Part shown: piece after piece, positions 1 to 64,000 of the stretch
Layout of the letters: every line of letters starts with the position of its first letter
Position numbering within the stretch: position 1 is the first letter of the stretch
Origin: Streptomyces cynarae
Lineage (GTDB): Bacteria > Actinomycetota > Actinomycetes > Streptomycetales > Streptomycetaceae
DNA length: 64,000 bases
Assembly: GCF_025642135.1 (NCBI RefSeq)
Contig: NZ_CP106793.1
Location: forward strand, 1,526,001 to 1,590,000
Reading direction: 5' to 3'
The notes under the pieces: generated by a model
What the model was told of the DNA's origin: nothing
The model's database searches: none
The model's input: only the letters and a program-made list of their open reading frames with translations
Position numbers and translations under genes: made by a program

Positions 1-36
1 CGTGGCCGACCAGCACTTCAGCTGTCAGCGAGGCTG

Positions 37-93
37 TCAGGGCACGGTGATGACGATCTTGCCGCGCGCGTGACCCCCGGCACTCCGGTCGGG
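37..93 (-). pseudogene. Possible C-terminal remnant of a zinc-type alcohol dehydrogenase
   Basis: Read on the minus strand, the bases ending in TGA at 37-39 encode GGHARGKIVITVP, which resembles the last residues of medium-chain zinc-type alcohol dehydrogenases and quinone oxidoreductases (a Gly-His then GK-hydrophobic ending). Upstream the frame stays open but the protein no longer resembles the family, and the next gene begins within 300 bases, so there is no room for the usual 320-residue enzyme. It could be a decayed remnant or chance resemblance. The stretch from about 94 to 335 holds nothing else that I can recognise. Confidence 0.3.
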
Positions 94-335
94 CTTGCTG
101 TGCCAACCGGGCACGACGGTTCGTCTGCGTGCCGAACTGGAGGAGTGGCTGCCGGGGGTCCCGCCAGCACCCGGCGTGGGCACCCCGAGCGCCACCGGGC
201 GACCTGACAGGGCCGGCAGACGACGTCAGGTCGCCGACGTTCGTGCAGGCGACTCGGCCCTGCTCCTGAAGACGGCCGGGCCCGAACTCGGCCCGACCTG
301 CCGGCAGCGCCGCGCCGAGGTGGCTCGGCCCCGGC

Positions 336-797
336 TCACCCGTTCAGCCGCAAGGTCCACACCACGGTCATCTCGCCCGTGACGGCCCCGTCCTCGCGCT
401 GAATGGCAATGCTCACAGGGAATTCCGGCCGCGCACCCGCGTCGAGTTCCGCGATGACCTCGGCCGCCGGGCGGCCCAGGGTCGCCGTGGCCGTCACCGG
501 TCCCATGGCGAGCTTCTTGTAGTCGATCTCGGCCCGCACCGCGAGCGGTACCGCGCGGAAGAGCTGGTCGCCGAAGGCTGTCAGAACGATGGCTCCGCTG
601 GCGGATTCGGCCAACGTGAACATGGCGCCGGCGTGGGGACCGCCGAGGTGATTGTGGTATTCCGGCTGGTCCGGGAGCTGGAGCACGGCACGCTCCGGGG
701 TCACCTCGATGAACTCGAGGTTCAGGGTGCGCACCATAGGGACCGCGGCGGCAAGCATCTCGCCCATCGAGGCGCTGTCAACTGTCACAGACGACAT
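336..797 (-). CDS. PaaI/DUF4442-like hotdog-fold thioesterase
   Basis: Protein of 153 residues, the normal length for a single hotdog domain. The central stretch with NHLGGPHAGAMFTLAE (about residues 49-64) looks like the long hotdog helix and preceding loop of PaaI-like and DUF4442 thioesterases, which hydrolyse acyl-CoA thioesters in the cytoplasm. The substrate cannot be told from sequence. It starts with ATG at 797 and stands alone, with the next minus-strand gene 69 bases upstream. Confidence 0.75.
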   Translation of the reverse strand: MSSVTVDSASMGEMLAAAVPMVRTLNLEFIEVTPERAVLQLPDQPEYHNHLGGPHAGAMFTLAESASGAIVLTAFGDQLFRAVPLAVRAEIDYKKLAMGPVTATATLGRPAAEVIAELDAGARPEFPVSIAIQREDGAVTGEMTVVWTLRLNG

Positions 798-865
798 GTT
801 ACCGGCGAGTAGTAGTTCTGGCCACCCCGCTCCGCGGATGCCGCAACGCCGGACACGGCACCCCG

Positions 866-1711
866 TCAGCCGATGCTGAAGGCGCCGTCGGGAGGTTCAG
901 GCGACGGGACGGCGTTCTCGTCGTGCACCGGCTCCGCGCCGCCCAAGAAGTCCCGTAGCGCCGCGCCGTGTTCGACGCGGGCCGGGAACGCGTCCGCGGC
1001 GGATCGGCGGGCGAGCGGGGCCGTGTCCAGTGGCCGGTGCCCGGCGAGGAGTACGGCGTTGCCGAAGCGGCGGCCGCGCAGCACGGCCGGCTCGGCGATC
1101 AGCACCAGCTCCTGGAAAACCGTCGCGAATGTGGCGAGTTGGGAGCGCAGGAAGGCGAAGGGCGCGGAGTCGGCGAGGTTCGCCAGATAGACGCCGTCCG
1201 GGCGCAGCACCCGCTCGGCGGCACGCGCGTACGCCACCGTCGTCAGGTGGGCGGGGACACGGGAGCCGCCGAAGACGTCCGCGATCACGATGTCGGCCGA
1301 GGACGGCGGGGCGGCCTCGAGCCAGGCGCGGGCGTCAGCCGCGTGCAGGGTGATGCCGGAGTCCGCGGGCAGCGGCAGGTGCTCCACGACGAGGTCGAGC
1401 AGGCCCCGGTCGGCCTCGACCACGTCCTGCCGTGAGCCGGGTCTGGTCGCGGCGACATAGCGCGGCAGGGTGAGCGCGCCCCCGCCGAGGTGCACCACGT
1501 CCAGCGCCCGCCCCGGCTCCGCGGCCGTGTCCAGCACATGGCCGAGCCGTCGCGCGTACTCGAACTCCAGATGCGTCGGGGCGTCCAGATCGACGTACGA
1601 CTGCGGCGCCCCGTCGACCGTGAGGAGCCAGGCCCGCTCACGGTCGACGTCGGGCATCAGCTTGGCGGTGCCGTGGTCGGTGGTACGGGTGACGGGTATG
1701 GGCTCGCTCAC
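866..1711 (-). CDS. Spermidine synthase-like SAM-binding protein
   Basis: 281 residues with a Rossmann methyltransferase fold: VVHLGGGALTLPRY is the glycine-rich motif I (about residues 92-105), followed by an acidic VVEAD loop and DIVIADVFGG (about 139-148), the pattern of the spermidine synthase superfamily. Actinobacterial proteins of this type lack a demonstrated polyamine partner here, so aminopropyl or methyl transfer is open. It starts with GTG at 1711 and lies 61 bases downstream of tuf3 on the same strand, which makes readthrough from tuf3 possible. Confidence 0.7.
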   Translation of the reverse strand: MSEPIPVTRTTDHGTAKLMPDVDRERAWLLTVDGAPQSYVDLDAPTHLEFEYARRLGHVLDTAAEPGRALDVVHLGGGALTLPRYVAATRPGSRQDVVEADRGLLDLVVEHLPLPADSGITLHAADARAWLEAAPPSSADIVIADVFGGSRVPAHLTTVAYARAAERVLRPDGVYLANLADSAPFAFLRSQLATFATVFQELVLIAEPAVLRGRRFGNAVLLAGHRPLDTAPLARRSAADAFPARVEHGAALRDFLGGAEPVHDENAVPSPEPPDGAFSIG

Positions 1712-1772
1712 GGCTCCATTGTGCGGGTGCGGGAAGACCGCGGCCTCCCCGCACCCGCTCGGAACGGCACCC

Positions 1773-2942
1773 TCAGGCGAGGGACGTCACCGTGCCGGCG
1801 CCGACCGTCCGGCCGCCCTCACGGATCGCGAACCCCAGCCCCGGCTCCAGCGGGACCTCACGGCCCAGCTCCACCGTCATCGTGACCGTGTCGCCGGGGC
1901 GGGCGACCGCCGTCTCCCCGAGGTCGACGTCGCCGACGACATCCGCCGTACGGATGTAGAACTGCGGCCGGTAACCGGTCGACACCGGCGTCGTACGCCC
2001 GCCCTCACGGGCCGACAGCACGTACACCCGCGCCGTGAAGCGCCGGCTCGGCACCACGCTGCCGGGCGCCGCGACGACGTGCCCGCGGCGGACCGCGTCG
2101 CGCGGCACCCCGCGCAGCAGCAGCGCAACGTTGTCCCCCGCCTGCGCCTCCTCCATCGGCTTGCCGAAGGTCTCCAGACCGGTGACCACCGTCTCCACCT
2201 CCGCGCCGAGCACCTCGACCCGGTCGCCCACCCGGATTCTGCCGCGCTCGACCGCGCCGGTGACGACCGTGCCGCGGCCGGTGATGGTGAGCACGTTCTC
2301 CACCGGCAGGAGGAACGGCGCGTCCACGTACCGCTCGGGCACGGGCACATACGTGTCCACCGCGTCGAGCAGCGCGTCGATCGCCGCGGTCCAACGCGGG
2401 TCGCCCTCCAGGGCCTTGAGCCCGGAGACGCGTACGACCGGTACGGAGTCCCCCGGGTAGCCCTGCGCGGTGAGCAGGTCGCGGACCTCCAGCTCGACCA
2501 GGTCGGTGAGCTCCTCGTCGCCCGCGTCGGCCTTGTTGAGGGCGACGACGATGTGGTCGACGCCCACCTGCCGGGCGAGCAGCACGTGTTCGGCGGTCTG
2601 CGGCATGATCCCGTCGAGCGCGGAGACGACGAGGATCGCCCCGTCGAGCTGCGCGGCCCCGGTGACCATGTTCTTGACGTAGTCGGCGTGGCCCGGCATG
2701 TCCACGTGCGCGTAGTGCCGGGTGTCCGTCTCGTACTCGACGTGCGCGATGTTGATGGTGATGCCGCGCGCCGCCTCCTCCGGGGCCCGGTCGATCCGGT
2801 CGAACGGCACGAAGGTGCCGCTGCCGCGCTCGGCGAGGACCTTGGTGATGGCGGCGGTCAGGGTGGTCTTGCCGTGGTCGACATGGCCCATCGTGCCGAT
2901 GTTCAGGTGCGGTTTGGTGCGCACGTATGCCGTCTTGGACAT
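1773..2942 (-). CDS. tuf3: Elongation factor Tu, minor third copy (EF-Tu3)
   Basis: 389 residues with all three EF-Tu domains. Domain 1 has the P-loop GHVDHGKT (residues 19-26), the switch I segment RGITIN, the switch [10 protein letters not shown], and NKAD. Domains 2 and 3 follow with the [17 protein letters not shown] start. The sequence is clearly diverged from Tuf1 (for example [14 protein letters not shown] before switch I), and the gene is not next to fus, rpsL or rpsJ, so it is the separate tuf3 type found in Streptomyces. In Streptomyces coelicolor tuf3 is reported as weakly expressed and induced under stringent conditions; whether that holds here is inference. It starts with ATG at 2942. 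Confidence 0.93.
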
Positions 2943-3072
2943 GGCTGTACCTCGTAGCCTCTTCGGTGGTGCTCAAGTGACGGCCCCGGCGTCGGGAACG
3001 GCGGCCGGGACGGGGACCCCGAGGTCTTGCCGACCCTCCCCCTGCGGGGTCCGCCGGACGATCCGGGAAGGG
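2943..3072 (-). other. tuf3 upstream region
   Basis: These 130 bases separate the small upstream frame from tuf3 and should hold the tuf3 promoter or leader. A purine stretch, GAAGAGGCTACGAGG, lies about 8-22 bases before the ATG and supplies a weak Shine-Dalgarno. I could not assign -35 and -10 boxes with confidence. Confidence 0.35.
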
Positions 3073-3273
3073 TCAGCTTCGGGCGCCGTCGACTGCGGCC
3101 ACGAGGAGCGGGACGGCAGCCTTCGGAGCATCCGCGACGGCGGATGCTGCGAGGACGAAGGCGTACCGGAACATGCCGTAGAGCATCGCCGACTCGTCCG
3201 TCGGCGTCGAATGGTTTTCCGCGCGGGGCGAGTTCGCCGAGAGATGCCTCTCACGCCCCATGAGGCGGACCAT
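3073..3273 (-). CDS. Small hypothetical protein upstream of tuf3
   Basis: A 66-codon frame with G/C-rich third positions lies between tuf3 and the divergent membrane protein gene. The C-terminal half, SAMLYGMFRYAFVLAASAVADAP and onward, is hydrophobic and small-residue rich. No family is recognised. A 9-bp stem with a GACG loop (3127-3148) lies within it. Internal ATGs at residues 5, 29 and 33 are alternative starts. It could also be a non-coding tuf3 leader region. Confidence 0.4.
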   Translation of the reverse strand: MVRLMGRERHLSANSPRAENHSTPTDESAMLYGMFRYAFVLAASAVADAPKAAVPLLVAAVDGARS

Positions 3274-3310
3274 ACGGCGATCACACGCACCCGTCGGTTA
3301 CTGTCACCGA

Positions 3311-4186
3311 ATGCTCGATGCCACCACCCGCTCTGGCGGCACCGCCACGGCCTCTCCCCGGGCCGTCACCACGGCCTCTCCCCAGGCCGCCGCCACGGCC
3401 TCTCCCCAGGCCGCCGCCACGGCCTCTCCCCGGGCCGTCACCACGGCCTCTCCCCAGGCCGCCGCCACGGAGCACACAGCCGCACCGGTCGCCGCCGCCG
3501 TCATATCGCCCGGTTTCGCCGCCCGTTGCACCAGAGTGCTGCTGTCGCCCTGGTCGCGTCTCGCCCTGCTCGTCGCGCTGCTCGCGGCGGCGGCGTCCTG
3601 TGTGCTGGCGTTCGAGCCGCAGAGACTGCTGGCGCACGGCTGGCCGCCGCAGCTCGGAGGTGCCGCGGCGGCCGTCGTGTTCGCGGTGGCGTACGGGGTG
3701 TGCACGGTCGCGTTCGTGCCCCGCCCGCTGCTGAACCTGGCGGCGGGCGCCCTGTTCGGCTCCCAGCCCGGCACGGGCGCGGCCCTCGCGGGCACCGTGC
3801 TCGGGGCGGGGATCGCGTTCGGGCTCGGCCGGGTGCTCGGGCAGGACGCGCTGCGCCCGTTGCTGCGCGGGCGCTGGCTGAAGGCGGCGGACGGGCAGCT
3901 CAGCCGGCACGGCTTCCGCTCGATGATGGCGGCGAGGCTGTTCCCCGGGGTGCCGTTCTGGGCGGCCAACTACTGCGCCGCCGTCTCCCGGATGCGCTGG
4001 GCGCCGTTCCTGCTCGCGACGGCGCTCGGGTCGGTCCCGAACACCGCCGCGTACGTGGTCGCCGGAGCCCGTGCCGCGAAGCCGACCTCGCCGGCCTTCC
4101 TGATCGCGCTGGCGTTCATCGCCGTGCCCGCTCTGGCCGGAGCGGTGGTGGCCTGGCGCAAGCGCCACCACCTGCGCGGGCGGTAG
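3311..4186 (+). CDS. TVP38/TMEM64-family (SNARE-associated type) membrane protein
   Basis: 291 residues from ATG 3311. After a 50-residue soluble N-terminus come several hydrophobic segments. FVPRPLLNLAAGALFG and GRVLGQDALRPLL followed by RHGFRSMMAARLFPGVPFWAANY are characteristic of the TVP38/DedA-like VTT domain, which has a role in lipid scrambling or membrane homeostasis. The N-terminus contains five tandem octapeptides (TASPRAVT or TASPQAAA), encoded by 24-bp DNA repeats at 3347-3466. A TTACTGT box lies 7 bases before the ATG, so the transcript may be leaderless. An upstream ATG at 3260 is possible but less likely. Confidence 0.75.
   Translation: MLDATTRSGGTATASPRAVTTASPQAAATASPQAAATASPRAVTTASPQAAATEHTAAPVAAAVISPGFAARCTRVLLSPWSRLALLVALLAAAASCVLAFEPQRLLAHGWPPQLGGAAAAVVFAVAYGVCTVAFVPRPLLNLAAGALFGSQPGTGAALAGTVLGAGIAFGLGRVLGQDALRPLLRGRWLKAADGQLSRHGFRSMMAARLFPGVPFWAANYCAAVSRMRWAPFLLATALGSVPNTAAYVVAGARAAKPTSPAFLIALAFIAVPALAGAVVAWRKRHHLRGR
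3347..3466 (+). repeat. Five tandem 24-bp repeats inside the TVP38 gene
   Basis: Five back-to-back 24-bp units start with ACGGCCTCTCCCC. They come in two versions, in the order A-B-B-A-B: A continues GGGCCGTCACC and B continues AGGCCGCCGCC. The unit is a multiple of three, so copy-number change keeps the reading frame. The repeats encode a Ser/Pro/Ala/Thr-rich segment ahead of the first membrane segment. Confidence 0.95.
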
Positions 4187-4313
4187 TGCCGATCCGGGCG
4201 GCGCGAGCCGGTGAACCATTCCGGTCGCGGCGCTGGACCGCCACTGGACCGCAGTAAACCGCCACCGGACCGCCCATGGGCCGCCTCTTGGCCGACATCA
4301 CCTCCAGGCGCCT

Positions 4314-5483
4314 CTAGACCGCCTCGAGGATCATCGCGTTGGCGAGGCCTCCCGCCTCGCACATCGTCTGCAGGCCGAAGCGGGCTCCGCGCGTGCGGAG
4401 TGCGTGCGCGAGCGTCGTAGTCAGGCGGGTGCCGCTCGCGCCCAGCGGGTGGCCGATCGCGATGGCCCCGCCGTGGACATTGACCTTGGCGAGGTCGGCA
4501 CCCGTCTCCTGCTGCCAGGCCAGGACGACGGAGGAGAAGGCCTCGTTCACCTCGAACAGGTCGATGTCGTCGAGTGTCAGCCCTGCCCTGCGCAGCACCT
4601 TCTCGGTGGCCGGGATGACCCCGGTGAGCATCAGCAGCGGATCGGAGCCGGTGACCGCGAAGCTGTGCAGCCGGGCGAGCGGGCGCAGTCCGAGGCGGGC
4701 CGCGGTCTCGCTGGAGGTGATCAGCACGGCGGAGGCGCCGTCGTTGATGGGGCTCGCGTTGCCGGCGGTGACGTTCCACTCGATCTGCGGGAACCGCTCG
4801 GCGAACGTGGGGTCGTAGTAGGCGGGCTTGAGTCCGGCGAGGATCTCGGACGTGCTGTCGGGGCGTACGCACTCGTCGCGCCTGAGGCCCTCCAGGGGCG
4901 CCGTCTCCGCGTCGAACAGGCCGGCGTCCCAGGCCGCTGCCGCCTTCCGGTGCGAGGAGACGGCGAAGGTGTCCATCTGCTCACGGTCGATCGACCACTT
5001 GGCGGCGATCAGCTCGGCGCTGATGCCCTGCGGGACCAGGCCCTCCGGGTAGCGCTCGGCGACACCGGGCCCGAAGGGGTCCTTGCCGGCGGGCACGTTG
5101 GACCACATCGGTACGCGGCTCATGGACTCCACACCGCAGGCCACGACGATGTCGTACGCGCCCGACAGCACGCCCTGTGCCGCGAAGTGCACGGCCTGCT
5201 GGGAGGAGCCGCACTGGCGGTCGACGGTGGTCGCAGGCACCGTCTCCGGGAACCCCGCGGACAGGACGGCGTACCGGGTGGTGTTCATCGCCTGCTCGCC
5301 GACCTGGTCGACGGTGCCGCCGATGACGTCGTCGATGAGCGCCGGGTCGATGCCGGAGCGTTCGACGAGGGTGCGCAAGGTGTGCGCGAGGAGTTCCACG
5401 GGGTGGACGTGGGCGAGGGCGCCGTTGGGCTTCCCCTTGCCCACCGGGGTGCGTACGGCTTCGACGATGACGGCGTCACGCAT
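4314..5483 (-). CDS. Acetyl-CoA C-acyltransferase (thiolase)
   Basis: 389 residues, standard thiolase length. The three catalytic regions are intact: nucleophile Cys91 in DRQCGSSQQA, His345 in GHPLGASG and Cys375 in TMCEAGGLANA. The family condenses or cleaves acyl-CoAs in fatty-acid or acetoacetyl-CoA metabolism; sequence alone does not separate biosynthetic from degradative use. The gene is divergent from an HxlR regulator 115 bases away, a likely regulatory pair. It starts with ATG at 5483 behind GGAGG. Codon use matches neighbouring genes. Confidence 0.9.
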   Translation of the reverse strand: MRDAVIVEAVRTPVGKGKPNGALAHVHPVELLAHTLRTLVERSGIDPALIDDVIGGTVDQVGEQAMNTTRYAVLSAGFPETVPATTVDRQCGSSQQAVHFAAQGVLSGAYDIVVACGVESMSRVPMWSNVPAGKDPFGPGVAERYPEGLVPQGISAELIAAKWSIDREQMDTFAVSSHRKAAAAWDAGLFDAETAPLEGLRRDECVRPDSTSEILAGLKPAYYDPTFAERFPQIEWNVTAGNASPINDGASAVLITSSETAARLGLRPLARLHSFAVTGSDPLLMLTGVIPATEKVLRRAGLTLDDIDLFEVNEAFSSVVLAWQQETGADLAKVNVHGGAIAIGHPLGASGTRLTTTLAHALRTRGARFGLQTMCEAGGLANAMILEAV

Positions 5484-5565
5484 GGTGCGGGCCTCCTTGC
5501 CGGGCGGCTGCCGGTGCGGCGATTACCGGTGAGTAGGAAATCTGGACCCACCATAGCCCGCAGAG

Positions 5566-5592
5566 TTGGAAAAGCAAACCCTCGCCTAGACT
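5566..5592 (+). promoter_or_regulatory. Likely leaderless promoter of the HxlR gene
   Basis: TTGGAA (5566-5571) and TAGACT (5587-5592) are spaced by 15 bases. The -10 box ends 6 bases before the ATG at 5599, which would place the transcript start at or next to the start codon. No Shine-Dalgarno is present, in keeping with a leaderless mRNA. The spacing is shorter than the ideal 17 bases. Confidence 0.4.
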
Positions 5593-5598
5593 GGGCTC

Positions 5599-6069
5599 AT
5601 GGCCGCCTCCAAAGACCCGCGCCCCTGCTCGATCGCCGACGCCCTGGCCCTGGTCGGCGAGAAGTACTCCCTGCTCGTCCTGCGCGAGGTGTGCCTCGGC
5701 AACGGGCGGTTCGACCAGCTCGTGCGCAACATCGGCGCCCCGCGCGACATCCTGGCCGCACGGCTGAAGCGGCTGGTGGAGGCGGGGATCCTGACGAAGA
5801 GGCTCTACAGCGAGCGCCCGCAGCGCTTCGAGTACCGGGCCACGGCGGCGGGTCTGGAACTGGAGCCGGTCCTGATGACCCTCAAGGAATGGGGCGACCG
5901 CCATCTCAGGAGAGACGGCGATCGCCCCATGGTGGTCGAACACATCTGCGGCAACGAACTCGTCCCGGTCGTCACCTGCTCCGTCTGTGGCGAGGAAGTG
6001 CGCCACGAGGACCTGACGGCGCACCCGCAGACGCCGGGCTGGACGGTGTCCGGCCCGGCGGCCGCGTAG
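5599..6069 (+). CDS. HxlR-family winged-helix transcriptional regulator
   Basis: 156 residues. CSIADALALVGEKYSLLVLREV at the N-terminus, with the conserved Cys11 and the Trp position replaced by Tyr (EKYSLLVL), followed by FDQLVRNIGAPRDILAARLKRLVEAGIL, is the HxlR DNA-binding domain. The C-terminal third carries CSVCGEEV, an extension with two cysteines that could bind metal. Divergent from the thiolase, so control of that gene and itself is likely. No Shine-Dalgarno, probably leaderless. Confidence 0.85.
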   Translation: MAASKDPRPCSIADALALVGEKYSLLVLREVCLGNGRFDQLVRNIGAPRDILAARLKRLVEAGILTKRLYSERPQRFEYRATAAGLELEPVLMTLKEWGDRHLRRDGDRPMVVEHICGNELVPVVTCSVCGEEVRHEDLTAHPQTPGWTVSGPAAA

Positions 6070-6075
6070 GCCTGC

Positions 6076-6798
6076 CTACACGGTCCCCTTGTAGACGTCG
6101 AGCCGTCCGCACATCCCGAACTTCCCATAGGCGGACGGCTGCTCGGACCGTACGACCGCATCCGCGAGGTGGGAGGCGTCGCCGCGCTCCAGGCGGTCGA
6201 GCTGGTCGCCGGTCGCCGCCGCGGCGGCCCGCGCGCCACGCTCCCACCGCTCGCGCCACTCGGCCAGCCGCGGCCGCACCAGCGCGGCGGCGGCCCGGTG
6301 GAAGGCGGCGAGCGGCTCGGGGCCGTCCGCGTCGCGCAGCGCCCGGTAGCCCTCGAGGGCCAGATCGCGACGCGCCCTGGCGATCCGCTCCTGCTCCTCC
6401 TCGGGAGCGTCACCGGGGATCGCGGTCGCGGCGGCGTACGTCTCCGGGTCGGTCAGGTACTGCGGAGGCAGGGTCAGGACGGCGTCGCCCGCCTCGGGCA
6501 GCCCGTTGTTCTGCATGAGGACGGTGATCCGCAGGTCGTCCTCGTTGACCAGCCGGTGGATGGTGCCCGGCGTGAACCAGGCGACCGTGCCGGGCTCCAG
6601 CGGGGTGACCTCGTACCCGGACTTCGTCAGCGTCTGCACGGCGCCGCGCCCGCCGGTGACGACGTACGCCTCCGAGCAGGTCAGGTGCATGTGCGGGGTG
6701 CCGCCGCACACGCCGTCGGCCGCCGGCCAGTCGTAGACGGACAGGTGGGAGACGGCGACGGCGCCCGGCAGCCCCGTGAACTCCGCTGTGCTCACCAC
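6076..6798 (-). CDS. Cupin-domain protein, last gene of the Gfo/PmoA operon
   Basis: About 240 residues. A cupin barrel occupies roughly residues 30-110: GTPHMHLTCSEAYVVTGG carries the His, His and Glu of cupin motif 1 and PGTIHRLVN is motif 2, so a metal site is plausible. The C-terminal half is helical and charged and not recognised. The start overlaps the upstream gene's stop as GTGGTGA, so translation is probably coupled. Association with a sugar-type dehydrogenase and a PmoA-like protein suggests carbohydrate metabolism, but the substrate is unknown. Confidence 0.75.
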   Translation of the reverse strand: MVSTAEFTGLPGAVAVSHLSVYDWPAADGVCGGTPHMHLTCSEAYVVTGGRGAVQTLTKSGYEVTPLEPGTVAWFTPGTIHRLVNEDDLRITVLMQNNGLPEAGDAVLTLPPQYLTDPETYAAATAIPGDAPEEEQERIARARRDLALEGYRALRDADGPEPLAAFHRAAAALVRPRLAEWRERWERGARAAAAATGDQLDRLERGDASHLADAVVRSEQPSAYGKFGMCGRLDVYKGTV

Positions 6799-7721
6799 GG
6801 ATGCTCCTCGAGGTACTTGGCCACCTCTTCACGCTCCCACGCGCCGTCCGCGACCACTACCCGGTAGCGGCGGCGCAGGGTGTCGCCCGGGGCCAGTTCC
6901 AGCTCGTCGTAGAACGCCCAGGAGGGAGCGACGGCGGCGAAGGGTTCGCTGCGGACGAACCAGTGGGCGGGGTGGGCGCCCCGCTCACCCAGGTGGTCGT
7001 TTTCGGGCGCGTGCGCGAAGACGAGGGTGGCGTGCCCGTCGCTGCCGTCGTGCTCGCCCGAGTACGCGAGCCAGGGGGCCTGCTGCCCCATCAGACCGGG
7101 GCCCTCCGCGTCGGGCGCGACGACCCGTCCGTCACGGAAGGCGCGCGGACCGCGCCAGAAGAGACCCGTGTAGCCGGCCATCTCCCGGCCGGCCGTCGTC
7201 GGGCTGCCGAACAGCAGCGGCTCGTCACGGCGGTTGGTGATCGCGGACGTCCAGGTCAGCGCCCAGCTCCGGGAGGCGACGTCGACGTCGTGCACCTCTA
7301 TGCGGCGCTCCTCCTCGGCCCACAGCTCGCCGGTGTACGGGTGCCAGGTGAGCCGCTCGGCGATGACCGCCCGGTCGCCGTCCGCCTCGACCTCGTCGAA
7401 GGCGACGTGCGCCATCGAGCCGACGCGTTCGGGCAGCTCCAGGTAGCCCTCACCGTGCACGTAGGTGTTGCCGCCCCACAGGTTCTGCCCCGACAGATGG
7501 GAGGCGGTCAGCTGCAGGCCCTTGTGCCAGCGGTGGTCGTTGGGCCGGTAGTCGGTGACGACGTCGCCGGCGAGCGTACGGACCGGGTGCAGATACGGCT
7601 TGGGCGCCTCCCAGGCCGCCTCGGGGCCGTACACGTAGGAGAAGAGTTCGACGCCGGTGGTCGGTTCCGTGAGGGTGATGCGGTCGCCGTGCGCGTGCAC
7701 GATGCGCAGGGTCGCGGTCAT
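6792..7721 (-). CDS. PmoA-like protein (DUF6807)
   Basis: 309 residues. The stretches PYLHPVRTLAGDVVTDYRPNDHRWHKGLQL near the N-terminus and LWGGNTY with GYLELPERVG match the DUF6807 family, often annotated as methane oxygenase PmoA although these proteins are soluble and usually sit beside Gfo/Idh/MocA dehydrogenases. The ATG overlaps the stop of the upstream dehydrogenase as ATGA, and its own stop overlaps the cupin start, making a tight three-gene operon. A role in sugar or sugar-derivative catabolism is inferred from context only. Confidence 0.8.
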   Translation of the reverse strand: MTATLRIVHAHGDRITLTEPTTGVELFSYVYGPEAAWEAPKPYLHPVRTLAGDVVTDYRPNDHRWHKGLQLTASHLSGQNLWGGNTYVHGEGYLELPERVGSMAHVAFDEVEADGDRAVIAERLTWHPYTGELWAEEERRIEVHDVDVASRSWALTWTSAITNRRDEPLLFGSPTTAGREMAGYTGLFWRGPRAFRDGRVVAPDAEGPGLMGQQAPWLAYSGEHDGSDGHATLVFAHAPENDHLGERGAHPAHWFVRSEPFAAVAPSWAFYDELELAPGDTLRRRYRVVVADGAWEREEVAKYLEEHPW

Positions 7722-8986
7722 GCGGACACCTCCTCGCTCGGCGCCGCCGAGGACGCCTGAGCCACCACGGGCGCCCAGCCGGGCGCGCCTCCGTGCAGGG
7801 CCGTGTAGTACGGGTCGCCGGGGCCGATCTCCCCGGCGCGGACGGTCGTGTCGGTGAACGCGGACTTGTACAGCGCGGTGATCAGCTCCAGGCTGGTCCG
7901 CCCGTCGGTGCCGCTGCTGCGCGGCCGCTCGCCCGCGCGCATGCTCGCGACCAGCTCGCGCAGCTGCTCCAGGTGCGAGCTCGGCACGTCCTCACCGAAG
8001 TCGCTCCAGGCCGCGGCCTCCTCCTCGGGCACGTCGGGGGCCGCGGTGATGCGCCAGTTGTCGTTGCTGTGGCCGTACAGGTGCTTGAGTTCCACGGTGG
8101 CGCGCTCGCAGTCGATGCGGATGCGGCTGACCTCGTCCGGGCTGAGCACGCTGTTCACGATGGTGGCGAGGGCGCCGTTCTGGAACCGTACGAGCGCCGT
8201 CGAGACGTCCTCCGTCTCCACGTCGTGCACCAGCCGCCCGGCCATGGCCCGCACCTCGCTCCACGGTCCGAGCAGGTCGAGCAGGAGGTCCATCTGGTGG
8301 ATGCCGTGGCCCATGGCGGGTCCGCCGCCCTCGGTGTGCCAGCGGCCGCGCCACGGCACGGCGTAGTAGGCGGCGTTGCGGTACCAGGTGGTCTGGCAGT
8401 GCGCGACCAGCGGTCGGCCCAGGGCCTGCTCGGTGAGCAGCCGCCGCACGTGCCGGGAGCCGGAGCCGAAGCGGTGCTGGAAGACGATCGCCGCGTACGG
8501 GCCGCCGTCCGCGCCCTCCTCCGCCTCGACGGCGTCGAAGTCGGCCAGCGTGGGCACGGGCGGCTTCTCGCACCACACCCAGGCGCCCGCCCGCAGCGCG
8601 GCTACGGTCTGCTCCCGGTGCAGGGTGGGCGGCGTACAGATGCTGACCAGGTCCGGCTGCTGCTCCTCCAGCATGCGGTCGAGGTCGGTGTACGCGTGCG
8701 GGATGCCGCCCTCGGCGCAGAAGCGCTCGACCGCGTCGGCGTCGATGTCGACGGCTGCGACGATCTCGGTCTCGCCCTCCTCGGCGAGGCGGGCCAGCGC
8801 GGCGATATGGGAACGTGCGATGCCGCCCGTGCCCACGATCGCGGCCTTGATGCGGCGGCCTGCGTACGGCGACACCGGACGGTCCGTGCGCGGCTTCGGG
8901 ATCACCGCTCGGTGAGGCTCCGGATCGGGCGTGCTTTGAGGACTTGCGGCATCGTCGGTGGCGGACGCGTTGTGGTCTGTGGGCAT
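7718..8986 (-). CDS. Gfo/Idh/MocA-family NAD(P)-dependent oxidoreductase
   Basis: 422 residues from ATG 8986. The dinucleotide-binding motif is GTGGIARSH in an N-terminal Rossmann domain (about residues 50-60), with the family signature CEKPP following. The C-terminal domain, including GHGIHQMDLLLDLLG, carries the substrate-side residues. This family oxidises sugars, inositols or reduces imines; the substrate is not evident. An in-frame start further upstream (9121) exists but adds a low-complexity leader. First gene of the operon with the DUF6807 and cupin genes; a LacI-type palindrome lies 80 bases upstream. Confidence 0.88.
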   Translation of the reverse strand: MPTDHNASATDDAASPQSTPDPEPHRAVIPKPRTDRPVSPYAGRRIKAAIVGTGGIARSHIAALARLAEEGETEIVAAVDIDADAVERFCAEGGIPHAYTDLDRMLEEQQPDLVSICTPPTLHREQTVAALRAGAWVWCEKPPVPTLADFDAVEAEEGADGGPYAAIVFQHRFGSGSRHVRRLLTEQALGRPLVAHCQTTWYRNAAYYAVPWRGRWHTEGGGPAMGHGIHQMDLLLDLLGPWSEVRAMAGRLVHDVETEDVSTALVRFQNGALATIVNSVLSPDEVSRIRIDCERATVELKHLYGHSNDNWRITAAPDVPEEEAAAWSDFGEDVPSSHLEQLRELVASMRAGERPRSSGTDGRTSLELITALYKSAFTDTTVRAGEIGPGDPYYTALHGGAPGWAPVVAQASSAAPSEEVSA

Positions 8987-9340
8987 GAACGTGATCAGCG
9001 CTCCATCGGACGTGACGTCTGACGTTGGCCAACGCCTGGTGACTCCCGAGGACCCGGGGGGCAGCAAGCGCTTTCCCTGCGCTTGAACGTAAGCGGCGCC
9101 CAAGTGGCCGGTCAACACCACGGACGTGTGACGTTCGAACCAGGAGACGAGGTCCGGGCGCGGGCGGCCCGCCGCACCACCCCAAGCGCAGGCAAAGCCC
9201 CGGTGATGGAACCGTCATGCCGGGACGCTACGCTGCCCTCCACCGCACTCGATCACCGGCTGCGCCCAGGACCTGGGGCACGCCCCGGCTCGGTGTGCCC
9301 GTCGTCACCCCCACGATCAGCTCTTGGACCACATCACGTC
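8987..9340. other. Divergent intergenic region between the Gfo/Idh operon and uppP
   Basis: 354 bases hold the upstream regions of both divergent units. The LacI-type palindrome lies in the left half. No clear Shine-Dalgarno precedes the uppP ATG, and nothing else was recognised. Confidence 0.5.
9066..9073 (-). promoter_or_regulatory. LacI/GalR-type operator core upstream of the Gfo/Idh operon
   Basis: The palindrome AAGCGCTT lies within GCAAGCGCTTTCC, which resembles the operators bound by LacI/GalR-family sugar regulators in Streptomyces. On the minus strand a second AAGCGC lies just upstream. It is about 80 bases before the start of the Gfo/Idh gene, in the place expected for promoter control. 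No LacI gene is in the window. Confidence 0.45.
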
Positions 9341-10216
9341 ATGTCTTGGCTTGAATCCCTCATCCTCGGACTCGTCCAGGGGCTGACCGAGTTCCTTCCC
9401 GTCTCCTCCAGCGCGCATCTGCGGCTGACCGCGGCCTTCGCGGGCTGGGAGGACCCGGGGGCCGCCTTCACGGCGATCACGCAGATCGGCACGGAGTCCG
9501 CGGTGCTGATCTACTTCCGCAAGGACATCGCGAACATTCTCTCCGCCTGGTTCCGGTCCCTGTTCGACAAGACGATGCGGCAGCACCCGGACGCGCGGAC
9601 GGGCTGGCTGGTGATCGTGGGTTCCATACCCATCGGTGTGCTCGGAGTGACCCTCAAGGACCAGATCGAGGGCCCGTTCCGCGATCTTCGCGTGACCGCG
9701 ACGATGCTGGTCGTCATGGGCGTGATCCTCGGCATCGCGGACCGCCTGGCGGCACGCGACGAGACCGGCGGCCGGCACCGGGCGCCCAAGCAGCGCAAGA
9801 CACTTCAGGACCTCAGCGTCAGGGACGGCCTGACGTACGGCGTCTGCCAGGCGATGGCCCTGATCCCCGGCGTCTCCCGCTCCGGCGCCACGATCAGCGG
9901 CGGCCTCTTCCTCGGCTACCGGCGCGAGGCCGCCGCCCGCTATTCGTTCCTCCTGGCCGTTCCGGCCGTGCTGGCCTCGGGGGCGTTCGAGCTCAAGGAC
10001 GCGGCGGAGGCAGGGCATGTCAGCTGGGGGCCGACGCTGTTCGCGACGGTGATCGCCTTCGTGTCGGGGTATGCGGTCATCGCATGGTTCATGAAGTTCA
10101 TCTCGTCGAAGTCGTTCATGCCGTTCGTCTGGTACCGCATCGCGCTGGGCGTCGCGATCATCGCGCTGGTGGCCGCCGGGGTCCTGAGCCCGCATGCCGC
10201 GGAGTCCGCGGGCTGA
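9341..10216 (+). CDS. uppP: Undecaprenyl-diphosphatase
   Basis: 291 residues from ATG 9341 (MSWLESLILGLVQGLTEFLP). The conserved Glu-rich first helix includes Glu17 followed by the PVSSSAHL motif, and the second motif GVSRSGATISGG contains Arg180, both catalytic in UppP/BacA. Several hydrophobic helices span the rest. The enzyme dephosphorylates undecaprenyl diphosphate on the outer membrane face to recycle the lipid carrier for peptidoglycan and can give bacitracin tolerance. An upstream in-frame start at 9083 adds 86 residues of non-membrane sequence and is unlikely. Confidence 0.93.
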   Translation: MSWLESLILGLVQGLTEFLPVSSSAHLRLTAAFAGWEDPGAAFTAITQIGTESAVLIYFRKDIANILSAWFRSLFDKTMRQHPDARTGWLVIVGSIPIGVLGVTLKDQIEGPFRDLRVTATMLVVMGVILGIADRLAARDETGGRHRAPKQRKTLQDLSVRDGLTYGVCQAMALIPGVSRSGATISGGLFLGYRREAAARYSFLLAVPAVLASGAFELKDAAEAGHVSWGPTLFATVIAFVSGYAVIAWFMKFISSKSFMPFVWYRIALGVAIIALVAAGVLSPHAAESAG

Positions 10217-10312
10217 AAAGGGGCACGTCCACAGCCTGGCGTGCACGGGGCAGTTCGCGCCACTGTTCGTCCGTGGCTGATCCACGGTGGCCCGGCATGG
10301 CAGAGTCATGCC

Positions 10313-11017
10313 ATGTCCTCCTCGATGTCCGGCCGACGCGGCACGGTGACCGTCACGGCACTGTTCCTGCTCGCCGCCCTGTCCCTCGAGGCCTGCGGTC
10401 AGCAGCGGGCCGCGAGTTCGACGGCCGCAGCCGCCCCGAGCACGTCCCGTAGTTCCGCCCCGGACGCCGTGAGCACCTCCCGTAGTTCCGCTCCGGACGC
10501 CCCGAGCACGCCTCGGAGTTCCGCACCGGTCGCCACGAGCGTCCCGCCAGGTGCCGTCTCCGCCACGGGGGGAGCCCCGGCGTACGTGGAGCCGGGGGCA
10601 GGCGACGGCGCTCCGCACTACAACGAGAACAACGACCACCGCCGGCCGCACACCATGTCCCCCGCCGACGCCAAGGACGCGCAGCGGGAGGCGGATCGCA
10701 TCGAGCCGGTGCTCAAGCGGCTGTGGGAGGAGAGGAAGTGGGACCCCGCGACGGTGCGCGCGGCACTCCTCCGGCTCGGCTACAAGGAGGAACGGACCGG
10801 GCCGAAGGGGGAGCGCCTCGGCGGGACGCTGACCGTCCGGGCGATGGACTCACGCTACGGGGACGGCCATTACGTCACGCCCGAGGGTGCGCTGGTCGGC
10901 CTTCGCGTCCATGACGACGCCTGCGTCACGGCGTTCGTGCAGAAGACCAACTACCAGGTGAGCACCAACGGCCCGTATCCGGAGACCGGATGCTTCGAGC
11001 CGCCCTTCGCCCACTGA
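10313..11017 (+). CDS. Hypothetical lipoprotein with Ser/Thr/Pro-rich repeats
   Basis: 234 residues. A signal sequence ends with LSLEACG, a lipobox-like site with the acceptor Cys near residue 24. Three imperfect 11-residue repeats (STSRSSAPDA type, 33-bp units at 10439-10537) form a linker. The C-terminal 130 residues hold two cysteines (DDACVTAF and ETGCFEP) and are not a family I can name. CAGAGT at 10301-10306, 7 bases before the ATG, suggests a leaderless transcript. Probably an extracellular protein tethered to the membrane. Confidence 0.7.
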   Translation: MSSSMSGRRGTVTVTALFLLAALSLEACGQQRAASSTAAAAPSTSRSSAPDAVSTSRSSAPDAPSTPRSSAPVATSVPPGAVSATGGAPAYVEPGAGDGAPHYNENNDHRRPHTMSPADAKDAQREADRIEPVLKRLWEERKWDPATVRAALLRLGYKEERTGPKGERLGGTLTVRAMDSRYGDGHYVTPEGALVGLRVHDDACVTAFVQKTNYQVSTNGPYPETGCFEPPFAH

Positions 11018-11159
11018 GCCGGCCGGACGGCCACCGAGCCGGCGCCAAGGCGACAGAATCCCCCAATTCCCGAGCTCGCAAAGGACCGTGACCAACCACA
11101 TACCGCACGCGTAGCCGTGCGGTAGCGCGCTGTCAGTCCCTGCCCCTAGGCTTGTTCGC

Positions 11160-11339
11160 ATGTCCCCCGAATCCATGAGCCCTGGTTCCATGCGCTCTGC
11201 CGAGGACTTGAACGAGCAGATCCGCGCGCTGTGGATGCGTGCGGGCGGTTCCCTGTCGGCTGAGGAGCGCGCGGAGTACGAGCTGTTGGTCGTCGAGTGG
11301 GCGGCGGCGATACGCGGCGAGGTCATAGAGGCGGCCTGA
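11160..11339 (+). CDS. Small conserved-looking hypothetical protein of 59 residues
   Basis: ATG 11160 to TGA 11337-11339. The protein starts MSPESMSPGSMRSAEDLNEQ and continues with IRALWMRAGGSLSAEERAEY, a compact, acidic, helical sequence ending VIEAA. Third codon positions are G/C rich. TAGGCT at 11147-11152 sits 7 bases before the ATG, consistent with a leaderless promoter. No function is recognised. It lies between a lipoprotein gene and a convergent SDR gene. ATG codons at residues 6 and 11 are alternative starts. Confidence 0.7.
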   Translation: MSPESMSPGSMRSAEDLNEQIRALWMRAGGSLSAEERAEYELLVVEWAAAIRGEVIEAA

Positions 11340-11381
11340 CGCGAGCCGCCGCCGCGCGGAGAGGGAACGGCGGTCGGCAGG

Positions 11382-12122
11382 TCACCGCCCGCCAGCCACC
11401 CTCAGCACGGCGCCCGTCGTGTACGAGGACTCCGGGGACATCAGCCAGGCGATCGCCGCAGCGATCTCCTCGGCGCTGCCGGCCCGGCGCAGCGGGATCG
11501 CCGCCGCCATCCGCCGGGGCCGGTCCGGGTCGCCCATCGCCGCGTGGATCTCGGTGTCGACCAGTCCGGGTGCCACCGCGTTGACGCGGATGCCGTCCGG
11601 TCCCAGTTCCTTGGAGAGGCCCATCGTCAGGGTGTCCACCGCGGCCTTGGACGCCGCGTAGTGGACGTACTCACCGGGACTTCCCAGCGTCGCCGCCCCC
11701 GACGACACGTTGACGATGACACCGCTCCCGCGTGTCGCCATCTCCCGCGCGGCGCGGCGCGAACACAGCAGCGTACCGAGGAGGTTGACCTCCACCACCC
11801 GGCGCAGAACGTCGGTGTCCGTGTCCGCGAGCCGGCCCAGCGGTCCCGTCACCCCGGCGTTGTTCACCAGACCCGTGACCGGTCCCAGGGCGTCGGCGGC
11901 CGTATCGAAGAGCCGGTCGACAGCGGCCTCGTCGGACGTGTCCACGCGCACGGTGACACACCGCGCCCCCGCCGCCCGTACGGCCTCGGCGGTCCGCTCC
12001 GCGGCCTCGGCGTTGCGCAGGTAGCCGAGCGCCACGTCGTGTCCGTCCGCTGCGAGCCGCACACAGGTGGCGGCACCGATCCCGCGGCTGCCGCCCGTGA
12101 CCACCGTCACCGGACGCGTCAT
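11382..12122 (-). CDS. SDR-family oxidoreductase
   Basis: 246 residues from ATG 12122. TGGSRGIGAATC near the N-terminus is the classical SDR cofactor motif, NNAG follows near residue 85, and YVHYAASKAAVD gives the Tyr-x3-Lys active site. The family reduces ketones or oxidises alcohols with NAD(P)H, and no specific substrate is apparent. It is single and not in an operon. A longer frame with an ATG 27 bases upstream is possible. Confidence 0.88.
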   Translation of the reverse strand: MTRPVTVVTGGSRGIGAATCVRLAADGHDVALGYLRNAEAAERTAEAVRAAGARCVTVRVDTSDEAAVDRLFDTAADALGPVTGLVNNAGVTGPLGRLADTDTDVLRRVVEVNLLGTLLCSRRAAREMATRGSGVIVNVSSGAATLGSPGEYVHYAASKAAVDTLTMGLSKELGPDGIRVNAVAPGLVDTEIHAAMGDPDRPRRMAAAIPLRRAGSAEEIAAAIAWLMSPESSYTTGAVLRVAGGR

Positions 12123-12404
12123 CTGTGGTCTCCCCTTCCCGAGCCCCAACGGAGTGGATCATCCTACGCTCGTCCCCGTACGCCCGAGTCCTACCTGTCT
12201 GGCGGTCAGTTCTGCGCAGGCTCCTCGCCTTTGACGGAGGAACAGACAGAGGGCCATCGGTATGCGCCTGGCGCGGCGTTTACACCCGACCGGCCCCGTC
12301 GGATCACACCTTGCGATCGTCCGATATGACAGTTATGTGCAGTGTCTATACGTTCGTCGCAGTTCGGCTGCCCGGCCGGCGTCTCTGCGACAGAAGGAAA
12401 TGAC
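12123..12404. other. Intergenic region upstream of the frameshifted secreted-protein gene
   Basis: 282 bases without a gene. It should hold the promoters of the SDR gene (leftward) and the secreted-protein gene (rightward). TTGCGA at 12312 and a TATACG box near 12346 are candidate elements for the rightward promoter, but the spacing is wide, so this is weak. GAAGGAA at 12393-12399 is a good ribosome-binding site for the ATG at 12405. Confidence 0.35.
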
Positions 12405-13062
12405 ATGCCCACGCGTACCTTCGCCGTGGCCGCCGCCCTAGTAGGCGCGACCGCCCTCGCCACCACCGGCATCACCTATGCCTCGGCAGCCGGACCCGAC
12501 CGGCCCGCGCCGCCGCCAAGCCGCCGCCAAACCGGCCGTCGCGCACGTCCACCGGGCGGCCCCGCCCGCCCAGCACCCCGCCCCCGCGGCTCCGGCCCCC
12601 CAGGGCAAGACGAACGAGAAGCGCGACGAGGGGCGTGGCGGCGGCCACGAACGCGGAGAGGGCCGCGGCCGCGGGGAGGACCACGGCCACGAACGCCGAC
12701 ACGAGGGCAGGATCCAGTTCAACGAACGGACGTACCCCGCCGTCGAGGACGGCTGCATCGTCGCCGCGAGCGGGCTGGGCTCCAGCAGCTTCAGCATCTT
12801 CAACGACAGCGACAAGACCGTCGAGGTCTTCCGCGGGTTCACCTGTGACAACGGAGCCCCAGTCGCCGTCGTCGGCCCCCACGGCGACACCTTCGGGGTG
12901 GTGCCCCGCACCGTCCACGAGGGTTACGGCGACCAGGAGGACCACGAGGGCTTCGGCGGATTCGGCGGTTCCGGTGGCTACGGCGGCTTCGGAAGCCTGT
13001 TCCCGGACGACGGTGTCGCGGGCAGCTTCCGGGTGATCGGCCACCACGACGACGAGTGGTGA
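12405..13062 (+). pseudogene. Secreted protein gene interrupted by a frameshift
   Basis: The first part, from ATG 12405, encodes a clear Sec signal peptide (MPTRTFAVAAALVGATALAT followed by an ASAAG cleavage region). The conserved-looking mature part, with a His/Glu/Arg/Gly-rich segment and then RIQFNERTYPAVEDGC to the end at 13062, lies in the next forward frame. The two frames meet in the CCG-rich run around 12508-12530, where loss of a single base would join them. Either the gene is broken in this strain or the read has an indel. No enzyme motif is visible; the mature protein carries Gly-rich GFGGFGGSGGYGGF near its end. Confidence 0.65.
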
Positions 13063-13157
13063 CGACGCACCCCGGAATACCCGCCCGGCGGGCCCGCGCC
13101 CGAACCCGCCCCTGCACACCCCTTGGCTACGCCTCCCCCGTCCCCAAAACTGAGCCG

Positions 13158-13634
13158 ATGACCCAGCGCGTGGAGCTCGCGACCGTGATGGACCGGCTGG
13201 CCGTCGACGGACTCGTCACCGAGTACGCGGCGGCCGTGGACGACGGGGACTGGGAGGCGTACCGGGGATTGTTCACGGGGGACGGGCGCGCCGACTACCG
13301 CTCGGCCGGCGGGATCGAGGGTGATGCCCGGCAGGTCGCCGGGTGGCTCGAGGAGACCATGCGGCTGTTCCCCATGCGTCAGCACCTGATCGTCAACCGG
13401 CGCATCCGGTTCGGCGTGCTGGAGCGGGACATCGGCGACACGGCCGGGGTGTGGGCCGACTACGTCAATCCGATGCGGTTCGCGAGCGGGGACGGCGACG
13501 GCGGGACGCCCGAACCGGACTTCGTCTGCGGCGGACGGTACGCATTCACGTTCCTGCGGACGGACGACGGCTGGCGGCTGCGCGCAGTGGTCGTCCAGGA
13601 GAAGTGGCGCCGCGCCCCGCGTCCGTCCACCTGA
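13158..13634 (+). CDS. SnoaL/NTF2-like protein
   Basis: 158 residues from ATG 13158. LVTEYAAAVDDGDWEAYRGL near the N-terminus followed by FTGDGRADY and the later QHLIVNRRIRF is the helix and sheet pattern of the SnoaL-like (NTF2 fold) family, which includes ring cyclases, dehydratases and many uncharacterised proteins. Nothing points to a specific reaction. It stands alone, 103 bases before lnt. Confidence 0.75.
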   Translation: MTQRVELATVMDRLAVDGLVTEYAAAVDDGDWEAYRGLFTGDGRADYRSAGGIEGDARQVAGWLEETMRLFPMRQHLIVNRRIRFGVLERDIGDTAGVWADYVNPMRFASGDGDGGTPEPDFVCGGRYAFTFLRTDDGWRLRAVVVQEKWRRAPRPST

Positions 13635-13737
13635 TCGGTACCGCTGAGCAGTACCGCGCACGCCTCCGGGCGGGCCCCACGCGCCGCACACCTAGGCCCC
13701 CTGTCGAAGATTCCTCCGCGGCGCGCACACTGGAGAC

Positions 13738-15336
13738 ATGATCTGGGGAGGGAAGCGCCGCATCCGGAGGCTCGACGACTGGCTCGCCTCCCGGTGGTGG
13801 CGCGGTGCCGCGGCCGTGATCGCCGGTGCGCTGCCGATGCTCACCTTCCCGGCGCCGTCCTGGTGGTGGTTCGCGTACGTCTGCCTGGTCCCGTGGATCC
13901 TGCTCGTGCGCACGGCCCCGACCGGCAAGCGGGCCGCGTGCGACGGCTGGCTCGGCGGCTTCGGCTTCATGACGGCCGTGCACCACTGGCTGCTGCCGAA
14001 CCTGAACGTGTTCACGTTCGTCATCGCGGCACTGCTCGGGGCGCTGTGGGCGCCCTGGGGCTGGCTGGTGCGCCGGTTCCTGGCCGGGGTTCCCTCGCCG
14101 GGGCGGGTCTGCGCCGCCCTGGTCGTCCTGCCGTCGGGCTGGCTGACGGTGGAGCTGGTCCGCTCCTGGCAGGGGCTCGGCGGCCCCTGGGGGCTGCTGG
14201 GGTCCAGCCAGTGGCAGGTGGAGCCCGCACTGCGGCTCGCCTCCATCGGCGGGGTGTGGCTGTTGAGCTTCCTGGTCGTGGCCGTCAACGTCGCCCTGGC
14301 GCTGCTGACGTCCGTGCGCGCGTCGCGCGTGCCGGCCCTGGCGGGGCTCGTCGCGACGGCCGCTGTGACCTCGGCTGCCTGGGCCTGGTCGCCGCGGCCC
14401 GACGTCGACGGACGGGTGCGGATCGCGGTCGTGCAGCCCGGGATCGTGGACGGCACCGACAGCGGCATGAAACGCTTCGACCTTCAGGAGCGGCTGACCC
14501 GCGAACTCGCCGGGCAGGATGTGGACCTGGTCGTCTGGGGCGAGAGCAGCGTCGGCTACGACCTCGGGCAGCGGCCCGACCTGGCCCGCCGGATCGCGGC
14601 GCTGTCCCGGCAGGTGAAGGCCGACGTCCTCGTCAACGTCGACGCCCGCCGCTCCGACCACCCCGGCATCTACAAGAGTTCCGTGCTCATCGGCCCGGAC
14701 GGCCCGACCGGCGACCGCTACGACAAGATGCGGCTCGTCCCGTTCGGCGAGTACATACCGGCGCGGTCGGTTCTCGGCTGGGCCACCTCGGTCGGCAAGG
14801 CGGCCGGTGAGGACCGCAGGCGCGGCACCGAGCAGGTGGTGATGAACGTGGGGCACGGGCTGCGCGTCGGCCCGATGGTCTGCTTCGAGTCCGCCTTCCC
14901 GGACATGAGCCGCCATCTCGCCGAGGACGGCGCCGACGTGCTGCTCGCCCAGTCGTCGACGTCGACCTTCCAGCACAGCTGGGCACCGGAGCAGCACGCT
15001 TCGCTGGCCGCGCTGCGCGCCGCCGAGACCGGTCGCCCGATGGTGCACGCCACGCTGACCGGGGTCTCCGCCGTCTACGGTCCGAGCGGCGAGCGGATCG
15101 GCTCCTGGCTCGGCACCGACCGGAGCACGTCGGCGGTCTACGAGGTGCCGACCGCCCACGGCGTCACCCCGTACGTCCGCTTCGGCGACTGGCCGGTGCA
15201 CGGCGCCCTGCTGGTGATCGCGGGGCTGGGTGTGGCCGAGGGGCTCCGGGCGCTCAGGGCGCGACGGCGCGTTCCCGCACCGCGGTCACGACCCGCTCGC
15301 ACAACTCGTGTGTCGCCAGTGCGTCATTGGCGCTGA
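13738..15336 (+). CDS. lnt: Apolipoprotein N-acyltransferase
   Basis: 532 residues: an N-terminal multi-helix membrane domain (to about residue 220) followed by a periplasmic-type nitrilase domain. The catalytic triad is visible as Glu269 (VVWGESS), Lys330 (YDKMRLVPFGEY) and Cys382 (MVCFESAFPD). Lnt adds the third acyl chain to the N-terminal Cys of lipoproteins on the outer face of the membrane. The last 80 bases overlap the 3' end of the convergent Gfo/Idh gene. Streptomyces carry two Lnt homologues, so which paralogue this is cannot be told from here. Confidence 0.92.
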   Translation: MIWGGKRRIRRLDDWLASRWWRGAAAVIAGALPMLTFPAPSWWWFAYVCLVPWILLVRTAPTGKRAACDGWLGGFGFMTAVHHWLLPNLNVFTFVIAALLGALWAPWGWLVRRFLAGVPSPGRVCAALVVLPSGWLTVELVRSWQGLGGPWGLLGSSQWQVEPALRLASIGGVWLLSFLVVAVNVALALLTSVRASRVPALAGLVATAAVTSAAWAWSPRPDVDGRVRIAVVQPGIVDGTDSGMKRFDLQERLTRELAGQDVDLVVWGESSVGYDLGQRPDLARRIAALSRQVKADVLVNVDARRSDHPGIYKSSVLIGPDGPTGDRYDKMRLVPFGEYIPARSVLGWATSVGKAAGEDRRRGTEQVVMNVGHGLRVGPMVCFESAFPDMSRHLAEDGADVLLAQSSTSTFQHSWAPEQHASLAALRAAETGRPMVHATLTGVSAVYGPSGERIGSWLGTDRSTSAVYEVPTAHGVTPYVRFGDWPVHGALLVIAGLGVAEGLRALRARRRVPAPRSRPARTTRVSPVRHWR

Positions 15337-16165
15337 GCACCTTGCCGGCGCGGACGGCGTCGAGGAAGGCGAGCGCGGCCTGCTCGATGCCGCGTTGCCG
15401 GGCCACCGGCACCCAGTCGCCGCGCCGGCGCACGGTCGGCTGGCCCTTGTGGTCGACGATCTCGGCGAGGTTGAGCACCTGCCGCTTGGAGTCCTGCCCG
15501 GAGACCTCCAGGATCTCCTCGGCGGAACCGCTCAGCCGGTTCATCACGCCGAGCGCGGTGAATCCGTCACCGGACAGCTGGAGCACCACGTGGTGCAGCA
15601 GTCCGCCCTCGACGCGGCCCCGCACGGTCACGTCGTCGACCGTGCCGGGGACCAGGAACCGCAGTGTGTCGACGACGTGGATGAAGTCGTCGAGGATCAT
15701 CTTGCGCGGCTCCTCGGGCAGTCCGACGCGGTTCTTCTGCATCAGGACGAGGTCACGCGGGTGGTCGGCGCACTGCACGTATCCGGGTGCGTGACGCCGG
15801 TTGAAGCCGACCGCGAGGCTGATGTTCCGCTCCTCCGCGAGCCGTACCAGCCGCTCGGAGTCGGCGAGTTCGTAGGCGAGCGGCTTGTCGACGTACGTCG
15901 GTATTCCCGCCTTGAGGAGCCGGGTGACGATCTCGGGGTGGGTGGTGGTGGGCGTGTGCACGAACGCCGCGTCGAGGTCCTGTGCGAGCAGCGCGTCCAG
16001 ATCGGCATGCCTCTGCCCGAGCGGGAGGTGGAGGCTGTCGCCGACGCGGTGGAGGGTGGCGGGGGTGCGTGTCTGGAGGTGCAGGTCGAGCCCGGGCTGC
16101 AGGGCGAGCACCGGCAGATAGGCCTTTTGCGCGATGTCGCCGAGTCCGATGCAGCCGACCTTCAC
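15254..16165 (-). CDS. Gfo/Idh/MocA-family oxidoreductase
   Basis: 303 residues. MKVGCIGLGDIAQKAYLPVL is the N-terminal NAD(P)-binding motif and YVDKPLAYE is the EKP-type signature of this family. It starts with GTG at 16165, overlapping the stop of the upstream FAD monooxygenase gene as GTGA, so the two were probably translated together. Its 3' end overlaps lnt on the opposite strand by about 80 bases. Substrate unknown. Confidence 0.85.
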   Translation of the reverse strand: MKVGCIGLGDIAQKAYLPVLALQPGLDLHLQTRTPATLHRVGDSLHLPLGQRHADLDALLAQDLDAAFVHTPTTTHPEIVTRLLKAGIPTYVDKPLAYELADSERLVRLAEERNISLAVGFNRRHAPGYVQCADHPRDLVLMQKNRVGLPEEPRKMILDDFIHVVDTLRFLVPGTVDDVTVRGRVEGGLLHHVVLQLSGDGFTALGVMNRLSGSAEEILEVSGQDSKRQVLNLAEIVDHKGQPTVRRRGDWVPVARQRGIEQAALAFLDAVRAGKVLSANDALATHELCERVVTAVRERAVAP

Positions 16166-16452
16166 GGGGTACTCCTAGGAATTGCCGACGATGCCTGGTC
16201 CGCAGCATACGGCTGCTGCGGTGGCCGCCAGTCGGCGATGCCTTCGAAGCCGCGCAGGAGCAGCGCGGGTGATGCCTTCGACAGCGCGGCGATCGCGGCG
16301 TCGCGTACGGCGGTCCCGACGCGGCCGCTCATCATGTTCAGGCGGGCGGCCCGGACGGCCCGGCGGGTGACGGCGGTCGTCCGGGGCAGCCGGACGGCCG
16401 TGTACGCGGCTAGTGCCGCGCCAGGCAACGTTTGCCCGTCAAGGAGCGGCGT

Positions 16453-16499
16453 CCGGTGCGTGCTCTGGGGGTACCCCCTGCTCGAAGAGCTTGGGGGAG
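16453..16499. repeat. First copy of a 47-bp repeat within the element
   Basis: It starts CCGGTGCGTGCTCTGGGGGT and ends in TTGGGGGAG. The middle pairs as GGGGGTACCCCC and CTCGAAGAGC palindromes. An identical copy lies at 16543-16589. Confidence 0.9.
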
Positions 16500-16542
16500 T
16501 GCCGGCCGGAAGTCCTCGTACTGGATGTACTTGGGCTTTCGG

Positions 16543-16589
16543 CCGGTGCGTGCTCTGGGGGTACCCCCTGCTCGAAGAGCTTGGGGGAG
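16543..16589. repeat. Second copy of the 47-bp repeat
   Basis: Identical in sequence to 16453-16499 with the same orientation, 90 bases apart. Both copies are self-complementary and contain GGTACC. Confidence 0.9.
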
Positions 16590-17616
16590 CGTGCCGGCGT
16601 CGCGACGGGGCGAACGTTGCCTGTTGCGGCACTAGGTCGTCGCAGTGGTGGGCGAGCACGATCGCGTCCTCGATGGCCTGGTTGCCGCCCTGACCCAGCG
16701 TCGGTGGCATGGCGTGCGCGGCATCGCCGAGAAGGGCGACCCTGCCGCGGTGGTGGGCGGGCAGCGGCTCGGCGAGGTGGTGGACGTCGTGGCGCAGCAC
16801 GTCCTCGGGGCGGGCGGCGGCGAGGACGGCGGGGATCGGGTCGTGCCAGTCGCCGAACCGCCGCAGGAGTTCGGCCTTCTCGTCGTCGGACGCGCGCTGC
16901 CCGGCGGGCACGACGGCCGCCGCGTAGGCGTAGACCCGGCCGTCCTTGAGCGGATGGGTGCCCCAGATGCGGCCTCGGCCCCAGGTCTCGTGCGAGGCGA
17001 AGGCGGGTCCGGGCACGGGGATCATGACGCGCCAGGTGGTGAATCCGGAGTAGACGGGCCCCGGATGGTGCGGGAACAGTGTCCGTCGTACGCCGGAGTG
17101 GATGCCGTCGGCGGCCACGACCAGTTCTGCCTCAAGGTCTCCGTCGGAGGTGGTGACCCGGGCCGGGCGGTCCGTGTCGCCGGGGTCGGCGAGGCTAGCG
17201 GCGGCGGCCGTGCGGATGGCGTCCGGCGGCAGCAGGGCGGCCAGGCCGTCGATGAGGGTGGCCCGGGGCAGCAGGACGAGCGGTCCGCCGAAGCGCTCGG
17301 CCGCGGCAGCTGCGCCGGTCCGGGTGAGCCAGCGTCCGCCGGGGTGCGCAGCCCGCCGTCACCCTGCCAGGCGGCGAGGTCGCGGAGCGCGTGGCCGATG
17401 CCGATGACGTCCAGTGCGCGCAGGGCGTTCGGGGCGAGGGAGATGGCCGCGCCGACCGGCTCGAGGGAAGGAGCGCGCTCCAGCACGGTGACCCGGAGCC
17501 CGCGCAGGTGCAGGGCCGCGGCCGCGGTGAGGCCACCGATGCCGCCGCCGATCACGATTGCCCGCGACTGCTGTGCCATGGCTGCTCCTCAAGTCCCACG
17601 ATGCTCCGGCGGGTCC

Positions 17617-17663
17617 ACTACAGGAGTAGTGACCGAGCGTGTCGAGCGTACTACAGGAGTAGT
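17617..17663. promoter_or_regulatory. Twin operator sites for the divergent TetR regulator
   Basis: ACTACAGGAGTAGT occurs identically at 17617-17630 and 17650-17663. Each is a perfect inverted repeat, ACTAC-N4-GTAGT. The copies are 33 bases apart (about three helical turns), so two dimers would bind the same face. They lie between the divergent monooxygenase (start 17579) and TetR (start 17685) genes, the usual arrangement for joint repression. Confidence 0.8.
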
Positions 17664-17684
17664 GCGACCGGTAGGTTGACCTTC

Positions 17685-18275
17685 ATGTCCGCACGCACCA
17701 CGGGCGCCCCTCGCGCCGACCTCGTCGCCGACACCGCGCTCGCCCTGCTCGCCGAGCGCGGGATGCGGGGACTGACCCACCGGGCCGTCGACGAGGCGGC
17801 GGAGCTGCCCCAGGGCTCGACCTCGAACGTCGCCCGGACCCGGCTGGCGCTCCTGGAACTCGCGGTGCGCCGCCTCGCGGAGCGGGAGACCCGGGTGCTC
17901 GCCCCGGAGGAGATGCCCGATCTCGAGGACGAACTCGGCGCGCTGGTGGACGGCCTGGCCCTGGCGGCCCACCGTTCCCTCACGCGCAACCGGGATCTCA
18001 CGCTCGCCCGGTACGAACTGGCCCTGGAGGCCACCCGGCGGCCCGAGTTGCGGCGGTACTTCGACGCGGCCGGAGCCCGCTTCCGCGACCAGCTCGCCGC
18101 TCTGCTGACGGCTCTCGGCTCGCCCGACCCGGCACGGCACATGCTGTCGCTGGTGGCCTGGCTGGACGGGCTGATGTTCTCGTGCGTGGCCGGGACCTTC
18201 ACCGCCGAGGTGCCGCCCCTGGACGAGGTCCGCGCCGGGCTGCGGGAACTGCTCGACGGGATGCTCGGCGGCTGA
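17685..18275 (+). CDS. TetR-family transcriptional regulator
   Basis: 196 residues from ATG 17685. ALLAERGMRGLTHRAVDEAAELPQGSTSNVARTRLALLELAV is the TetR helix-turn-helix region, with the C-terminal ligand domain after it. Divergent from the FAD monooxygenase gene and facing two copies of ACTACAGGAGTAGT, so it most likely represses both. The ligand is probably an aromatic or monooxygenase substrate, by inference. The start follows a GTAGGTTGACC stretch with no strong Shine-Dalgarno. Confidence 0.85.
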   Translation: MSARTTGAPRADLVADTALALLAERGMRGLTHRAVDEAAELPQGSTSNVARTRLALLELAVRRLAERETRVLAPEEMPDLEDELGALVDGLALAAHRSLTRNRDLTLARYELALEATRRPELRRYFDAAGARFRDQLAALLTALGSPDPARHMLSLVAWLDGLMFSCVAGTFTAEVPPLDEVRAGLRELLDGMLGG

Positions 18276-18336
18276 CCCGGCCGGCCCGGCGGAAATGCGA
18301 TGGTGGGAGGCGCTCGGGCCGGGTGAGGATGGGGAC

Positions 18337-18849
18337 ATGACTGCCGAACGCCGTGAACCCGCCCTGAACGCCGACGAGCGCACCATGCTGGAAGGCTGGC
18401 TCGACTACCACCGCCACACGCTCGCCTGGAAGTGCGAGGGCCTGACCGACGCCCAGCTCAGGACCGCCTCGGTGGAGCCGTCCGAGCTCTCTCTGATGGG
18501 GCTCGTACGGCACATGGCGGAGGTGGAGCGGGGCTGGTTCCGCAAGGTCCTGGTGGGCGACGACCCGGGACCGATCTACTACAGCGACGAGGACAAGGAC
18601 GGAGAGTTCCACCTCACCGAGGCCGACACCTGGCAGGAGGCGTACGCCACCTGGCAGACCGAGGTCGAGATCGCCCGGCGCAATGCGGCCGGCTTCGGCC
18701 TGGACGACCTCTCGCGGGGCACCAGCAGGTTCACCGAGGAACGCTTCAGCCTGCGCTGGATCTACACCCACATGATCGAGGAGTACGCCCGCCACAACGG
18801 CCACGCCGACCTGATCCGCGAGCGCATCGACGGCGCCACCGGCGAATGA
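18337..18849 (+). CDS. DinB/DUF664-family four-helix protein
   Basis: 170 residues from ATG 18337. LVRHMAEVERGWFRKVLVG in the first half, and RWIYTHMIEEYARHNGHADLIRERIDG at the end, are the metal-binding His regions of the DUF664 branch of the DinB superfamily. This superfamily includes thiol S-transferases that use mycothiol or bacillithiol, but DUF664 members are not characterised. The -10-like GAGGAT lies about 7 bases before the ATG. Confidence 0.82.
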   Translation: MTAERREPALNADERTMLEGWLDYHRHTLAWKCEGLTDAQLRTASVEPSELSLMGLVRHMAEVERGWFRKVLVGDDPGPIYYSDEDKDGEFHLTEADTWQEAYATWQTEVEIARRNAAGFGLDDLSRGTSRFTEERFSLRWIYTHMIEEYARHNGHADLIRERIDGATGE

Positions 18850-18961
18850 CGTCACCCCGGGCGGGCGCGGGGCACTCCGTACGGGGCCTCGGATCACCCG
18901 TGCGGGGCATCCTGCGCCCGTCCGCTCCCCAAAGCGGCGCCGACACAGCAGAGTTGCGCGC

Positions 18962-19411
18962 GTGCACCGAACGACGACGACCGCAACGCTCCTGGTCTCC
19001 GTGGCCGTCTCGGCCCTCGCCGGCTGTGTGACCGTCCAGCGACCGCCGAATCCCGGCCCGCCGCCCGCTTCCTCGCGTCCCTCATCGCCACGCCCCGACG
19101 GCAGCGGGGAACCACGCGTCGTCCAGGCGCCGGCGCGGGAGGCGCTGGAGATGGTCGGCCCCTCCCCCCGCCCGTCGCCGCCCCCGGCCGCCCCGGAGCA
19201 CGCGACCCGTCCGGCGCAGGCCGCGCCGCACCGCACCGCGGCGGCCACGCCCCCGCAGCAGACCCGCCCGGCTCCCCACGTCGAGGTACCGCCGGCCGTC
19301 TCCAACGCGTTCCCCAAGGACACGGGCGTGTGCGCGCTCGGCCGCAGGTACGGGGGATGGCAGCCGGACAGCCCCGAGGCGACCATCTGCCGGGACACAT
19401 ACGGGCGTTGA
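18962..19411 (+). CDS. Proline-rich hypothetical lipoprotein
   Basis: 149 residues, GTG start at 18962. A signal sequence runs to LSALAGC, a good lipobox with the acceptor Cys at about residue 22. The next 85 residues are Pro, Ala and Arg rich and probably span the cell wall. The C-terminal 30 residues, with KDTGVCALGRRYGGWQ and ATICRDTYG, hold two cysteines and look like a short folded motif. Function unknown. Confidence 0.65.
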   Translation: MHRTTTTATLLVSVAVSALAGCVTVQRPPNPGPPPASSRPSSPRPDGSGEPRVVQAPAREALEMVGPSPRPSPPPAAPEHATRPAQAAPHRTAAATPPQQTRPAPHVEVPPAVSNAFPKDTGVCALGRRYGGWQPDSPEATICRDTYGR

Positions 19412-19416
19412 GCTCC

Positions 19417-19612
19417 GGGCCTCACCGTCGAATTCGCGCCTGCCGCGCGACGCCTGGCACGCCCTCCCCCATCGCCTCAAGGGCGTGGGGGACCCCAGCC
19501 GCGTTGTCGTCGGCCGCCGACTCCCCAGGCTCGAACGAGTTCGCGCGGGGCACCCCCGTCGCACCGCGCGCCCGCCGCCTCCGCGTGGACGACGGGAATG
19601 TGGTGGCAGGGC
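19417..19612. mobile_element. Degenerate MITE-like repeat, core related to 35206-35331
   Basis: This stretch between two convergent genes shares a core of about 125 bases (19452-19579) with 35206-35331. Both run GCCTGGCACGC, CTCCCCCA, GGCGTGGGG, CGTTGTCGTC, GACTCCCC, GCTCGAAC and GCGCGGGG in the same order. Its outer ends (GGGCCTCACC at the left and GGTGGCAGGGCC at the right) give only a loose inverted repeat, so the boundaries are approximate. No coding capacity is visible, and the TPR-like gene on the right ends directly at its edge. Confidence 0.6.
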
Positions 19613-20191
19613 CTACGAGCGCTGTCTCGGCGGCCCCGGAGTCCCGTCTCCCGGGCCGTCCCTGGGAACGGGTCCGGGTCTGCCGGACGGCGGTTCCTCC
19701 GCCTCCTCTGCCGCGAGCCGTCGCTCCAGGCGGCCGATCGCCGCTCTGATGCCCTCGCCGTAGCCGTCGTCGCCCAGAGCGCCGACCGCGGCCCGGGCCA
19801 GGCGCAGATGGGCGCGGGCGTCCTCGCGACGGCCGAGCTTGACGTAGTCGGCGGCCAGGTTCAGCTGGAGCGAGGGGTACAACGCGTGTGCCGCGAGAGC
19901 GCCCTCGTGGTCGGCGAGGCGCTCGTCGGTCAGCTCCTCGGCGGCCGACAGCGCTCTGAGGTCCCAGGCGAGCTCGTCGGCCGGGTCGTCCTGGGTGTCC
20001 GCCATGTAGTGCGCCAGAGTGCAGCGGTGCAGTGGGTCGCCGTCCTCGCCGATCTCCGCCCACAGCCCCAGGAAGCGGTCCCTGGCCTCCTCGCGGTCGC
20101 CGGCGTGGTGCAGCATGACGACCTGTCCGATGCGGGTCATGACGGCGTCCGGCGCCGCCTGTTCCTGTCGCTTCGCCACCGCGCCCTCCAT
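19613..20191 (-). CDS. Tetratricopeptide-like hypothetical protein
   Basis: 192 residues from ATG 20191. The middle half has helix pairs resembling TPRs: MLHHAGDREEARDRFLGLWAEI and the later YVKLGRREDARAHLRLARAAV with conserved small and aromatic positions. No other domain is seen. The Pro/Gly-rich tail ends at the edge of the repeat element at 19417-19612, so the last 20 residues may derive from it. Longer starts at 20206 (ATG) and 20233 (TTG) exist. Confidence 0.6.
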   Translation of the reverse strand: MEGAVAKRQEQAAPDAVMTRIGQVVMLHHAGDREEARDRFLGLWAEIGEDGDPLHRCTLAHYMADTQDDPADELAWDLRALSAAEELTDERLADHEGALAAHALYPSLQLNLAADYVKLGRREDARAHLRLARAAVGALGDDGYGEGIRAAIGRLERRLAAEEAEEPPSGRPGPVPRDGPGDGTPGPPRQRS

Positions 20192-20310
20192 GCTCGTCAC
20201 CGTCATCACGACGCTAACCGCCACCACGGACAATGAGGCTCAGGCAGCTCCGTACGGCACTGGGCCAAGCCGGTGACGACAGGGCCGGCCGACGACGGCG
20301 ACCGGCCGCA

Positions 20311-20337
20311 CGCGGAGGACCCCCCATGTCCTCCGCG
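20311..20337 (-). terminator. Intrinsic terminator-like hairpin after ung
   Basis: CGCGGAGGAC and GTCCTCCGCG form a perfect 10-bp stem with a 7-base loop, about 35 bases beyond the ung stop. There is no T tract, as is common in high-GC actinomycetes. Confidence 0.6.
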
Positions 20338-20371
20338 GACGCGCGGCCGTGCCGCCCCGCCTCTCCGGGTG

Positions 20372-21055
20372 TCAGCCCAGGTTCGGGATCGTCCAGTCGA
20401 TCGGCTCGTGTCCCTGCCGGGCCACCGCCTCGTTGATCTGAGTGAACGGACGGGAACCGAAGAACTTCTTCGCCGACAGCGGCGAGGGGTGCGCGCCCTT
20501 GACCACCGCATGCCGCGTCTCGTCGATCAGCGGCAGCTTCTTCTGCGCGTAGTTGCCCCACAGCACGAACACCGCCGGGTCGGGCCGTCCGGCCACGGCA
20601 CGGATCACCGCGTCGGTGAACTTCTCCCAGCCCCTGCCCTTGTGCGAGTTCGCCTCGCCGCCGCGCACCGTCAGCACCGCGTTCAGCAGCAGCACGCCCT
20701 GCTGGGCCCACGGCATCAGATAGCCGTTGTCCGGGATCGGCGTGCCCAGCTCCTCGTGCATCTCCTTGTAGATGTTGCGCAGCGAGGGCGGGATCTTGAC
20801 CCCGGGCCGGACGGAGAAGCACAGGCCGTGGCCCTGGCCCTCGCCGTGGTACGGGTCCTGGCCGAGGACGAGCACCTTCACCTTCTCGTACGGCGTGGCG
20901 TCCAGCGCGGCGAAGACCTCCTCGCGCGGAGGGTAGACGGGACCCTTGGCACGCTCGTCCTCGACGAACTCCACGAGCTCCTTGAAGTAGGGCTGCTGCA
21001 GTTCGTCGCCCAGAACGCCCCGCCAGGACTCCGGCAGCATGGCGATGTCGGTCAC
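20372..21055 (-). CDS. ung: Uracil-DNA glycosylase, family 1
   Basis: 227 residues. The catalytic water-activating motif GQDPYHG (65-71, Asp67) and the DNA-intercalation/His loop HPSPLS (His189) are intact, and LLLNAVLTV is the uracil-binding strand. It excises uracil arising from cytosine deamination, important in high-GC genomes. GTG start at 21055 behind GGAGGA. Single gene. Confidence 0.95.
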   Translation of the reverse strand: MTDIAMLPESWRGVLGDELQQPYFKELVEFVEDERAKGPVYPPREEVFAALDATPYEKVKVLVLGQDPYHGEGQGHGLCFSVRPGVKIPPSLRNIYKEMHEELGTPIPDNGYLMPWAQQGVLLLNAVLTVRGGEANSHKGRGWEKFTDAVIRAVAGRPDPAVFVLWGNYAQKKLPLIDETRHAVVKGAHPSPLSAKKFFGSRPFTQINEAVARQGHEPIDWTIPNLG

Positions 21056-21146
21056 GTCAACTTCCTCCGATGTGCGGTCACTTCCAGGTACGGAACCTAC
21101 AGGCGACCACTGACAACCGGCATGCGGCCCCCGCCCCGGGGTCGCG

Positions 21147-22730
21147 CTACCAGCTGGTCTTCCGGTACAGCTCCCACATCATCATGATCGTCGACGGGTC
21201 CAGCGCCCGCTCCCCGCCGGAGATGTCCTCGCTCGCCGCCAGGAACTGCTTGCCCTGCCACAGCGGCAGCAGCCGGGCGTCGTTCACCAGGATCTGCTGG
21301 GCCTGCTGGAACTCCTTGACCACGTTGGCGCGGTCGCTCTCGCGCCGCGACTGCGGCAGCAGCACCTTGCTGATCTCCGGCGACGGATAGGGCGTGCCCA
21401 GCGCGTTCTGCTCGCCGACGAACGGCGCGATGTAGTTGTCGGGGTCCGGGAAGTCGGGGAACCACCCCCGGCCGAACACCGGGTACTCGCCCTTCTGGTA
21501 GCCGTCCACATAGGTCTTCCAGGGGCGGCTCTTGAGGGTGACCTGGAACAGGCCGGAATTCTCGAGCTGTTGCTTGAGCGCCTGGAACTCCGGGCCCGTC
21601 TCGGAGCCGTACCGGTCGGTGGTGTACCACAGGGTCAGCGGGACCCTCTGGGTGATGCCCGCCGCTGTGAGGATCTTGCGGGCCTTGGCGGTGCTGGGGT
21701 CCCCGTAGTCGTCGAAGAAGGGCGTGGTGTGCCCGGTCAGTCCCGCCGGGACCATGGAGTAGAGGGGTTCGACGGTGTCCTTGTAGACGTTGTGGGCGAT
21801 CGCGGCCCGGTCCACCACCTGGGCGACGGCCTTGCGGACGGCGAGCTTGCCGGCCCAGGGGTCCTTCGGGTTGAACACCAGGTAGCTGATCTCGATGCCG
21901 GGGTTCTCGACGAGCTGGATGCCGCCCGAGGACTCGTGGCGCTGGAGGGCCACGATGTCGGAGGAGGCGAGCCCCCGGTAGGTGATGTCGATCTTGTGGT
22001 TCTTGAGGGCGTCGACCATGCCGGCGGAGTCCTGGAAGTACCGGATGGTGACGGCGTCGTTCTTGCGGTCGGCGTAGCCCTCGTAGCGGCCGTTCCGGGT
22101 GAGCCGGGCCTCCTTGCCCTCCTCGTAGGACCGCAGCGTGTACGGCCCCGACCCGCTGATCCCGCCGTCCTCGCGCACCCGCGTGGCGGGGTAGTCGGCC
22201 GGGTCGACGATCGACATTGCCGGGGTCGCGAGGACGAACGGGAAGGTGGCGTCCGGTTCGTTCAGGTGGAAGACGACCTCACGGTCGCCCCGCACCTCGA
22301 CCCGCTGGAGGCTGCCGAGCAGGCCCGCCGGGCCGCCGGACACATTGATCCGCTTGATCCGGTCGATCGAGTACTTCACGGACCGGGCGTCGAGCTTGTC
22401 CCCGTTGGAGAACGTCAGCCCCTTGCGCAGGACGCAGCGGTAGAGGAGGTTCGTCCGGTCGGTGAACCCGCAGCTCTCGGCGGCGTCGGGTCCCGGCAGC
22501 ACCGCGCCGTCGGGGTAGTTCAGCAGGGTCTGGTAGACGTTGCGGAACAGCTCCCAGGAGCTGTCCCAGGACGCGGCGGGATCGAGGGTGCTCGGCGCGC
22601 TGGTGGTGCCCACGACGATCGGCCCCTTGTCGTCGGAGGACTGCGAGGAGAGGGCACCGCAGCCGGCCACCAGGGACAGGGACGTGATCGCCGCCAGCCG
22701 ACGCAGACGGTTCCGGTTGAACACGCGCAC
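21147..22730 (-). CDS. ABC transporter peptide-binding lipoprotein (SBP family 5), orphan
   Basis: 527 residues, GTG start behind GAGGAG. The signal peptide ends SLVAGCG, a lipobox with Cys around residue 24. The rest is a family 5 extracellular binding protein with SAPSTLDPAASWD near the start and the typical LRKGLTFSNGDKLDARSVKYS motif. Such proteins deliver peptides or nickel to an ABC permease, but no permease or ATPase genes are adjacent. A near-palindrome (22827-22842) lies about 100 bases upstream of the start. It may work with a transporter elsewhere or act as a sensor. Confidence 0.88.
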   Translation of the reverse strand: MRVFNRNRLRRLAAITSLSLVAGCGALSSQSSDDKGPIVVGTTSAPSTLDPAASWDSSWELFRNVYQTLLNYPDGAVLPGPDAAESCGFTDRTNLLYRCVLRKGLTFSNGDKLDARSVKYSIDRIKRINVSGGPAGLLGSLQRVEVRGDREVVFHLNEPDATFPFVLATPAMSIVDPADYPATRVREDGGISGSGPYTLRSYEEGKEARLTRNGRYEGYADRKNDAVTIRYFQDSAGMVDALKNHKIDITYRGLASSDIVALQRHESSGGIQLVENPGIEISYLVFNPKDPWAGKLAVRKAVAQVVDRAAIAHNVYKDTVEPLYSMVPAGLTGHTTPFFDDYGDPSTAKARKILTAAGITQRVPLTLWYTTDRYGSETGPEFQALKQQLENSGLFQVTLKSRPWKTYVDGYQKGEYPVFGRGWFPDFPDPDNYIAPFVGEQNALGTPYPSPEISKVLLPQSRRESDRANVVKEFQQAQQILVNDARLLPLWQGKQFLAASEDISGGERALDPSTIMMMWELYRKTSW

Positions 22731-22826
22731 ACTCCTCGATCTGCCGTACCAGGGGTCGGCGGCAGACCATACCGCAGCACCCCGCCGACCGGACCGGTTC
22801 GGCGACGGCTGTGACCGGGGCGTTTT

Positions 22827-22842
22827 ATGACGACGTTGTCAT
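22827..22842 (-). promoter_or_regulatory. Near-palindromic operator-like site
   Basis: ATGACGACGTTGTCAT pairs over all but one position pair, and lies about 100 bases upstream of the binding-protein gene on its promoter side. TetR-type operators often look like this, but no adjacent regulator gene exists. Confidence 0.35.
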
Positions 22843-22865
22843 CACTCCGGGTGCCTCCCGTACGT

Positions 22866-22904
22866 CGACACGGGCGCCCCTTGTGTCAAGGGACGCCCGT
22901 GTCG
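22866..22904 (-). terminator. Strong terminator hairpin downstream of the SDR gene
   Basis: An outer perfect 11-bp stem (CGACACGGGCG with CGCCCGTGTCG) encloses an inner perfect 6-bp stem (CCCTTG with CAAGGG) and a TGT loop. It is 27 bases beyond the SDR stop. The symmetry would let it work on both strands. Confidence 0.75.
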
Positions 22905-22930
22905 CCGGCCCATGTCGAGGGCCGGTTCCG

Positions 22931-23689
22931 TCAGACCGCGGCGTTCAGATAGTGACCGCCGTCGAGGACGAGCGTCTGACCGGTGATCCAGTCGGACTGG
23001 TCCGAGGTCAGGAACGCGGCGGCGCCGCCGATGTCGGCGGGCACGCCGAGCCGGCCCAGGGGATAGGACGCGGCTGCCTCCTCCTCGCGGCCCTCGTACA
23101 GGGCCTGCGCGAACTTGGTCTTCACCACGGCCGGCGCGATGGTGTTGACCCGCACCCCGGGTGCGAACTCGTGCGCGAGCTGCAGGGTCAGGTTGATCAT
23201 CGCGGCCTTGCTCATGCCGTACGCGCCGATGAACGGCGAGGCGTTCAGGCCCGCCACGGACGCGATGTTGACGATGGCGCCACCGTTGTCCTTCTGCCAG
23301 GCGTGCCAGGTCCTCTGGGCGAAGCCGAGCGCCGAGACGACGTTGGTCTCGAACACCTTGCGGGCCACGTTCAGGTCGAGGTCGGCGATGGGACCGAACA
23401 CCGGGTTGGTCCCGGCGTTGTTGACCAGGAAGTCGACCCGGCCGAAGGCCTCCATGGTGCGTTCCACGGCGATGGCCTGGTGGTCCTCGTCGTGCGCCTT
23501 GCCGGCGACGGCGATGACGCGGTCGGCGCCGAGCTTCTCGACGGCCTCCTTCAGGGCCTCCTCGGTGCGTCCGGTGATGCAGACGCGGTCGCCGCGGGCG
23601 ACGAACGCCTCGGCGATGCCGTAGCCGATGCCGCGGCTGGCGCCCGTGATGAGGGCGACCTTGCCGGAGAGTGCGGGCAGTTCAGTCAT
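22931..23689 (-). CDS. SDR-family oxidoreductase (FabG-like)
   Basis: 252 residues. TGASRGIGYGIAEA is the cofactor motif, NNAGTNP follows near residue 90, Ser is in NIASVAG and IGAYGMSKAAM gives Tyr-x3-Lys. GLNASPFIGAYG and the C-terminus match actinobacterial 3-ketoacyl-reductase-like SDRs. It lies 18 bases downstream of a second FabG-type gene on the same strand, so the pair forms an operon. Substrate is not decided by sequence. Confidence 0.88.
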   Translation of the reverse strand: MTELPALSGKVALITGASRGIGYGIAEAFVARGDRVCITGRTEEALKEAVEKLGADRVIAVAGKAHDEDHQAIAVERTMEAFGRVDFLVNNAGTNPVFGPIADLDLNVARKVFETNVVSALGFAQRTWHAWQKDNGGAIVNIASVAGLNASPFIGAYGMSKAAMINLTLQLAHEFAPGVRVNTIAPAVVKTKFAQALYEGREEEAAASYPLGRLGVPADIGGAAAFLTSDQSDWITGQTLVLDGGHYLNAAV

Positions 23690-23707
23690 GTTGCGTGTCC
23701 CCCGGCC

Positions 23708-24469
23708 CTAGTCGAGCGGTCCGCCGGCGACGTACAGCACCTGGCCGGAGACGAATCCGGCGGCCTCGCCCGTGAAGAAGGCGATCGCGTTGGCGATGTC
23801 CTCGGGCTCGCCCACGCGCGCCACGGGGATCTGGGTGGCGGCCGCCGCCTTGAAGTCCTCGAAGCCCATGCCGACGCGGTCGGCGGTGGCCTTCGTCATC
23901 TCGGTGGCGATGAAGCCCGGAGCGACGGCGTTCGCGGTGATGCCGAACTTGCCGAGCTCCTTGGCCAGGGTCTTGGTGAAGCCCTGCAGACCGGCCTTGG
24001 CGGCGGAGTAGTTCACCTGGCCGCGGTTGCCGAGCGCGGAGGACGAGGAGAGGTTGACGATCCGGCCGAAGCCGGCGTCGACCATGTGCTTCTGGCAGGC
24101 CCGGGACATCAGGAAGGCGCCGCGCAGGTGGACGTTCATGACGGTGTCCCAGTCGGAGACGCTCATCTTGAACAGCAGGTTGTCGCGCAGCACGCCCGCG
24201 TTGTTGACGAGGATGGTCGGCGCGCCCAGTTCCTCGGCGATCCGCGCGACGGCCGCCTCGACCTGGGACTCGTCCGAGACGTCGCAGCCGACGGCGATGG
24301 CCTTGCCACCGGCGGCGGTGATCTTCTCGACGGTGTCCTTGCACGCGGCCTCGTCGAGATCGATCACCGCGACGGCACGGCCCTCGGCGGCCAGTCGTAC
24401 GGCGGTGGCGGCGCCGATGCCGCGCGCGGCGCCGGTGACGACGGCGACCCGCTGATCGGTGGTGGACAT
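23708..24469 (-). CDS. fabG: 3-oxoacyl-ACP reductase-type SDR (FabG)
   Basis: 253 residues from ATG 24469, with GAGAAC upstream. TGAARGIGAAT is the NADP-binding motif, NNAGVLRD the helix-4 motif, and NLSSSSALGNRGQVNYSAAKAGLQ holds Ser, Tyr and Lys of the active site. The C-terminus GQVLYVAGGPLD is typical. FabG reduces 3-oxoacyl-ACP, but several paralogues exist in Streptomyces. The neighbour downstream is another SDR, so the two may act on related 3-oxoacyl substrates. Confidence 0.88.
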   Translation of the reverse strand: MSTTDQRVAVVTGAARGIGAATAVRLAAEGRAVAVIDLDEAACKDTVEKITAAGGKAIAVGCDVSDESQVEAAVARIAEELGAPTILVNNAGVLRDNLLFKMSVSDWDTVMNVHLRGAFLMSRACQKHMVDAGFGRIVNLSSSSALGNRGQVNYSAAKAGLQGFTKTLAKELGKFGITANAVAPGFIATEMTKATADRVGMGFEDFKAAAATQIPVARVGEPEDIANAIAFFTGEAAGFVSGQVLYVAGGPLD

Positions 24470-24640
24470 TGATGGTTCTCCTCGCCCTTGGAAAGCCTGG
24501 AACACCTTTGGAACGTCTGCTGACAAGCGTCTGCGGCTCACGGTACGCCCTCGGTGAGCGACCGCTTAGTACCTTCAGCAGACGTGACGCTAGAAGCCCT
24601 GGCACCCGGTGTCAACGGCACACCCGGCGCGTGTGATCCA

Positions 24641-25024
24641 TTACCTCACCAGGAGGCCCAGCAACCGCTCCGCCTCGGCCGCCGGGTCGGCGGTCAGCCC
24701 GGTGTGCACGGGCCCGGGCTGCACGACCGTGGAACGGGGCGCGATCAGCCAGCGGAAGCGACGCCCGGCGTCGTCGCTCGCCGCCTGCCCGGCCGCAGCG
24801 CCGCCCGCGCACACGCCCTCGACGGCAGTGAGCGCGGCCCGCACGCCCGCCACGTCCGCGTCCGGGTCGAGGGCCAGCAGTTTCCGCTCGTCGAGGTGCG
24901 TACGGGCGGCGACGAACGACTTGGCGCGGCAGTAGACCAGCACGCCCGCGTTGATGCACTCGCCGCGCTCGATCCGCGGTACGACCCGCAGCAGCGCGTA
25001 CTCGAAGACGTCCCGCTCGCTCAC
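24641..25024 (-). CDS. DUF3037 protein, partner of the HipA-like kinase
   Basis: 127 residues from GTG 25024. FEYALLRVVPRIERGECINAGVLVYCRA at the N-terminus is the DUF3037 signature, and KLLALDPDADV follows. Its start overlaps the stop of the upstream kinase gene as GTGA, which points to coupled translation and a shared function. The molecular role of DUF3037 is not known to me. Confidence 0.85.
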   Translation of the reverse strand: MSERDVFEYALLRVVPRIERGECINAGVLVYCRAKSFVAARTHLDERKLLALDPDADVAGVRAALTAVEGVCAGGAAAGQAASDDAGRRFRWLIAPRSTVVQPGPVHTGLTADPAAEAERLLGLLVR

Positions 25025-25794
25025 TTGTCCCCCTGACGGGTCTGAAGGCCCTGGATGCGTTCGTGGATGACGGCGGCGCGGGCGAGCAGCGGCCGCGCGT
25101 AGGCCCGTCGCAGCTCGTCCGGGGTCTCGAAGCCGGGCTCGCCGGTCAGCCACTCGTCCGGGATGTGCGCGGTCACCTCGGCCAGCAGTTCCTCGGTGAC
25201 GAGGGGCGCGAGGTCGGCGGCGGCACCCTTGACGTCCGGCGCGAAGGGGGCGAGGGCGTGGTCGGAGGCGTCGTAGGGGCGCGCGGCGGAGGTCTCGGCG
25301 CCGGGCCAGTTGTGGTGCCAGATCATGGTCGCGCCGTGGTCGATGAGCCACAGGTCGCCCTGCCTCATCAGCAGGTTGGGGTTGCGCCAGGAGCGGTCCA
25401 CGTTGCCCACCAGCGCGTCGAACCAGACGATCCTCCCGGCCTCCTTCGGCTCGACCCGGAACGCGAGCGGGTCGAAGCCGATCGCGCCACTCAGGAAGGC
25501 CATGCCGAGATTGAGGCCGCCGCTCGCCTTGAGCAGCTCCTGCACCTCCTGGTCGGGCTCGCCGAGACCCAGCACCGGGTCGAGGCCGAGGGTCACCAGG
25601 CCGGGTACGCGCAGGCCGAGCCGGCGGGCGAGTTCGCCGCAGACGACCTCGGCGACGAGCGTCTTCCGGCCCTGCCCGGCGCCGGTGAACTTCATGACGT
25701 AGGTCCCGAGATCATCGGCTTCGACGAGCCCCGGCAGCGAACCGCCCTCACGCAGCGGCGTGATGTAGCGGGTCACTGTCAGTTCTGTAAGCAT
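25021..25794 (-). CDS. HipA-family kinase-like protein
   Basis: 257 residues. It lacks the N-terminal domain of full HipA. DLGTYVMKFTGAGQGRKTLVAEV holds the putative ATP-binding Lys, FDALVGNVDRSWRNPNLL the catalytic Asp/Asn motif (canonical HxDRHxxN-like) and LWLIDHGATM the metal-binding Asp. These short HipA-like kinases occur widely in actinobacteria, usually with DUF3037. HipA proper phosphorylates glutamyl-tRNA synthetase in toxin-antitoxin systems; whether this protein is toxic is unknown. No HipB-type antitoxin gene is adjacent. Coupled to DUF3037 by a GTGA overlap. Confidence 0.85.
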   Translation of the reverse strand: MLTELTVTRYITPLREGGSLPGLVEADDLGTYVMKFTGAGQGRKTLVAEVVCGELARRLGLRVPGLVTLGLDPVLGLGEPDQEVQELLKASGGLNLGMAFLSGAIGFDPLAFRVEPKEAGRIVWFDALVGNVDRSWRNPNLLMRQGDLWLIDHGATMIWHHNWPGAETSAARPYDASDHALAPFAPDVKGAAADLAPLVTEELLAEVTAHIPDEWLTGEPGFETPDELRRAYARPLLARAAVIHERIQGLQTRQGDK

Positions 25795-25837
25795 TTCCCC
25801 AGGCTATCGGGTCCAACGGACTGTTGATCACAGTGCG

Positions 25838-27679
25838 TTACGAGCATGCGTCGTGCCGACGCCGTGCCGTCTCCCGGGGTTCGGCCGTCGCGGCCGGCCG
25901 GCCCGGGGCAGGGTTGTCGTACGCGGAACGAGGGCCGCCGCGCATCGCCGAGGCGAGTGCCGAGACCAGGGCCATGCCCGCCGCGACGCTGAAGACGATG
26001 GTCAGCCCGTGGTGGAACGGCCCGGAGACCAGCTGCGGGAAGAAGGTGTGGCCGGTCAGGGTGGCGCGCTGGGCCGCGGAGAGGTGGGCGAGGGTGCCGC
26101 CGGAGGAGAGCAGGTGCTCGACGGGGTTGTTGCCGAGGAAAGTGGCGAACAGCGTGCTCACCGGTGGCAGCGACGCCGCGTGCCCTGCCGCGTCGGCGGG
26201 CACGCCGTGTGCCGTCAGTCCGCTCATGAGCGCTGCGGGCAGCGATGAGGCCAGACCGGAGATCATCAGGGAGAAGAACACGCCGATGGACAGGGCGGTC
26301 CCCGAGTTCTGGAAGGTGGAGCGCATGCCGGAGGCGACGCCCCGGTACTCCGGCGGCACGCTGCCCATGATCGAGGACGTGTTCGGCGAGGAGAACATGC
26401 CCTGGCCCAGTCCGTTGAGCAGCAGCAGTGCCGCGAACAGCCCGTAGTCGAAGTCGACCGGCAGGGTGAGCAGTCCGAGGAAGGAGCCCGCGACGACGAC
26501 CAGGCCGACCGTGGAGAACACGCGGGCGCCGAACTTGTCCGAGAGGTAACCGGACAGGGGGCCCGCGATCAGGAAGCCCAGCGTCAGCGGCAGCATGAAG
26601 ATGCCCGCCCACAGCGGGGTGTCCTCGAACGCGTAGCCGTGCAGGGGCAGCCATATGCCCTGCAACCAGATGATGAGCATGAACTGCAGCCCACCGCGCG
26701 CGATCGCGGTCAACAGCGCGGCCAGGTTGCCCGCGGCGAACGCCCGCACCTTGAACAGGGCCAGCTGGAACATGGGCTCGGCGACCCGCGTCTCGACGTA
26801 GCAGAAGAGCAGCAGCAGGGCCCCGCCCCCGATCAGCCCGGCCAGCACCCACGGGTTGCCCCAGCCGGTGGCGCTGGAACCGTAGGGCTGGATGCCGTAC
26901 GTGATGCCGGCGAGCAGGATCCCGGCGCCGCCCGCGAACGTGATGTTGCCCAGCCAGTCGATGCGTCCGCGGCGGCCCGTCGCGGTCTCGCGCAGGCTCA
27001 GGTACGACCAGACCGTGCCGGCCACGCTGACCGGCACACTCACCCAGAACACCGCACGCCAGTCGACGGCGGCGAGCAGGCCGCCGGCGAGGAGCCCGAG
27101 GAACTGGCCGGCGAGCGCGGTGATCTGGTTGATGCCGAGGGCCGTTCCGCGCTGCCGGGCGGGAAAGGCGTCGGTGAGGATGGCGGCCGAGTTCGCGGTG
27201 AGCATGGAACCGCCGAACGCCTGCACGATGCGCCACAGGATCAGCCACAGAGCACCGGCCCCGGTCCGGAACGGATCGAGGGACAGCGCGATGGACGCGC
27301 AGGCGAAGACCAGGAAGCCGAGGTTGTAGATCCTGACGCGGCCGTACATGTCGCCGAGCCGGCCGAGGACGACGACGAGTACCGCGGACACCAGCAGATA
27401 GCCCAGGATCATCCAGAGCAGATAGCCGATGTTGCCCGGCGCCAGCGGGTCGAGTCCGATCCCACGGAAGATGGCGGGCAGCGAGATGATCACGATGGAG
27501 GCGTCCATCGTCGCGATCAGCACACCGAGCGTGGTGTTGGACAGCGCGACCCACTTGTAGCCGGGTCCCGCCGGGGCGTCACTCCGGCGCGCGGACCGCA
27601 GGGCGCGCAGCCCGGACGCGCCGGGCCCTTGCGCCTGGTCCCCGTTCCGGTCTCGGGTACGAGGGGCGCGCGCCATCAC
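25838..27679 (-). CDS. MFS drug exporter, 14-helix DHA2 type
   Basis: About 613 residues. ATMDASIVIISLPAIFRGIG (residues 55-74) is the first helix of DHA2 (EmrB/QacA-type) exporters, with GRLGDMYGR as the motif A loop and further helices; a large loop near 480-540 separates the last helices. Adjacent and overlapping MarR gene (stop TGA within GTGATG) suggests efflux of a toxic compound controlled by that repressor. Start is GTG 27679 or, more likely, ATG 27676. Confidence 0.9.
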   Translation of the reverse strand: MMARAPRTRDRNGDQAQGPGASGLRALRSARRSDAPAGPGYKWVALSNTTLGVLIATMDASIVIISLPAIFRGIGLDPLAPGNIGYLLWMILGYLLVSAVLVVVLGRLGDMYGRVRIYNLGFLVFACASIALSLDPFRTGAGALWLILWRIVQAFGGSMLTANSAAILTDAFPARQRGTALGINQITALAGQFLGLLAGGLLAAVDWRAVFWVSVPVSVAGTVWSYLSLRETATGRRGRIDWLGNITFAGGAGILLAGITYGIQPYGSSATGWGNPWVLAGLIGGGALLLLFCYVETRVAEPMFQLALFKVRAFAAGNLAALLTAIARGGLQFMLIIWLQGIWLPLHGYAFEDTPLWAGIFMLPLTLGFLIAGPLSGYLSDKFGARVFSTVGLVVVAGSFLGLLTLPVDFDYGLFAALLLLNGLGQGMFSSPNTSSIMGSVPPEYRGVASGMRSTFQNSGTALSIGVFFSLMISGLASSLPAALMSGLTAHGVPADAAGHAASLPPVSTLFATFLGNNPVEHLLSSGGTLAHLSAAQRATLTGHTFFPQLVSGPFHHGLTIVFSVAAGMALVSALASAMRGGPRSAYDNPAPGRPAATAEPRETARRRHDACS

Positions 27680-28143
27680 AGTTCCTCCGCGAGTCGATCG
27701 AGGAGCGGCAGCGCCGATGCGAGCGTCGCGCGTTCCTCCGCGGTGAACTCGTCCAGAACGACCGTCAGGCGCTGGACGGACTCGGAGCGCCGCTCCGCGA
27801 GCACGGCACGTCCCTCGTCGGTGACGGCCACGACGGCCCGCCGCCCGTCCTCCGCATCAGGCGCGCGACTGACGAGCCCGCGCTGTTCGAGAACGGCGAG
27901 CGTGCTCGCCATCGCCTGCGGACGTACGCGCTCCAGTTCAGCCAGGGATCCCGGGGAGTCGGGACCGTCGGCAGCGAGCCGCGCGAGCACCGACACACCG
28001 GAGAGCGTCACGTCCCCCACGGCGTGCGCCTGGCGCAGTCGCCGGGTGACACGGCCGACGGCGAGCCGAAGGTCGGACGCCAGTCGGGCGGTGTCGCTCG
28101 GACCACGGGTGTGCTCGCGACCTGCTTCCCCATCCACCTTCAT
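27676..28143 (-). CDS. MarR-family regulator of the MFS exporter
   Basis: 155 residues from ATG 28143. Winged-helix features: LSGVSVLARLAADGPDSPGS, SLAELERVRPQAMASTLAVLEQRGLVSRAPDAEDGRRAVVAVTDEG with the usual D-R wing. Its stop overlaps the MFS start (TGATG), so both are one transcript. A perfect 9-bp inverted repeat in the 63-base upstream gap is the likely self-operator. It probably releases DNA when a drug-like ligand binds. Confidence 0.88.
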   Translation of the reverse strand: MKVDGEAGREHTRGPSDTARLASDLRLAVGRVTRRLRQAHAVGDVTLSGVSVLARLAADGPDSPGSLAELERVRPQAMASTLAVLEQRGLVSRAPDAEDGRRAVVAVTDEGRAVLAERRSESVQRLTVVLDEFTAEERATLASALPLLDRLAEEL

Positions 28144-28145
28144 AG

Positions 28146-28195
28146 TTACTAACACTAGGTTTAGCAGTTTCACCTGATCAACCAATTGTTAGTAA
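28146..28195 (-). promoter_or_regulatory. Inverted repeat upstream of marR-MFS
   Basis: TTACTAACA (28146-28154) and TGTTAGTAA (28187-28195) are perfect reverse complements 32 bases apart. The AT-rich segment is striking in this GC background and lies directly in front of the marR start. It could hold one MarR site per arm or a promoter flanked by two half-sites. Confidence 0.6.
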
Positions 28196-28206
28196 TGGCG
28201 AACGGA

Positions 28207-30078
28207 TCAGCTCGTGACCGATGCCGGTGCGGGGGTGCGCCGTGGCCGCAGGGACAGGACACGTTCGGCGTGATGTTCCTCGTGGAGGTCGATGCGCCGG
28301 GCGGCGAGCAGGTGGCGCAGGCTGATGATGCCCTCCACCCGGGGGCGCTCGTCCCGCGTGACGACGAGCAGACGGCTGACGTCGTGCTGGGCCATGCGGT
28401 TGGCCAGAGCCCGCAGGGTCTCGTCGGGGTGGGCGGTGACCGCCGGGACGGCGAGGTCGCCGACGGGCGTGCGGTCGGAGGGATCGGCATGGATCATCCG
28501 GCTGCGGGTCACGACGCCGGCGAGGTCGCCATGGGCGTCGAGCACGGGGTAGAGGCGCTGGGCGAGCAGCCGGTCGCAGTCGCCGGCGTCGTGCGCCGCC
28601 CGCAGCAGTGCGGTGATCTCGCCCGCGGCGCGGTCGCTGTCGAAGGTGACCGCGGCCGGGGTCTCCAGTTGGCGGACGAGGTGGACCTCGAGCGGGTCGA
28701 CGGAGTACTCGCGGGTGAGGTGCAGTCCGCGCCGGGCGAGCTTCTCCGTCAGGACGGAGCGCTTGAGGAGGATGACCGAGAGCAGGTAGCCGGCCGACGC
28801 AGTGATCACCATGGGGATCAGGGCATTGATCTCGTGGGTGAGCTCCAGGCAGAAGACGATGCCGGTGAGCGGGGACCGCATCACGCCGCCGAGGACTCCC
28901 GCCAGTGAGACCAGGGCCCAGAAGCCGGGGCTGACGTGGGGGAAGACCAGGGCCTCGGCGGCCCCCAGGGCGCCGCCGACCATGAACATGGGGGCGAGCA
29001 CGCCGCCGGAGGTGCCCGAGCCGAGGGACAGGCCCCAGATGAGGGTCTTGACGACGAGGACACCGACGATCAGGCCCACCGTGGCGTGTCCGGTGAGCAG
29101 CCGGCCGATGACGTCATAGCCGACGCCGAGGGCGCTCGGTTCAATCAGACCCCCCACGCCGATGATCGCCCCGCCGATGGCGGGCCACCACATCCAGTGG
29201 ATGCGCAGGCGGGAGAAGAGGTCCTCGGAGAAGTAGACGAGGGCGGTCGCGCCCAGGGCGAGCAGTCCCGCCGCGGATCCGGCGACGACGCACAGGCCAT
29301 AGGCGTAGGGGGAGATGTGGTCGGGCACGTGCGCGCCGCCGAAGAGGGGTGCGGTACCGAGCAGCGGTCGGCGGACCAGGGTGGCGGTCACCGCGGCGAC
29401 GGCGACCGGCAGGTAGGAGCGGGGCCGCCATTCGAACAACAGCAGCTCGACGGCCAGCAGGATGGAGGCGAGAGGTGCGTTGAAGGTGGCGGCCATCCCC
29501 GCGGCGGAACCGGCGACGAGCAGTGCCTTGCGCTCGTCGGTGGTGACACGCAGGAACTGGGCCAGGAGGGAGCCGACGGCACCGCCGGTCATGATGATGG
29601 GGCCCTCGGCGCCGAAGGGCCCGCCGGTACCGATGGAAATGGCGGCCGACGTGGGCTTCAGGACGGCGACGCGGGGCTGCACCCGGCTGCCGCCCACCAG
29701 GATCGACTCGATCGCCTCGGGCATGCCGTGGCCCCGGATCTTCTCCGAGCCGTAACGGGCCATCAGACCGATGACCAGACCGCCGATCACGGGCATCACC
29801 AGCAGCAGCCATCGGTGCGCAGTGCCGGCTGGTACCGCGGTGCCGAAGCCGAACCGCCAACGGAAACTGAGATCGGTGATCAGCGCGATCAGCTTGAGCA
29901 GACCGGCGGCGACGAGGGCCGCGGCGGCGCCGACGGGCGCGGCCAGGGCGGTGATCAGCAGGACGCGGGTCTGTACCTGGAAATCGCCCAGATGCGGAAT
30001 CTTCACGGCGGCATGGGGAGGCCGGTCATCGAGCGGTGGGGCGCTCGACCGGGATCTGGTGGATATGGACGCGGACAT
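28207..30078 (-). CDS. ClC-family chloride channel with C-terminal CBS pair
   Basis: 623 residues from ATG 30078 behind GGAGGT. Membrane part: GHGMPEAIES (about 107-116, the GSGIP-type motif), GTGGPFGAEGPIIMTGG with the gating Glu (GxEGP motif), and GSGTSGGVLAPMFMVGG (GIFAP-type motif). Two CBS domains follow, from about residue 480 to 600 (LYPVLDAHGDLAGVV; then LLVVTRDERPRVEGIISLRHLLAA). Such proteins are Cl-/H+ exchangers or channels regulated by the CBS pair. It lies 63 bases upstream of the marR gene on the same strand. A longer start at 30189 adds a low-complexity leader. Confidence 0.92.
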   Translation of the reverse strand: MSASISTRSRSSAPPLDDRPPHAAVKIPHLGDFQVQTRVLLITALAAPVGAAAALVAAGLLKLIALITDLSFRWRFGFGTAVPAGTAHRWLLLVMPVIGGLVIGLMARYGSEKIRGHGMPEAIESILVGGSRVQPRVAVLKPTSAAISIGTGGPFGAEGPIIMTGGAVGSLLAQFLRVTTDERKALLVAGSAAGMAATFNAPLASILLAVELLLFEWRPRSYLPVAVAAVTATLVRRPLLGTAPLFGGAHVPDHISPYAYGLCVVAGSAAGLLALGATALVYFSEDLFSRLRIHWMWWPAIGGAIIGVGGLIEPSALGVGYDVIGRLLTGHATVGLIVGVLVVKTLIWGLSLGSGTSGGVLAPMFMVGGALGAAEALVFPHVSPGFWALVSLAGVLGGVMRSPLTGIVFCLELTHEINALIPMVITASAGYLLSVILLKRSVLTEKLARRGLHLTREYSVDPLEVHLVRQLETPAAVTFDSDRAAGEITALLRAAHDAGDCDRLLAQRLYPVLDAHGDLAGVVTRSRMIHADPSDRTPVGDLAVPAVTAHPDETLRALANRMAQHDVSRLLVVTRDERPRVEGIISLRHLLAARRIDLHEEHHAERVLSLRPRRTPAPASVTS

Positions 30079-30329
30079 GGCACCTCCGGTGAAGGGGACG
30101 GCAGGGGCTTGCAGTGGCACGGCGGCCTGCTCGGCGGTTCCCGAGGCGTGCCGCCGGCGGGGCCCGGCGGGCACGGGAAGGGCGGGCACGGGAAGGGCGG
30201 GCGACGCTGCCCGCGAGGTCGCTGGCTCGGGGAACGAGGCGGACCCGAGCCGGGATCCGGCCCGCTCCGGCAGGGAAGACGGACGCGCCTCGTTGCGCGT
30301 CCGTCACCGGTGACGAGGCGGGGCGTCGC

Positions 30330-30584
30330 TCACCTCAGCGGAGGGCGGGCGGACACCACGCGGCCGGGGCGCAGGACGCGGATCGTGCGCCCCGCGCATA
30401 CCCGGCAGGTGTTGTCCGTGAGCGGGGATGGCACCCTCGGACCGCCTGTGACGCGGTACTCGGCGCACCAGCGTCCATCGGCGTCCCGGACGTGCCGGAT
30501 CTCGTACTCGCCCTCCCAGGCGTGCCCGCAGCGCAGGCACACGAACGAATAGGCTTCGTGTATCGGCTCGGTTTTCATGGTCAT
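30330..30584 (-). CDS. Small zinc-ribbon-like protein
   Basis: 84 residues from ATG 30584 (or 30578). Two Cys pairs, FVCLRCGHAW and later NTCRVCAG with HVRDADGRWC between, suggest a zinc ribbon. A divergent MarR gene lies 131 bases away with a perfect operator between them, so control by that MarR is likely. Function unknown. Confidence 0.7.
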   Translation of the reverse strand: MTMKTEPIHEAYSFVCLRCGHAWEGEYEIRHVRDADGRWCAEYRVTGGPRVPSPLTDNTCRVCAGRTIRVLRPGRVVSARPPLR

Positions 30585-30635
30585 CACCCTTGCCGCCGTA
30601 ACCGTCACGCCCGCCCGGCCGGTGTCGACGACTCT

Positions 30636-30656
30636 ACCATTGCAGTCTGCAATGGT
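30636..30656. promoter_or_regulatory. Perfect operator palindrome between MarR and the zinc-ribbon gene
   Basis: ACCATTGCA and TGCAATGGT are exact reverse complements with 3 bases between. The site sits between divergent genes, about 60 bases from the MarR start, where both promoters could be covered. This is the expected length and symmetry for a MarR dimer site. Confidence 0.8.
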
Positions 30657-30715
30657 CACCAAGGGTGAGCGAGTGGGGCGGGCCGTCGAAGCGGAGACGG
30701 CGAAGCGAGGAGTCC

Positions 30716-31282
30716 ATGGCTCAGCACGAGCACGGCGTGGAGCGACCCCTGGAGGATCCGGCACCCCCCGACGAGGGAGCGGACCGCGAGGCGGAACAGG
30801 TCACCCTGGCGGTCATGGCCGCCTCCCGGCTCATCGTCGCGCTGTCCGCCCGCGCCCTCGCCTCGGTCGACGTGTCCCTCACCCTGCCTCAATTGCGCTC
30901 GCTGGTAGCGCTGCACACCTGCGGCCCGATCAACCTGGCGGCCATGGCCGCCACCCTGGGCGTCAACTCCTCCACGGCCCTGCGCATGGTCGAGCGCCTC
31001 GAATCCCTCGGCCTCATCGACCGACGGGTCAACCCCGACAACCGCCGCCAGGTCGTCCTGCGGCTGACGTCCGCGGGCGGGGAGCTGGTCGACCGGGTCC
31101 TCAGCCACCGACGTGCGGAGATCCGCGCCCTGGTCGAGCGCCTGCCGGCACAGCAACGCGCCGGTCTGCTCCCGGCGCTGAGAGCACTGACCGCCGCCGC
31201 GGACGACCTGGGGCTGGACCTGATGGACGAAACCAGCCGCCTGGCCGGCCTCGTCGACAACCCGCTCAACCCCGCCCCATAG
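30716..31282 (+). CDS. MarR-family transcriptional regulator
   Basis: 188 residues from ATG 30716, with GAGGAG upstream. LTLPQLRSLVALHTCGPINLAAMAATLGVNSSTALRMVERLESLGLIDRRVNPDNRRQ is a MarR helix-turn-helix plus the D-R wing. Long charged N-terminus. It faces a small zinc-ribbon gene across a perfect operator. The next minus-strand gene beyond the zinc-ribbon gene is the ClC channel, which could also be a target. Confidence 0.88.
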   Translation: MAQHEHGVERPLEDPAPPDEGADREAEQVTLAVMAASRLIVALSARALASVDVSLTLPQLRSLVALHTCGPINLAAMAATLGVNSSTALRMVERLESLGLIDRRVNPDNRRQVVLRLTSAGGELVDRVLSHRRAEIRALVERLPAQQRAGLLPALRALTAAADDLGLDLMDETSRLAGLVDNPLNPAP

Positions 31283-31346
31283 AGGCAGTCCCGGCGCAGG
31301 CCGGAGCGGCCGGAGGGGGTCGTCTGTCCATCTGACAGCGGAACGA

Positions 31347-31365
31347 CAGGCGTGTTTTACGCCTG
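31347..31365 (+). terminator. Hairpin after the MarR gene
   Basis: CAGGCGT and ACGCCTG form a perfect 7-bp stem around GTTTT, 65 bases after the marR stop. A possible terminator. Confidence 0.45.
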
Positions 31366-31428
31366 GCTCATCCCGGACAGGTCAGGATCTCGACGGGGTC
31401 TGAACGGTCGGTGCCCGCAGACCGTACC

Positions 31429-31446
31429 TCCGTACAGATTTACGGA
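31429..31446 (+). promoter_or_regulatory. Inverted repeat upstream of the Rieske lipoprotein gene
   Basis: TCCGTA and TACGGA are exact reverse complements separated by CAGATT, 25 bases before the ATG. A possible operator; a nearby ACCGTACCTCCGTA adds a direct repeat. Confidence 0.35.
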
Positions 31447-31470
31447 ACGTCCGTGGAAGGGAACGTCAGC

Positions 31471-31968
31471 ATGACCAGCGAATCGCTTCAACCCGTCTCG
31501 GCGCCTGCCCGCCGTACCGTCATGGCGGCGGCCGGCGTGACGGGGCTCGCCGTCGCGCTGACCGCGTGCGGAGGCTCGGACGACAAGTCGTCGTCGAGCA
31601 CGTCCGGTTCACAGGACAACAGCAACACCGCGAGCACCGCCACCACGGGCGGGGGCGGCTCCGCCGCGGCCGGTTCCGACGGCACGGCCCTGGCGAAGAC
31701 CTCGGACATCCCCGAGGGCGGCGGCAAGGTCTTCGCCGACCAGGGCGTGGTGGTGACCCAGCCGTCGGCGGGCACGTTCAAGGCGTTCTCCTCCAAGTGC
31801 ACCCACGCGGGTTGCGCGGTGAAGGACATCTCGAACGGTGTGATCAACTGCCCGTGCCACGGCAGCCAGTTCTCCGCGACCGACGGCAGCGTGAAGAAGG
31901 GCCCGGCGACCCAGCCCCTGCCCGCCGCGAAGATCACCGTCTCCGGCGACGAGATCAAGCTGGCCTGA
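31471..31968 (+). CDS. Rieske [2Fe-2S] lipoprotein
   Basis: 165 residues from ATG 31471. The N-terminus has Arg14-Arg15 then a hydrophobic stretch ending ALTACGG, a Tat-like signal with a lipobox (acceptor Cys33). A Ser/Thr/Gly linker follows. The C-terminal Rieske domain binds the cluster with Cys110, His112 (CTH), Cys127 and His130 (CPCH), and Cys115 and Cys129 can form the usual disulfide. This is a membrane-anchored, extracytoplasmic electron-transfer protein. The Tat route fits folding of the cluster before export. A good Shine-Dalgarno precedes it. It stands alone, with a convergent isochorismatase-like gene 7 bases away. Confidence 0.92.
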   Translation: MTSESLQPVSAPARRTVMAAAGVTGLAVALTACGGSDDKSSSSTSGSQDNSNTASTATTGGGGSAAAGSDGTALAKTSDIPEGGGKVFADQGVVVTQPSAGTFKAFSSKCTHAGCAVKDISNGVINCPCHGSQFSATDGSVKKGPATQPLPAAKITVSGDEIKLA

Positions 31969-31974
31969 CCTCCG

Positions 31975-32625
31975 CTAATCGCCCACCGCCGGACGCGGTG
32001 GTGCGAGGCAGGTCAGCAGCTCGTCGGTGGTCGTGACGGTGGCGACCAGGGAGAGGGTGTTGCGGATCATCGCGGGGGTGTAGTCGGCGGGCACCCCCGC
32101 GATGGCGTCCGCGGGCACGACGGCTGTGTAGCCGCGGTTGACGGCGTCGAACACCGCGTTCGGGATCGCGACGTTGGCCGAGACGCCGGTGACGATCAGG
32201 GTGCGGCAGCCCAGGTTGCGCAGCAGTGCGTCGACCTCGGTGCCCGCGAGGGGCGACAGTCCGTGCAGCCGGCGGACGACGAGGTCCTCTTCCCGCACCT
32301 CGATGGGCGCGACGACCCGTACCGCCCTGGTGCCGGTCAGCTGCTGGACGGGCAGCCGTTCGGCCGCGTGGAACAAGCGGGCGTTGCGGCTGGCACCGCG
32401 GCCGTCCGGGCGGCGTTCGGCGATCGCGTGGATCACCTGTACCCCGCCCTCGTGGGCGGCGGCGACCAGCCGGGCGACGTTGGCGAGCACCCCCGAGGAG
32501 CACGCCTCGCGGGCCAGTTCGGGCAGCGCGCCGTCCGGGCCGAGGACACCGTGCTGGCACTCGACGGTGAGCAGCACCGTGGCCGGAAGGTCCAGGAGGT
32601 CTTTGAGGTGTTCGCGCGACGGCAT
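31975..32625 (-). CDS. Isochorismatase-like protein lacking canonical catalytic residues
   Basis: 216 residues with the cysteine-hydrolase fold: TVLLTVECQHGVLG at the start, VVRRLHGLSPLAGTEVDALLRNLG in the middle and LIVTGVSANVAIPNAVFDAVNRGY in the active-site region. In active members the residues are Asp, Lys and Cys; here the first is Glu22 and the Cys position is Ala153, and the Lys region has Arg118-Arg119. Hydrolysis by the usual Cys mechanism is therefore unlikely. It could act without hydrolysis or use a different mechanism. ATG start at 32625, single gene. Confidence 0.8.
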   Translation of the reverse strand: MPSREHLKDLLDLPATVLLTVECQHGVLGPDGALPELAREACSSGVLANVARLVAAAHEGGVQVIHAIAERRPDGRGASRNARLFHAAERLPVQQLTGTRAVRVVAPIEVREEDLVVRRLHGLSPLAGTEVDALLRNLGCRTLIVTGVSANVAIPNAVFDAVNRGYTAVVPADAIAGVPADYTPAMIRNTLSLVATVTTTDELLTCLAPPRPAVGD

Positions 32626-32713
32626 GGCTCCCCCTGTCGTCGACGGTCCGAGGCGGCGAGGCTAACGACCATTGCGGACGGACGGAAGACCGCCCATTCT
32701 TTTCTGACGTGAT

Positions 32714-32732
32714 GTCAGAGGATCTCTCTGAC
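32714..32732 (+). promoter_or_regulatory. Inverted repeat upstream of the FMN-barrel gene
   Basis: GTCAGAG and CTCTGAC are reverse complements, 5 bases apart, within a longer region with TGACGTGATGTCA just before. They precede the gene at 32759. A candidate operator. Confidence 0.45.
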
Positions 32733-32758
32733 ACGACGTGGGAGAAGGAGGGGGCCGC

Positions 32759-33226
32759 ATGACCGTCACCACGCAGCGCCGGGGCCGGAAGATCATGATG
32801 ACACCGGGTGAGCTGGACGAGTTCCTCGCCGGCCAGCGCACCTGCCGCGTGGCGACCGTGTCCGCCGACGGCGCTCCGCACGTCAGCGCCCTGTGGTACG
32901 TCTGGGACGGCACCTCGCTGTGGCTGTACTCGGTAGTGCGCAGCAAGCGCTGGGCGGATCTGCGCCGCGATCGACGGATCGCCGTCGTGGTGGACACGGG
33001 CGAGGAGTACGACCAGCTGCGGGGCGCCGAGCTGTCCGGCACGGCGGAGTTCGTCGGCGAGATACCGCGCACCGGGGAGCTGTGCGCGGAACTCGACGTG
33101 CCGGAGATGCTGTTCGCCCGAAAGAACTTCGGCCTGGAGGAGATGCCGCACGACGGCCGCCACGCCTGGATCCGGCTGACCCCGACGAAGATCGTCTCCT
33201 GGGACTTCCGCAAGCTGGGCGGGTAG
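32759..33226 (+). CDS. Pyridoxamine 5'-phosphate oxidase-like (F420/FMN split-barrel) protein
   Basis: 155 residues from ATG 32759 behind GAAGGAGG. CRVATVSADGAPHVSALWYVWDGTSLWLYS and KRWADLRRDRRIAVVVDTGEEYDQLRG match small split-barrel proteins of the PNPOx-like group that use FMN or F420. Cofactor and substrate are unknown. The gene is convergent with a LysR gene 6 bases beyond its stop. Confidence 0.82.
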   Translation: MTVTTQRRGRKIMMTPGELDEFLAGQRTCRVATVSADGAPHVSALWYVWDGTSLWLYSVVRSKRWADLRRDRRIAVVVDTGEEYDQLRGAELSGTAEFVGEIPRTGELCAELDVPEMLFARKNFGLEEMPHDGRHAWIRLTPTKIVSWDFRKLGG

Positions 33227-33232
33227 GCTCCC

Positions 33233-34150
33233 CTACCCGCTCACCCGGGCCGTCACGGCCTCGCCTGCCGCGCGCAACGCCTCCACCGCCGCCCGGATCG
33301 AGGGGCGGCGGTCGGCGTCGGCCCGCCACACCACATAGACGTGCCGTCGCACCTGCTGCCGCACGGGCACGGTCACCACTCCCCCGGGCACCGGGTCGCG
33401 CCCGAGGCGCGGTGCGATGCACACCCCGAGCCCGGCGGCGACCAGCCCGAGCTGGGTGTGCGTCTCCCCGGCGCGGTGGCCGACACACGGTTCGATGCCC
33501 TTGGAACGCAGGGTGAACATGAGCCACTCATGGCAGAACTCGCCGTCGCCCCACGTGATCCACTCGTCCTCGGCGAACTCCTCCAGGCCGACCTCCGCCC
33601 GGTCCGCGAGCCGGTGTCCGGCCGGCATCGCCACATCCGCCGGATCGTCCAGGATCGCCGCCTTCACCAAGCCGTCCGGCAGCGGCATCGGCTTGTTGTA
33701 CCAGTCGAGGACGACCGCGAGGTCCAGGTCGCCACGCACCACGCCGGCCACCCCGTCCTCGGGTTCCAGCTCGCTCGAGCGCAGCCGCAGCGCGGGATGG
33801 TCGGCGCGCAGCGCGGCCAGCGCGGTGGGGAAAAGTCCGCGGGCGGCCGTGGGGAAGGCCGACAGGCGCAGTTCACCCGCCACCTGTCCGCGCTGTGCCT
33901 CCAGGTCGGCCTGGGCGAGTTCGACCTGCGACAGGATCCGCGCCGCGTGCTCGGCGAGCAGCCGGCCCGCGTCCGTGAGCCGCACCCCGCGCCCGTTCCT
34001 GGCCAGCAGTTGCTGCCCCACCTCGCGCTCCAGTTTGGCCATCTGCTGCGAGACGGCCGAGGTGGTCACGTGCAGCCCCTCGGCGGCGCCGCTGACCGAG
34101 CCGTGCCGGGCGAGGGCGTCGAGGGTGCGTAGACGCTCCAGGTTCAACAT
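33233..34150 (-). CDS. LysR-family transcriptional regulator
   Basis: 305 residues. RLRTLDALARHGSVSGAAEGLHVTTSAVSQQMAKLEREVGQQLLAR is the LysR helix-turn-helix, followed by the two-lobed effector domain with LRLSAFPTAARGLFPTAL. Divergent from an EamA exporter gene 74 bases away, so exporter control is likely. The shared intergenic contains CTACGAGAT half-sites. ATG start at 34150. Confidence 0.9.
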   Translation of the reverse strand: MLNLERLRTLDALARHGSVSGAAEGLHVTTSAVSQQMAKLEREVGQQLLARNGRGVRLTDAGRLLAEHAARILSQVELAQADLEAQRGQVAGELRLSAFPTAARGLFPTALAALRADHPALRLRSSELEPEDGVAGVVRGDLDLAVVLDWYNKPMPLPDGLVKAAILDDPADVAMPAGHRLADRAEVGLEEFAEDEWITWGDGEFCHEWLMFTLRSKGIEPCVGHRAGETHTQLGLVAAGLGVCIAPRLGRDPVPGGVVTVPVRQQVRRHVYVVWRADADRRPSIRAAVEALRAAGEAVTARVSG

Positions 34151-34160
34151 GTAAGCAATA

Positions 34161-34202
34161 CTACGAGATACCGAGTGCGAAATCTCGATTGTGCTACGAG
34201 AT
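34161..34202. promoter_or_regulatory. LysR-type half-sites between LysR and EamA genes
   Basis: CTACGAGAT is present twice (34161-34169 and 34194-34202), 33 bases apart. The reverse half ATCTCG lies between them at 34182-34187, so it pairs with the first as CGAGAT...ATCTCG. This is the arrangement of recognition and activation sites for LysR tetramers. Confidence 0.6.
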
Positions 34203-34224
34203 CGTCTGGGTCATCGTGGGGACC

Positions 34225-35172
34225 ATGAGCACCGTCTCCACTCCCCGAACCGTCACCGCCCCCACCACCGCCCCTCGCCGCCGGGCCGCCCTCGACTGGC
34301 GGATCCGCTTCGGTGTCCTCTCGCTGATCTGGGGTTTCAGCTTCCTGTTCATCAAGGTCGGCACGGAGGCGTACGCCCCGTTCCAGGTCACGCTCGGCCG
34401 ACTGGTCTTCGGCACGGCGGTGCTCGCCGTCGCCATGGCGGTCAAGCGCGAGCGCCTGCCGCGCTCCGCCCGCACCTGGGGACATCTGGCGGTCGCGGGG
34501 TTCCTCCTCAACGCGCTGCCGTTCTCACTCTTCGCCTACGCGGAACTGACGATCCCGTCGACGCTCGCCGGAATCTGCAACGCGACCTCGCCGCTGTGGG
34601 GCATGGCCCTGTCCCTGGTGGCGCTCTCGGAGGACCGGCCGACGCGGCGCCGGGTGACAGGGCTCGGCATCGGCTTCCTCGGCGTGCTGACGGTGCTCGG
34701 CGCCTGGCAGGGCTTCCACGGCCTGGACCTGACGGGCACGGCGCTGGCCCTGCTCGCCTCGCTGAGCTACCCGGTGGGCTGGATCTACGTCCGCCGCACC
34801 CTGGCCGGTTCCGCCCACTCCCACCTGTCGCTGACGGGCGGCCAGTTGCTGCTGGCCACACTGCAACTGGCCGTCGTCACTCCGGTCTTCACCACCCTGC
34901 CCACGCACGTCGCGGTCCTGCCCCTGCTGGCCATCGCCGCGCTGGGCGCGCTCGGCACGGGTGTGGCGATGCTGGTCCAGTACGGCCTGGTCGCCGAGGT
35001 CGGCCCCACGACGGCGCAGATGGTCACGTACTTCGTGCCGGTCGTCGCCATCGCGGCGGGCGTGGCGGTCCTCGGCGAGTCGCTGACCTGGTCGACACCG
35101 GTCGGCGCGCTGATCGTCCTGGCGGGAGCGGCACTGACCCAGTCCCGCCCGAAGGCTGAGACCGGGAACTAG
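34225..35172 (+). CDS. EamA/DMT-family exporter
   Basis: 315 residues from ATG 34225, with about ten hydrophobic helices in two EamA halves (SLIWGFSFLFIKVGTEAYAP and, later, VGPTTAQMVTYFVPVVAIAAGVAVLGE). Exports small metabolites or amino acids; substrate unknown. Divergent from LysR. Its TAG stop (35170-35172) coincides with the CTAG target of a mobile element beginning at 35173. Confidence 0.88.
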   Translation: MSTVSTPRTVTAPTTAPRRRAALDWRIRFGVLSLIWGFSFLFIKVGTEAYAPFQVTLGRLVFGTAVLAVAMAVKRERLPRSARTWGHLAVAGFLLNALPFSLFAYAELTIPSTLAGICNATSPLWGMALSLVALSEDRPTRRRVTGLGIGFLGVLTVLGAWQGFHGLDLTGTALALLASLSYPVGWIYVRRTLAGSAHSHLSLTGGQLLLATLQLAVVTPVFTTLPTHVAVLPLLAIAALGALGTGVAMLVQYGLVAEVGPTTAQMVTYFVPVVAIAAGVAVLGESLTWSTPVGALIVLAGAALTQSRPKAETGN

Positions 35173-35454
35173 GGCCTCTCGTTTGGATCACGCCGGGCTC
35201 GCGGGGCCTGGCACGCACTCCCCCACTGCCCTGACGGCGTGGGGCCCCCAGCGGCGTTGTCGTCACTCGTCGACTCCCCCACGCTCGAACACGCTCGCGC
35301 GGGGGGACCCCCGCCGCGTCGCCCGCCGCGGTAGCGGCTGCTGTCACAGCCTCCTCCGCCTTGCAGCTGCACGCTCCCCCACGCTCGAACACGCTCGCGC
35401 GGGGGCACCCCCATGGCCCCGCTCCCTGATCCCGCCTGAGCCAAACGAAAGACC
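35173..35454. mobile_element. 282-bp non-autonomous element (MITE-like)
   Basis: The 18 bases after CTAG (GGCCTCTCGTTTGGATCA) match the reverse complement of the right end (35437-35454) with three mismatches. It is flanked by CTAG (35169-35172) and CTGG (35455-35458), a near-duplication like that of the element at 16414. It contains two copies of a 32-bp CTCCCCC...GGGGG palindromic repeat at 35274-35305 and 35374-35405. Its core (35206-35331) is homologous to 19452-19579. It has no coding capacity. Confidence 0.82.
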
Positions 35455-35471
35455 CTGGGCCTGTCGGGGCA

Positions 35472-36803
35472 CTAGACATAGCTCCGCCCCGGGCCCGGCC
35501 CCAGGGCGGAGGCGACCGCGTCCGCCAGGGGCCCGGTGTCGTCCGCGGTCAGGGTCGAGACGGTGATCCGCATGCCGGGCGGCGCGCTCAGCCGGAAGCG
35601 GGCGCCGGGCGCGACGGCCCAGCCGGCGTGCAGCAGCCGGGCCACCGCCCCGGTCTCGTCGGGCACCGGCACCCACACGTTCATGCCGCTGACGCCGTGG
35701 GCCGTGACACCGCGCTCGGCGAGCGCGTCGATCAGCGCGCAGCGGCGCCGCCCGTACTCCGCAGCGATCGCCCGTGCGTCCACCGCGCCGTCCGTCCACA
35801 GCCGGACCACCGCACGCTGCACGAGCAGGCTCACCCACCCGGGCCCGAGCCGCTGCCGCCCGCGTACCCGGTCAACGGTGACGGTGTCCCCGGTGAGCAC
35901 CGCGAGTCGCAGGTCGGGGCCGTACGCCTTGGCGACCGAGCGGACTAGGGCCCAGTGCCGGGTGGCCCCGGCGAGGGGGTGGAGGGGCACGTCGACGATC
36001 CCGTGGCCGTGGTCGTCCTCGATCAGCAGGGCCCCCGGATGTTCCCGCAGCACGGCTCGCAGGGCACGCGCGCGGGGGGCGCTCACCGCGGCGCCGGTGG
36101 GGTTCTGCGCCCGGTCCGTGACGATGAGGGCACGAGCGCCGGCCTCCAGGGCCGCCCGTACGGCGTCGGGCAGCGGCCCCTCGTCGTCGACGCCGACAGG
36201 GACCGTGCGCAGTCCGAGCGCCGGCACCAGGTCGAGGGTCCTGCCCCAGCCGGGATCCTCGACGGCGACGGCGTCCCCGGTCTTCAGATGGGCGGCGAGC
36301 ACCCGTTCGACGGCGTCGAGCGATCCGGAGACGACGGCGAGCGGGCCGTCCGGCACCCCGTCGGCGTCCAGCGCGGCCCGCGCGAGCCGCGTCAGCTCCG
36401 GTTCCACGGCGACGTCGCCGTACAGCACCGGTGCCCGATCGCCCTCGGCGGCGGCCGCCGCGAACGCCTCCGCGAGCGGGGGCAGCAGCGCCGGATCCGG
36501 GTTACCGCTCGACACGTCGCGTACACCTTCGGGCACGTCCACACGGATGTGGTCCCGGCCCGTCGTGGCCGGCGCGGGCCGTACCCGGCTGCCGCGGCGT
36601 CCGGCGGTCTCGATGACGCCGCGCTCCCGGAGGATGCGGTACGCGGCCGCGACGGTGTTGGGATTGACGCCCAGCTCGACGGCCAACTCCCGTTGCGGCG
36701 GGAGCAGTTCGCCCGGCTCCAGCTCGCCGGTACCGACCGCATGCTCGACGCCGGCCGCAATCTCCGCTGCGCGCCGCCCTGTGAACCGATATCCTTCTAG
36801 CAC
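35472..36803 (-). CDS. MocR-type GntR/aminotransferase regulator
   Basis: 443 residues, GTG start at 36803. GntR-type helix-turn-helix about residues 10-75 (LPPQRELAVELGVNPNTVAAAYRILRERGVIET) is fused to a fold-type I aminotransferase domain with RSVAKAYGPDLRLAV as the PLP-Lys region. In this family PLP binding controls DNA binding, as in PdxR. It is divergent from two FMN split-barrel genes of the pyridoxamine phosphate oxidase superfamily, so regulation of these is likely. A perfect palindrome lies between them. Confidence 0.88.
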   Translation of the reverse strand: MLEGYRFTGRRAAEIAAGVEHAVGTGELEPGELLPPQRELAVELGVNPNTVAAAYRILRERGVIETAGRRGSRVRPAPATTGRDHIRVDVPEGVRDVSSGNPDPALLPPLAEAFAAAAAEGDRAPVLYGDVAVEPELTRLARAALDADGVPDGPLAVVSGSLDAVERVLAAHLKTGDAVAVEDPGWGRTLDLVPALGLRTVPVGVDDEGPLPDAVRAALEAGARALIVTDRAQNPTGAAVSAPRARALRAVLREHPGALLIEDDHGHGIVDVPLHPLAGATRHWALVRSVAKAYGPDLRLAVLTGDTVTVDRVRGRQRLGPGWVSLLVQRAVVRLWTDGAVDARAIAAEYGRRRCALIDALAERGVTAHGVSGMNVWVPVPDETGAVARLLHAGWAVAPGARFRLSAPPGMRITVSTLTADDTGPLADAVASALGPGPGRSYV

Positions 36804-36814
36804 AAAGCAGATTA

Positions 36815-36826
36815 TGCACTAGTGCA
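36815..36826. promoter_or_regulatory. Palindrome between MocR and the FMN split-barrel operon
   Basis: TGCACTAGTGCA is a perfect 12-bp palindrome. It is 11 bases from the MocR start and 13 bases before the divergent ATG 36840. It is the best candidate for the MocR operator, though very close to the start codons. Confidence 0.55.
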
Positions 36827-36839
36827 ATGGAGGACGCAC

Positions 36840-37538
36840 ATGCAGGGGGCGCACATGCAGGGGAACCGACAGACGACACCGCGGCCCGCCGTCTACACCC
36901 CGACCGACCGCACCGTCCCCACGCGCTCCGCGGGCCGTGCGTCGTACGACAAGGAACTGGTGCACGCGATACTCGACGAGGGCTACGTCTGCCATCTCGG
37001 CTTCGTCCGCGACGGCGCCCCGGTCGTGCTGCCCACGCTGTACGGCCGGGTCGGCGAGCGGCTGTACGTCCACGGTTCGACCGGCTCGCGTCCGCTGCGG
37101 ATGACCGGCCAGGCCGACCCCGGACTTCCGGTCTGCCTGACGGTGACGCACGTCGACGGCCTGGTCCTGGCCCGCTCGGCCTTCCACCACTCGATCAACT
37201 ACCGCTCCGTGGTGGTGCACGGCATCGCCCACCAGGTCACGGACCCCGAGGAGAAGCGCACGGCCCTGGACGCGCTGGTCGACCACGTCGTGCCGGGCCG
37301 CTCACGCGACTCCCGGCCCGCCGACAAGAAGGAGCTGGCCGCCACCGCCGTGATCCGCCTCGACCTGGACGAGGTCTCCGCCAAGCTCCGCACCGGCGGC
37401 GTGAACGACGAGCCCGAGGACCTCTCTCTCCCCCACTGGGCCGGCGTCGTCCCGGTCCGCAGGGAGTACGGGACCCCGCTCCCGGACGCCGGCCTGGCAC
37501 CCGGCACCGGCCTGCCGGACTACCTGGCGGCCCTGTGA
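36840..37538 (+). CDS. Flavin split-barrel protein (PNPOx/NimA-like)
   Basis: 232 residues from ATG 36840 behind GGAGGA; an ATG at 36855 is an alternative. DKELVHAILDEGYVCHLGFVRDGAPVVLPTLYGRVGERLYVHGST with later HHSINYRSVVVHG is the flavin-binding split barrel found in the NimA-like group of the pyridoxamine phosphate oxidase superfamily. A reductive role is likely but unproven. It overlaps the next gene by TGATG. Divergent MocR gene. Confidence 0.85.
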   Translation: MQGAHMQGNRQTTPRPAVYTPTDRTVPTRSAGRASYDKELVHAILDEGYVCHLGFVRDGAPVVLPTLYGRVGERLYVHGSTGSRPLRMTGQADPGLPVCLTVTHVDGLVLARSAFHHSINYRSVVVHGIAHQVTDPEEKRTALDALVDHVVPGRSRDSRPADKKELAATAVIRLDLDEVSAKLRTGGVNDEPEDLSLPHWAGVVPVRREYGTPLPDAGLAPGTGLPDYLAAL

Positions 37539-38185
37539 TGCTGATCCATCCCTGGGACGCGCCCCGCGACGACACCGAGTGGCAACGCTGGCTCGCCGCC
37601 CACGACTTCGGGCAGCTCGCCGTGAACGGATCACCGGGCGAGCCGCCTTACGTGCAGCCGCTGCACTTCGCGTACGACGCCGGGCGCGGCGAGGCCGTCA
37701 CCCACCTCGCCCGTCCCAACCCACTCTGGACCGCTCTGGAGGCGAACCCGCGGGTACTGCTCAGCGTGGTCGACGACTATGTGTATGTGCCCGGCCCTTG
37801 GCAGGCCCCGGCCGACACCCCGTCCGAGCAGGGCGTACCCACGAGTTTCTACGCGGCCGTCCAGCTCCGGTGCATCGCCCATGTGGTGGACGACGCGGCC
37901 GGCAAGGCGGAGCTGCTGAACCGCCAGATGGGCCACTTCCAGCCGGAGGGCGGCTCCGCGCGGGCGGCGGCGGGCGAGGCGCCGTACGGCCGCATGCTGT
38001 CCGGGATCCGCGGTCTGCGACTCGAAGTGACCGATGTCCGGGCGAAGTTCAAGTACGCGAGCCACATGGCGGAAGAGGTGCAGGACCGGATCGTGGCGGG
38101 CCTCGAGGCTCGGGGCGGGGTGCGGGACGCGGCGGCCCGGGAGCACCAGTTGCGCAGGCGGGCAGTGTGGTCCCCGGACCGGTGA
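37538..38185 (+). CDS. PaiB-like FMN-binding protein
   Basis: 215 residues. It starts at the ATG overlapping the upstream stop (TGATG). HLARPNPLWTALEANPRVLLSVVDDYVYVPGPW and RQMGHFQPEGG match the PaiB family of FMN-binding split-barrel proteins, some of which are called negative regulators. Cotranscribed with the preceding split-barrel gene under the divergent MocR. Confidence 0.82.
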   Translation: MLIHPWDAPRDDTEWQRWLAAHDFGQLAVNGSPGEPPYVQPLHFAYDAGRGEAVTHLARPNPLWTALEANPRVLLSVVDDYVYVPGPWQAPADTPSEQGVPTSFYAAVQLRCIAHVVDDAAGKAELLNRQMGHFQPEGGSARAAAGEAPYGRMLSGIRGLRLEVTDVRAKFKYASHMAEEVQDRIVAGLEARGGVRDAAAREHQLRRRAVWSPDR

Positions 38186-38239
38186 GGTGCCGGTGCGGGC
38201 TCCTGCACGGCTTCGAGGAACCCGCACCCCTCGGCCCCG

Positions 38240-39193
38240 TCACACCGGGACCGCTCCCTCCTCCGCCGCGCGCGCCTGCCGCGCCTCCGCGAGCGCGAGC
38301 CCCGCGACCGAGCCGAGCATCAGTGCGGTACCGGCGAGCGTGGCCGCCGTGAGCCGCTCACCGAGCAGGGCGATGGCCAGGACCGCCGCGCCGACCGGCT
38401 CGAGCAGCATGATCACGGACACGGTGGCGGACCGTACGACAGCCGCGCCCGCGAAGTAGAGGGCGTAGGCCAGTGCCGTGGGCACCGCCGCGATATACGC
38501 CAACAGCCCCACCAGCACGGCGGGGCGCGCGGCGTGCGGCAGCAGCCCCTCGTCCAGTGCGAACGGCAGCAGGCACAGACTGGTGACCGCGAACGCCGAC
38601 ACGGTCGTGGATGTCCCGTCGGCGGCGCCGCCGCGCCCCCACCACCGGGTGAGCAGCGTCATGACGCTGTAGCCGGCCGCCGACACGACCCCGAGCACCA
38701 CACCCCACGGGCGTACGGTCGCGCCACCACCGCCGAGCACGAGCACCCCCAGCCCGGCGAGTGCCCCGGCGACGGCGGCCATCCCGCCGCCGCCGAGCCG
38801 CTCCCCCAGGGTGAGACGCGCGCCGAGGGCGATGAGGACGGGCCCGGCGCCGAGGGTGACGACGGTCGCCACCGCGAGCCCGGTGGCGGAGACGGCCGCG
38901 AAGTAGGCGGTCTGGAAGACGGCGAGCCCCAGCCCGGTGACACAGGCCCGCAGCGCCCTGCGGCCGAGCGGCCCGGGTGCGGCGGCGCGGGCGGCACGCG
39001 GGCGCATCAGGCGGGCGGCGACCAGCAGCGCGAGCCCGGACGCGCAGCGCCAGAAGGACAGGGCGACAGGGCCCATGTCACTGGCCCGGTAGACCAGGGA
39101 TGCGGCCGCGCCCGCGGTACCCCAGGCGGTACCGGCGACGATCAGGTAGACAAGGCCTCGCCCGACGGGCAGGCCGGAAGCAGCATTCGACAC
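38240..39193 (-). CDS. EamA-family exporter
   Basis: 317 residues, GTG start at 39193, with two EamA repeats of about five helices each ([23 protein letters not shown]; later [29 protein letters not shown]). It follows another EamA gene on the same strand after a 181-base gap with a short leader frame and hairpins. Substrate unknown. Confidence 0.85.
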
Positions 39194-39374
39194 GAGTCGT
39201 CTCCGCAGAGGTGCAGAAGTTCGGCAGGGGACCCGTCATGGGCCGGGTCCGTGGACTTCTTCTGCGGGCAGCACACCGCTGCGCCCGGCGGTTGGCCGGG
39301 CGCGATATCCGGAGGGCCCGCCTCAGGCGGCCGGAGGCGGAAGAACGAGTGCGCTCGAATGCATGATCCGTACC
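39194..39374 (-). other. Structured leader between the two EamA genes
   Basis: 181 bases of non-coding sequence on the minus strand hold a short frame (39323-39364), a GCGCCCGG/CCGGGCGC stem (39281-39303) and a GACCCG/CGGGTC stem (39230-39249). It can form at least two hairpins between the leader frame and the downstream GTG start, an attenuator-like layout. Confidence 0.4.
39323..39364 (-). CDS. Putative 13-residue leader peptide
   Basis: ATG 39364 to TGA 39323-39325 encodes MHSSALVLPPPAA. It is 10 bases past the stop of the upstream EamA gene and ahead of a stable hairpin that precedes the second EamA start. The Pro-Pro-Pro run could stall ribosomes. No strong Shine-Dalgarno, so this is a proposal only. 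Confidence 0.3.
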   Translation of the reverse strand: MHSSALVLPPPAA

Positions 39375-40379
39375 CTAGGCTGCGGCTTCGCGGGCCGACA
39401 ACTCGCTTTCCTCACCGGCGCTCGCGACCGGCTCCGCGGAGCCCTGCGCGGGCGCCGAGGACTGGGCGATGAACGCGCCCACCAGAACCAGCGCACCGCC
39501 GACGATCTGCGGCGCAGAGAGGTGCTCGCCGAGCAGCACCCAGGCCAGCACGGTGGCGATGACCGCTTCGAGGCAGGCCACCACGCCCGCGACCTGGGGC
39601 GAGAGCCGGCGCACGGACAGCACGCCGGTGACATAGGCGAGGACCGTGGCGATCAGCACGATCCAGGCCAGGAGGAGGACGGCCGGGACACGCGTGCCGT
39701 TCATGTCCGCGGTGCCGGTGAGCACCTGCCAGTCCATGGTCCAGGGACGGGCCACGACGGTGAGCACGGCGGCCCCGACGAGCAGTCCGTACGCGATGAC
39801 GCCGAACGGGTCGGGGGCCTGGTCGCCCGCCTCGGTGCCCTGGTCGGACAGGACGAAGTAGCCGACCTGGCAGCAGGCGGCGCCGAGCGCGAGCGTTATC
39901 CCGAGCGGGTCGAAGCCCAGCCCCGACCACACCTCGACGACGCAGGCGAGCCCGCCGACCGCGAGGACCACACCGACCGCCGCGGCACGCGTCACCGACC
40001 GCCGCTGCACGAAGCGCACCCAACCGAGGACGAGCGCGGGCGCCAGGTACTCGATGAGCAGGGCGACACCGACGGGTATCCGGGACAGCGCGGCAAAGTA
40101 GCAGGCCTGGACACCGGCGACGGCGAGCAGTCCGAACCCGGCGAGCAGGGCGGGGCGGCGGCGCAGCAGGGCACGGTGGCGTACGGCGAGCGGCAGCATC
40201 ACGAGCGCCGCGCCCGTGACCCGCAGCCACACCACGTGGAGAGGGTCGAGCCCCGCCTGGATCAGCGGCTTGGCCGCGACACCCGATCCACCGAAGGCGA
40301 CCGCCGACGCGAGCGCGAGCCCCAGCCCGACGCCTCTGCCACGGTTGCTCTGACTGCCCTGAGACGTATGCACCGGCAC
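39375..40379 (-). CDS. EamA-family exporter
   Basis: 334 residues, GTG start at 40379. Ten helices in two EamA repeats (ALASAVAFGGSGVAAKPLI; later SPQVAGVVACLEAVIATVLAWVLLGEHL). The closely following second EamA gene on the same strand suggests a pair. No clear Shine-Dalgarno is visible. Export substrate unknown. Confidence 0.86.
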   Translation of the reverse strand: MPVHTSQGSQSNRGRGVGLGLALASAVAFGGSGVAAKPLIQAGLDPLHVVWLRVTGAALVMLPLAVRHRALLRRRPALLAGFGLLAVAGVQACYFAALSRIPVGVALLIEYLAPALVLGWVRFVQRRSVTRAAAVGVVLAVGGLACVVEVWSGLGFDPLGITLALGAACCQVGYFVLSDQGTEAGDQAPDPFGVIAYGLLVGAAVLTVVARPWTMDWQVLTGTADMNGTRVPAVLLLAWIVLIATVLAYVTGVLSVRRLSPQVAGVVACLEAVIATVLAWVLLGEHLSAPQIVGGALVLVGAFIAQSSAPAQGSAEPVASAGEESELSAREAAA

Positions 40380-40425
40380 ATGATGGCAGGAGACGACATG
40401 AGCGTCACCATCGATAGCTCCTGTC

Positions 40426-41037
40426 TCAGCGACTGGACGGAACCGCTCCCGCCGCCTCGATCCGGTCCGCCAGCACCCTCACGTCGACGCCCGCGCGGCC
40501 GAGAACCTCGACGGCGCGTGACTCGGGGTCCGCGACCATCGCCGCGAGCAGGTCGAGCCCGCGGGCGCATACGTCACCCCGCCCGGCAGCGCGCCCGTAC
40601 GCCGCCCGGAGGGCGGTGGCCGCGGCGGGCGACCAGCCGTCCGGCTCCTCCAACACCGGCACCGCGCCCGAGTCCTCGACGGTGGTCTGCCAGCGCAGGC
40701 CGTAGCCGATGGCGCGCTGGACGAGGTAACCGAGCAGCCGGGCGACCTGCGGCCCGTCGAAGACGGCGCGCACCTCGGGGTCGGACTCCAGCAGCGTGTG
40801 CAGCAGATGGGCGGTGTCGATCCCCCGGTCCCCGTCACGCAGCGCCCTCCTGCGGGCGCCGGAAAGCACCGCTGCCAGCTCCGAGGTGACCCTGGCATCG
40901 AGGTGGGACTGGCGCGTGCCGCGTTCGGCGGCCGATCGCTGGACGTGACGGGGTGGCACGTCCACCACCCCATCAGTCCCAGCGGTCCGAGTCATCCTCG
41001 GCGGGCAGCATTTGTGCGTCCGACACAGGTTGGGCAT
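40426..41037 (-). CDS. Clp repeat-N domain protein without ATPase
   Basis: 203 residues. RQSHLDARVTSELAAVLSGARRRALRDGDRGIDTAHLLHTLLES and a second repeat around GDVCARGLDLLAAMVADPESRAVEVLGRAGV match the ClpC/ClpA N-terminal (Clp-N) double repeat. No AAA domains follow, so it is a stand-alone adaptor-like protein that could influence ClpC, or a regulator. The start is uncertain (41037, or ATG 40995). Next to the divergent SRPBCC gene. Confidence 0.7.
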   Translation of the reverse strand: MPNLCRTHKCCPPRMTRTAGTDGVVDVPPRHVQRSAAERGTRQSHLDARVTSELAAVLSGARRRALRDGDRGIDTAHLLHTLLESDPEVRAVFDGPQVARLLGYLVQRAIGYGLRWQTTVEDSGAVPVLEEPDGWSPAAATALRAAYGRAAGRGDVCARGLDLLAAMVADPESRAVEVLGRAGVDVRVLADRIEAAGAVPSSR

Positions 41038-41238
41038 GGCTGACCCGGCTCTCCTCCTTACGGATGACATCGCGCCCTTTCCGCTCAGGGGCCGCGCATC
41101 GCCCTGCCCGTGGCCGGTGCGGAACGGCGCCCGCTATTTCTGACTGTTCATCAGTATTGAATGTTGCAGACCCTGCCGCTACGTTCCGCGACACCACAGC
41201 TGCGCCCGGCGCAGCAGCCGACGCGAAGGGGTGGTCGC

Positions 41239-41667
41239 ATGGCCGAAGTCAGCGCGGAAGCTCGCATCGAGGCCCCCGCCGAGAAGGTGTGGGCCGCGCT
41301 CACGGACTGGTCGGCGTACGGCGAGTGGAACGCGACCCACACCGGCTTTCCGAGGGGCGGTCCCGAAGCCCTCGCGGTGGGCGGGACCTTCGAGGAGAAC
41401 ATGAAGCTCATGGGCTTCCCGGCCGAGGTCACCTGGACCATCGACGAACTGCACCCGGGGCGCGTGCTGTCCATCCGCGGCAAGGGCCCGATGGCTGTGG
41501 ACCTCGCCACCCGATACACGCTGACGCCCAACGGCGAGGCCACCTCGTTGCGCATCGACGGGGAGTTCACCGGCGCGGCGGTGTCCCTCATGGCAGGCAA
41601 GCTGAAGGACTCGGCGACGGCCGCGCTGAACGAGTCGCTGCGCAGGCTAGGCGCACTGGTGTCCTGA
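41239..41667 (+). CDS. SRPBCC-family (polyketide cyclase-like) protein
   Basis: 142 residues from ATG 41239. SAEARIEAPAEKVWAALTDWSAYGEWNATHTGFPRG at the N-terminus is the SRPBCC/START-like fold, ending in a long C-terminal helix. Usually binds hydrophobic ligands; no specific role. Confidence 0.8.
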   Translation: MAEVSAEARIEAPAEKVWAALTDWSAYGEWNATHTGFPRGGPEALAVGGTFEENMKLMGFPAEVTWTIDELHPGRVLSIRGKGPMAVDLATRYTLTPNGEATSLRIDGEFTGAAVSLMAGKLKDSATAALNESLRRLGALVS

Positions 41668-41688
41668 CGGTAGGCACGCCGGCGTCAA

Positions 41689-41720
41689 GGCGCCCCGCGG
41701 ACGCGGTGCCGCGGGGCGCC
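41689..41720. terminator. Bidirectional terminator between SRPBCC and PadR genes
   Basis: GGCGCCCCGCGG and CCGCGGGGCGCC are a perfect 12-bp stem around an 8-base loop. It lies between convergent gene ends and can serve both. Confidence 0.8.
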
Positions 41721-41736
41721 TCACCTCACCGCGTCG

Positions 41737-42384
41737 TCAGTGCTCGTCGGCGAGGATCAGGTACAGCTTCTTGCGGGCCTCGTTGATGACCGCGAGGGCC
41801 TTGTCGCGCTGGTCCTTGTCACCGGTCTTCCAGACCTGGCCGAACGCCTCCATCAGACCGACACCGGCCTGCCGGATCTCGTGCAGCGCCTCCCAGTCGA
41901 CACCGCGCGAGGCCTCCTCCCAGGGGGCGTCCGGCCCCTCATCGGCCGCGGCGCGACCCGGCTCGGTGAGCGAGAAGAGCTTCTTGCCCCCCTCACTCTC
42001 ACTGGTGATCAGACCCTCGTCCTCCAGCAGTTGGAGGGTCGGGTAGACCGAGCCCGGGCTGGGCTTCCACGCCCCGCCGCTGCGCTCGGCGATCTCCTGG
42101 ATCATCTCGTAGCCGTGCATGGGCCGGTCCTTGAGCAGGGCCAGGATCGACGCGCGTACGTCACCGCGTCGCGCCCTGCCCCGCGGTCCGCCCCGGCCGC
42201 GCCCGCCCCACGGTCCGCCCGGGCCGAAGAAGCCCGGTCCGCCGAAGCCGGGGCCGCCGGGTCCGCCCGGCCCGAAGGGGCCGAAGGCTCCGCGCCGACC
42301 GTCGAAGCCGCCTTTCATGTGGCGCCCGGGACCGCCGTGGTGTCCCTGTCGCTCGTATCCGAAGTCCTGTCCATGGGAACGCAT
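41737..42384 (-). CDS. PadR-family transcriptional regulator
   Basis: 215 residues from ATG 42384 with GGAG upstream. The first 75 residues are Gly/Pro/Phe rich (GPFGPGGPGGPGFGGPGFF) and unstructured. The PadR domain follows: RASILALLKDRPMHGYEMIQEIAERSGGAWKPSPGSVYPTLQLLEDEGLI, then a C-terminal helical part with VWKTGDKDQRDKALAVI. Likely controls itself: an AT-rich CGATATATCG palindrome lies 44 bases upstream. Confidence 0.88.
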   Translation of the reverse strand: MRSHGQDFGYERQGHHGGPGRHMKGGFDGRRGAFGPFGPGGPGGPGFGGPGFFGPGGPWGGRGRGGPRGRARRGDVRASILALLKDRPMHGYEMIQEIAERSGGAWKPSPGSVYPTLQLLEDEGLITSESEGGKKLFSLTEPGRAAADEGPDAPWEEASRGVDWEALHEIRQAGVGLMEAFGQVWKTGDKDQRDKALAVINEARKKLYLILADEH

Positions 42385-42427
42385 GGCAACCACTCCATTC
42401 CATCGTTGATCTGTCGCGATGTCTCAA

Positions 42428-42437
42428 CGATATATCG
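42428..42437 (-). promoter_or_regulatory. AT-rich palindrome upstream of padR
   Basis: CGATATATCG, a perfect 10-bp palindrome, is 44 bases upstream of the padR start in otherwise GC-rich DNA. The composition suits PadR operators and the position suits autoregulation. Confidence 0.55.
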
Positions 42438-42583
42438 GGACTGTTCGCATGACAAGGCCCTGCCGAAGCTCGCACAGAAACCGGGGTCCGGTGGGCGGAC
42501 GGCCGACGGCGGACGCCGATACCAGTCCAGCCGCCCCGAATTGGCCTTGGCCCGCCCTGTCCATGGGCCTCTAGCGTCGGCCC

Positions 42584-43393
42584 ATGCGGATTCGTATCGT
42601 CGACGCCTTCACCGACCGCCCCTTCGCCGGCAACCCGGCCGGTGTCCTCCTCCTCGACTCGTTCCCGGACGACGACTGGCTCCAGAACGTGGCCCGCGAG
42701 GTCAACCACGCCGAGACCGCCTTCGCGCACCGTCTGCCCGAGGGCGGCGAGGCCGACTGGGCGCTGCGCTGGTTCACCCCCACCACCGAGGTCGCCCTCT
42801 GCGGCCACGCGACCCTGGCCACCGCCCACGTCCTGCACACCACGGGCGCCCACGAGGGCCCCGTACGATTCGCCACCCGCAGCGGCGTCCTCCGCGCCGC
42901 GCCGCACGAGGACGGTTCGGTCACCCTGGACTTCCCCACCGCGCCGCTCACCCTCGTCGAGATCCCCGACGGCGTGGCCGAGGCCCTCGGCGCCCAGCCC
43001 CGCACCGCCGTCGACACCGGGCCGGGGGTCGGTGACCTGGTGCTCGAGCTCGCCGACGAGAAGACGGTCCTCGGCCTCACCCCGGATCTCCGGGCCCTCG
43101 CCCGCCACTCACAGCGCGGCGTCATCGCCACCGCTCGCGCCGAGGATCCCTCCCGCGGCTACGACTTCGTCTCGCGCTGCTTCTTCCCCAACGTCGGCAT
43201 CGACGAGGACCCGGTCACCGGCAGCGCCCACACCGCCCTCGCCCCCTACTGGTCCGAGCGCCTCGGCCGCCCCGGCCTCACCGGGCTGCAGGCCTCCCCG
43301 CGCTCCGGCCGCGTCCGCACCGAACTCCGCGGCGACCGCACCCTGCTCACCGGCCACGCGGTCACCGTCATCGAGGGCGAACTGCTCGCATAA
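42584..43393 (+). CDS. PhzF-family epimerase/isomerase
   Basis: 269 residues. IVDAFTDRPFAGNPAGVLLLD at the N-terminus, the Glu in NHAETAF (about residue 45) and DPVTGSAH near residue 210 are the PhzF/PhzC signature. The family isomerises small carboxylic metabolites, but no phenazine genes are present here. ATG at 42584, single gene. Confidence 0.9.
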   Translation: MRIRIVDAFTDRPFAGNPAGVLLLDSFPDDDWLQNVAREVNHAETAFAHRLPEGGEADWALRWFTPTTEVALCGHATLATAHVLHTTGAHEGPVRFATRSGVLRAAPHEDGSVTLDFPTAPLTLVEIPDGVAEALGAQPRTAVDTGPGVGDLVLELADEKTVLGLTPDLRALARHSQRGVIATARAEDPSRGYDFVSRCFFPNVGIDEDPVTGSAHTALAPYWSERLGRPGLTGLQASPRSGRVRTELRGDRTLLTGHAVTVIEGELLA

Positions 43394-43442
43394 CGGCACA
43401 CCAGGGGCTCGCGACGCCCTCGTGCGCCCCTGTCCGGCCCGT

Positions 43443-44279
43443 TCACGCCGTGGGCAGCCAGCCCACCTTCCCCGCCAGCAGCGCGTACCCCACGAAAGCC
43501 CCGATGTCGAGCAGTGAGTGGGCCACCACCAGGGGGCCGACCCGCCCCCAGCGCCGGTACAGGTAGACGAAGACCACGCCCATCACCATGTTGCCGAAGA
43601 ACCCGCCGATGCCCTGGTACAGGTGGTAGGAGCCGCGCAGCACCGAGCTGGCCACCAGGGCCGTGCCGGGGGTCCAGCCCAACTGGCCCAGCCGGCGCAG
43701 CAGATAGCCGACGACGATGACCTCTTCGAGGACGGCGTTCTGCACCGCCGACAGGATCAGAACGGGGAACTTCCACCACACGTTCGGCAGCGCCTCGGGC
43801 ACCACCGTCAGATTGGCGCCCAGCCCTCGGGCTGCCAGGTAGAAGGCGATGCCCGTGGAGCCGATCACCGCCGCGATCGCCGCCCCGCGCCCGAGGTCCG
43901 GCCACGGCCTCCTGCGGTCGAAGCCGAGCGCGCGCAGCGACGCGCCCTCCCGCAGCAGGAAGTGCGCGACCAGCGCCACCGGGACCAGCGCGGTGGCGAT
44001 CCCGAAGAGCTGCCACGCGAGATCGAGCCAGGGGCGGCCGGGCGCGGCCGAGGCGTTCATGGTGGCCGCCTGGTCCTTGAGCCCGCCGGGTTTGGTGACC
44101 GACCCGACAAAGCTGATCAGCGCGGAGACCCCGCTCGCCCCGAGCGAGAGCCCCAGCACCAGCAGCGTCTCAGCACGGAAAATCCGTCGTGTCGGTCCTT
44201 CCGCCGTAAAGGAATCGGCCACCGACCCTGCCTCCACCCGCACTCCGCCTCCAGTTGAGCGATCCCGCCTCGTCCCCAT
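43443..44279 (-). CDS. CPBP-family intramembrane protease-like protein
   Basis: 278 residues with about eight hydrophobic segments. AVLEEVIVVGYLLRR is the EExxxR-type motif, but the arginine is replaced (EEVIVV). SSVLRGSYHLYQG and PLVVAHSLLD hold the other His residues. Either a protease or a chaperone-like paralogue. ATG at 44279, single gene. Confidence 0.82.
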   Translation of the reverse strand: MGTRRDRSTGGGVRVEAGSVADSFTAEGPTRRIFRAETLLVLGLSLGASGVSALISFVGSVTKPGGLKDQAATMNASAAPGRPWLDLAWQLFGIATALVPVALVAHFLLREGASLRALGFDRRRPWPDLGRGAAIAAVIGSTGIAFYLAARGLGANLTVVPEALPNVWWKFPVLILSAVQNAVLEEVIVVGYLLRRLGQLGWTPGTALVASSVLRGSYHLYQGIGGFFGNMVMGVVFVYLYRRWGRVGPLVVAHSLLDIGAFVGYALLAGKVGWLPTA

Positions 44280-44390
44280 CTTCTGCCATACGGCTGTGTA
44301 CGGGCGCGGGGCTCAACAGGGAGGGGCTGCTCGTCAGGGGAGACGGACCGAGGTGACCGTGCGGCCGGTCAGCCGGCCGCACGGGATCAC

Positions 44391-45908
44391 TCACCTCACG
44401 CCCGCCGGTTCCGGTAACCCGACCGGCCAGGTGTGGACCGGCTCTCCGGCGTGCATCAGCTCGCGGTACCGCACGGTCGTCGCGGCCAGGGCGGCGTCCC
44501 GGTCGAGCCCCCGCTCCAGGGCCCGGTGGAACATGGCGGCCTGCCAGCTCGCACCGTTGACCCGCCGCCGGCACCGCTCCTCGATCACTCCCAGGTAGAA
44601 GTCCCGGTCGGCGGGTTCGACTCCCCACGCGTCCAGTCCCGCCTCGGCGAGCGGCAGCAGTTCGTCGCGCACCAGGTCCACGGCCGCCACCTCGGTGGTC
44701 CCGCCGTACCGGCCTCGCTTCGGCCACTGCAGGCGTGCTTCGATGCCATGGCGGCAGGCCGCGTCGAAGTTGGCGGCGGCGGCCTCGAACGGCAGGCGTG
44801 TCCACACCGGCCGCGTTTCCTCGGCGAGGGCGCGGACCACGCCGTAGTAGAAGGCCGCGTTGGCGATCACATCGGTGACGGTGGGTCCGGCCGGCAGCAC
44901 CCGGTTCTCCACCCGCAGATGCGGGACGCCGTCCGCGATGCCGTAGACGGGTCGGTTCCAGCGATAGATGGTGCCGTTGTGCAGGACCAGTTCCGAGAGC
45001 TTCGGGACGCCTCCCTCGTCCAGGACTCGCAGCGGTTCCTCTTCGTCGCAGATCGGCAGCAGCGCCGGGAAGTAGCGCAGGTTCTCCTCGAACAGGTCCT
45101 GGGCCGAGGTGATCCAGCGCTCCCCGAACCAGGTCCGCGGCCGCACACCCTGCGCCTGGAGTTCCGGCGGCCGGGTGTCGGTGGACTGCTGGAACAACGG
45201 CGGCCGGGACTCGCGCCACAGCTCACGTCCGAACAGGAACGGAGAGTTGGCGCCGAGCGCGACCTGCACCGCCGCGACCGCCTGGGCCGCGTTCCACAGG
45301 TCCGCGAAGCGGTTCGGGGTGACCTGGAGGTGCAGCTGGACCGAGGTGCAGGCGGCCTCGGGCGTGATCGACCGCGCGCTGCACTCGAGCCGTTCGACGC
45401 CCTCGATGTCGAGCCGGAAGTCCTCGCCCCGCGCGGCCACGATCTGGTCGTTGAGCAGGGTGTAGCGGTCGACCGCGGAGAGGTTCGAGGAGACCAGGTC
45501 GTCGCGGTCGAGCGTCGGAAGGATGCCGATCATCAGGATCGAGGCATCCAACTCGTTCGCTTTCCGGTCCGCATAGGCGAGCGAGATCCGCAGCTCCTCG
45601 GCGAGCCGGTCGAAAACCCGGCCTCCCAACCTGTGTGGAGCTATGTTGACCTCGAGGTTGAACATGGCGAGTTCTGTTTGGAAATCTCGGCTCGCAATCC
45701 TTTCCAGAACCTGGGCGTTCATCATTCTCGGAGTCCCGTCCTGCCCGACGAGATTCAACTCGATCTCCAGGCCCATCAGGTTCTTGGGGCGATCGAACCG
45801 CTTCTCCTCCAGCAGTCGCGCGAGTCCCGTCAGGCACTGCCTGAGCTTGTCGCGGTAGTGCTGGCGATCGGACAGGTCGAACGGCCCTGCCACGACCTTC
45901 TCTCCCAT
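44391..45908 (-). CDS. Glutamate-cysteine ligase-like (GCS2) carboxylate-amine ligase
   Basis: 505 residues. MGLEIELNLVG (about 45-55), ELAMFNLEVNIAPH (about 78-91), ILPTL, VQLHLQVTP and VENRVLPAGPT are the GCS2 motifs. The family joins glutamate and cysteine or other amines with ATP. Streptomyces make mycothiol rather than glutathione, so the role could be EgtA-like (ergothioneine) or other gamma-glutamyl chemistry; the egt genes are not here. ATG at 45908. A 543-base gap precedes it. Confidence 0.88.
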   Translation of the reverse strand: MGEKVVAGPFDLSDRQHYRDKLRQCLTGLARLLEEKRFDRPKNLMGLEIELNLVGQDGTPRMMNAQVLERIASRDFQTELAMFNLEVNIAPHRLGGRVFDRLAEELRISLAYADRKANELDASILMIGILPTLDRDDLVSSNLSAVDRYTLLNDQIVAARGEDFRLDIEGVERLECSARSITPEAACTSVQLHLQVTPNRFADLWNAAQAVAAVQVALGANSPFLFGRELWRESRPPLFQQSTDTRPPELQAQGVRPRTWFGERWITSAQDLFEENLRYFPALLPICDEEEPLRVLDEGGVPKLSELVLHNGTIYRWNRPVYGIADGVPHLRVENRVLPAGPTVTDVIANAAFYYGVVRALAEETRPVWTRLPFEAAAANFDAACRHGIEARLQWPKRGRYGGTTEVAAVDLVRDELLPLAEAGLDAWGVEPADRDFYLGVIEERCRRRVNGASWQAAMFHRALERGLDRDAALAATTVRYRELMHAGEPVHTWPVGLPEPAGVR

Positions 45909-46451
45909 CGAAGCGTCCCTCCTGAGATGGGCAGGCCGACGTTACGGCCGCTGCTGTCCCGGGTCACGGGGGATGATGCCCAGGCAACGCGATCGATAAC
46001 GTCCCTGTTGCGACCGTCACCCGCTACGCTGGAGGCGGCGCACGGCCGGGCACATTCACGAGGCATGGAGCAGGACGCAGTTTCACGGTGCAACCGTGTC
46101 GTGAAAAACGCCGACGAGAATCAGCCGACCGCTACGGACAAGTATTCCGAGGTCGCCGCGCTGACGCCTGCGCAGGATCGGGACGAACCCCGCTTATCGC
46201 CGACCGGATATCACCTTGCCGACATAAGCGCGTCGTTCCGATGAAACAGCGCATGAACACGTGTCGTATAAACTTTGCGCACGGGGCAGAGAGTTGGCGC
46301 TCACGGTTCGGGCCCTGTCGTCAAAGCGCCGCCATTCGTCCGGGCTCGGTTACCCCCTTCCCTCCCTCTGACCCCGAGAGCAGACAGCGCCGTCCGCCCG
46401 CCCACCACGCCCTCGCGCCACCTTTGCCTGTCGAATGAGAGGCGACCCACC
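45909..46451. other. Divergent intergenic region with operator-like palindromes
   Basis: 543 bases between two divergent genes with no convincing gene. At 46081-46106 it has a double palindrome, and near 46260-46275 GTCGTATAAACTTT looks like an AT-rich promoter box for the right-hand gene. No RNA gene is recognised. Confidence 0.4.
46081..46106. promoter_or_regulatory. Nested palindrome upstream of the hypothetical gene at 46452
   Basis: TTTCACG (46081-46087) pairs with CGTGAAA (46100-46106), and within it CACGGT-GCA-ACCGTG (46084-46098) is a perfect inverted repeat. This suggests a regulatory site, with unknown protein. Confidence 0.45.
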
Positions 46452-47036
46452 ATGCAGCTGCATGTCCCTCAGGCTCCCGCGCCCGCTCTCCGCTCCGTCC
46501 TCACGGCACTCGGTTCCCCCACCGCGGTCCGGGAGGCTCCCACTCCCTCCCTGCGCACGGCCCAGGGACCCGCGACCCCCGAACTTCCGCTGCCCGTCCA
46601 TGTCCTGGACCGGATCACCCCGGCCGGCGCGGCCACCCGGCTCGCCGGGTGGCGATTCCTCATCCGCTCCGGGGGCCGCGCCGTGGCCGCCGCCGAGACC
46701 ATGCTGACGCCCGACGGCTGGGCCTTCTCGCACTTCTTCGAGGGCCCGTACGTCGCCGCCACCGAGCGCGCCGTGCTCCAGGCGGAAACCTCGCTGACCG
46801 AGCCCTACCAGGCCCGGCTGCTGTCCGTGCCGGAGCTGTACATGCTCACCCTGTGGCTGCACGGCGACTGCACCGCCGACGGCGCGACGGGCCACCCCGC
46901 CGCGAACGACCTCCTGGTGCCGCTCGCCCCCGCGCCGCCCGGCATCGCGGCGCACCGCCCGCACCGCGTCGCCGACCTCCTGCCGATCCTGACCCTCCGG
47001 ATCACCCGCACCCCGCTGCTCGGCCAGCCGGCATAG
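46452..47036 (+). CDS. Conserved-looking hypothetical protein
   Basis: 194 residues from ATG 46452 with GAGAGG upstream. The N-terminal third is Pro/Thr rich, and the folded region (VLDRITPAGAATRLAGWRFLIRSGGRAVAAAETMLTPDGWAF) is followed by RLLSVPELYMLTLWLHGD. No family recognised. Divergent from the GCS2 ligase gene, possibly related in function. Confidence 0.65.
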   Translation: MQLHVPQAPAPALRSVLTALGSPTAVREAPTPSLRTAQGPATPELPLPVHVLDRITPAGAATRLAGWRFLIRSGGRAVAAAETMLTPDGWAFSHFFEGPYVAATERAVLQAETSLTEPYQARLLSVPELYMLTLWLHGDCTADGATGHPAANDLLVPLAPAPPGIAAHRPHRVADLLPILTLRITRTPLLGQPA

Positions 47037-47439
47037 CTTCCGGGTCTCCTCTCACCGTGCCCTGCGGCCGTCTCCGGCCGCGGGGCACGTCGCATGTTCG
47101 GGCCGTCGAACGGCTCCCGTCCCCTTCGCTCGTTCGTGCCCGATCACGCTCGTACGAGGGACGACGTGCGGGTCGGCCCGTACTGACTAGCCCCTTCCGG
47201 CCACCCCGAACCATCCGAAGTGACCCTGCGGTCGGGCTGAACCGTCCGGGCGGGGGACGCGTCATGAACCTGTGAGGAGCGGTGCTGCGAAATCCCTGCG
47301 GATCGACGCCCGTGGGGCAACACTGGGTTCCTGACCGACGTATCACCGACGGGGGGCGGCGATGAGCGACACCACGAGCCGCAGGACAGACACGACAGCC
47401 ATCTCACACATACCGACAGAGCGAGAGATCCCCACCACC
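47037..47439. other. Intergenic region before the DUF5999 gene
   Basis: 403 bases without a supported gene. An in-frame ATG at 47362 with a GGGGGGCG stretch upstream could give the DUF5999 protein a longer N-terminus. I see no tRNA or repeat here. Confidence 0.4.
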
Positions 47440-47646
47440 ATGTGCCAGCACCAGCCACCGTGCCCGACCGCCGAATCCGCCGACCGGGAGTCCGCCCGTC
47501 TCGTGGCGCACCACCCGGAGCAGGGATGGAGCCTGCTGTGCAACGGCGTGCTCCTTTTCGAGGACACCGGTGAGCTTCTGCCGGACGGCCAGATCATCGC
47601 CCCGCACCGCCCGCTGGGCACCGACCAGGTGATGACAGCCGCCTGA
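47440..47646 (+). CDS. DUF5999 family small protein
   Basis: 68 residues from ATG 47440. It starts MCQHQPPCPTAESADRESAR, and continues HHPEQGWSLLCNGVLLFEDTGELLPDGQ, the typical DUF5999 sequence of streptomycetes. The Cys2 and Cys8 pair with a third Cys could bind metal. Function unknown. A start at 47362 would add 26 residues. Confidence 0.85.
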   Translation: MCQHQPPCPTAESADRESARLVAHHPEQGWSLLCNGVLLFEDTGELLPDGQIIAPHRPLGTDQVMTAA

Positions 47647-47654
47647 GCGCGCAC

Positions 47655-47673
47655 CAGGGCATCCGCTGCCCTG
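47655..47673 (+). terminator. Hairpin after the DUF5999 gene
   Basis: CAGGGCA and TGCCCTG form a perfect 7-bp stem around TCCGC, directly after the DUF5999 stop. Confidence 0.6.
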
Positions 47674-47681
47674 ACACACGA

Positions 47682-47717
47682 GGGGCCGGCCGGAGACACA
47701 TGCTCCGCACCGGCCCC
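47682..47717 (-). terminator. Terminator hairpin after gcvP
   Basis: GGGGCCGG (47682-47689) pairs with CCGGCCCC (47710-47717), with an inner CGGAG/CTCCG stem. It is 20 bases beyond the gcvP stop on the minus strand. Confidence 0.6.
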
Positions 47718-47736
47718 GACGCATGTCCGAGGGTGA

Positions 47737-50622
47737 TCAGTCCTCGTAGGCGTCCAGCGGCGGACAGGAGCAGACCAGGTTCCGGTCACCGAAGGCCTGG
47801 TCGATGCGGCGCACCGGCGGCCAGTACTTGTCCGCGGTCGACACACCGGCCGGGAAGACGGCCTCCTCACGCGTGTAGGCGTGCTTCCACTCCCCGCCCA
47901 GCGCCGCCGCCGTGTGCGGCGCGTTGCTCAACGGGTTGTCCTCCGCCGGCCACTCGGCCGAGCCGACCTTCTCGATCTCCGCACGGATCGCGATCATCGC
48001 GTCGCAGAACCGGTCCAGCTCGGCCAGGTCCTCGGACTCGGTGGGCTCGATCATCAGCGTGCCGGCCACCGGGAACGACATCGTCGGCGCGTGGAAGCCG
48101 TAGTCGATGAGCCGCTTGGCGACGTCGTCCACGGTCACACCGGTCGCCTTGGTCAGCGGCCGCAGGTCGATGATGCACTCGTGCGCGACCAGGCCTCCGG
48201 GGCCGGTGTAGAGGACCGGGTAGTGCGGCTCCAGACGCTTGGCGATGTAGTTCGCGGACAGCACGGCCACCTGCGTGGCGCGCTTGAGGCCCTCGCCGCC
48301 CATCAGCCGGACGTACGCCCAGGAGATCGGAAGGATGCCCGCGGAGCCCCACGGGGCGGCCGAGATCGGGCCCACGCCCGTCTGCGGACCGGCCTCGGGC
48401 TGCATCGGGTGGTTCGGCAGATACGGCGCCAGGTGCTCGCGGACCGCCACCGGGCCGACGCCCGGGCCACCGCCGCCGTGCGGGATGCAGAACGTCTTGT
48501 GCAGGTTCAGGTGCGAGACGTCGCCGCCGAAGTGGCCCGGCTTGGCGAGGCCGACCAGCGCGTTGAGGTTGGCTCCGTCGACGTAGACCTGCCCGCCCGC
48601 CTCGTGCACGGCCGCGCAGATGTCGGCGACGTGCTCCTCGAACACGCCGTGCGTGGACGGGTACGTGATCATCAGCACCGACAGCTCGTCGCGGTACTGC
48701 TCGATCTTGGCCCGCAGGTCCTCCACGTCGATCTCGCCGTCCTCGGCGGTCTTCACCACGACGACCTTCATCCCGGCCATGACGGCGCTGGCGGCGTTGG
48801 TGCCGTGCGCGGAGGACGGGATGAGGCAGACGGTGCGCCGGTCGTCGCCGTTGGCGCGGTGGTAGCCGCGCACGGCCAGCAGACCTGCCAGCTCGCCCTG
48901 GGAGCCGGCGTTGGGCTGGAGGGAGACCTTGTCGTAGCCGGTGACCTCGGCGAGACGCTCCTCCAGCTCGCGGATGAGCGTGAGGTAGCCCTGGGCCTGC
49001 TCGGCGGGCGCGAACGGGTGCAGCTGGCCGAACTCGGGCCAGGTGACCGGCTCCATCTCCGTGGTTGCGTTGAGCTTCATGGTGCAGGAGCCCAGCGGGA
49101 TCATGCCCCGGTCGAGCGCGTAGTCGCGGTCGGCCAGCCTGCGCAGGTAGCGCAGCATCGCGGTCTCGGAGCGGTGCTGGTGGAAGACCGGGTGGGTGAG
49201 GTAGTCGTCGCTGCGCAGCAGGGCCTGCGGGAGCGCGTCCTCGATGGTGGCGTCCAGCGCGTCGATGTCGCCCCCGACGCCGAACGCGGTCCACACCGCG
49301 CGCAGCTGGGCCCGGCCCGTGGTCTCGTCGCAGGCGGCCGAGACGTGGTCGGCGTCGACGAGGCGCAGGTTGACGCCGTTCTCCCGGGCGGCGGCGACGA
49401 CCTCGGCGGCCCGCCCCGGAACCCGGGCGGTCACGGTGTCGAAGTAGGCGCCGTGGACGACCTCGACCCCGCCGGCCGTCAGGCCCGCGGCGAGGACCGC
49501 CGTGTACCGGTGGGTGCGCCGGGCGATGTTCCGCAGGCCCTCGGGCCCGTGGTACACGGCGTACATCCCGGCCATCACGGCGAGCAGCACCTGAGCGGTG
49601 CAGATGTTGCTGGTCGCCTTCTCGCGGCGGATGTGCTGCTCGCGCGTCTGCAGGGCGAGCCGGTACGCCTTGTGGCCGTCGGCGTCCACGGAGACTCCCA
49701 CGAGCCTGCCGGGCAGGCTGCGGGCGAACTTCTCGTTCACCGCCATGTAGCCCGCGTGCGGGCCGCCGAAGCCCATCGGGACGCCGAAGCGCTGGGTGGT
49801 CCCGACGGCGATGTCGGCGCCGAGCTCGCCGGGCGACTTCAGCAGGGTCAGCGCGAGCAGGTCGGCGGCGACGGTGACGAGGGCGCCCAGCTGGTGGGCC
49901 TGGTCGATGAGGGGCTTGATGTCGCGTACGGCACCGGAGGCGCCCGGGTACTGGATCAGTACGCCGTTGATCTCCCGCTCGGCGACCTCGGCCGGGATGC
50001 CGGCGCTGAGGTCGGCGACGACGACCTCGACACCGGTGGGCTCGGCGCGGGTCTGGATCACGGCGATGGTCTGCGGCAGCGCGTCCGCGTCGACCAGGAA
50101 CAGGCCCTTCTTGTTCTTGCCCATGCGCCGGGACAGCGCCATGGCCTCGGCGGCGGCGGTGCCCTCGTCGAGCAGGGAGGCGCCGGAGGTCGGCAGGCCG
50201 GTGAGGTCGGCCACCATGGTCTGGAAGTTGAGCAGGGCCTCCAGCCGGCCCTGGGAGATCTCCGGCTGGTAGGGCGTGTACGCGGTGTACCAGGCGGGGT
50301 TCTCCATCACGTTCCGAAGGATCACCGGGGGCGTGAAGGTCCCGTAGTAGCCGAGACCGATCATGGAGTCCAGGACCTGGTTGCGGTCGGCGAGGGAGCG
50401 CAGCTCGGCCAGCACCTCGGACTCGGTGCGCGCGCCCGGCAGGTCGAGGGCGTCGGCGTTCTTGATCACATCGGGCACCGCGGCGGCGGTCAGCTCGTCG
50501 AGCGAGCCGTAGCCGACATGCGCGAGCATCTTGGCCCGCGCCTCCGGGTCGGGCCCGATGTGGCGGTGCTCGAACGGAGTGCCCTGTTCGAGCTCGGAGA
50601 GCGGAATGCGCTGGGCGGTCAT
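47737..50622 (-). CDS. gcvP: Glycine dehydrogenase (decarboxylating), P protein
   Basis: 961 residues from ATG 50622, the length of the fused P protein. [15 protein letters not shown] at the start and the PLP-binding Lys709 in [18 protein letters not shown] are the family signature; the SCTMKLNA motif of the second half is present. It removes CO2 from glycine and transfers the aminomethyl group to lipoyl-GcvH in the glycine cleavage system. gcvH and gcvT are not in this window. A tandem glycine riboswitch lies upstream, so expression should rise with glycine. Confidence 0.97.
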
Positions 50623-50685
50623 TGCGGAGGCCTCCTGGTCTGACGCGACCTTTGAGGGGCACCACGGCGCGGGTACCCCGACGGC

Positions 50686-50886
50686 CTCCCCCTCTGTCAT
50701 CTCGACCTGAGAGCTTCACCGGTCCGCCCGAAGGCTCGCCGGCTTTCACCGTCGGTGAGAGCGGAAGCCGTCGACACCCGCCCTGCTTTCCAGAGTGACC
50801 TCGTCCGTGCGGTACCTGGGCCTGAGAGATTCCGGGGAGGATTTGCTCCTTCGGCGCCTCCGGATCGCTCCGGAGGACTCTCCCGC
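50686..50886 (-). promoter_or_regulatory. Tandem glycine riboswitch upstream of gcvP
   Basis: On the minus strand two glycine aptamers lie in series. The 5' one runs from GCGGGAGAGTCCTCCGG through GCGCCGAAGGAGCAAATCC to GGAATCTCTCAGG. The 3' one runs from CGCTCTCACCGACGG through CCTTCGGGCGGA to AGCTCTCAGG and ends in GACAGAGGGGGAGG. Both contain the conserved GAGAG/CTCTCAGG pairs and the GCCGAAGGAGCAA-type segment. It sits 64-264 bases before the gcvP start, the usual position. Confidence 0.9.
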
Positions 50887-51021
50887 ACGGGGTCAACGGC
50901 CGCTTGCCAGACTACCAGCGAGGACGAGTCGGCAGCCTGCGCGGGAATCTTCAAGTGGCCGCCTTCCCGAATGTGCTCTTTCGTAGTGCTTACGGATGGG
51001 TTGCGACCAGTTGGAGGGACC

Positions 51022-51390
51022 GTGCAGACCGACATCGATCCGCGGAATCTGATCGGCCGCAAGGCGTTCGACCGCAATGGCCACAAGATCGGCACGATCG
51101 ACGAGGTGTACCTCGACGACGCGACGGGTGTACCGGAGTGGGCGGCGATACGGACCGGCCTGTTCGGCAGGGACGCGTTCGTCCCCCTGGAGCCCAGCGA
51201 GCTGGTCGAGGGCGCGCTGTACGTCCCCTTCGAACGCGCCCTGATCAAGGAGGCCCCCGACTTCGGCGTCGGCCGCCACCTGTCCCCCGAACAGGAACTG
51301 CAGCTCTACCACCACTACGGCCTGGACGTCTCGGCACCGCCGCCGCCGGACCGTGACTTCGGCCGTTTGGCGGGGTCGGACGAGGCGTGA
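51022..51390 (+). CDS. PRC-barrel domain protein
   Basis: 122 residues from GTG 51022, with GGAGGG upstream. NLIGRKAFDRNGHKIGTIDEVYLDDATGVPEWAAIRTGLFGRDAFVPLE is the PRC-barrel fold, and the tail has HLSPEQELQLYHHYGLD. In photosynthetic organisms it binds reaction centres and in RimM it binds ribosome; in actinobacteria it is a stress-type small protein of unknown role. Divergent from the gcvP leader. Confidence 0.82.
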   Translation: MQTDIDPRNLIGRKAFDRNGHKIGTIDEVYLDDATGVPEWAAIRTGLFGRDAFVPLEPSELVEGALYVPFERALIKEAPDFGVGRHLSPEQELQLYHHYGLDVSAPPPPDRDFGRLAGSDEA

Positions 51391-51427
51391 TGCGTCGGGG
51401 GCAGACTTCCGTGCCTGCTCGCCGGTG

Positions 51428-52813
51428 TCAGGCGCCCGTGCCCGTGGGGGCCGGACGCTCCGCGATCTCGGGGACGTCGAGCACCAGGGGCAGCGGGTCC
51501 GCCGGCTCCAGCTGAGGGTCGTCGACGCTGAACGTGCGGACCCGGCCCGGCCCCGACTGCGGTGTCTCGAACCGCACGGTCACCCTGCCCAGCCCGCTGC
51601 CCTGCACCCATCCCGGCCCGTACTCGCCATGACGGACGTCGTGCCCCGCGAGCCAGACCCGCTCGGGTGGCGCCGCCTGCTCTTCGGCAAGGGGCTCCTC
51701 CGCCTCCGGCCGCTCCTCCGCCGTGGCCTCCCCCGCCGCCAGGTGGGCCTGCGCGAACAGGTCCTCCTGTGTGTAGTCGGCGAGTCCGCTGACCCCCACC
51801 CCCAGCAGCCGCACCCCGCCGGTCGTGTCCACGGGCTCCAGCAGCCGCGCCGCCGCCTCCCGCACCACCGCCTGATCGTCCGTGGGCCCCCTCAGGGTCT
51901 CGGACCGGGTCAGGGTGGAGAAGTCGTACCTCCGCACCTTCAGCACGATGGTCCGCCCCGACAACCCGGCGTCCCGCAGTCTGCGCACACACCGGTCCGC
52001 CAGCCGCTGCACCTCCAGGCCGATCCGCAGCCGGTCGTGGATGTCGACGTCGTACGTGTCCTCGACGGACACCGACTTGGCCTCCCGCTCGGCCACCACC
52101 GGCCGCTCGTCGTGCGCCAGTGCCATCGCGTACAGCGCCTGCCCGTGCGCCTTGCCGAGCAGCCGTACGAGCTCGTCCTCGCCCGCCTCGGCGATCTCGT
52201 CGATCGTGGTGATCCCGGCCCGCCGCAGATGGTCACCGGTCGCCGGACCGACCCCCGGGAGCGTGCGCACCGGCATCGGACCGAGCAGTGCGCGCTCGGT
52301 ACCCGGTCGTATCAGCGTCAAGCCGTCCGGCTTGGCCTGCTCCGAGGCGATCTTGGCGAGCATCTTGGAGGCGGCGAGCCCCACGGACCCCGTCAGCCCG
52401 GTGACGGCCCGGATGTCCGCGCGCAGCTTCACACCGACCCGTCGCGCCGACTCCTCGTCCCAGGCTGCTCCCCCGGCCTCCAGATCCACGAACGCCTCGT
52501 CCAGGCTCAACGGCTCCACCAGCGGCGACAGGCCCCGCAGCAGGGACATCACCTGCTCGCTGATCCTGCGGTAGATCCCGAAGCGCGGCACCAGATACGC
52601 GGCGTTGGGCGCGAGCCGGCGTGCCTGGGCCATCGGCATCGCCGAGTGCACCCCGAAGACGCGCGCCTCGTACGACGCCGTGGCCACCACTCCGCGCGGC
52701 CCCAGCCCGCCCACGATCACGGCCTTCCCGCGCAGGCTCGGCTTGGCTGCCTGCTCCACCGAGGCGTAGAAGGCATCCATGTCGAGGTGCAGGATGGTCG
52801 GCGCGGTTCTCAC
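51428..52813 (-). CDS. dinB: DNA polymerase IV (Y family)
   Basis: 461 residues. The catalytic acid residues are in LHLDMDAFYASVEQ (Asp11, Asp13) and SLDEAFVDLE (Asp and Glu near residue 105), with the helix-hairpin-helix LPGVGPATGDHLRRAGI and the little-finger domain after. The C-terminal 90 residues (YGPGWVQGSGLGRVTVRFETP onwards) are an extension outside the family core and not a beta-clamp tail. It performs translesion synthesis. ATG at 52813, 55 bases from the upstream MerR stop. Confidence 0.9.
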   Translation of the reverse strand: MRTAPTILHLDMDAFYASVEQAAKPSLRGKAVIVGGLGPRGVVATASYEARVFGVHSAMPMAQARRLAPNAAYLVPRFGIYRRISEQVMSLLRGLSPLVEPLSLDEAFVDLEAGGAAWDEESARRVGVKLRADIRAVTGLTGSVGLAASKMLAKIASEQAKPDGLTLIRPGTERALLGPMPVRTLPGVGPATGDHLRRAGITTIDEIAEAGEDELVRLLGKAHGQALYAMALAHDERPVVAEREAKSVSVEDTYDVDIHDRLRIGLEVQRLADRCVRRLRDAGLSGRTIVLKVRRYDFSTLTRSETLRGPTDDQAVVREAAARLLEPVDTTGGVRLLGVGVSGLADYTQEDLFAQAHLAAGEATAEERPEAEEPLAEEQAAPPERVWLAGHDVRHGEYGPGWVQGSGLGRVTVRFETPQSGPGRVRTFSVDDPQLEPADPLPLVLDVPEIAERPAPTGTGA

Positions 52814-52867
52814 ATCTCCGATGCTGCCCTACACCACTGACAGTGCGGCCCCGCCGCGGCCGGCCTC

Positions 52868-53503
52868 TCAGACGGCCCGGTTGCGCCGCCGCGCCAGCTC
52901 GTCCGCCGGGTTGTGGCCCACGATCGTCTCGCCCGTGTCGACACGTTCACCGTGCAACTGCGACAGCGCGTTCTCCACGTCCCGCCACACGACGCCCACG
53001 GCGATGCCGAAGATGCCCTGCCCGCCCTGGAGCAGGGCGTGGACCTCGTCCGGGGACGTGCACTCGTAGACCGTCGCGCCGTCGCTCATCAGCGTCATCC
53101 GCTCCAGGTCACGGAAACCCCGCTCCCTGAGGTGCTGGACCGCGGTTCGGATGTTCTGCAGGGACACTCCGGTGTCGAGGAAACGCTTGACGATCTTCAG
53201 GACGACGACGTCGCGGAAGCTGTACAGCCGCTGCGTCCCCGATCCGTAGGCGGGGCGCACGCTAGGTTCGACCAGACCCGTCCTGGCCCAGTAGTCCAGC
53301 TGCCGGTAGGTGATGCCCGCGGCGGCGCACGCCGTGGGGCCGCGATAGCCGATGTCCTCGGAAGCCGCCCCTCCGCCGCCCGGCACGGGCGTCGGCCGCT
53401 GAGGGGCGGAGCCGGCCGCGTTGCCGTGAAGCCGGTACGGACCGCTCTCCCCCAGACTGCGTCCAGGGGCACCCCCAGCCGTACCGCCGCCGCTGCTTCT
53501 CAC
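52868..53503 (-). CDS. MerR-family regulator (Rv1830-like)
   Basis: 211 residues, GTG start at 53503 behind GGAGGT. A 48-residue Gly/Pro-rich N-terminus precedes the MerR helix-turn-helix (ACAAAGITYRQLDYWARTGLVEP; QRLYSFRDVVVLKIVKRFLDTGVSLQNIR). The order with the nuclease and the second MerR matches the mycobacterial Rv1828-Rv1829-Rv1830 block. Rv1830-type proteins are linked to cell division control; here this is inference from order only. Confidence 0.88.
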   Translation of the reverse strand: MRSSGGGTAGGAPGRSLGESGPYRLHGNAAGSAPQRPTPVPGGGGAASEDIGYRGPTACAAAGITYRQLDYWARTGLVEPSVRPAYGSGTQRLYSFRDVVVLKIVKRFLDTGVSLQNIRTAVQHLRERGFRDLERMTLMSDGATVYECTSPDEVHALLQGGQGIFGIAVGVVWRDVENALSQLHGERVDTGETIVGHNPADELARRRNRAV

Positions 53504-53522
53504 GCCGACCTCCGTCCTTGAC

Positions 53523-53544
53523 CTGCCTTCTCGACGGTAGGCAG
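53523..53544 (-). promoter_or_regulatory. Inverted repeat in the MerR upstream region
   Basis: CTGCCT and AGGCAG are reverse complements with a 10-base spacer, 20-41 bases before the MerR start. A possible autoregulatory site. Confidence 0.4.
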
Positions 53545-53572
53545 TCACCACGGGTGCGTCAACGATCGCCAC

Positions 53573-53588
53573 ACTCGGCACGCCGAGT
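53573..53588 (-). promoter_or_regulatory. Perfect palindrome upstream of merR
   Basis: ACTCGGC-AC-GCCGAGT is an exact 7-bp inverted repeat, about 70 bases before the MerR start. A likely operator for MerR or another regulator. Confidence 0.5.
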
Positions 53589-53896
53589 GATAATCACCCT
53601 AGGAGTGGTTTCCCGTGCCCTTCCGCGGGGAAAGGCTAGCCGAATGCTCTAGCGCGGCCCTTGATGGCCGCGGCCCCGGCCGCCCGCCTCTCTGTCGTAT
53701 CGCCCGACGGCCGGACGTGTCCCGGCTCCCCGCACACACGGCCGTGTCCTGGGCCGTCCTCTCAGCGCAGTGCGCCGCCCCGCACCGGGGTCGGCATGCT
53801 CCGGCCCGTGCCCGGCAAAGGGATGCCGCAGACACAAGACGGGCAAGCCGCCGCGGGCGCCGCGTCGCCCGTCGGCCCGAGACCCCTCAGGGACCG

Positions 53897-54370
53897 TCAC
53901 TGGCTGCTGGTCCCGAAGTCCTCCGGTGAGATCTGGTCGAGGAACTCGCGGAACTTCTCGACCTCGTCCTCCTGCTCGTCCGGGATGGCGATCCCCGCGT
54001 CGTCCAGCACGCCGTCACTGCCGTAGATCGGCGTGCCGGTGCGCAGCGCGAGCGCTATGGCGTCGGACGGGCGGGCGCTCACCTCGACACCGCTGGCGAA
54101 GACCAGCTCCGCGTAGAAGACGCCTTCACGCAGATCCGTGATGCGCACTTCCGTGAGCTCCTGCCCGACGGCCTCCAGCACGTCCTTGAACAGGTCGTGC
54201 GTCAGAGGTCGCGCGGGGGCCATGCCCTGCTGGGCGAACGCGATGGCCGTCGCCTCCCCGGGGCCGATCCAGATGGGGAGGTAGCGGTCGCCTCCCACTT
54301 CACGCAGGAGCACGATCGGCTGGTTGGAGGGCATCTCGACCCGGACACCTACGACATCGAGCTCGTTCAC
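53897..54370 (-). CDS. Bifunctional nuclease family protein (BFN, DUF151)
   Basis: 157 residues, GTG start at 54370. VVGVRVEMPSNQPIVLLREVGGDRYLPIWIGPGEATAIAFAQQG and later RPSDAIALALRTGTPIYGSDGVLDDAGI are the BFN signature. The family is reported as nuclease for RNA and DNA in plants; in bacteria its role is not established. Lies 83 bases from the next gene upstream. Mycobacterial counterpart is Rv1829. Confidence 0.92.
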   Translation of the reverse strand: MNELDVVGVRVEMPSNQPIVLLREVGGDRYLPIWIGPGEATAIAFAQQGMAPARPLTHDLFKDVLEAVGQELTEVRITDLREGVFYAELVFASGVEVSARPSDAIALALRTGTPIYGSDGVLDDAGIAIPDEQEDEVEKFREFLDQISPEDFGTSSQ

Positions 54371-54453
54371 ACAGCAACCCTAGGCCGTGCCCGGGATGTT
54401 TGGGTAGTCGGGCACAGAACGCCTGGCCGATCCGCCCATGGCGAACGCCCGGA

Positions 54454-55209
54454 TCAGGGCAGCCGTACGCCCAGCGCGGACTGCACCAGCGCCGCGTGCA
54501 GTTTCACCGCGAGCCCCGCGAGCTCCTTCGTACGGGCCTCGGCATGCGCCCTGGTCTGTGGATTGCGGTGGCGGCGCAGCGGGGCCACCACCTGGTCCAC
54601 CAAGCCGGCCTCGCGGTCCGCGGCGGCCTTCACCGCGCGAAGATGGCGTGGCTCGATGCCGTGCCGGCCCAGTTCCACCACGAGAGTGGCCACGGTGATC
54701 GCCTCGGCGTCATACGTGCCGTCCGGCAGCGGCGCGAGCAGCCCGTACGACTCCCACTCCTGAAGCTGCTCGGCACCGATCCCGGCGGCCGTCAGCAGCT
54801 CCTCGCGGCCGATCCGGGCGGGCGCGGGGCAGTCGGGCTCGCCCAGGAGGTCTCCGAGCAGCTCGCCCTCGGCGGTCTCCCCCGGCCGGCCCAGGGGCGG
54901 CAGCCGCACCTCATCGCCCCGCTCCAGGGCGTCCAGGTGCTCGCGGATCACCTTCAGCGGCAGATAGTGGTCCCGCTGCATCCTCAGCACCTGGCCGAGC
55001 CGCTCGACGTCACGCGCGCTGAACTTCCGGTACCCCGAAGGGGTCCGCTGCGGCTCGATGAGCCCCTCGGACTCCAGGAAACGGATCTTGGAGATGGTGA
55101 CTTCGGGGAACTCCTCGCGCAGCACGTTCAGCACCGTGCCGATGCTCATCAGCCGGCCGTCCGCGGCGGCGGTGCCGCTGTCGGCACCGCCGCTCGGTGT
55201 GTGAAGCAT
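54454..55209 (-). CDS. MerR-family regulator (Rv1828/FtsR-like)
   Basis: 251 residues. MSIGTVLNVLREEFPEVTISKIRFLESEGLIEPQRTPSGYRKFS is a MerR helix-turn-helix with an FtsR-like N-terminus, followed by a charged dimer helix. The homologous protein Rv1828/FtsR controls cell-division gene ftsZ or its operon in Corynebacterium and Mycobacterium. The same function is likely but not shown here. ATG at 55209, 20 bases downstream of the FHA gene. Confidence 0.9.
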   Translation of the reverse strand: MLHTPSGGADSGTAAADGRLMSIGTVLNVLREEFPEVTISKIRFLESEGLIEPQRTPSGYRKFSARDVERLGQVLRMQRDHYLPLKVIREHLDALERGDEVRLPPLGRPGETAEGELLGDLLGEPDCPAPARIGREELLTAAGIGAEQLQEWESYGLLAPLPDGTYDAEAITVATLVVELGRHGIEPRHLRAVKAAADREAGLVDQVVAPLRRHRNPQTRAHAEARTKELAGLAVKLHAALVQSALGVRLP

Positions 55210-55228
55210 GGACCCTTCCCCGCGCGGG

Positions 55229-55972
55229 TCAGATGCCCCGCTGGTTCGCGTAGAAGACCAGCCTGTACTTGCCGATCTGCACCTCGTCGCCGTTGTGCAG
55301 CGCGACCTGGTCGATGCGCTCCCTGTTGACGTACGTGCCGTTGAGGCTGCCGACGTCGGCGACCGTGAACATGCCGTCCGGGCCCCGGCGGAACTCGACG
55401 TGGCGGCGCGAGACGGTCACGTCGTCCAGGAAGATGTCGCTCTGCGGATGGCGCCCCGCCGTGGTCAGGTCGCTGTCCAGCAGGAAGCGACTGCCCGAGT
55501 TCGGGCCCCGGCGCACCACCAGGAGAGCCGAGCCGAACGGCAGCGCCTCCACGGCCGCCTGCGCCTCGGGCGACAGCGTCGGCACCGGCGTCTGGCCGGT
55601 GGCCTCCGCGTCGTAGGCCTCCAGGCCCGAGATGGAGATCGTGGACGTCGTCTCCGACGCACGCTCCGGGACCGCCCCGGCCCGCAGCGGCGCACCGCAG
55701 TTGGAGCAGAAGCGGCTGTTCTCCGCGTTGCGGTGACCACACCGCGTACACACCAGGGCCGACATGTCCCGGAAACCTATGCCGCCGGACGCGGCAGGGT
55801 CAACAGACGGCGCGCCCTGACCTCCGGAAATGTGACCACCCGGACCACCGACCTGATCGCGGAACAGCGGCCGCTGGCCCTCCGCGTCTCCCGGCTGTGC
55901 GCGATGGCGGGCAGTCGCGTTGTCGCTGCCCTCTCGCGCGCTCTTGCCGAACAACTTCGCAAACAACTTCAC
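55229..55972 (-). CDS. FHA-domain protein (GarA/OdhI-like with zinc ribbon)
   Basis: 247 residues, GTG start at 55972 with AAGGGG upstream. It has an N-terminal basic tail, a zinc ribbon CTRCGHRNAENSRFCSNCG (about 75-95), the phosphoacceptor-like TT segment SETTSTISISG, and an FHA domain in the C-terminal 100 residues (GRHPQSDIFLDDVTVSRRHVEF; SLNGTYVN). GarA/OdhI is phosphorylated by Ser/Thr kinases and inhibits 2-oxoglutarate dehydrogenase and glutamate enzymes. The zinc ribbon is an addition relative to GarA. No gcvH lies between this gene and DUF881. Confidence 0.92.
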   Translation of the reverse strand: MKLFAKLFGKSAREGSDNATARHRAQPGDAEGQRPLFRDQVGGPGGHISGGQGAPSVDPAASGGIGFRDMSALVCTRCGHRNAENSRFCSNCGAPLRAGAVPERASETTSTISISGLEAYDAEATGQTPVPTLSPEAQAAVEALPFGSALLVVRRGPNSGSRFLLDSDLTTAGRHPQSDIFLDDVTVSRRHVEFRRGPDGMFTVADVGSLNGTYVNRERIDQVALHNGDEVQIGKYRLVFYANQRGI

Positions 55973-56162
55973 GGGCGATTCCCCTTGACCGAAACAGACC
56001 CGCCCGTGGGGCAGGACGAACCCTGATTGCATACACCGGCCGACCCGGACATCCTCACAACGTCCGTTTCCACCAGACAGTTTCCACCACGCACCACCCA
56101 ATCGATGCGCCGACCCCCCGCAACCTCATGCCCCTGCCGGACGGCCTCCATGCACCCCCGGT

Positions 56163-57044
56163 TCACTGGGAGGACGACCGAGCGTAGTCAGGCCGCTTCG
56201 CCGCTCGCAAGGCGTCCACGATGATCTTCGTGGAACGCTCCACGGTGATCGTGGCCTGCTCCTTCTCGAGAGTCTGCACCACGCCTCCGGGGATGTTGAG
56301 CGCCGGTTCGAGGTCCTGCGGTTTGCCGATGACCTTGAAACGATAGGGCTGGGTGATCTTGTTCCCGTCCACACTGACACCTTTCCCGGCGTCCGCCAGG
56401 TAGGTGCCGGCGACGACCCGTACGCCGTTCACCTCTATCGCCTCCGCGCCGGCCGCGCGCAGCTCCTGGATCGCGTCGAGCAACATGTCCGCCTGGACCG
56501 TCCCCTTCGTGTCCTGGATCGTCATCGTGATCCCGGGCCCCTCGGCGGTCACCGTGCCCGCAAGAATGCCGAGTTGCTTCTCCTTCTCGGCGGTCTGCTT
56601 GCGGGCCTCCTCGGCCCGGTCCGAGCTGTTCTCCAACTCGGCCCGCTGATCCTCGAGACCCTGCTTCTCGTCCTGAAGACGCTGCGTACGGTCGTCGAGT
56701 TCATCGAGGATGCGCACAAGATCCTCTTGGCGCGCGCCGCGCAGGGCACTGCTGCCGTCGCTGTTGGAGGCGACCTGGACGGCCAGGCCGAAGCCGAGGC
56801 CGAACAGCAGCACGGCCACGATGAGTTGGGCACGGCTGACGCGCGGCGGCCACAGTCCCTGCACGAGACGCTGACGGCCGGTCATCCCGGTGGCCTGCTC
56901 GTCGTCCGTCGTCCCCGACCTCTCGGGGGCCGCGGCCGGCACCTCCTCGGGCAGTTCCCTGCGCAGCCGGTGCTCGGAGGTCTGCGCCGGCTCGGTCGCC
57001 TCGCCCCCGTTCTTGTTCTCGTTCTCGTCGCTCATCGGCCTCAC
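56163..57044 (-). CDS. DUF881 membrane-anchored protein
   Basis: 293 residues. One membrane segment (AQLIVAVLLFGLGFGLAVQV, about residues 70-90), then a coiled coil (DLVRILDELDDRTQRLQDEKQGLEDQRAELENSS) and the C-terminal DUF881 domain (GPGITMTIQDTKGTVQADMLLDAIQELRAAGAEAIEVNGVRVV). GTG start at 57044 overlaps the upstream stop as GTGA, or ATG at 57035. Counterpart of Rv1825. Probably a peptidoglycan or division-linked factor, by gene order only. Confidence 0.9.
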   Translation of the reverse strand: MRPMSDENENKNGGEATEPAQTSEHRLRRELPEEVPAAAPERSGTTDDEQATGMTGRQRLVQGLWPPRVSRAQLIVAVLLFGLGFGLAVQVASNSDGSSALRGARQEDLVRILDELDDRTQRLQDEKQGLEDQRAELENSSDRAEEARKQTAEKEKQLGILAGTVTAEGPGITMTIQDTKGTVQADMLLDAIQELRAAGAEAIEVNGVRVVAGTYLADAGKGVSVDGNKITQPYRFKVIGKPQDLEPALNIPGGVVQTLEKEQATITVERSTKIIVDALRAAKRPDYARSSSQ

Positions 57045-57373
57045 GCCCGGAACACATGCCGGCGGATCGCCGCCGCGTTGGAGAAGATGCGGATGCCGAG
57101 GACGACCACCACACCGGTGGACAGCTGCGCGCCGACGCCCAACTTGTCGCCCAGGAACACGATCAGCGCCGCCACCACCACGTTGGACAGGAACGACACC
57201 ACGAAGACCTTGTCGTCGAAGATGCCGTCGAGCATGGCCCGCAGACCACCGAACACGGCGTCGAGCGCCGCCACGACGGCGATCGGAAGGTAAGGTTCGA
57301 CGACCGCCGGGACCTCCGGCCGGACCAACAGGCCGACCACCACTCCGACGACGAGGCCCAGTACCGCGATCAC
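57041..57373 (-). CDS. Small basic protein (Sbp family, DUF1290)
   Basis: 110 residues, GTG start overlapping the stop of the first DUF881 gene (GTGA). Three hydrophobic segments with PYLPIAVVAALDAVFGGLRAML and DDKVFVVSFLSNVVVAALIVFLGD. Matches the Sbp family, known next to DUF881 in Gram-positives. Counterpart of Rv1824. Function is unknown; probably a partner of the flanking DUF881 proteins in the membrane. Confidence 0.9.
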   Translation of the reverse strand: MIAVLGLVVGVVVGLLVRPEVPAVVEPYLPIAVVAALDAVFGGLRAMLDGIFDDKVFVVSFLSNVVVAALIVFLGDKLGVGAQLSTGVVVVLGIRIFSNAAAIRRHVFRA

Positions 57374-58266
57374 GATGTGCCCTTCTCTGTACTCGGTTGT
57401 GCTGTTCGTACGATCACACTGGGGGCGGCGGGCAGCCGGAGGTCACTCTCGGTGGAGATGCCGGTCCGGATCCCGTAGTTCTCCTGCAGCGCGTGCAGGT
57501 AGAGCCCGTCGGCGCTGTTCTGGAACCGCGTGCTGAGCCGTTGCCCGTCCCCCACCGCGAGCACCGTGTACGGCGGCACCAGCGGCCTGTTGTCCACCAG
57601 TATCGCGTCACCCGCGGCCCTGATCGCCGACAGGGCCGTCAACCGCTGCCCGTTGATCGCGATCGCCTCGGCGCCCGACTCCCACAGACCGTTGACGACG
57701 CGCTGCATGTCCCGGTCGCGTACGCGACCGGTGTCGGAGAACCCCGAGGTCTCACGCGGGTTGCCTTCGCCACCCGTAGTGGCTTCCTTGGCGTCGTCCA
57801 CGACGAGCTTCACCCCAGGTCCGTGCACCGCGACGGCTCCCGAGAGAATCCCGACCAGGTCGGCCGCGTCTCCGCCCCCGTCCTGTCGCAGGGCCGCGCG
57901 CTGCCGTGCGCTCACGTCGTCGCGCAGCTTGTCGACCTTGCCCTCGAGCTTGTCCGCGGCGGCGGTCTCCCGCTGGATGCGGTCGATGAGTTCCTGACGC
58001 TCCTTGGCGACCGTCGGCGCGGCGATCCGCGCCTGCGCGGCGCCCACGGTCACCACCAGGGCGGCGAGCACGAGACCCGCCGCGAGACCTAGCCTGGCCC
58101 GCACCGTCCTGGGCATGCCCGCAGCGCCCTCGGCTCTCTTCCGCGCGGCGGCCTCGGCGTATCCCTCGTCGAGGCTGTGGTCCATGACGTTGGTGAGCAA
58201 CGACATGGAGGCGTCCGGGCGCGAGGAGCGCGTCGATGTGCTCCGAACGGGGGGCGGCTGCGGCAT
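57370..58266 (-). CDS. DUF881 membrane-anchored protein
   Basis: 298 residues from ATG 58266, with alternative starts at 58275 and 58206. The N-terminal 55 residues are polar, then a single membrane segment (RLGLAAGLVLAALVVTVGAAQ), a coiled coil and DUF881 (GPGVKLVVDDAKEA; GLWESGAEAIAINGQRLTALSAI). It is first in the GTGA-coupled DUF881-sbp-DUF881 operon. Counterpart of Rv1823. Confidence 0.88.
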   Translation of the reverse strand: MPQPPPVRSTSTRSSRPDASMSLLTNVMDHSLDEGYAEAAARKRAEGAAGMPRTVRARLGLAAGLVLAALVVTVGAAQARIAAPTVAKERQELIDRIQRETAAADKLEGKVDKLRDDVSARQRAALRQDGGGDAADLVGILSGAVAVHGPGVKLVVDDAKEATTGGEGNPRETSGFSDTGRVRDRDMQRVVNGLWESGAEAIAINGQRLTALSAIRAAGDAILVDNRPLVPPYTVLAVGDGQRLSTRFQNSADGLYLHALQENYGIRTGISTESDLRLPAAPSVIVRTAQPSTEKGTS

Positions 58267-58317
58267 GCCGCACATCGTCGCACGTCGCGCGCGCTACCTC
58301 CGAATGGCCCCACACGC

Positions 58318-58357
58318 GTGCCGGACAGGCCCCCCTTGCGGGACACTTGTCCGGCAC
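58318..58357 (-). terminator. Hairpin between the nucleotidyltransferase and DUF881 genes
   Basis: GTGCCGGACA (58318-58327) and TGTCCGGCAC (58348-58357) form a perfect 10-bp stem with a 20-base loop, right after the nucleotidyltransferase stop. Confidence 0.65.
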
Positions 58358-58374
58358 GCGACGTGCCGCGTGTT

Positions 58375-60870
58375 TTACCGTCCGGCGCTGTCCACGACGG
58401 TGGACCACTCGTCCAGCAGGGCCTGCGCGGAGGCGTCGTCGGGCCCTTCGGCCCACAGGTGGGTGACCGCCTCGGCCGGGTCCGGCAGCACCAGCACCCA
58501 GCGCCCGTCGGTCTCCACGACCCTCACGCCGTCGGTCGTGTCCACGAACCGGTCGCCCGCGGCCTCCACGACCCGGCGCATCACCAGTCCCTTGACGGCC
58601 CACGGAGTCGCGAGATCGCGCTTGAGGACGTGCGCCCGCGGAATCCGCGCGTCGATCTGGCTGAGAGTGAGCTGGGTCCGCGCCACCAGCCCGATCAGCC
58701 GTACGAACGCCGCCGTGCCGTCGAAGACGCTGCTGAACTCCGGCACGATGAACCCGCCACGGCCGTCGCCGCCGAAGATCGTCGACTCGTCGCGGCCCAC
58801 GCGTGTGAGGTCGTCGGGCGAGGTGGTCGTCCACTCGACCTGCGTCCCGTGGTACGCCGCCACCTGCTCGGCGATCCTCGTCGTCGTCACCGGCAGCGCC
58901 ACCCGCCCGCTGCGCCGCTCCGCGGCCACGAGATCGAGCATCACCAGCAGCGCCCGGTCGTCCTCGACGATGCGCCCCTTCTCGTCGACGAGCGACAGCC
59001 TCTCACCGACGGGGTCGAACCTGACGCCGAACGCGGCCCCCGACGACGCGACGATCTCACCGAGCCGCACCAGCCCCGCCCGCCGCGCTTCCGCGGACTC
59101 GGTGGGCCGGGACTCGTCCAGTCCGGGGTTGATCGTCAGGGAGTCCACGCCGAGCTTGCCGAGCAGGCTGGGGAGAACCAGCCCAGCGCTGCCGTTCGAG
59201 GCATCCACCACGACCTTGAGGCCCGACTCGGCGATCCCCGTGGTGTCGACGCTCCGCAACAGCGAACCGGTGTACGAGTCGAAGACGCTGGACGGGAAGT
59301 ACAGGTCCCCGATCTCACCCGGGAAGGCCCGCCGGTACTCCTGCCGCGCGAACACCCGGTCCAGTTTGCGCTGACCGGCCTGGGACAGGTCGGCGCCCTG
59401 CCCGTCGAAGAACATGATGTCGACGGAGTCCGGCACGCCGGGCGACGTCCGGATCATGATGCCGCCGGCGCTGCCTCGCGCGGTCTGCTGCCGCGCCACG
59501 GGCAGCGGCACGTTCTCCAGGTCCCGTACGTCGATGGCGCTGGCCTGGAGCGCCGAGATGACCGCGCGCTTCAGCGCACGCGCGCCACGGGAGTGGTCAC
59601 GTGCCGTGGTGACCGTCGAACCCTTCTTGAGGGTGGTGGCATACGCGCCGGCCAGCCGTACGGCCAGCTCCGGTGTGATCTCCACGTTCAGGATGCCGGA
59701 CACACCGCGGGCTCCGAAGAGGTGTGCCTGTCCGCGGGACTCCCAGATGACCGAGGTGTTGACGAAGGCACCGGCCTCGATGGTCTTGAACGGGTACACC
59801 CGTACGTTGCCCTGGACGATGGACTCCTCGCCGATGAGGCACTCATCGCCGATCACCGCGCCGTCCTCGATCCGGGCCGCCCGCATGATGTCGGTGTTCT
59901 TGCCGACCACACAGCCACGCAGATTGCTGTGCTGGCCGATGTACACGTTGTCGTGGACGACGGCCTTGTGCAGGAACGCCCCGCTCTTCACCACCACGTT
60001 CGAGCCGACGACGGTGTGTTCCCGTATTTCGGCCCCGGCCTCCACCTTGGCGTAGTCACCGATGTAGAGCGGCCCCCGCAGCACGGCGTCGGGGTGTACC
60101 TCCGCGCCCTCCGCGACCCAGACGCCCGGGGAGATCTCGAAGCCGTCGATCTCTACGTCGACCTTGCCCTCCAGGACGTCGGCCTGCGCCTTCACATAGC
60201 TCTCGTGGGTGCCGACGTCCTCCCAGTAGCCCTCGGCGACATAGCCGTAGATCGGCTTGCCCTCCTTCATGAGCTGTGGGAAGACATCGCCGGACCAGTC
60301 GACCGGAACGTCGGGGTCGACGTAGTCGAACACCTCGGGCTCCATCACGTAGATGCCCGTGTTCACGGTGTCGGAGAAGACCTGGCCCCACGTCGGCTTC
60401 TCCAGGAAGCGCTCGACCTTTCCCTCGTCGTCGACGATGGTGATGCCGAATTCCAGCGGATTGGGTACACGCGTCAGACAGACGGTGACCAGGGCGCCCT
60501 TTTCCTTGTGGAAATTGATCAGATCGGTGAGGTCGAAGTCGGTCAGGGCATCACCGGAGATCACCAGGAACGCGTCGTCCTTGAGTGCTTCCTCGGCGTT
60601 CTTGACGCTCCCGGCGGTACCGAGTGGCTTCTCCTCGTTGGCATATGTGAGCTCCATACCGAGCTCTTCGCCGTCACCGAAATAGTTCTTGACGAGTGAG
60701 GCCAGGAACTGCACGGTTACGACGGTCTCGTTGAGCCCATGCCTTTTGAGCAGCCGCAGCACGTGCTCCATGATCGGCCGGTTGGCCACCGGCAGGAGCG
60801 GCTTGGGCATGCTCGAGGTCATGGGGCGAAGGCGCGTGCCTTCGCCTCCGGCCATCACGACGGCCTTCAT
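58375..60870 (-). CDS. Mannose-1-phosphate guanylyltransferase-like protein with a degenerate phosphomannomutase domain
   Basis: 831 residues from ATG 60870. The N-terminus is a nucleotidyltransferase: [34 protein letters not shown] and [22 protein letters not shown] left-handed beta-helix (hexapeptide repeats) follows about residues 245-370. The rest resembles a phosphohexomutase, but the TASHNP phosphoserine site reads [10 protein letters not shown] (near residue 475), the DGDADR metal loop reads [10 protein letters not shown] and the EHSGH site reads FGGDGRGG. The mutase part may be regulatory or bind sugar. Fusions of this type are known in actinobacteria. Confidence 0.85.
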
Positions 60871-60975
60871 GTCGGAAGCGTCCTCCTCCAAGAGACGACG
60901 GTCCAGCCGACTTCACCCGTCTAGATTGTCCCGCAGTTTCCCTGGGCGGGCCATCGAGCCGCGCGCGGCGGGCAA

Positions 60976-61593
60976 TCAGTGGGCTGAATCGGCCACGGCG
61001 TCCGCCCTGACAAGTCGGCGGACTTGGACCACGTAGAGGACTCCTGCCCACCAGTAGAGCGTTGTACCCCATCCGGCGAACGCCCATCCGAAAATAGCAG
61101 CGAGTGACGCGATCCATCCACTTCCGTCACTGAGCAGCAGCAGCGGGAAGGCGTACATCAGGTTGAAGGTGGCGGCCTTCCCGAGGAAGTTCACCTGAGG
61201 CGGCGGATAGCCGTGACGCCTGAGGATGCCCACCATCACCAACAGAACCAACTCTCGCGCCACGAGTACACCGGTCAGCCAGAGAGGCAGAATGCCGCGC
61301 CAGGTGAGACCGAGCAGGGTCGAGGCGATGTAGAGCCGGTCGGCGGCGGGGTCGAGGAGCCGGCCGAGGCTGCTGATCTGGTTCCAGCGCCGGGCGAGCT
61401 TGCCGTCGAGATAGTCGCTGACGCCACTCAGCACCAGCACCAGCAGGGCCCAGCCGTCGCTCTTCGGCCCGCCGAACTCGGGCCTGAGGATCAGCCACAG
61501 GAAGACGGGCACGCCGACCAGCCGCGCCATGCTGAGGATGTTCGGGATGGTGAGGACGCGGTCCGTCTGGACACGGGTCTCCTGGACCTCCAC
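60976..61593 (-). CDS. CDP-alcohol phosphatidyltransferase (PgsA-like)
   Basis: 205 residues. The CDP-OH motif is complete: Asp60-x2-Asp63-Gly64-x2-Ala67-Arg68-x8-Gly77-x3-Asp81-x3-Asp85. Several helices surround it. This class transfers an alcohol to CDP-diacylglycerol; glycerol-3-phosphate (PgsA) or inositol phosphate are candidates. The order matches mycobacterial pgsA2 (Rv1822). ATG at 61593, 105 bases upstream of the nucleotidyltransferase gene. Confidence 0.9.
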   Translation of the reverse strand: MEVQETRVQTDRVLTIPNILSMARLVGVPVFLWLILRPEFGGPKSDGWALLVLVLSGVSDYLDGKLARRWNQISSLGRLLDPAADRLYIASTLLGLTWRGILPLWLTGVLVARELVLLVMVGILRRHGYPPPQVNFLGKAATFNLMYAFPLLLLSDGSGWIASLAAIFGWAFAGWGTTLYWWAGVLYVVQVRRLVRADAVADSAH

Positions 61594-61709
61594 CCGGGGG
61601 CCTCCTGCGGGAACGAACCAACGATGCTCCCTGACCTTACCCGGCGGGTTCGCGCCGGGGTGCGGAGGGGTTCGCTTGCGGCCCTGCCCAGGGGCAGGCC
61701 TGGAACGCA

Positions 61710-61744
61710 GAAAACCCCCGTGCCGAATAGCACGGGGGTTTTCT
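61710..61744 (-). terminator. Strong intrinsic terminator of the rRNA operon
   Basis: AAAACCCCCGTGC and GCACGGGGGTTTT form a perfect 13-bp stem around a 6-base loop, 10 bases beyond the 5S gene. The T-run on one side and A-run on the other makes it bidirectional. Confidence 0.93.
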
Positions 61745-61753
61745 CAAGAATTG

Positions 61754-61871
61754 TTCGGCGGTGTCCTACTCTCCCACAGGGTCCCCCCTGCAGTACCATC
61801 GGCGCTGTAAGGCTTAGCTTCCGGGTTCGGAATGTAACCGGGCGTTTCCCTCACGCTATGACCACCGAAAC
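61754..61871 (-). rRNA. rrf: 5S ribosomal RNA
   Basis: 118 bases. On the minus strand it runs from GTTTCGGTGGTCATAGCG to GGACACCGCCGAA, and the first and last bases pair as the terminal stem. The internal loops CCGAACCCGGAAGCTAAG and GGGGGACCCTGTGGGAGAGT are characteristic of 5S. It follows 23S after a short spacer and ends before a strong terminator. Confidence 0.96.
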
Positions 61872-61957
61872 ACTATGAAACTGACAACCCGGCCGCCGTG
61901 ACAATCACGGCGGGGTTGTTCGTGGTTTCAGAACCAACACAGTGGACGCGAGCAACT
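61872..61957 (-). other. 23S-5S spacer with processing stem
   Basis: The spacer contains CCGCCGTGA and TCACGGCGG arms that pair into a stem-loop, typical of a precursor processing site. No tRNA is present. Confidence 0.6.

Positions 61958-64000
<2,043 letters not shown>

What the first reader, a model, noticed from the sequence alone, without database searches (positions are those of the whole stretch)
16410..16635. Non-autonomous element inserted in frame in an FAD monooxygenase gene
The element (16414-16631) has 24-bp inverted ends matching at 21 positions and is flanked by CTAG on both sides. Removing it with one CTAG rejoins the coding sequence as HCDDL-AAYTA, so insertion is proven by internal logic. 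Insert plus duplication is 222 bases or 74 codons, and there are no stops in the reading frame across it. Ends plus CTAG duplication suggest mobilisation by an IS5-family type transposase. A frame-neutral MITE could create a new protein loop.
Basis: seen in the sequence. Interest (0 to 1): 0.75.

Follow-up and report, generated by a model that had tools for sequence, protein, structure and literature searches.

The report
Mobile hairpin sharing unrelated transposase ends
A small non-coding mobile DNA piece sits inside a (separately broken) enzyme gene; its ends match one type of jumping gene, but its folded middle is shared with many small elements whose ends match a different type, which suggests that one hairpin has changed movers.

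Summary
A 220-bp element (16413-16632) interrupts an FAD-monooxygenase gene; the closest orthologue is continuous there and close copies lie elsewhere in the genome. (1) The likely mover is IS630 family, not IS5: a 1.5-kb IS on the second contig has matching ends and an IS630 transposase. The duplication is best read as TA inside CTAG. (2) The host gene also has a one-base frameshift against 14 of 14 orthologues compared, so a working protein with a new loop is unlikely. (3) The interior is the real finding: a covarying hairpin core (18 of 45 pairs changed on both sides), matched in 77 of 121 same-genus genomes (own included), lying between IS630-type ends in some elements and IS5-type ends in others. 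One strand folds better in 94 of 94, 54 of 54 and 36 of 36. In named genomes, 36 of 45 genes running open into an element end on its CTAG. Literature searches returned no description. Core function is unknown; I favour a selfish hairpin that changed transposases.

The parts
16413..16632 (+). Whole non-autonomous element (220 bp); + is the strand that folds better
16411..16412 (.). Left copy of the duplicated TA (inside CTAG 16410-16413)
   Evidence: TA reading
16633..16634 (.). Right copy of the duplicated TA (inside CTAG 16632-16635)
   Evidence: TA reading
16413..16437 (+). Left terminal inverted repeat, IS630 type; 23 of 25 positions as the right end of the IS in L061
   Evidence: counted by eye
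16608..16632 (-). Right terminal inverted repeat; 24 of 25 positions as the left end of the IS in L061
   Evidence: counted by eye
16446..16603 (+). Shared hairpin core (101 nt in the uninterrupted form; here enlarged by two short hairpin repeats). The covariance model itself places its match at 16468-16567 (46.5 bits)
16502..16546 (+). Apical stem-loop of the core with the conserved CGTACTGGAYGTACTTGG tip
16474..16497 (+). First copy of a separate 24-nt interspersed hairpin repeat, in the left arm of the core
16564..16587 (+). Second copy of the same 24-nt repeat, in the right arm
17022..17579 (-). N-terminal open frame of the interrupted FAD monooxygenase gene; leaves the gene frame at the frameshift near 17.34 kb
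16162..17118 (-). C-terminal open frame of the monooxygenase, read through the element (74 extra codons)

Best explanation
This is a MITE moved in trans by an IS630-family transposase. Shown: its ends match a 1.5-kb IS630-family IS on the same genome's second contig, and it lies at TA in a CTAG site of a monooxygenase gene that is uninterrupted in a near relative. Shown: the interior is not a shrunken IS630 gene but a hairpin core that also lies between IS5-type ends in other elements of the genus. Inferred: IS630 transposase cuts and pastes the element at TA, preferring CTAG. Inferred: many CTAG sites that tolerate insertion are the TAG stop codons of genes, so copies tend to do little harm, and this one is a rarer hit in a coding frame. 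Inferred: the hairpin is kept by selection acting on one strand (RNA, or single-stranded DNA), and the core has changed ends at least once between two transposase families. What the folded strand does is not known; I take it to serve the element's own persistence rather than the host.
For: IS with matching ends: L061 536-2035, 23/25 and 24/25 end positions, CTAG on both sides; transposase NF033545 156.7 bits, PF13358. Family in the own genome. Empty site. Same core with IS5-type ends: 133 classed cores = 76 IS5-type, 44 IS630-type, 13 with a mover not identified; full IS5-family ISs bear D/E-like ends. Structure: 96.3% of 2608 cells paired, 18 of 45 pairs changed on both sides, 0 of 500 shuffles as high. 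Strand bias: G-U 542 cells against A-C 21, 222 against 20 outside six nearly fixed wobble pairs; by pair, G-U leads in 24 and A-C in 6; + strand folds better in 94/94 and 54/54 and 36/36. Stop codons: 36 of 45 open genes running into set-2 elements end on the CTAG, 20 of 28 in set 1.
Against: No transposition was observed. One intact IS630-type partner was found in the own genome, with 1-2 end differences. Repeated end changes are not proven: the tree needs 12 changes (least possible 2), starred branches force 4 for the IS630 label, but the AU test does not reject one IS630-type clade (p 0.172) and the bootstrap had not settled. Shuffle controls do not allow for relatedness. DNA parameters give the same strand preference, so RNA is not singled out. 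Open genes run in on the foldable and unfoldable sides 21 to 24 in set 2 and 9 to 19 in set 1, which speaks against a sense 3'-UTR role. In set 1, 7 of 28 such genes run into the element in a sense frame rather than stopping at CTAG. A strand-biased mutation process could also make G-U exceed A-C.
Confidence: 0.8

Rival explanations
1. The element is an IS5-family MITE that duplicates CTAG.
For: CTAG on both sides; sister elements with the same core do have IS5-type ends.
Against: The ends match an IS630-family IS, and none of the IS5 elements whose ends could be read had such ends.
Confidence: 0.05
2. The in-frame insertion makes a working monooxygenase with a new 74-residue loop, as with Rickettsia palindromic elements.
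For: 222 nt, no stops in that frame. In-frame MITE insertions are known (passages of PMC10969869, and PMC2229807).
Against: One-base frameshift upstream against 14 of 14 orthologue loci compared; 4 of 6 frames are open; by chance about one length in three keeps frame.
Confidence: 0.07
3. The core is a passive passenger: an old palindrome whose arms are kept alike by hairpin-templated repair or gene conversion, with no selected function.
For: Compensatory changes in arms can come from templated mutation (recalled); the two 50-nt repeats in this copy are 98% alike, which suggests conversion.
Against: Templated repair should remove wobble pairs, yet three tandem U-G/G-U steps are kept in 46-57 of 58 cores, and G-U exceeds A-C 222 to 20 outside them.
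Confidence: 0.3
4. The hairpin acts as RNA in 3' untranslated regions (processing site or mRNA stabiliser), like NEMIS/Correia RNA.
For: Very stable RNA fold (-158.5 kcal/mol here, z -12.7); many copies lie at stop codons. RNase III and Neisseria elements: passages of PMC2229807.
Against: No preference for the foldable orientation relative to the incoming gene: 21 to 24 in set 2, 9 to 19 in set 1. My odds are lowered from 0.2 to 0.15 because the set-1 count, which I had first overlooked, points the wrong way.
Confidence: 0.15

Closest known systems
RUP of Streptococcus pneumoniae (proposed to be mobilised by IS630-Spn1)
   Same: Small non-autonomous element, ends like an IS630-family IS, TA-containing targets, ends paired with one another in the folded form (passages of PMC3049150, and PMC2229807).
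   Different: RUP is 107 bp and AT-rich. This one is 220 bp and sits at CTAG, and its core is shared with elements that have IS5-type ends.
Correia / NEMIS elements of Neisseria
   Same: MITE whose transcript would form a long stem-loop (passages of PMC2229807).
   Different: No sequence comparison was made; no RNase III data here; two end types from two transposase families here.
Rickettsia palindromic elements (RPE)
   Same: Small palindromic elements found in frame inside protein genes (passages of PMC10969869 and PMC2229807).
   Different: In set 2 only 9 of 139 usable flank sides have a gene running open into the element without the CTAG as its frame-0 stop; and this host gene is frameshifted anyway.
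Sister MITEs of the same genus with IS5-type (D/E) ends
   Same: Same core, same CTAG preference.
   Different: Different ends and mover.

Membership tests
MITE | Small (50-500 bp in PMC10969869), no transposase gene | tested here: met
   220 bp; no transposase frame
MITE | Terminal inverted repeats | tested here: met
   28 nt, 89%
MITE | Target duplication and empty site | tested here: met
   TA/CTAG flanks; orthologue without insert
MITE | Multi-copy, interspersed | tested here: met
   own genome; matches to the element (core and the 24-nt repeat included) in 38 of 61 genomes
IS630-mobilised | Ends shared with a full IS630-family IS | tested here: met
   L061, 23/25 and 24/25
IS630-mobilised | TA duplication | tested here: inconclusive
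   This copy lies in CTAG and cannot tell TA from CTAG. In set 1, 6 of 51 two-sided TA cases keep TA with a changed outer base, end types pooled; one IS630-type copy of the own genome has CTAG left and CTAA right
IS630-mobilised | Moved in trans by that transposase | not testable with these tools
   needs a mobilisation assay
IS5-mobilised | Ends shared with an IS5-family IS | tested here: not met
   the IS5 elements whose ends could be read (L190; at least eight of 30 loci) have other ends
Known RNA family (Rfam 15) | Match to a curated family | tested here: not met
   three miRNA matches far below gathering score in the four loci searched: L001, L068, L069, L084
REPIN / RAYT elements | Dependence on a REP-associated tyrosine transposase | not tested
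   no search for RAYT genes was made

The most novel reading that the evidence does not exclude
The hairpin core is the lasting unit of selection: one strand-specific folded RNA or ssDNA that has spread through the genus by repeatedly changing its terminal repeats, and so the transposase family that moves it (IS630, IS5 and perhaps an unidentified third). The shared CTAG target, which flanks most copies, would be the meeting point at which ends are exchanged.
Probability: 0.35. Interest if true: 0.8.

Novelty: new variant of a known kind. Interest (0 to 1): 0.6.

Why it matters
MITEs are usually described as worn-down copies of an IS (so the passages of PMC10969869). Here the same folded core lies between ends of two unrelated transposase families and keeps its pairing by compensatory change, so the core rather than the ends looks like the inherited thing. 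If that holds, it gives a tractable case for how non-autonomous elements change movers, and for whether a MITE interior can have a selected function. The CTAG-at-stop-codon pattern also gives a simple account of how such elements can spread without much harm.

Tried and rejected
Considered and rejected: IS5 as mover of this copy; the insertion as a functional protein loop; a curated RNA family (four loci); a sense 3'-UTR role as main function. Orientation by replication arm is not used as a signal: 89 of 145 agree, P 0.008, but G007 gives 1 of 11, G142 1 of 7, G141 0 of 2, G064 2 of 6 and G093 8 of 18; copies are not independent, the origin was assumed at mid-contig, several contig lengths were rounded, hits were typed from a capped list, and hits on small contigs and opposite-strand repeats of one hit were left out.

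A first flank count gave 45 genes running in on the foldable side and 65 on the other. With stricter rules the excess stays in set 1 (9 to 19) and is nearly gone in set 2 (21 to 24).

Led nowhere: full ISs beside 12 solitary ends (no convincing IS; the best pairs were MITE-sized, 98-163 bp); a parent IS for end type B; literature on the element or core. Searches were for known relatives. Only passages of PMC10969869, PMC3049150 and PMC2229807 were seen; of all other papers only listings and abstract starts.

Dropped or limited rows: 110 core hits became 104 after removal of duplicates, 5 of them without a parsed end pair, leaving 99; some parsed boundaries are doubtful (L131, L144, L159, L169, L177, L185). 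Alignment A1 holds 58 of the 60 distinct cores (L139 and L159 left out). Set 2 used 80 of the 118 loci held; the other 38 were read only (39 cores, 36 with parsed ends, of which L304 and L325 look wrongly bounded) and show the same two kinds of ends. In one search, 7 set-1 loci were unclassed and set-2 rows with inserts in the right arm were dropped, leaving 133 (78 and 55). One search is superseded (a faulty filter left out set 2, and one end was misclassed). One search skipped 119 of 198 set-1 sides and 11 of 150 set-2 sides as too short.

Full report
What is there. Between 16413 and 16632 lies a 220-bp element with inverted ends (28-nt arms, 89%), flanked by CTAG. It interrupts, on the minus strand, a gene whose two open pieces match FAD-dependent monooxygenases (PF01494; the NCBIfam matches are below their cut-offs). 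Of 150 same-genus genomes (own included) searched with the C-terminal frame, all 150 have some match. The best outside the own genome, G168, matches query residues 2-162 (98%) and 236-310 (87%) in adjoining DNA, so the codons between are the insert. The site reads CTCG in G168 and CTAG here, both leucine codons.

The gene is not a clean host for a new loop. Its N-terminal part is in another frame. All 14 orthologue loci compared (those fetched, own left out) have one base more than the own gene near window 17.34 kb, 12 with that single gap and two (L200, L202) with further gaps. A sequencing error cannot be excluded. Four of the six frames of the element are open, so an open frame is no sign of use.

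The mover. Two exact end motifs on the second contig (308 kb, probably a plasmid) bound an IS of 1500 bp (L061 536-2035) with CTAG on both sides. Its 379-aa protein is an IS630-family transposase (NF033545, 156.7 bits, cut-off 100; PF13358). Its ends match those of the element at 23 and 24 of 25 positions. An internally deleted relative lies on the same contig (L062). IS630 elements duplicate TA (recalled; a TA target is stated for RUP in PMC2229807). Of 99 set-1 elements with parsed ends, 51 have TA on both sides: 45 CTA/TAG, 4 CTA/TAA, 1 CTA/TAC, 1 TTA/TAG; 27 have it on one side and 21 on neither (end types pooled). Change of CTAG towards CCAG or CTGG is frequent (5 CTA/TGG, 4 CCA/TAG).

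The core. The interior does not resemble the IS630 gene. It is a hairpin matched in 77 of 121 same-genus genomes, own included (blastn, E<=0.001, at most 7 candidates scored in most genomes), in 15 plasmid records (Streptomyces 12, Embleya 2, Kitasatospora 1) and in 118 stretches of the named genome collection before the scan stopped at its limit; the 80 listed are Streptomyces and Kitasatospora. With the covariance model, 6 of 296 genomes of a phylum-wide sample match, all of the window's genus (strict filters lose weak matches). In 58 distinct cores, 96.3% of 2608 cells form standard pairs, 18 of 45 pairs have changes on both sides and none of 500 shuffles reaches any of the five measures; slid controls pair 52% at most. 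The shuffles do not allow for relatedness. Three tandem U-G/G-U steps (columns 12-13/91-92, 16-17/87-88, 27-28/76-77) are kept in 46-57 of 58 cores. Outside these six pairs G-U cells number 222 and A-C cells 20; in the end repeats 115 and 21. Pair by pair, G-U leads in 24 and A-C in 6 (P 0.0014). For 94 distinct set-1 and 54 distinct set-2 elements of 140-230 nt the same strand folds better in every case, by a median of 37.3 and 38.8 kcal/mol, and in 36 of 36 further elements. DNA parameters give the same direction, so RNA and single-stranded DNA are not told apart. No Rfam family reaches its threshold in the four loci searched. In the window the model finds this copy (46.5 bits, E 2.1e-8) and nothing else below E 0.2, apart from the same place on the other strand.

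Different ends. Set 1, set 2 and the remaining named loci show the core between two unrelated kinds of ends: GTGCCGC..CAGGCAACGTT (IS630; L061) and GG.C.TGT-type ends. The latter occur on full IS5-family elements: L190 2504-3390 in a Streptomyces plasmid record, whose two open pieces match NF033580 (139 and 162.5 bits, cut-off 110), and at least eight of 30 IS5 loci read (L344, L346, L350, L352, L354, L355, L356, L367; three more, L347, L351 and L368, look alike; the other 19 gave no convincing end pair). The likeness is of the outer part: 13-16 of 20 positions to the nearest MITE end in the six scored in register. A third kind (GGGGGTGTCTGAYGGATCTCCG) has no identified mover; G062 has 15 pairs of such ends 143 bp apart. 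In the own genome the core occurs with IS630-type ends (L001-L007, L005 lacking its right end), D-type ends (L012) and C-like ends (L008). On a tree of 133 cores the three end classes need 12 changes (least possible 2; shuffled mean 43), and well-supported branches force at least 4 for the IS630 class, but the bootstrap had not settled and the AU test does not reject a single IS630-type clade (p 0.172). So at least one change of ends is needed, more are suggested, repeated change is not proven. A possible route is the CTAG itself: in L374 an IS5 element abuts a truncated core element at one CTAG and another element's end at the other, and in L132 an IS630-type left end abuts another element's end at a CTAG while the right end is of the other type. 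This route is inference.

Where copies sit. In set 2, of 45 flanking genes that run open into an element, 36 end on the TAG of the CTAG (frame 0), where one third would be expected if frames were equal; these are 36 of 139 usable sides, the rest being genes pointing away, genes that ended earlier and non-coding flanks. In set 1 it is 20 of 28; 7 of the other 8 run on in frame 1 as sense codons. Insertion at a C-TAG stop codon keeps the stop. Removal of harmful insertions by selection would give the same picture as targeting. The copy in this window is one of the less usual ones, inside a reading frame.

Inside this copy. Two 24-nt hairpin repeats sit in the two arms of the core, within a 50-nt repeat that is 98% alike. 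The 24-mer has 43 sites with up to 3 mismatches in the own genome against 0 for the reversed control, and some copies of the element lack one or both. L009 looks like a deletion between the two repeats.

What is known. RUP with IS630-Spn1 is the nearest described case for the mover, Correia/NEMIS for the long RNA stem, Rickettsia palindromic elements for in-frame insertion (passages). The literature searches, in an open-licence full-text library, listed no paper on this element or core as far as titles and abstract starts show; subscription journals and ISfinder were not searched.

Verdict. A MITE, most likely IS630-moved, in a gene that appears broken twice. The unusual part is the shared, strand-specific hairpin core between ends of two transposase families.

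Noticed in passing
16474-16497 and 16564-16587; 43 sites in the own genome: A separate 24-nt hairpin repeat (CCCCCTGCTCGAAGAGCTTGGGGG) is scattered through the genome, also outside the element; its own way of spreading is unknown.
   Followed up: partly
L193 (G168 orthologue), about 1220-1260: The empty-site orthologue has its own roughly 36-nt hairpin-like insert in the same monooxygenase gene, at another place.
   Followed up: no
L374 (G000 second contig 205500-208700): An IS5 element of about 913 bp abuts a truncated core element at one CTAG and another element's end at the other.
   Followed up: partly
16 genomes: Core orientation follows the chromosome arm in 89 of 145 copies (P 0.008), very clear in G090 (15 of 18) but opposite in G007 (1 of 11) and G142 (1 of 7); unexplained.
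   Followed up: partly
sets 1 and 2: The flanking CTAG often has decayed towards CCAG on the left or CTGG on the right, perhaps a repair or selection bias against CTAG.
   Followed up: no
L062 (G000 second contig 36400-37900): Internally deleted relative of the IS630-type IS, with both ends recognisable.
   Followed up: no
L061 1726-2016 minus strand: The IS630-type IS carries a second frame of 96 aa without Pfam or NCBIfam match.
   Followed up: no
L079: A core-like hairpin with a quite different stem but the same GTACTGGACGTAC tip, suggesting a wider family than the model covers.
   Followed up: no
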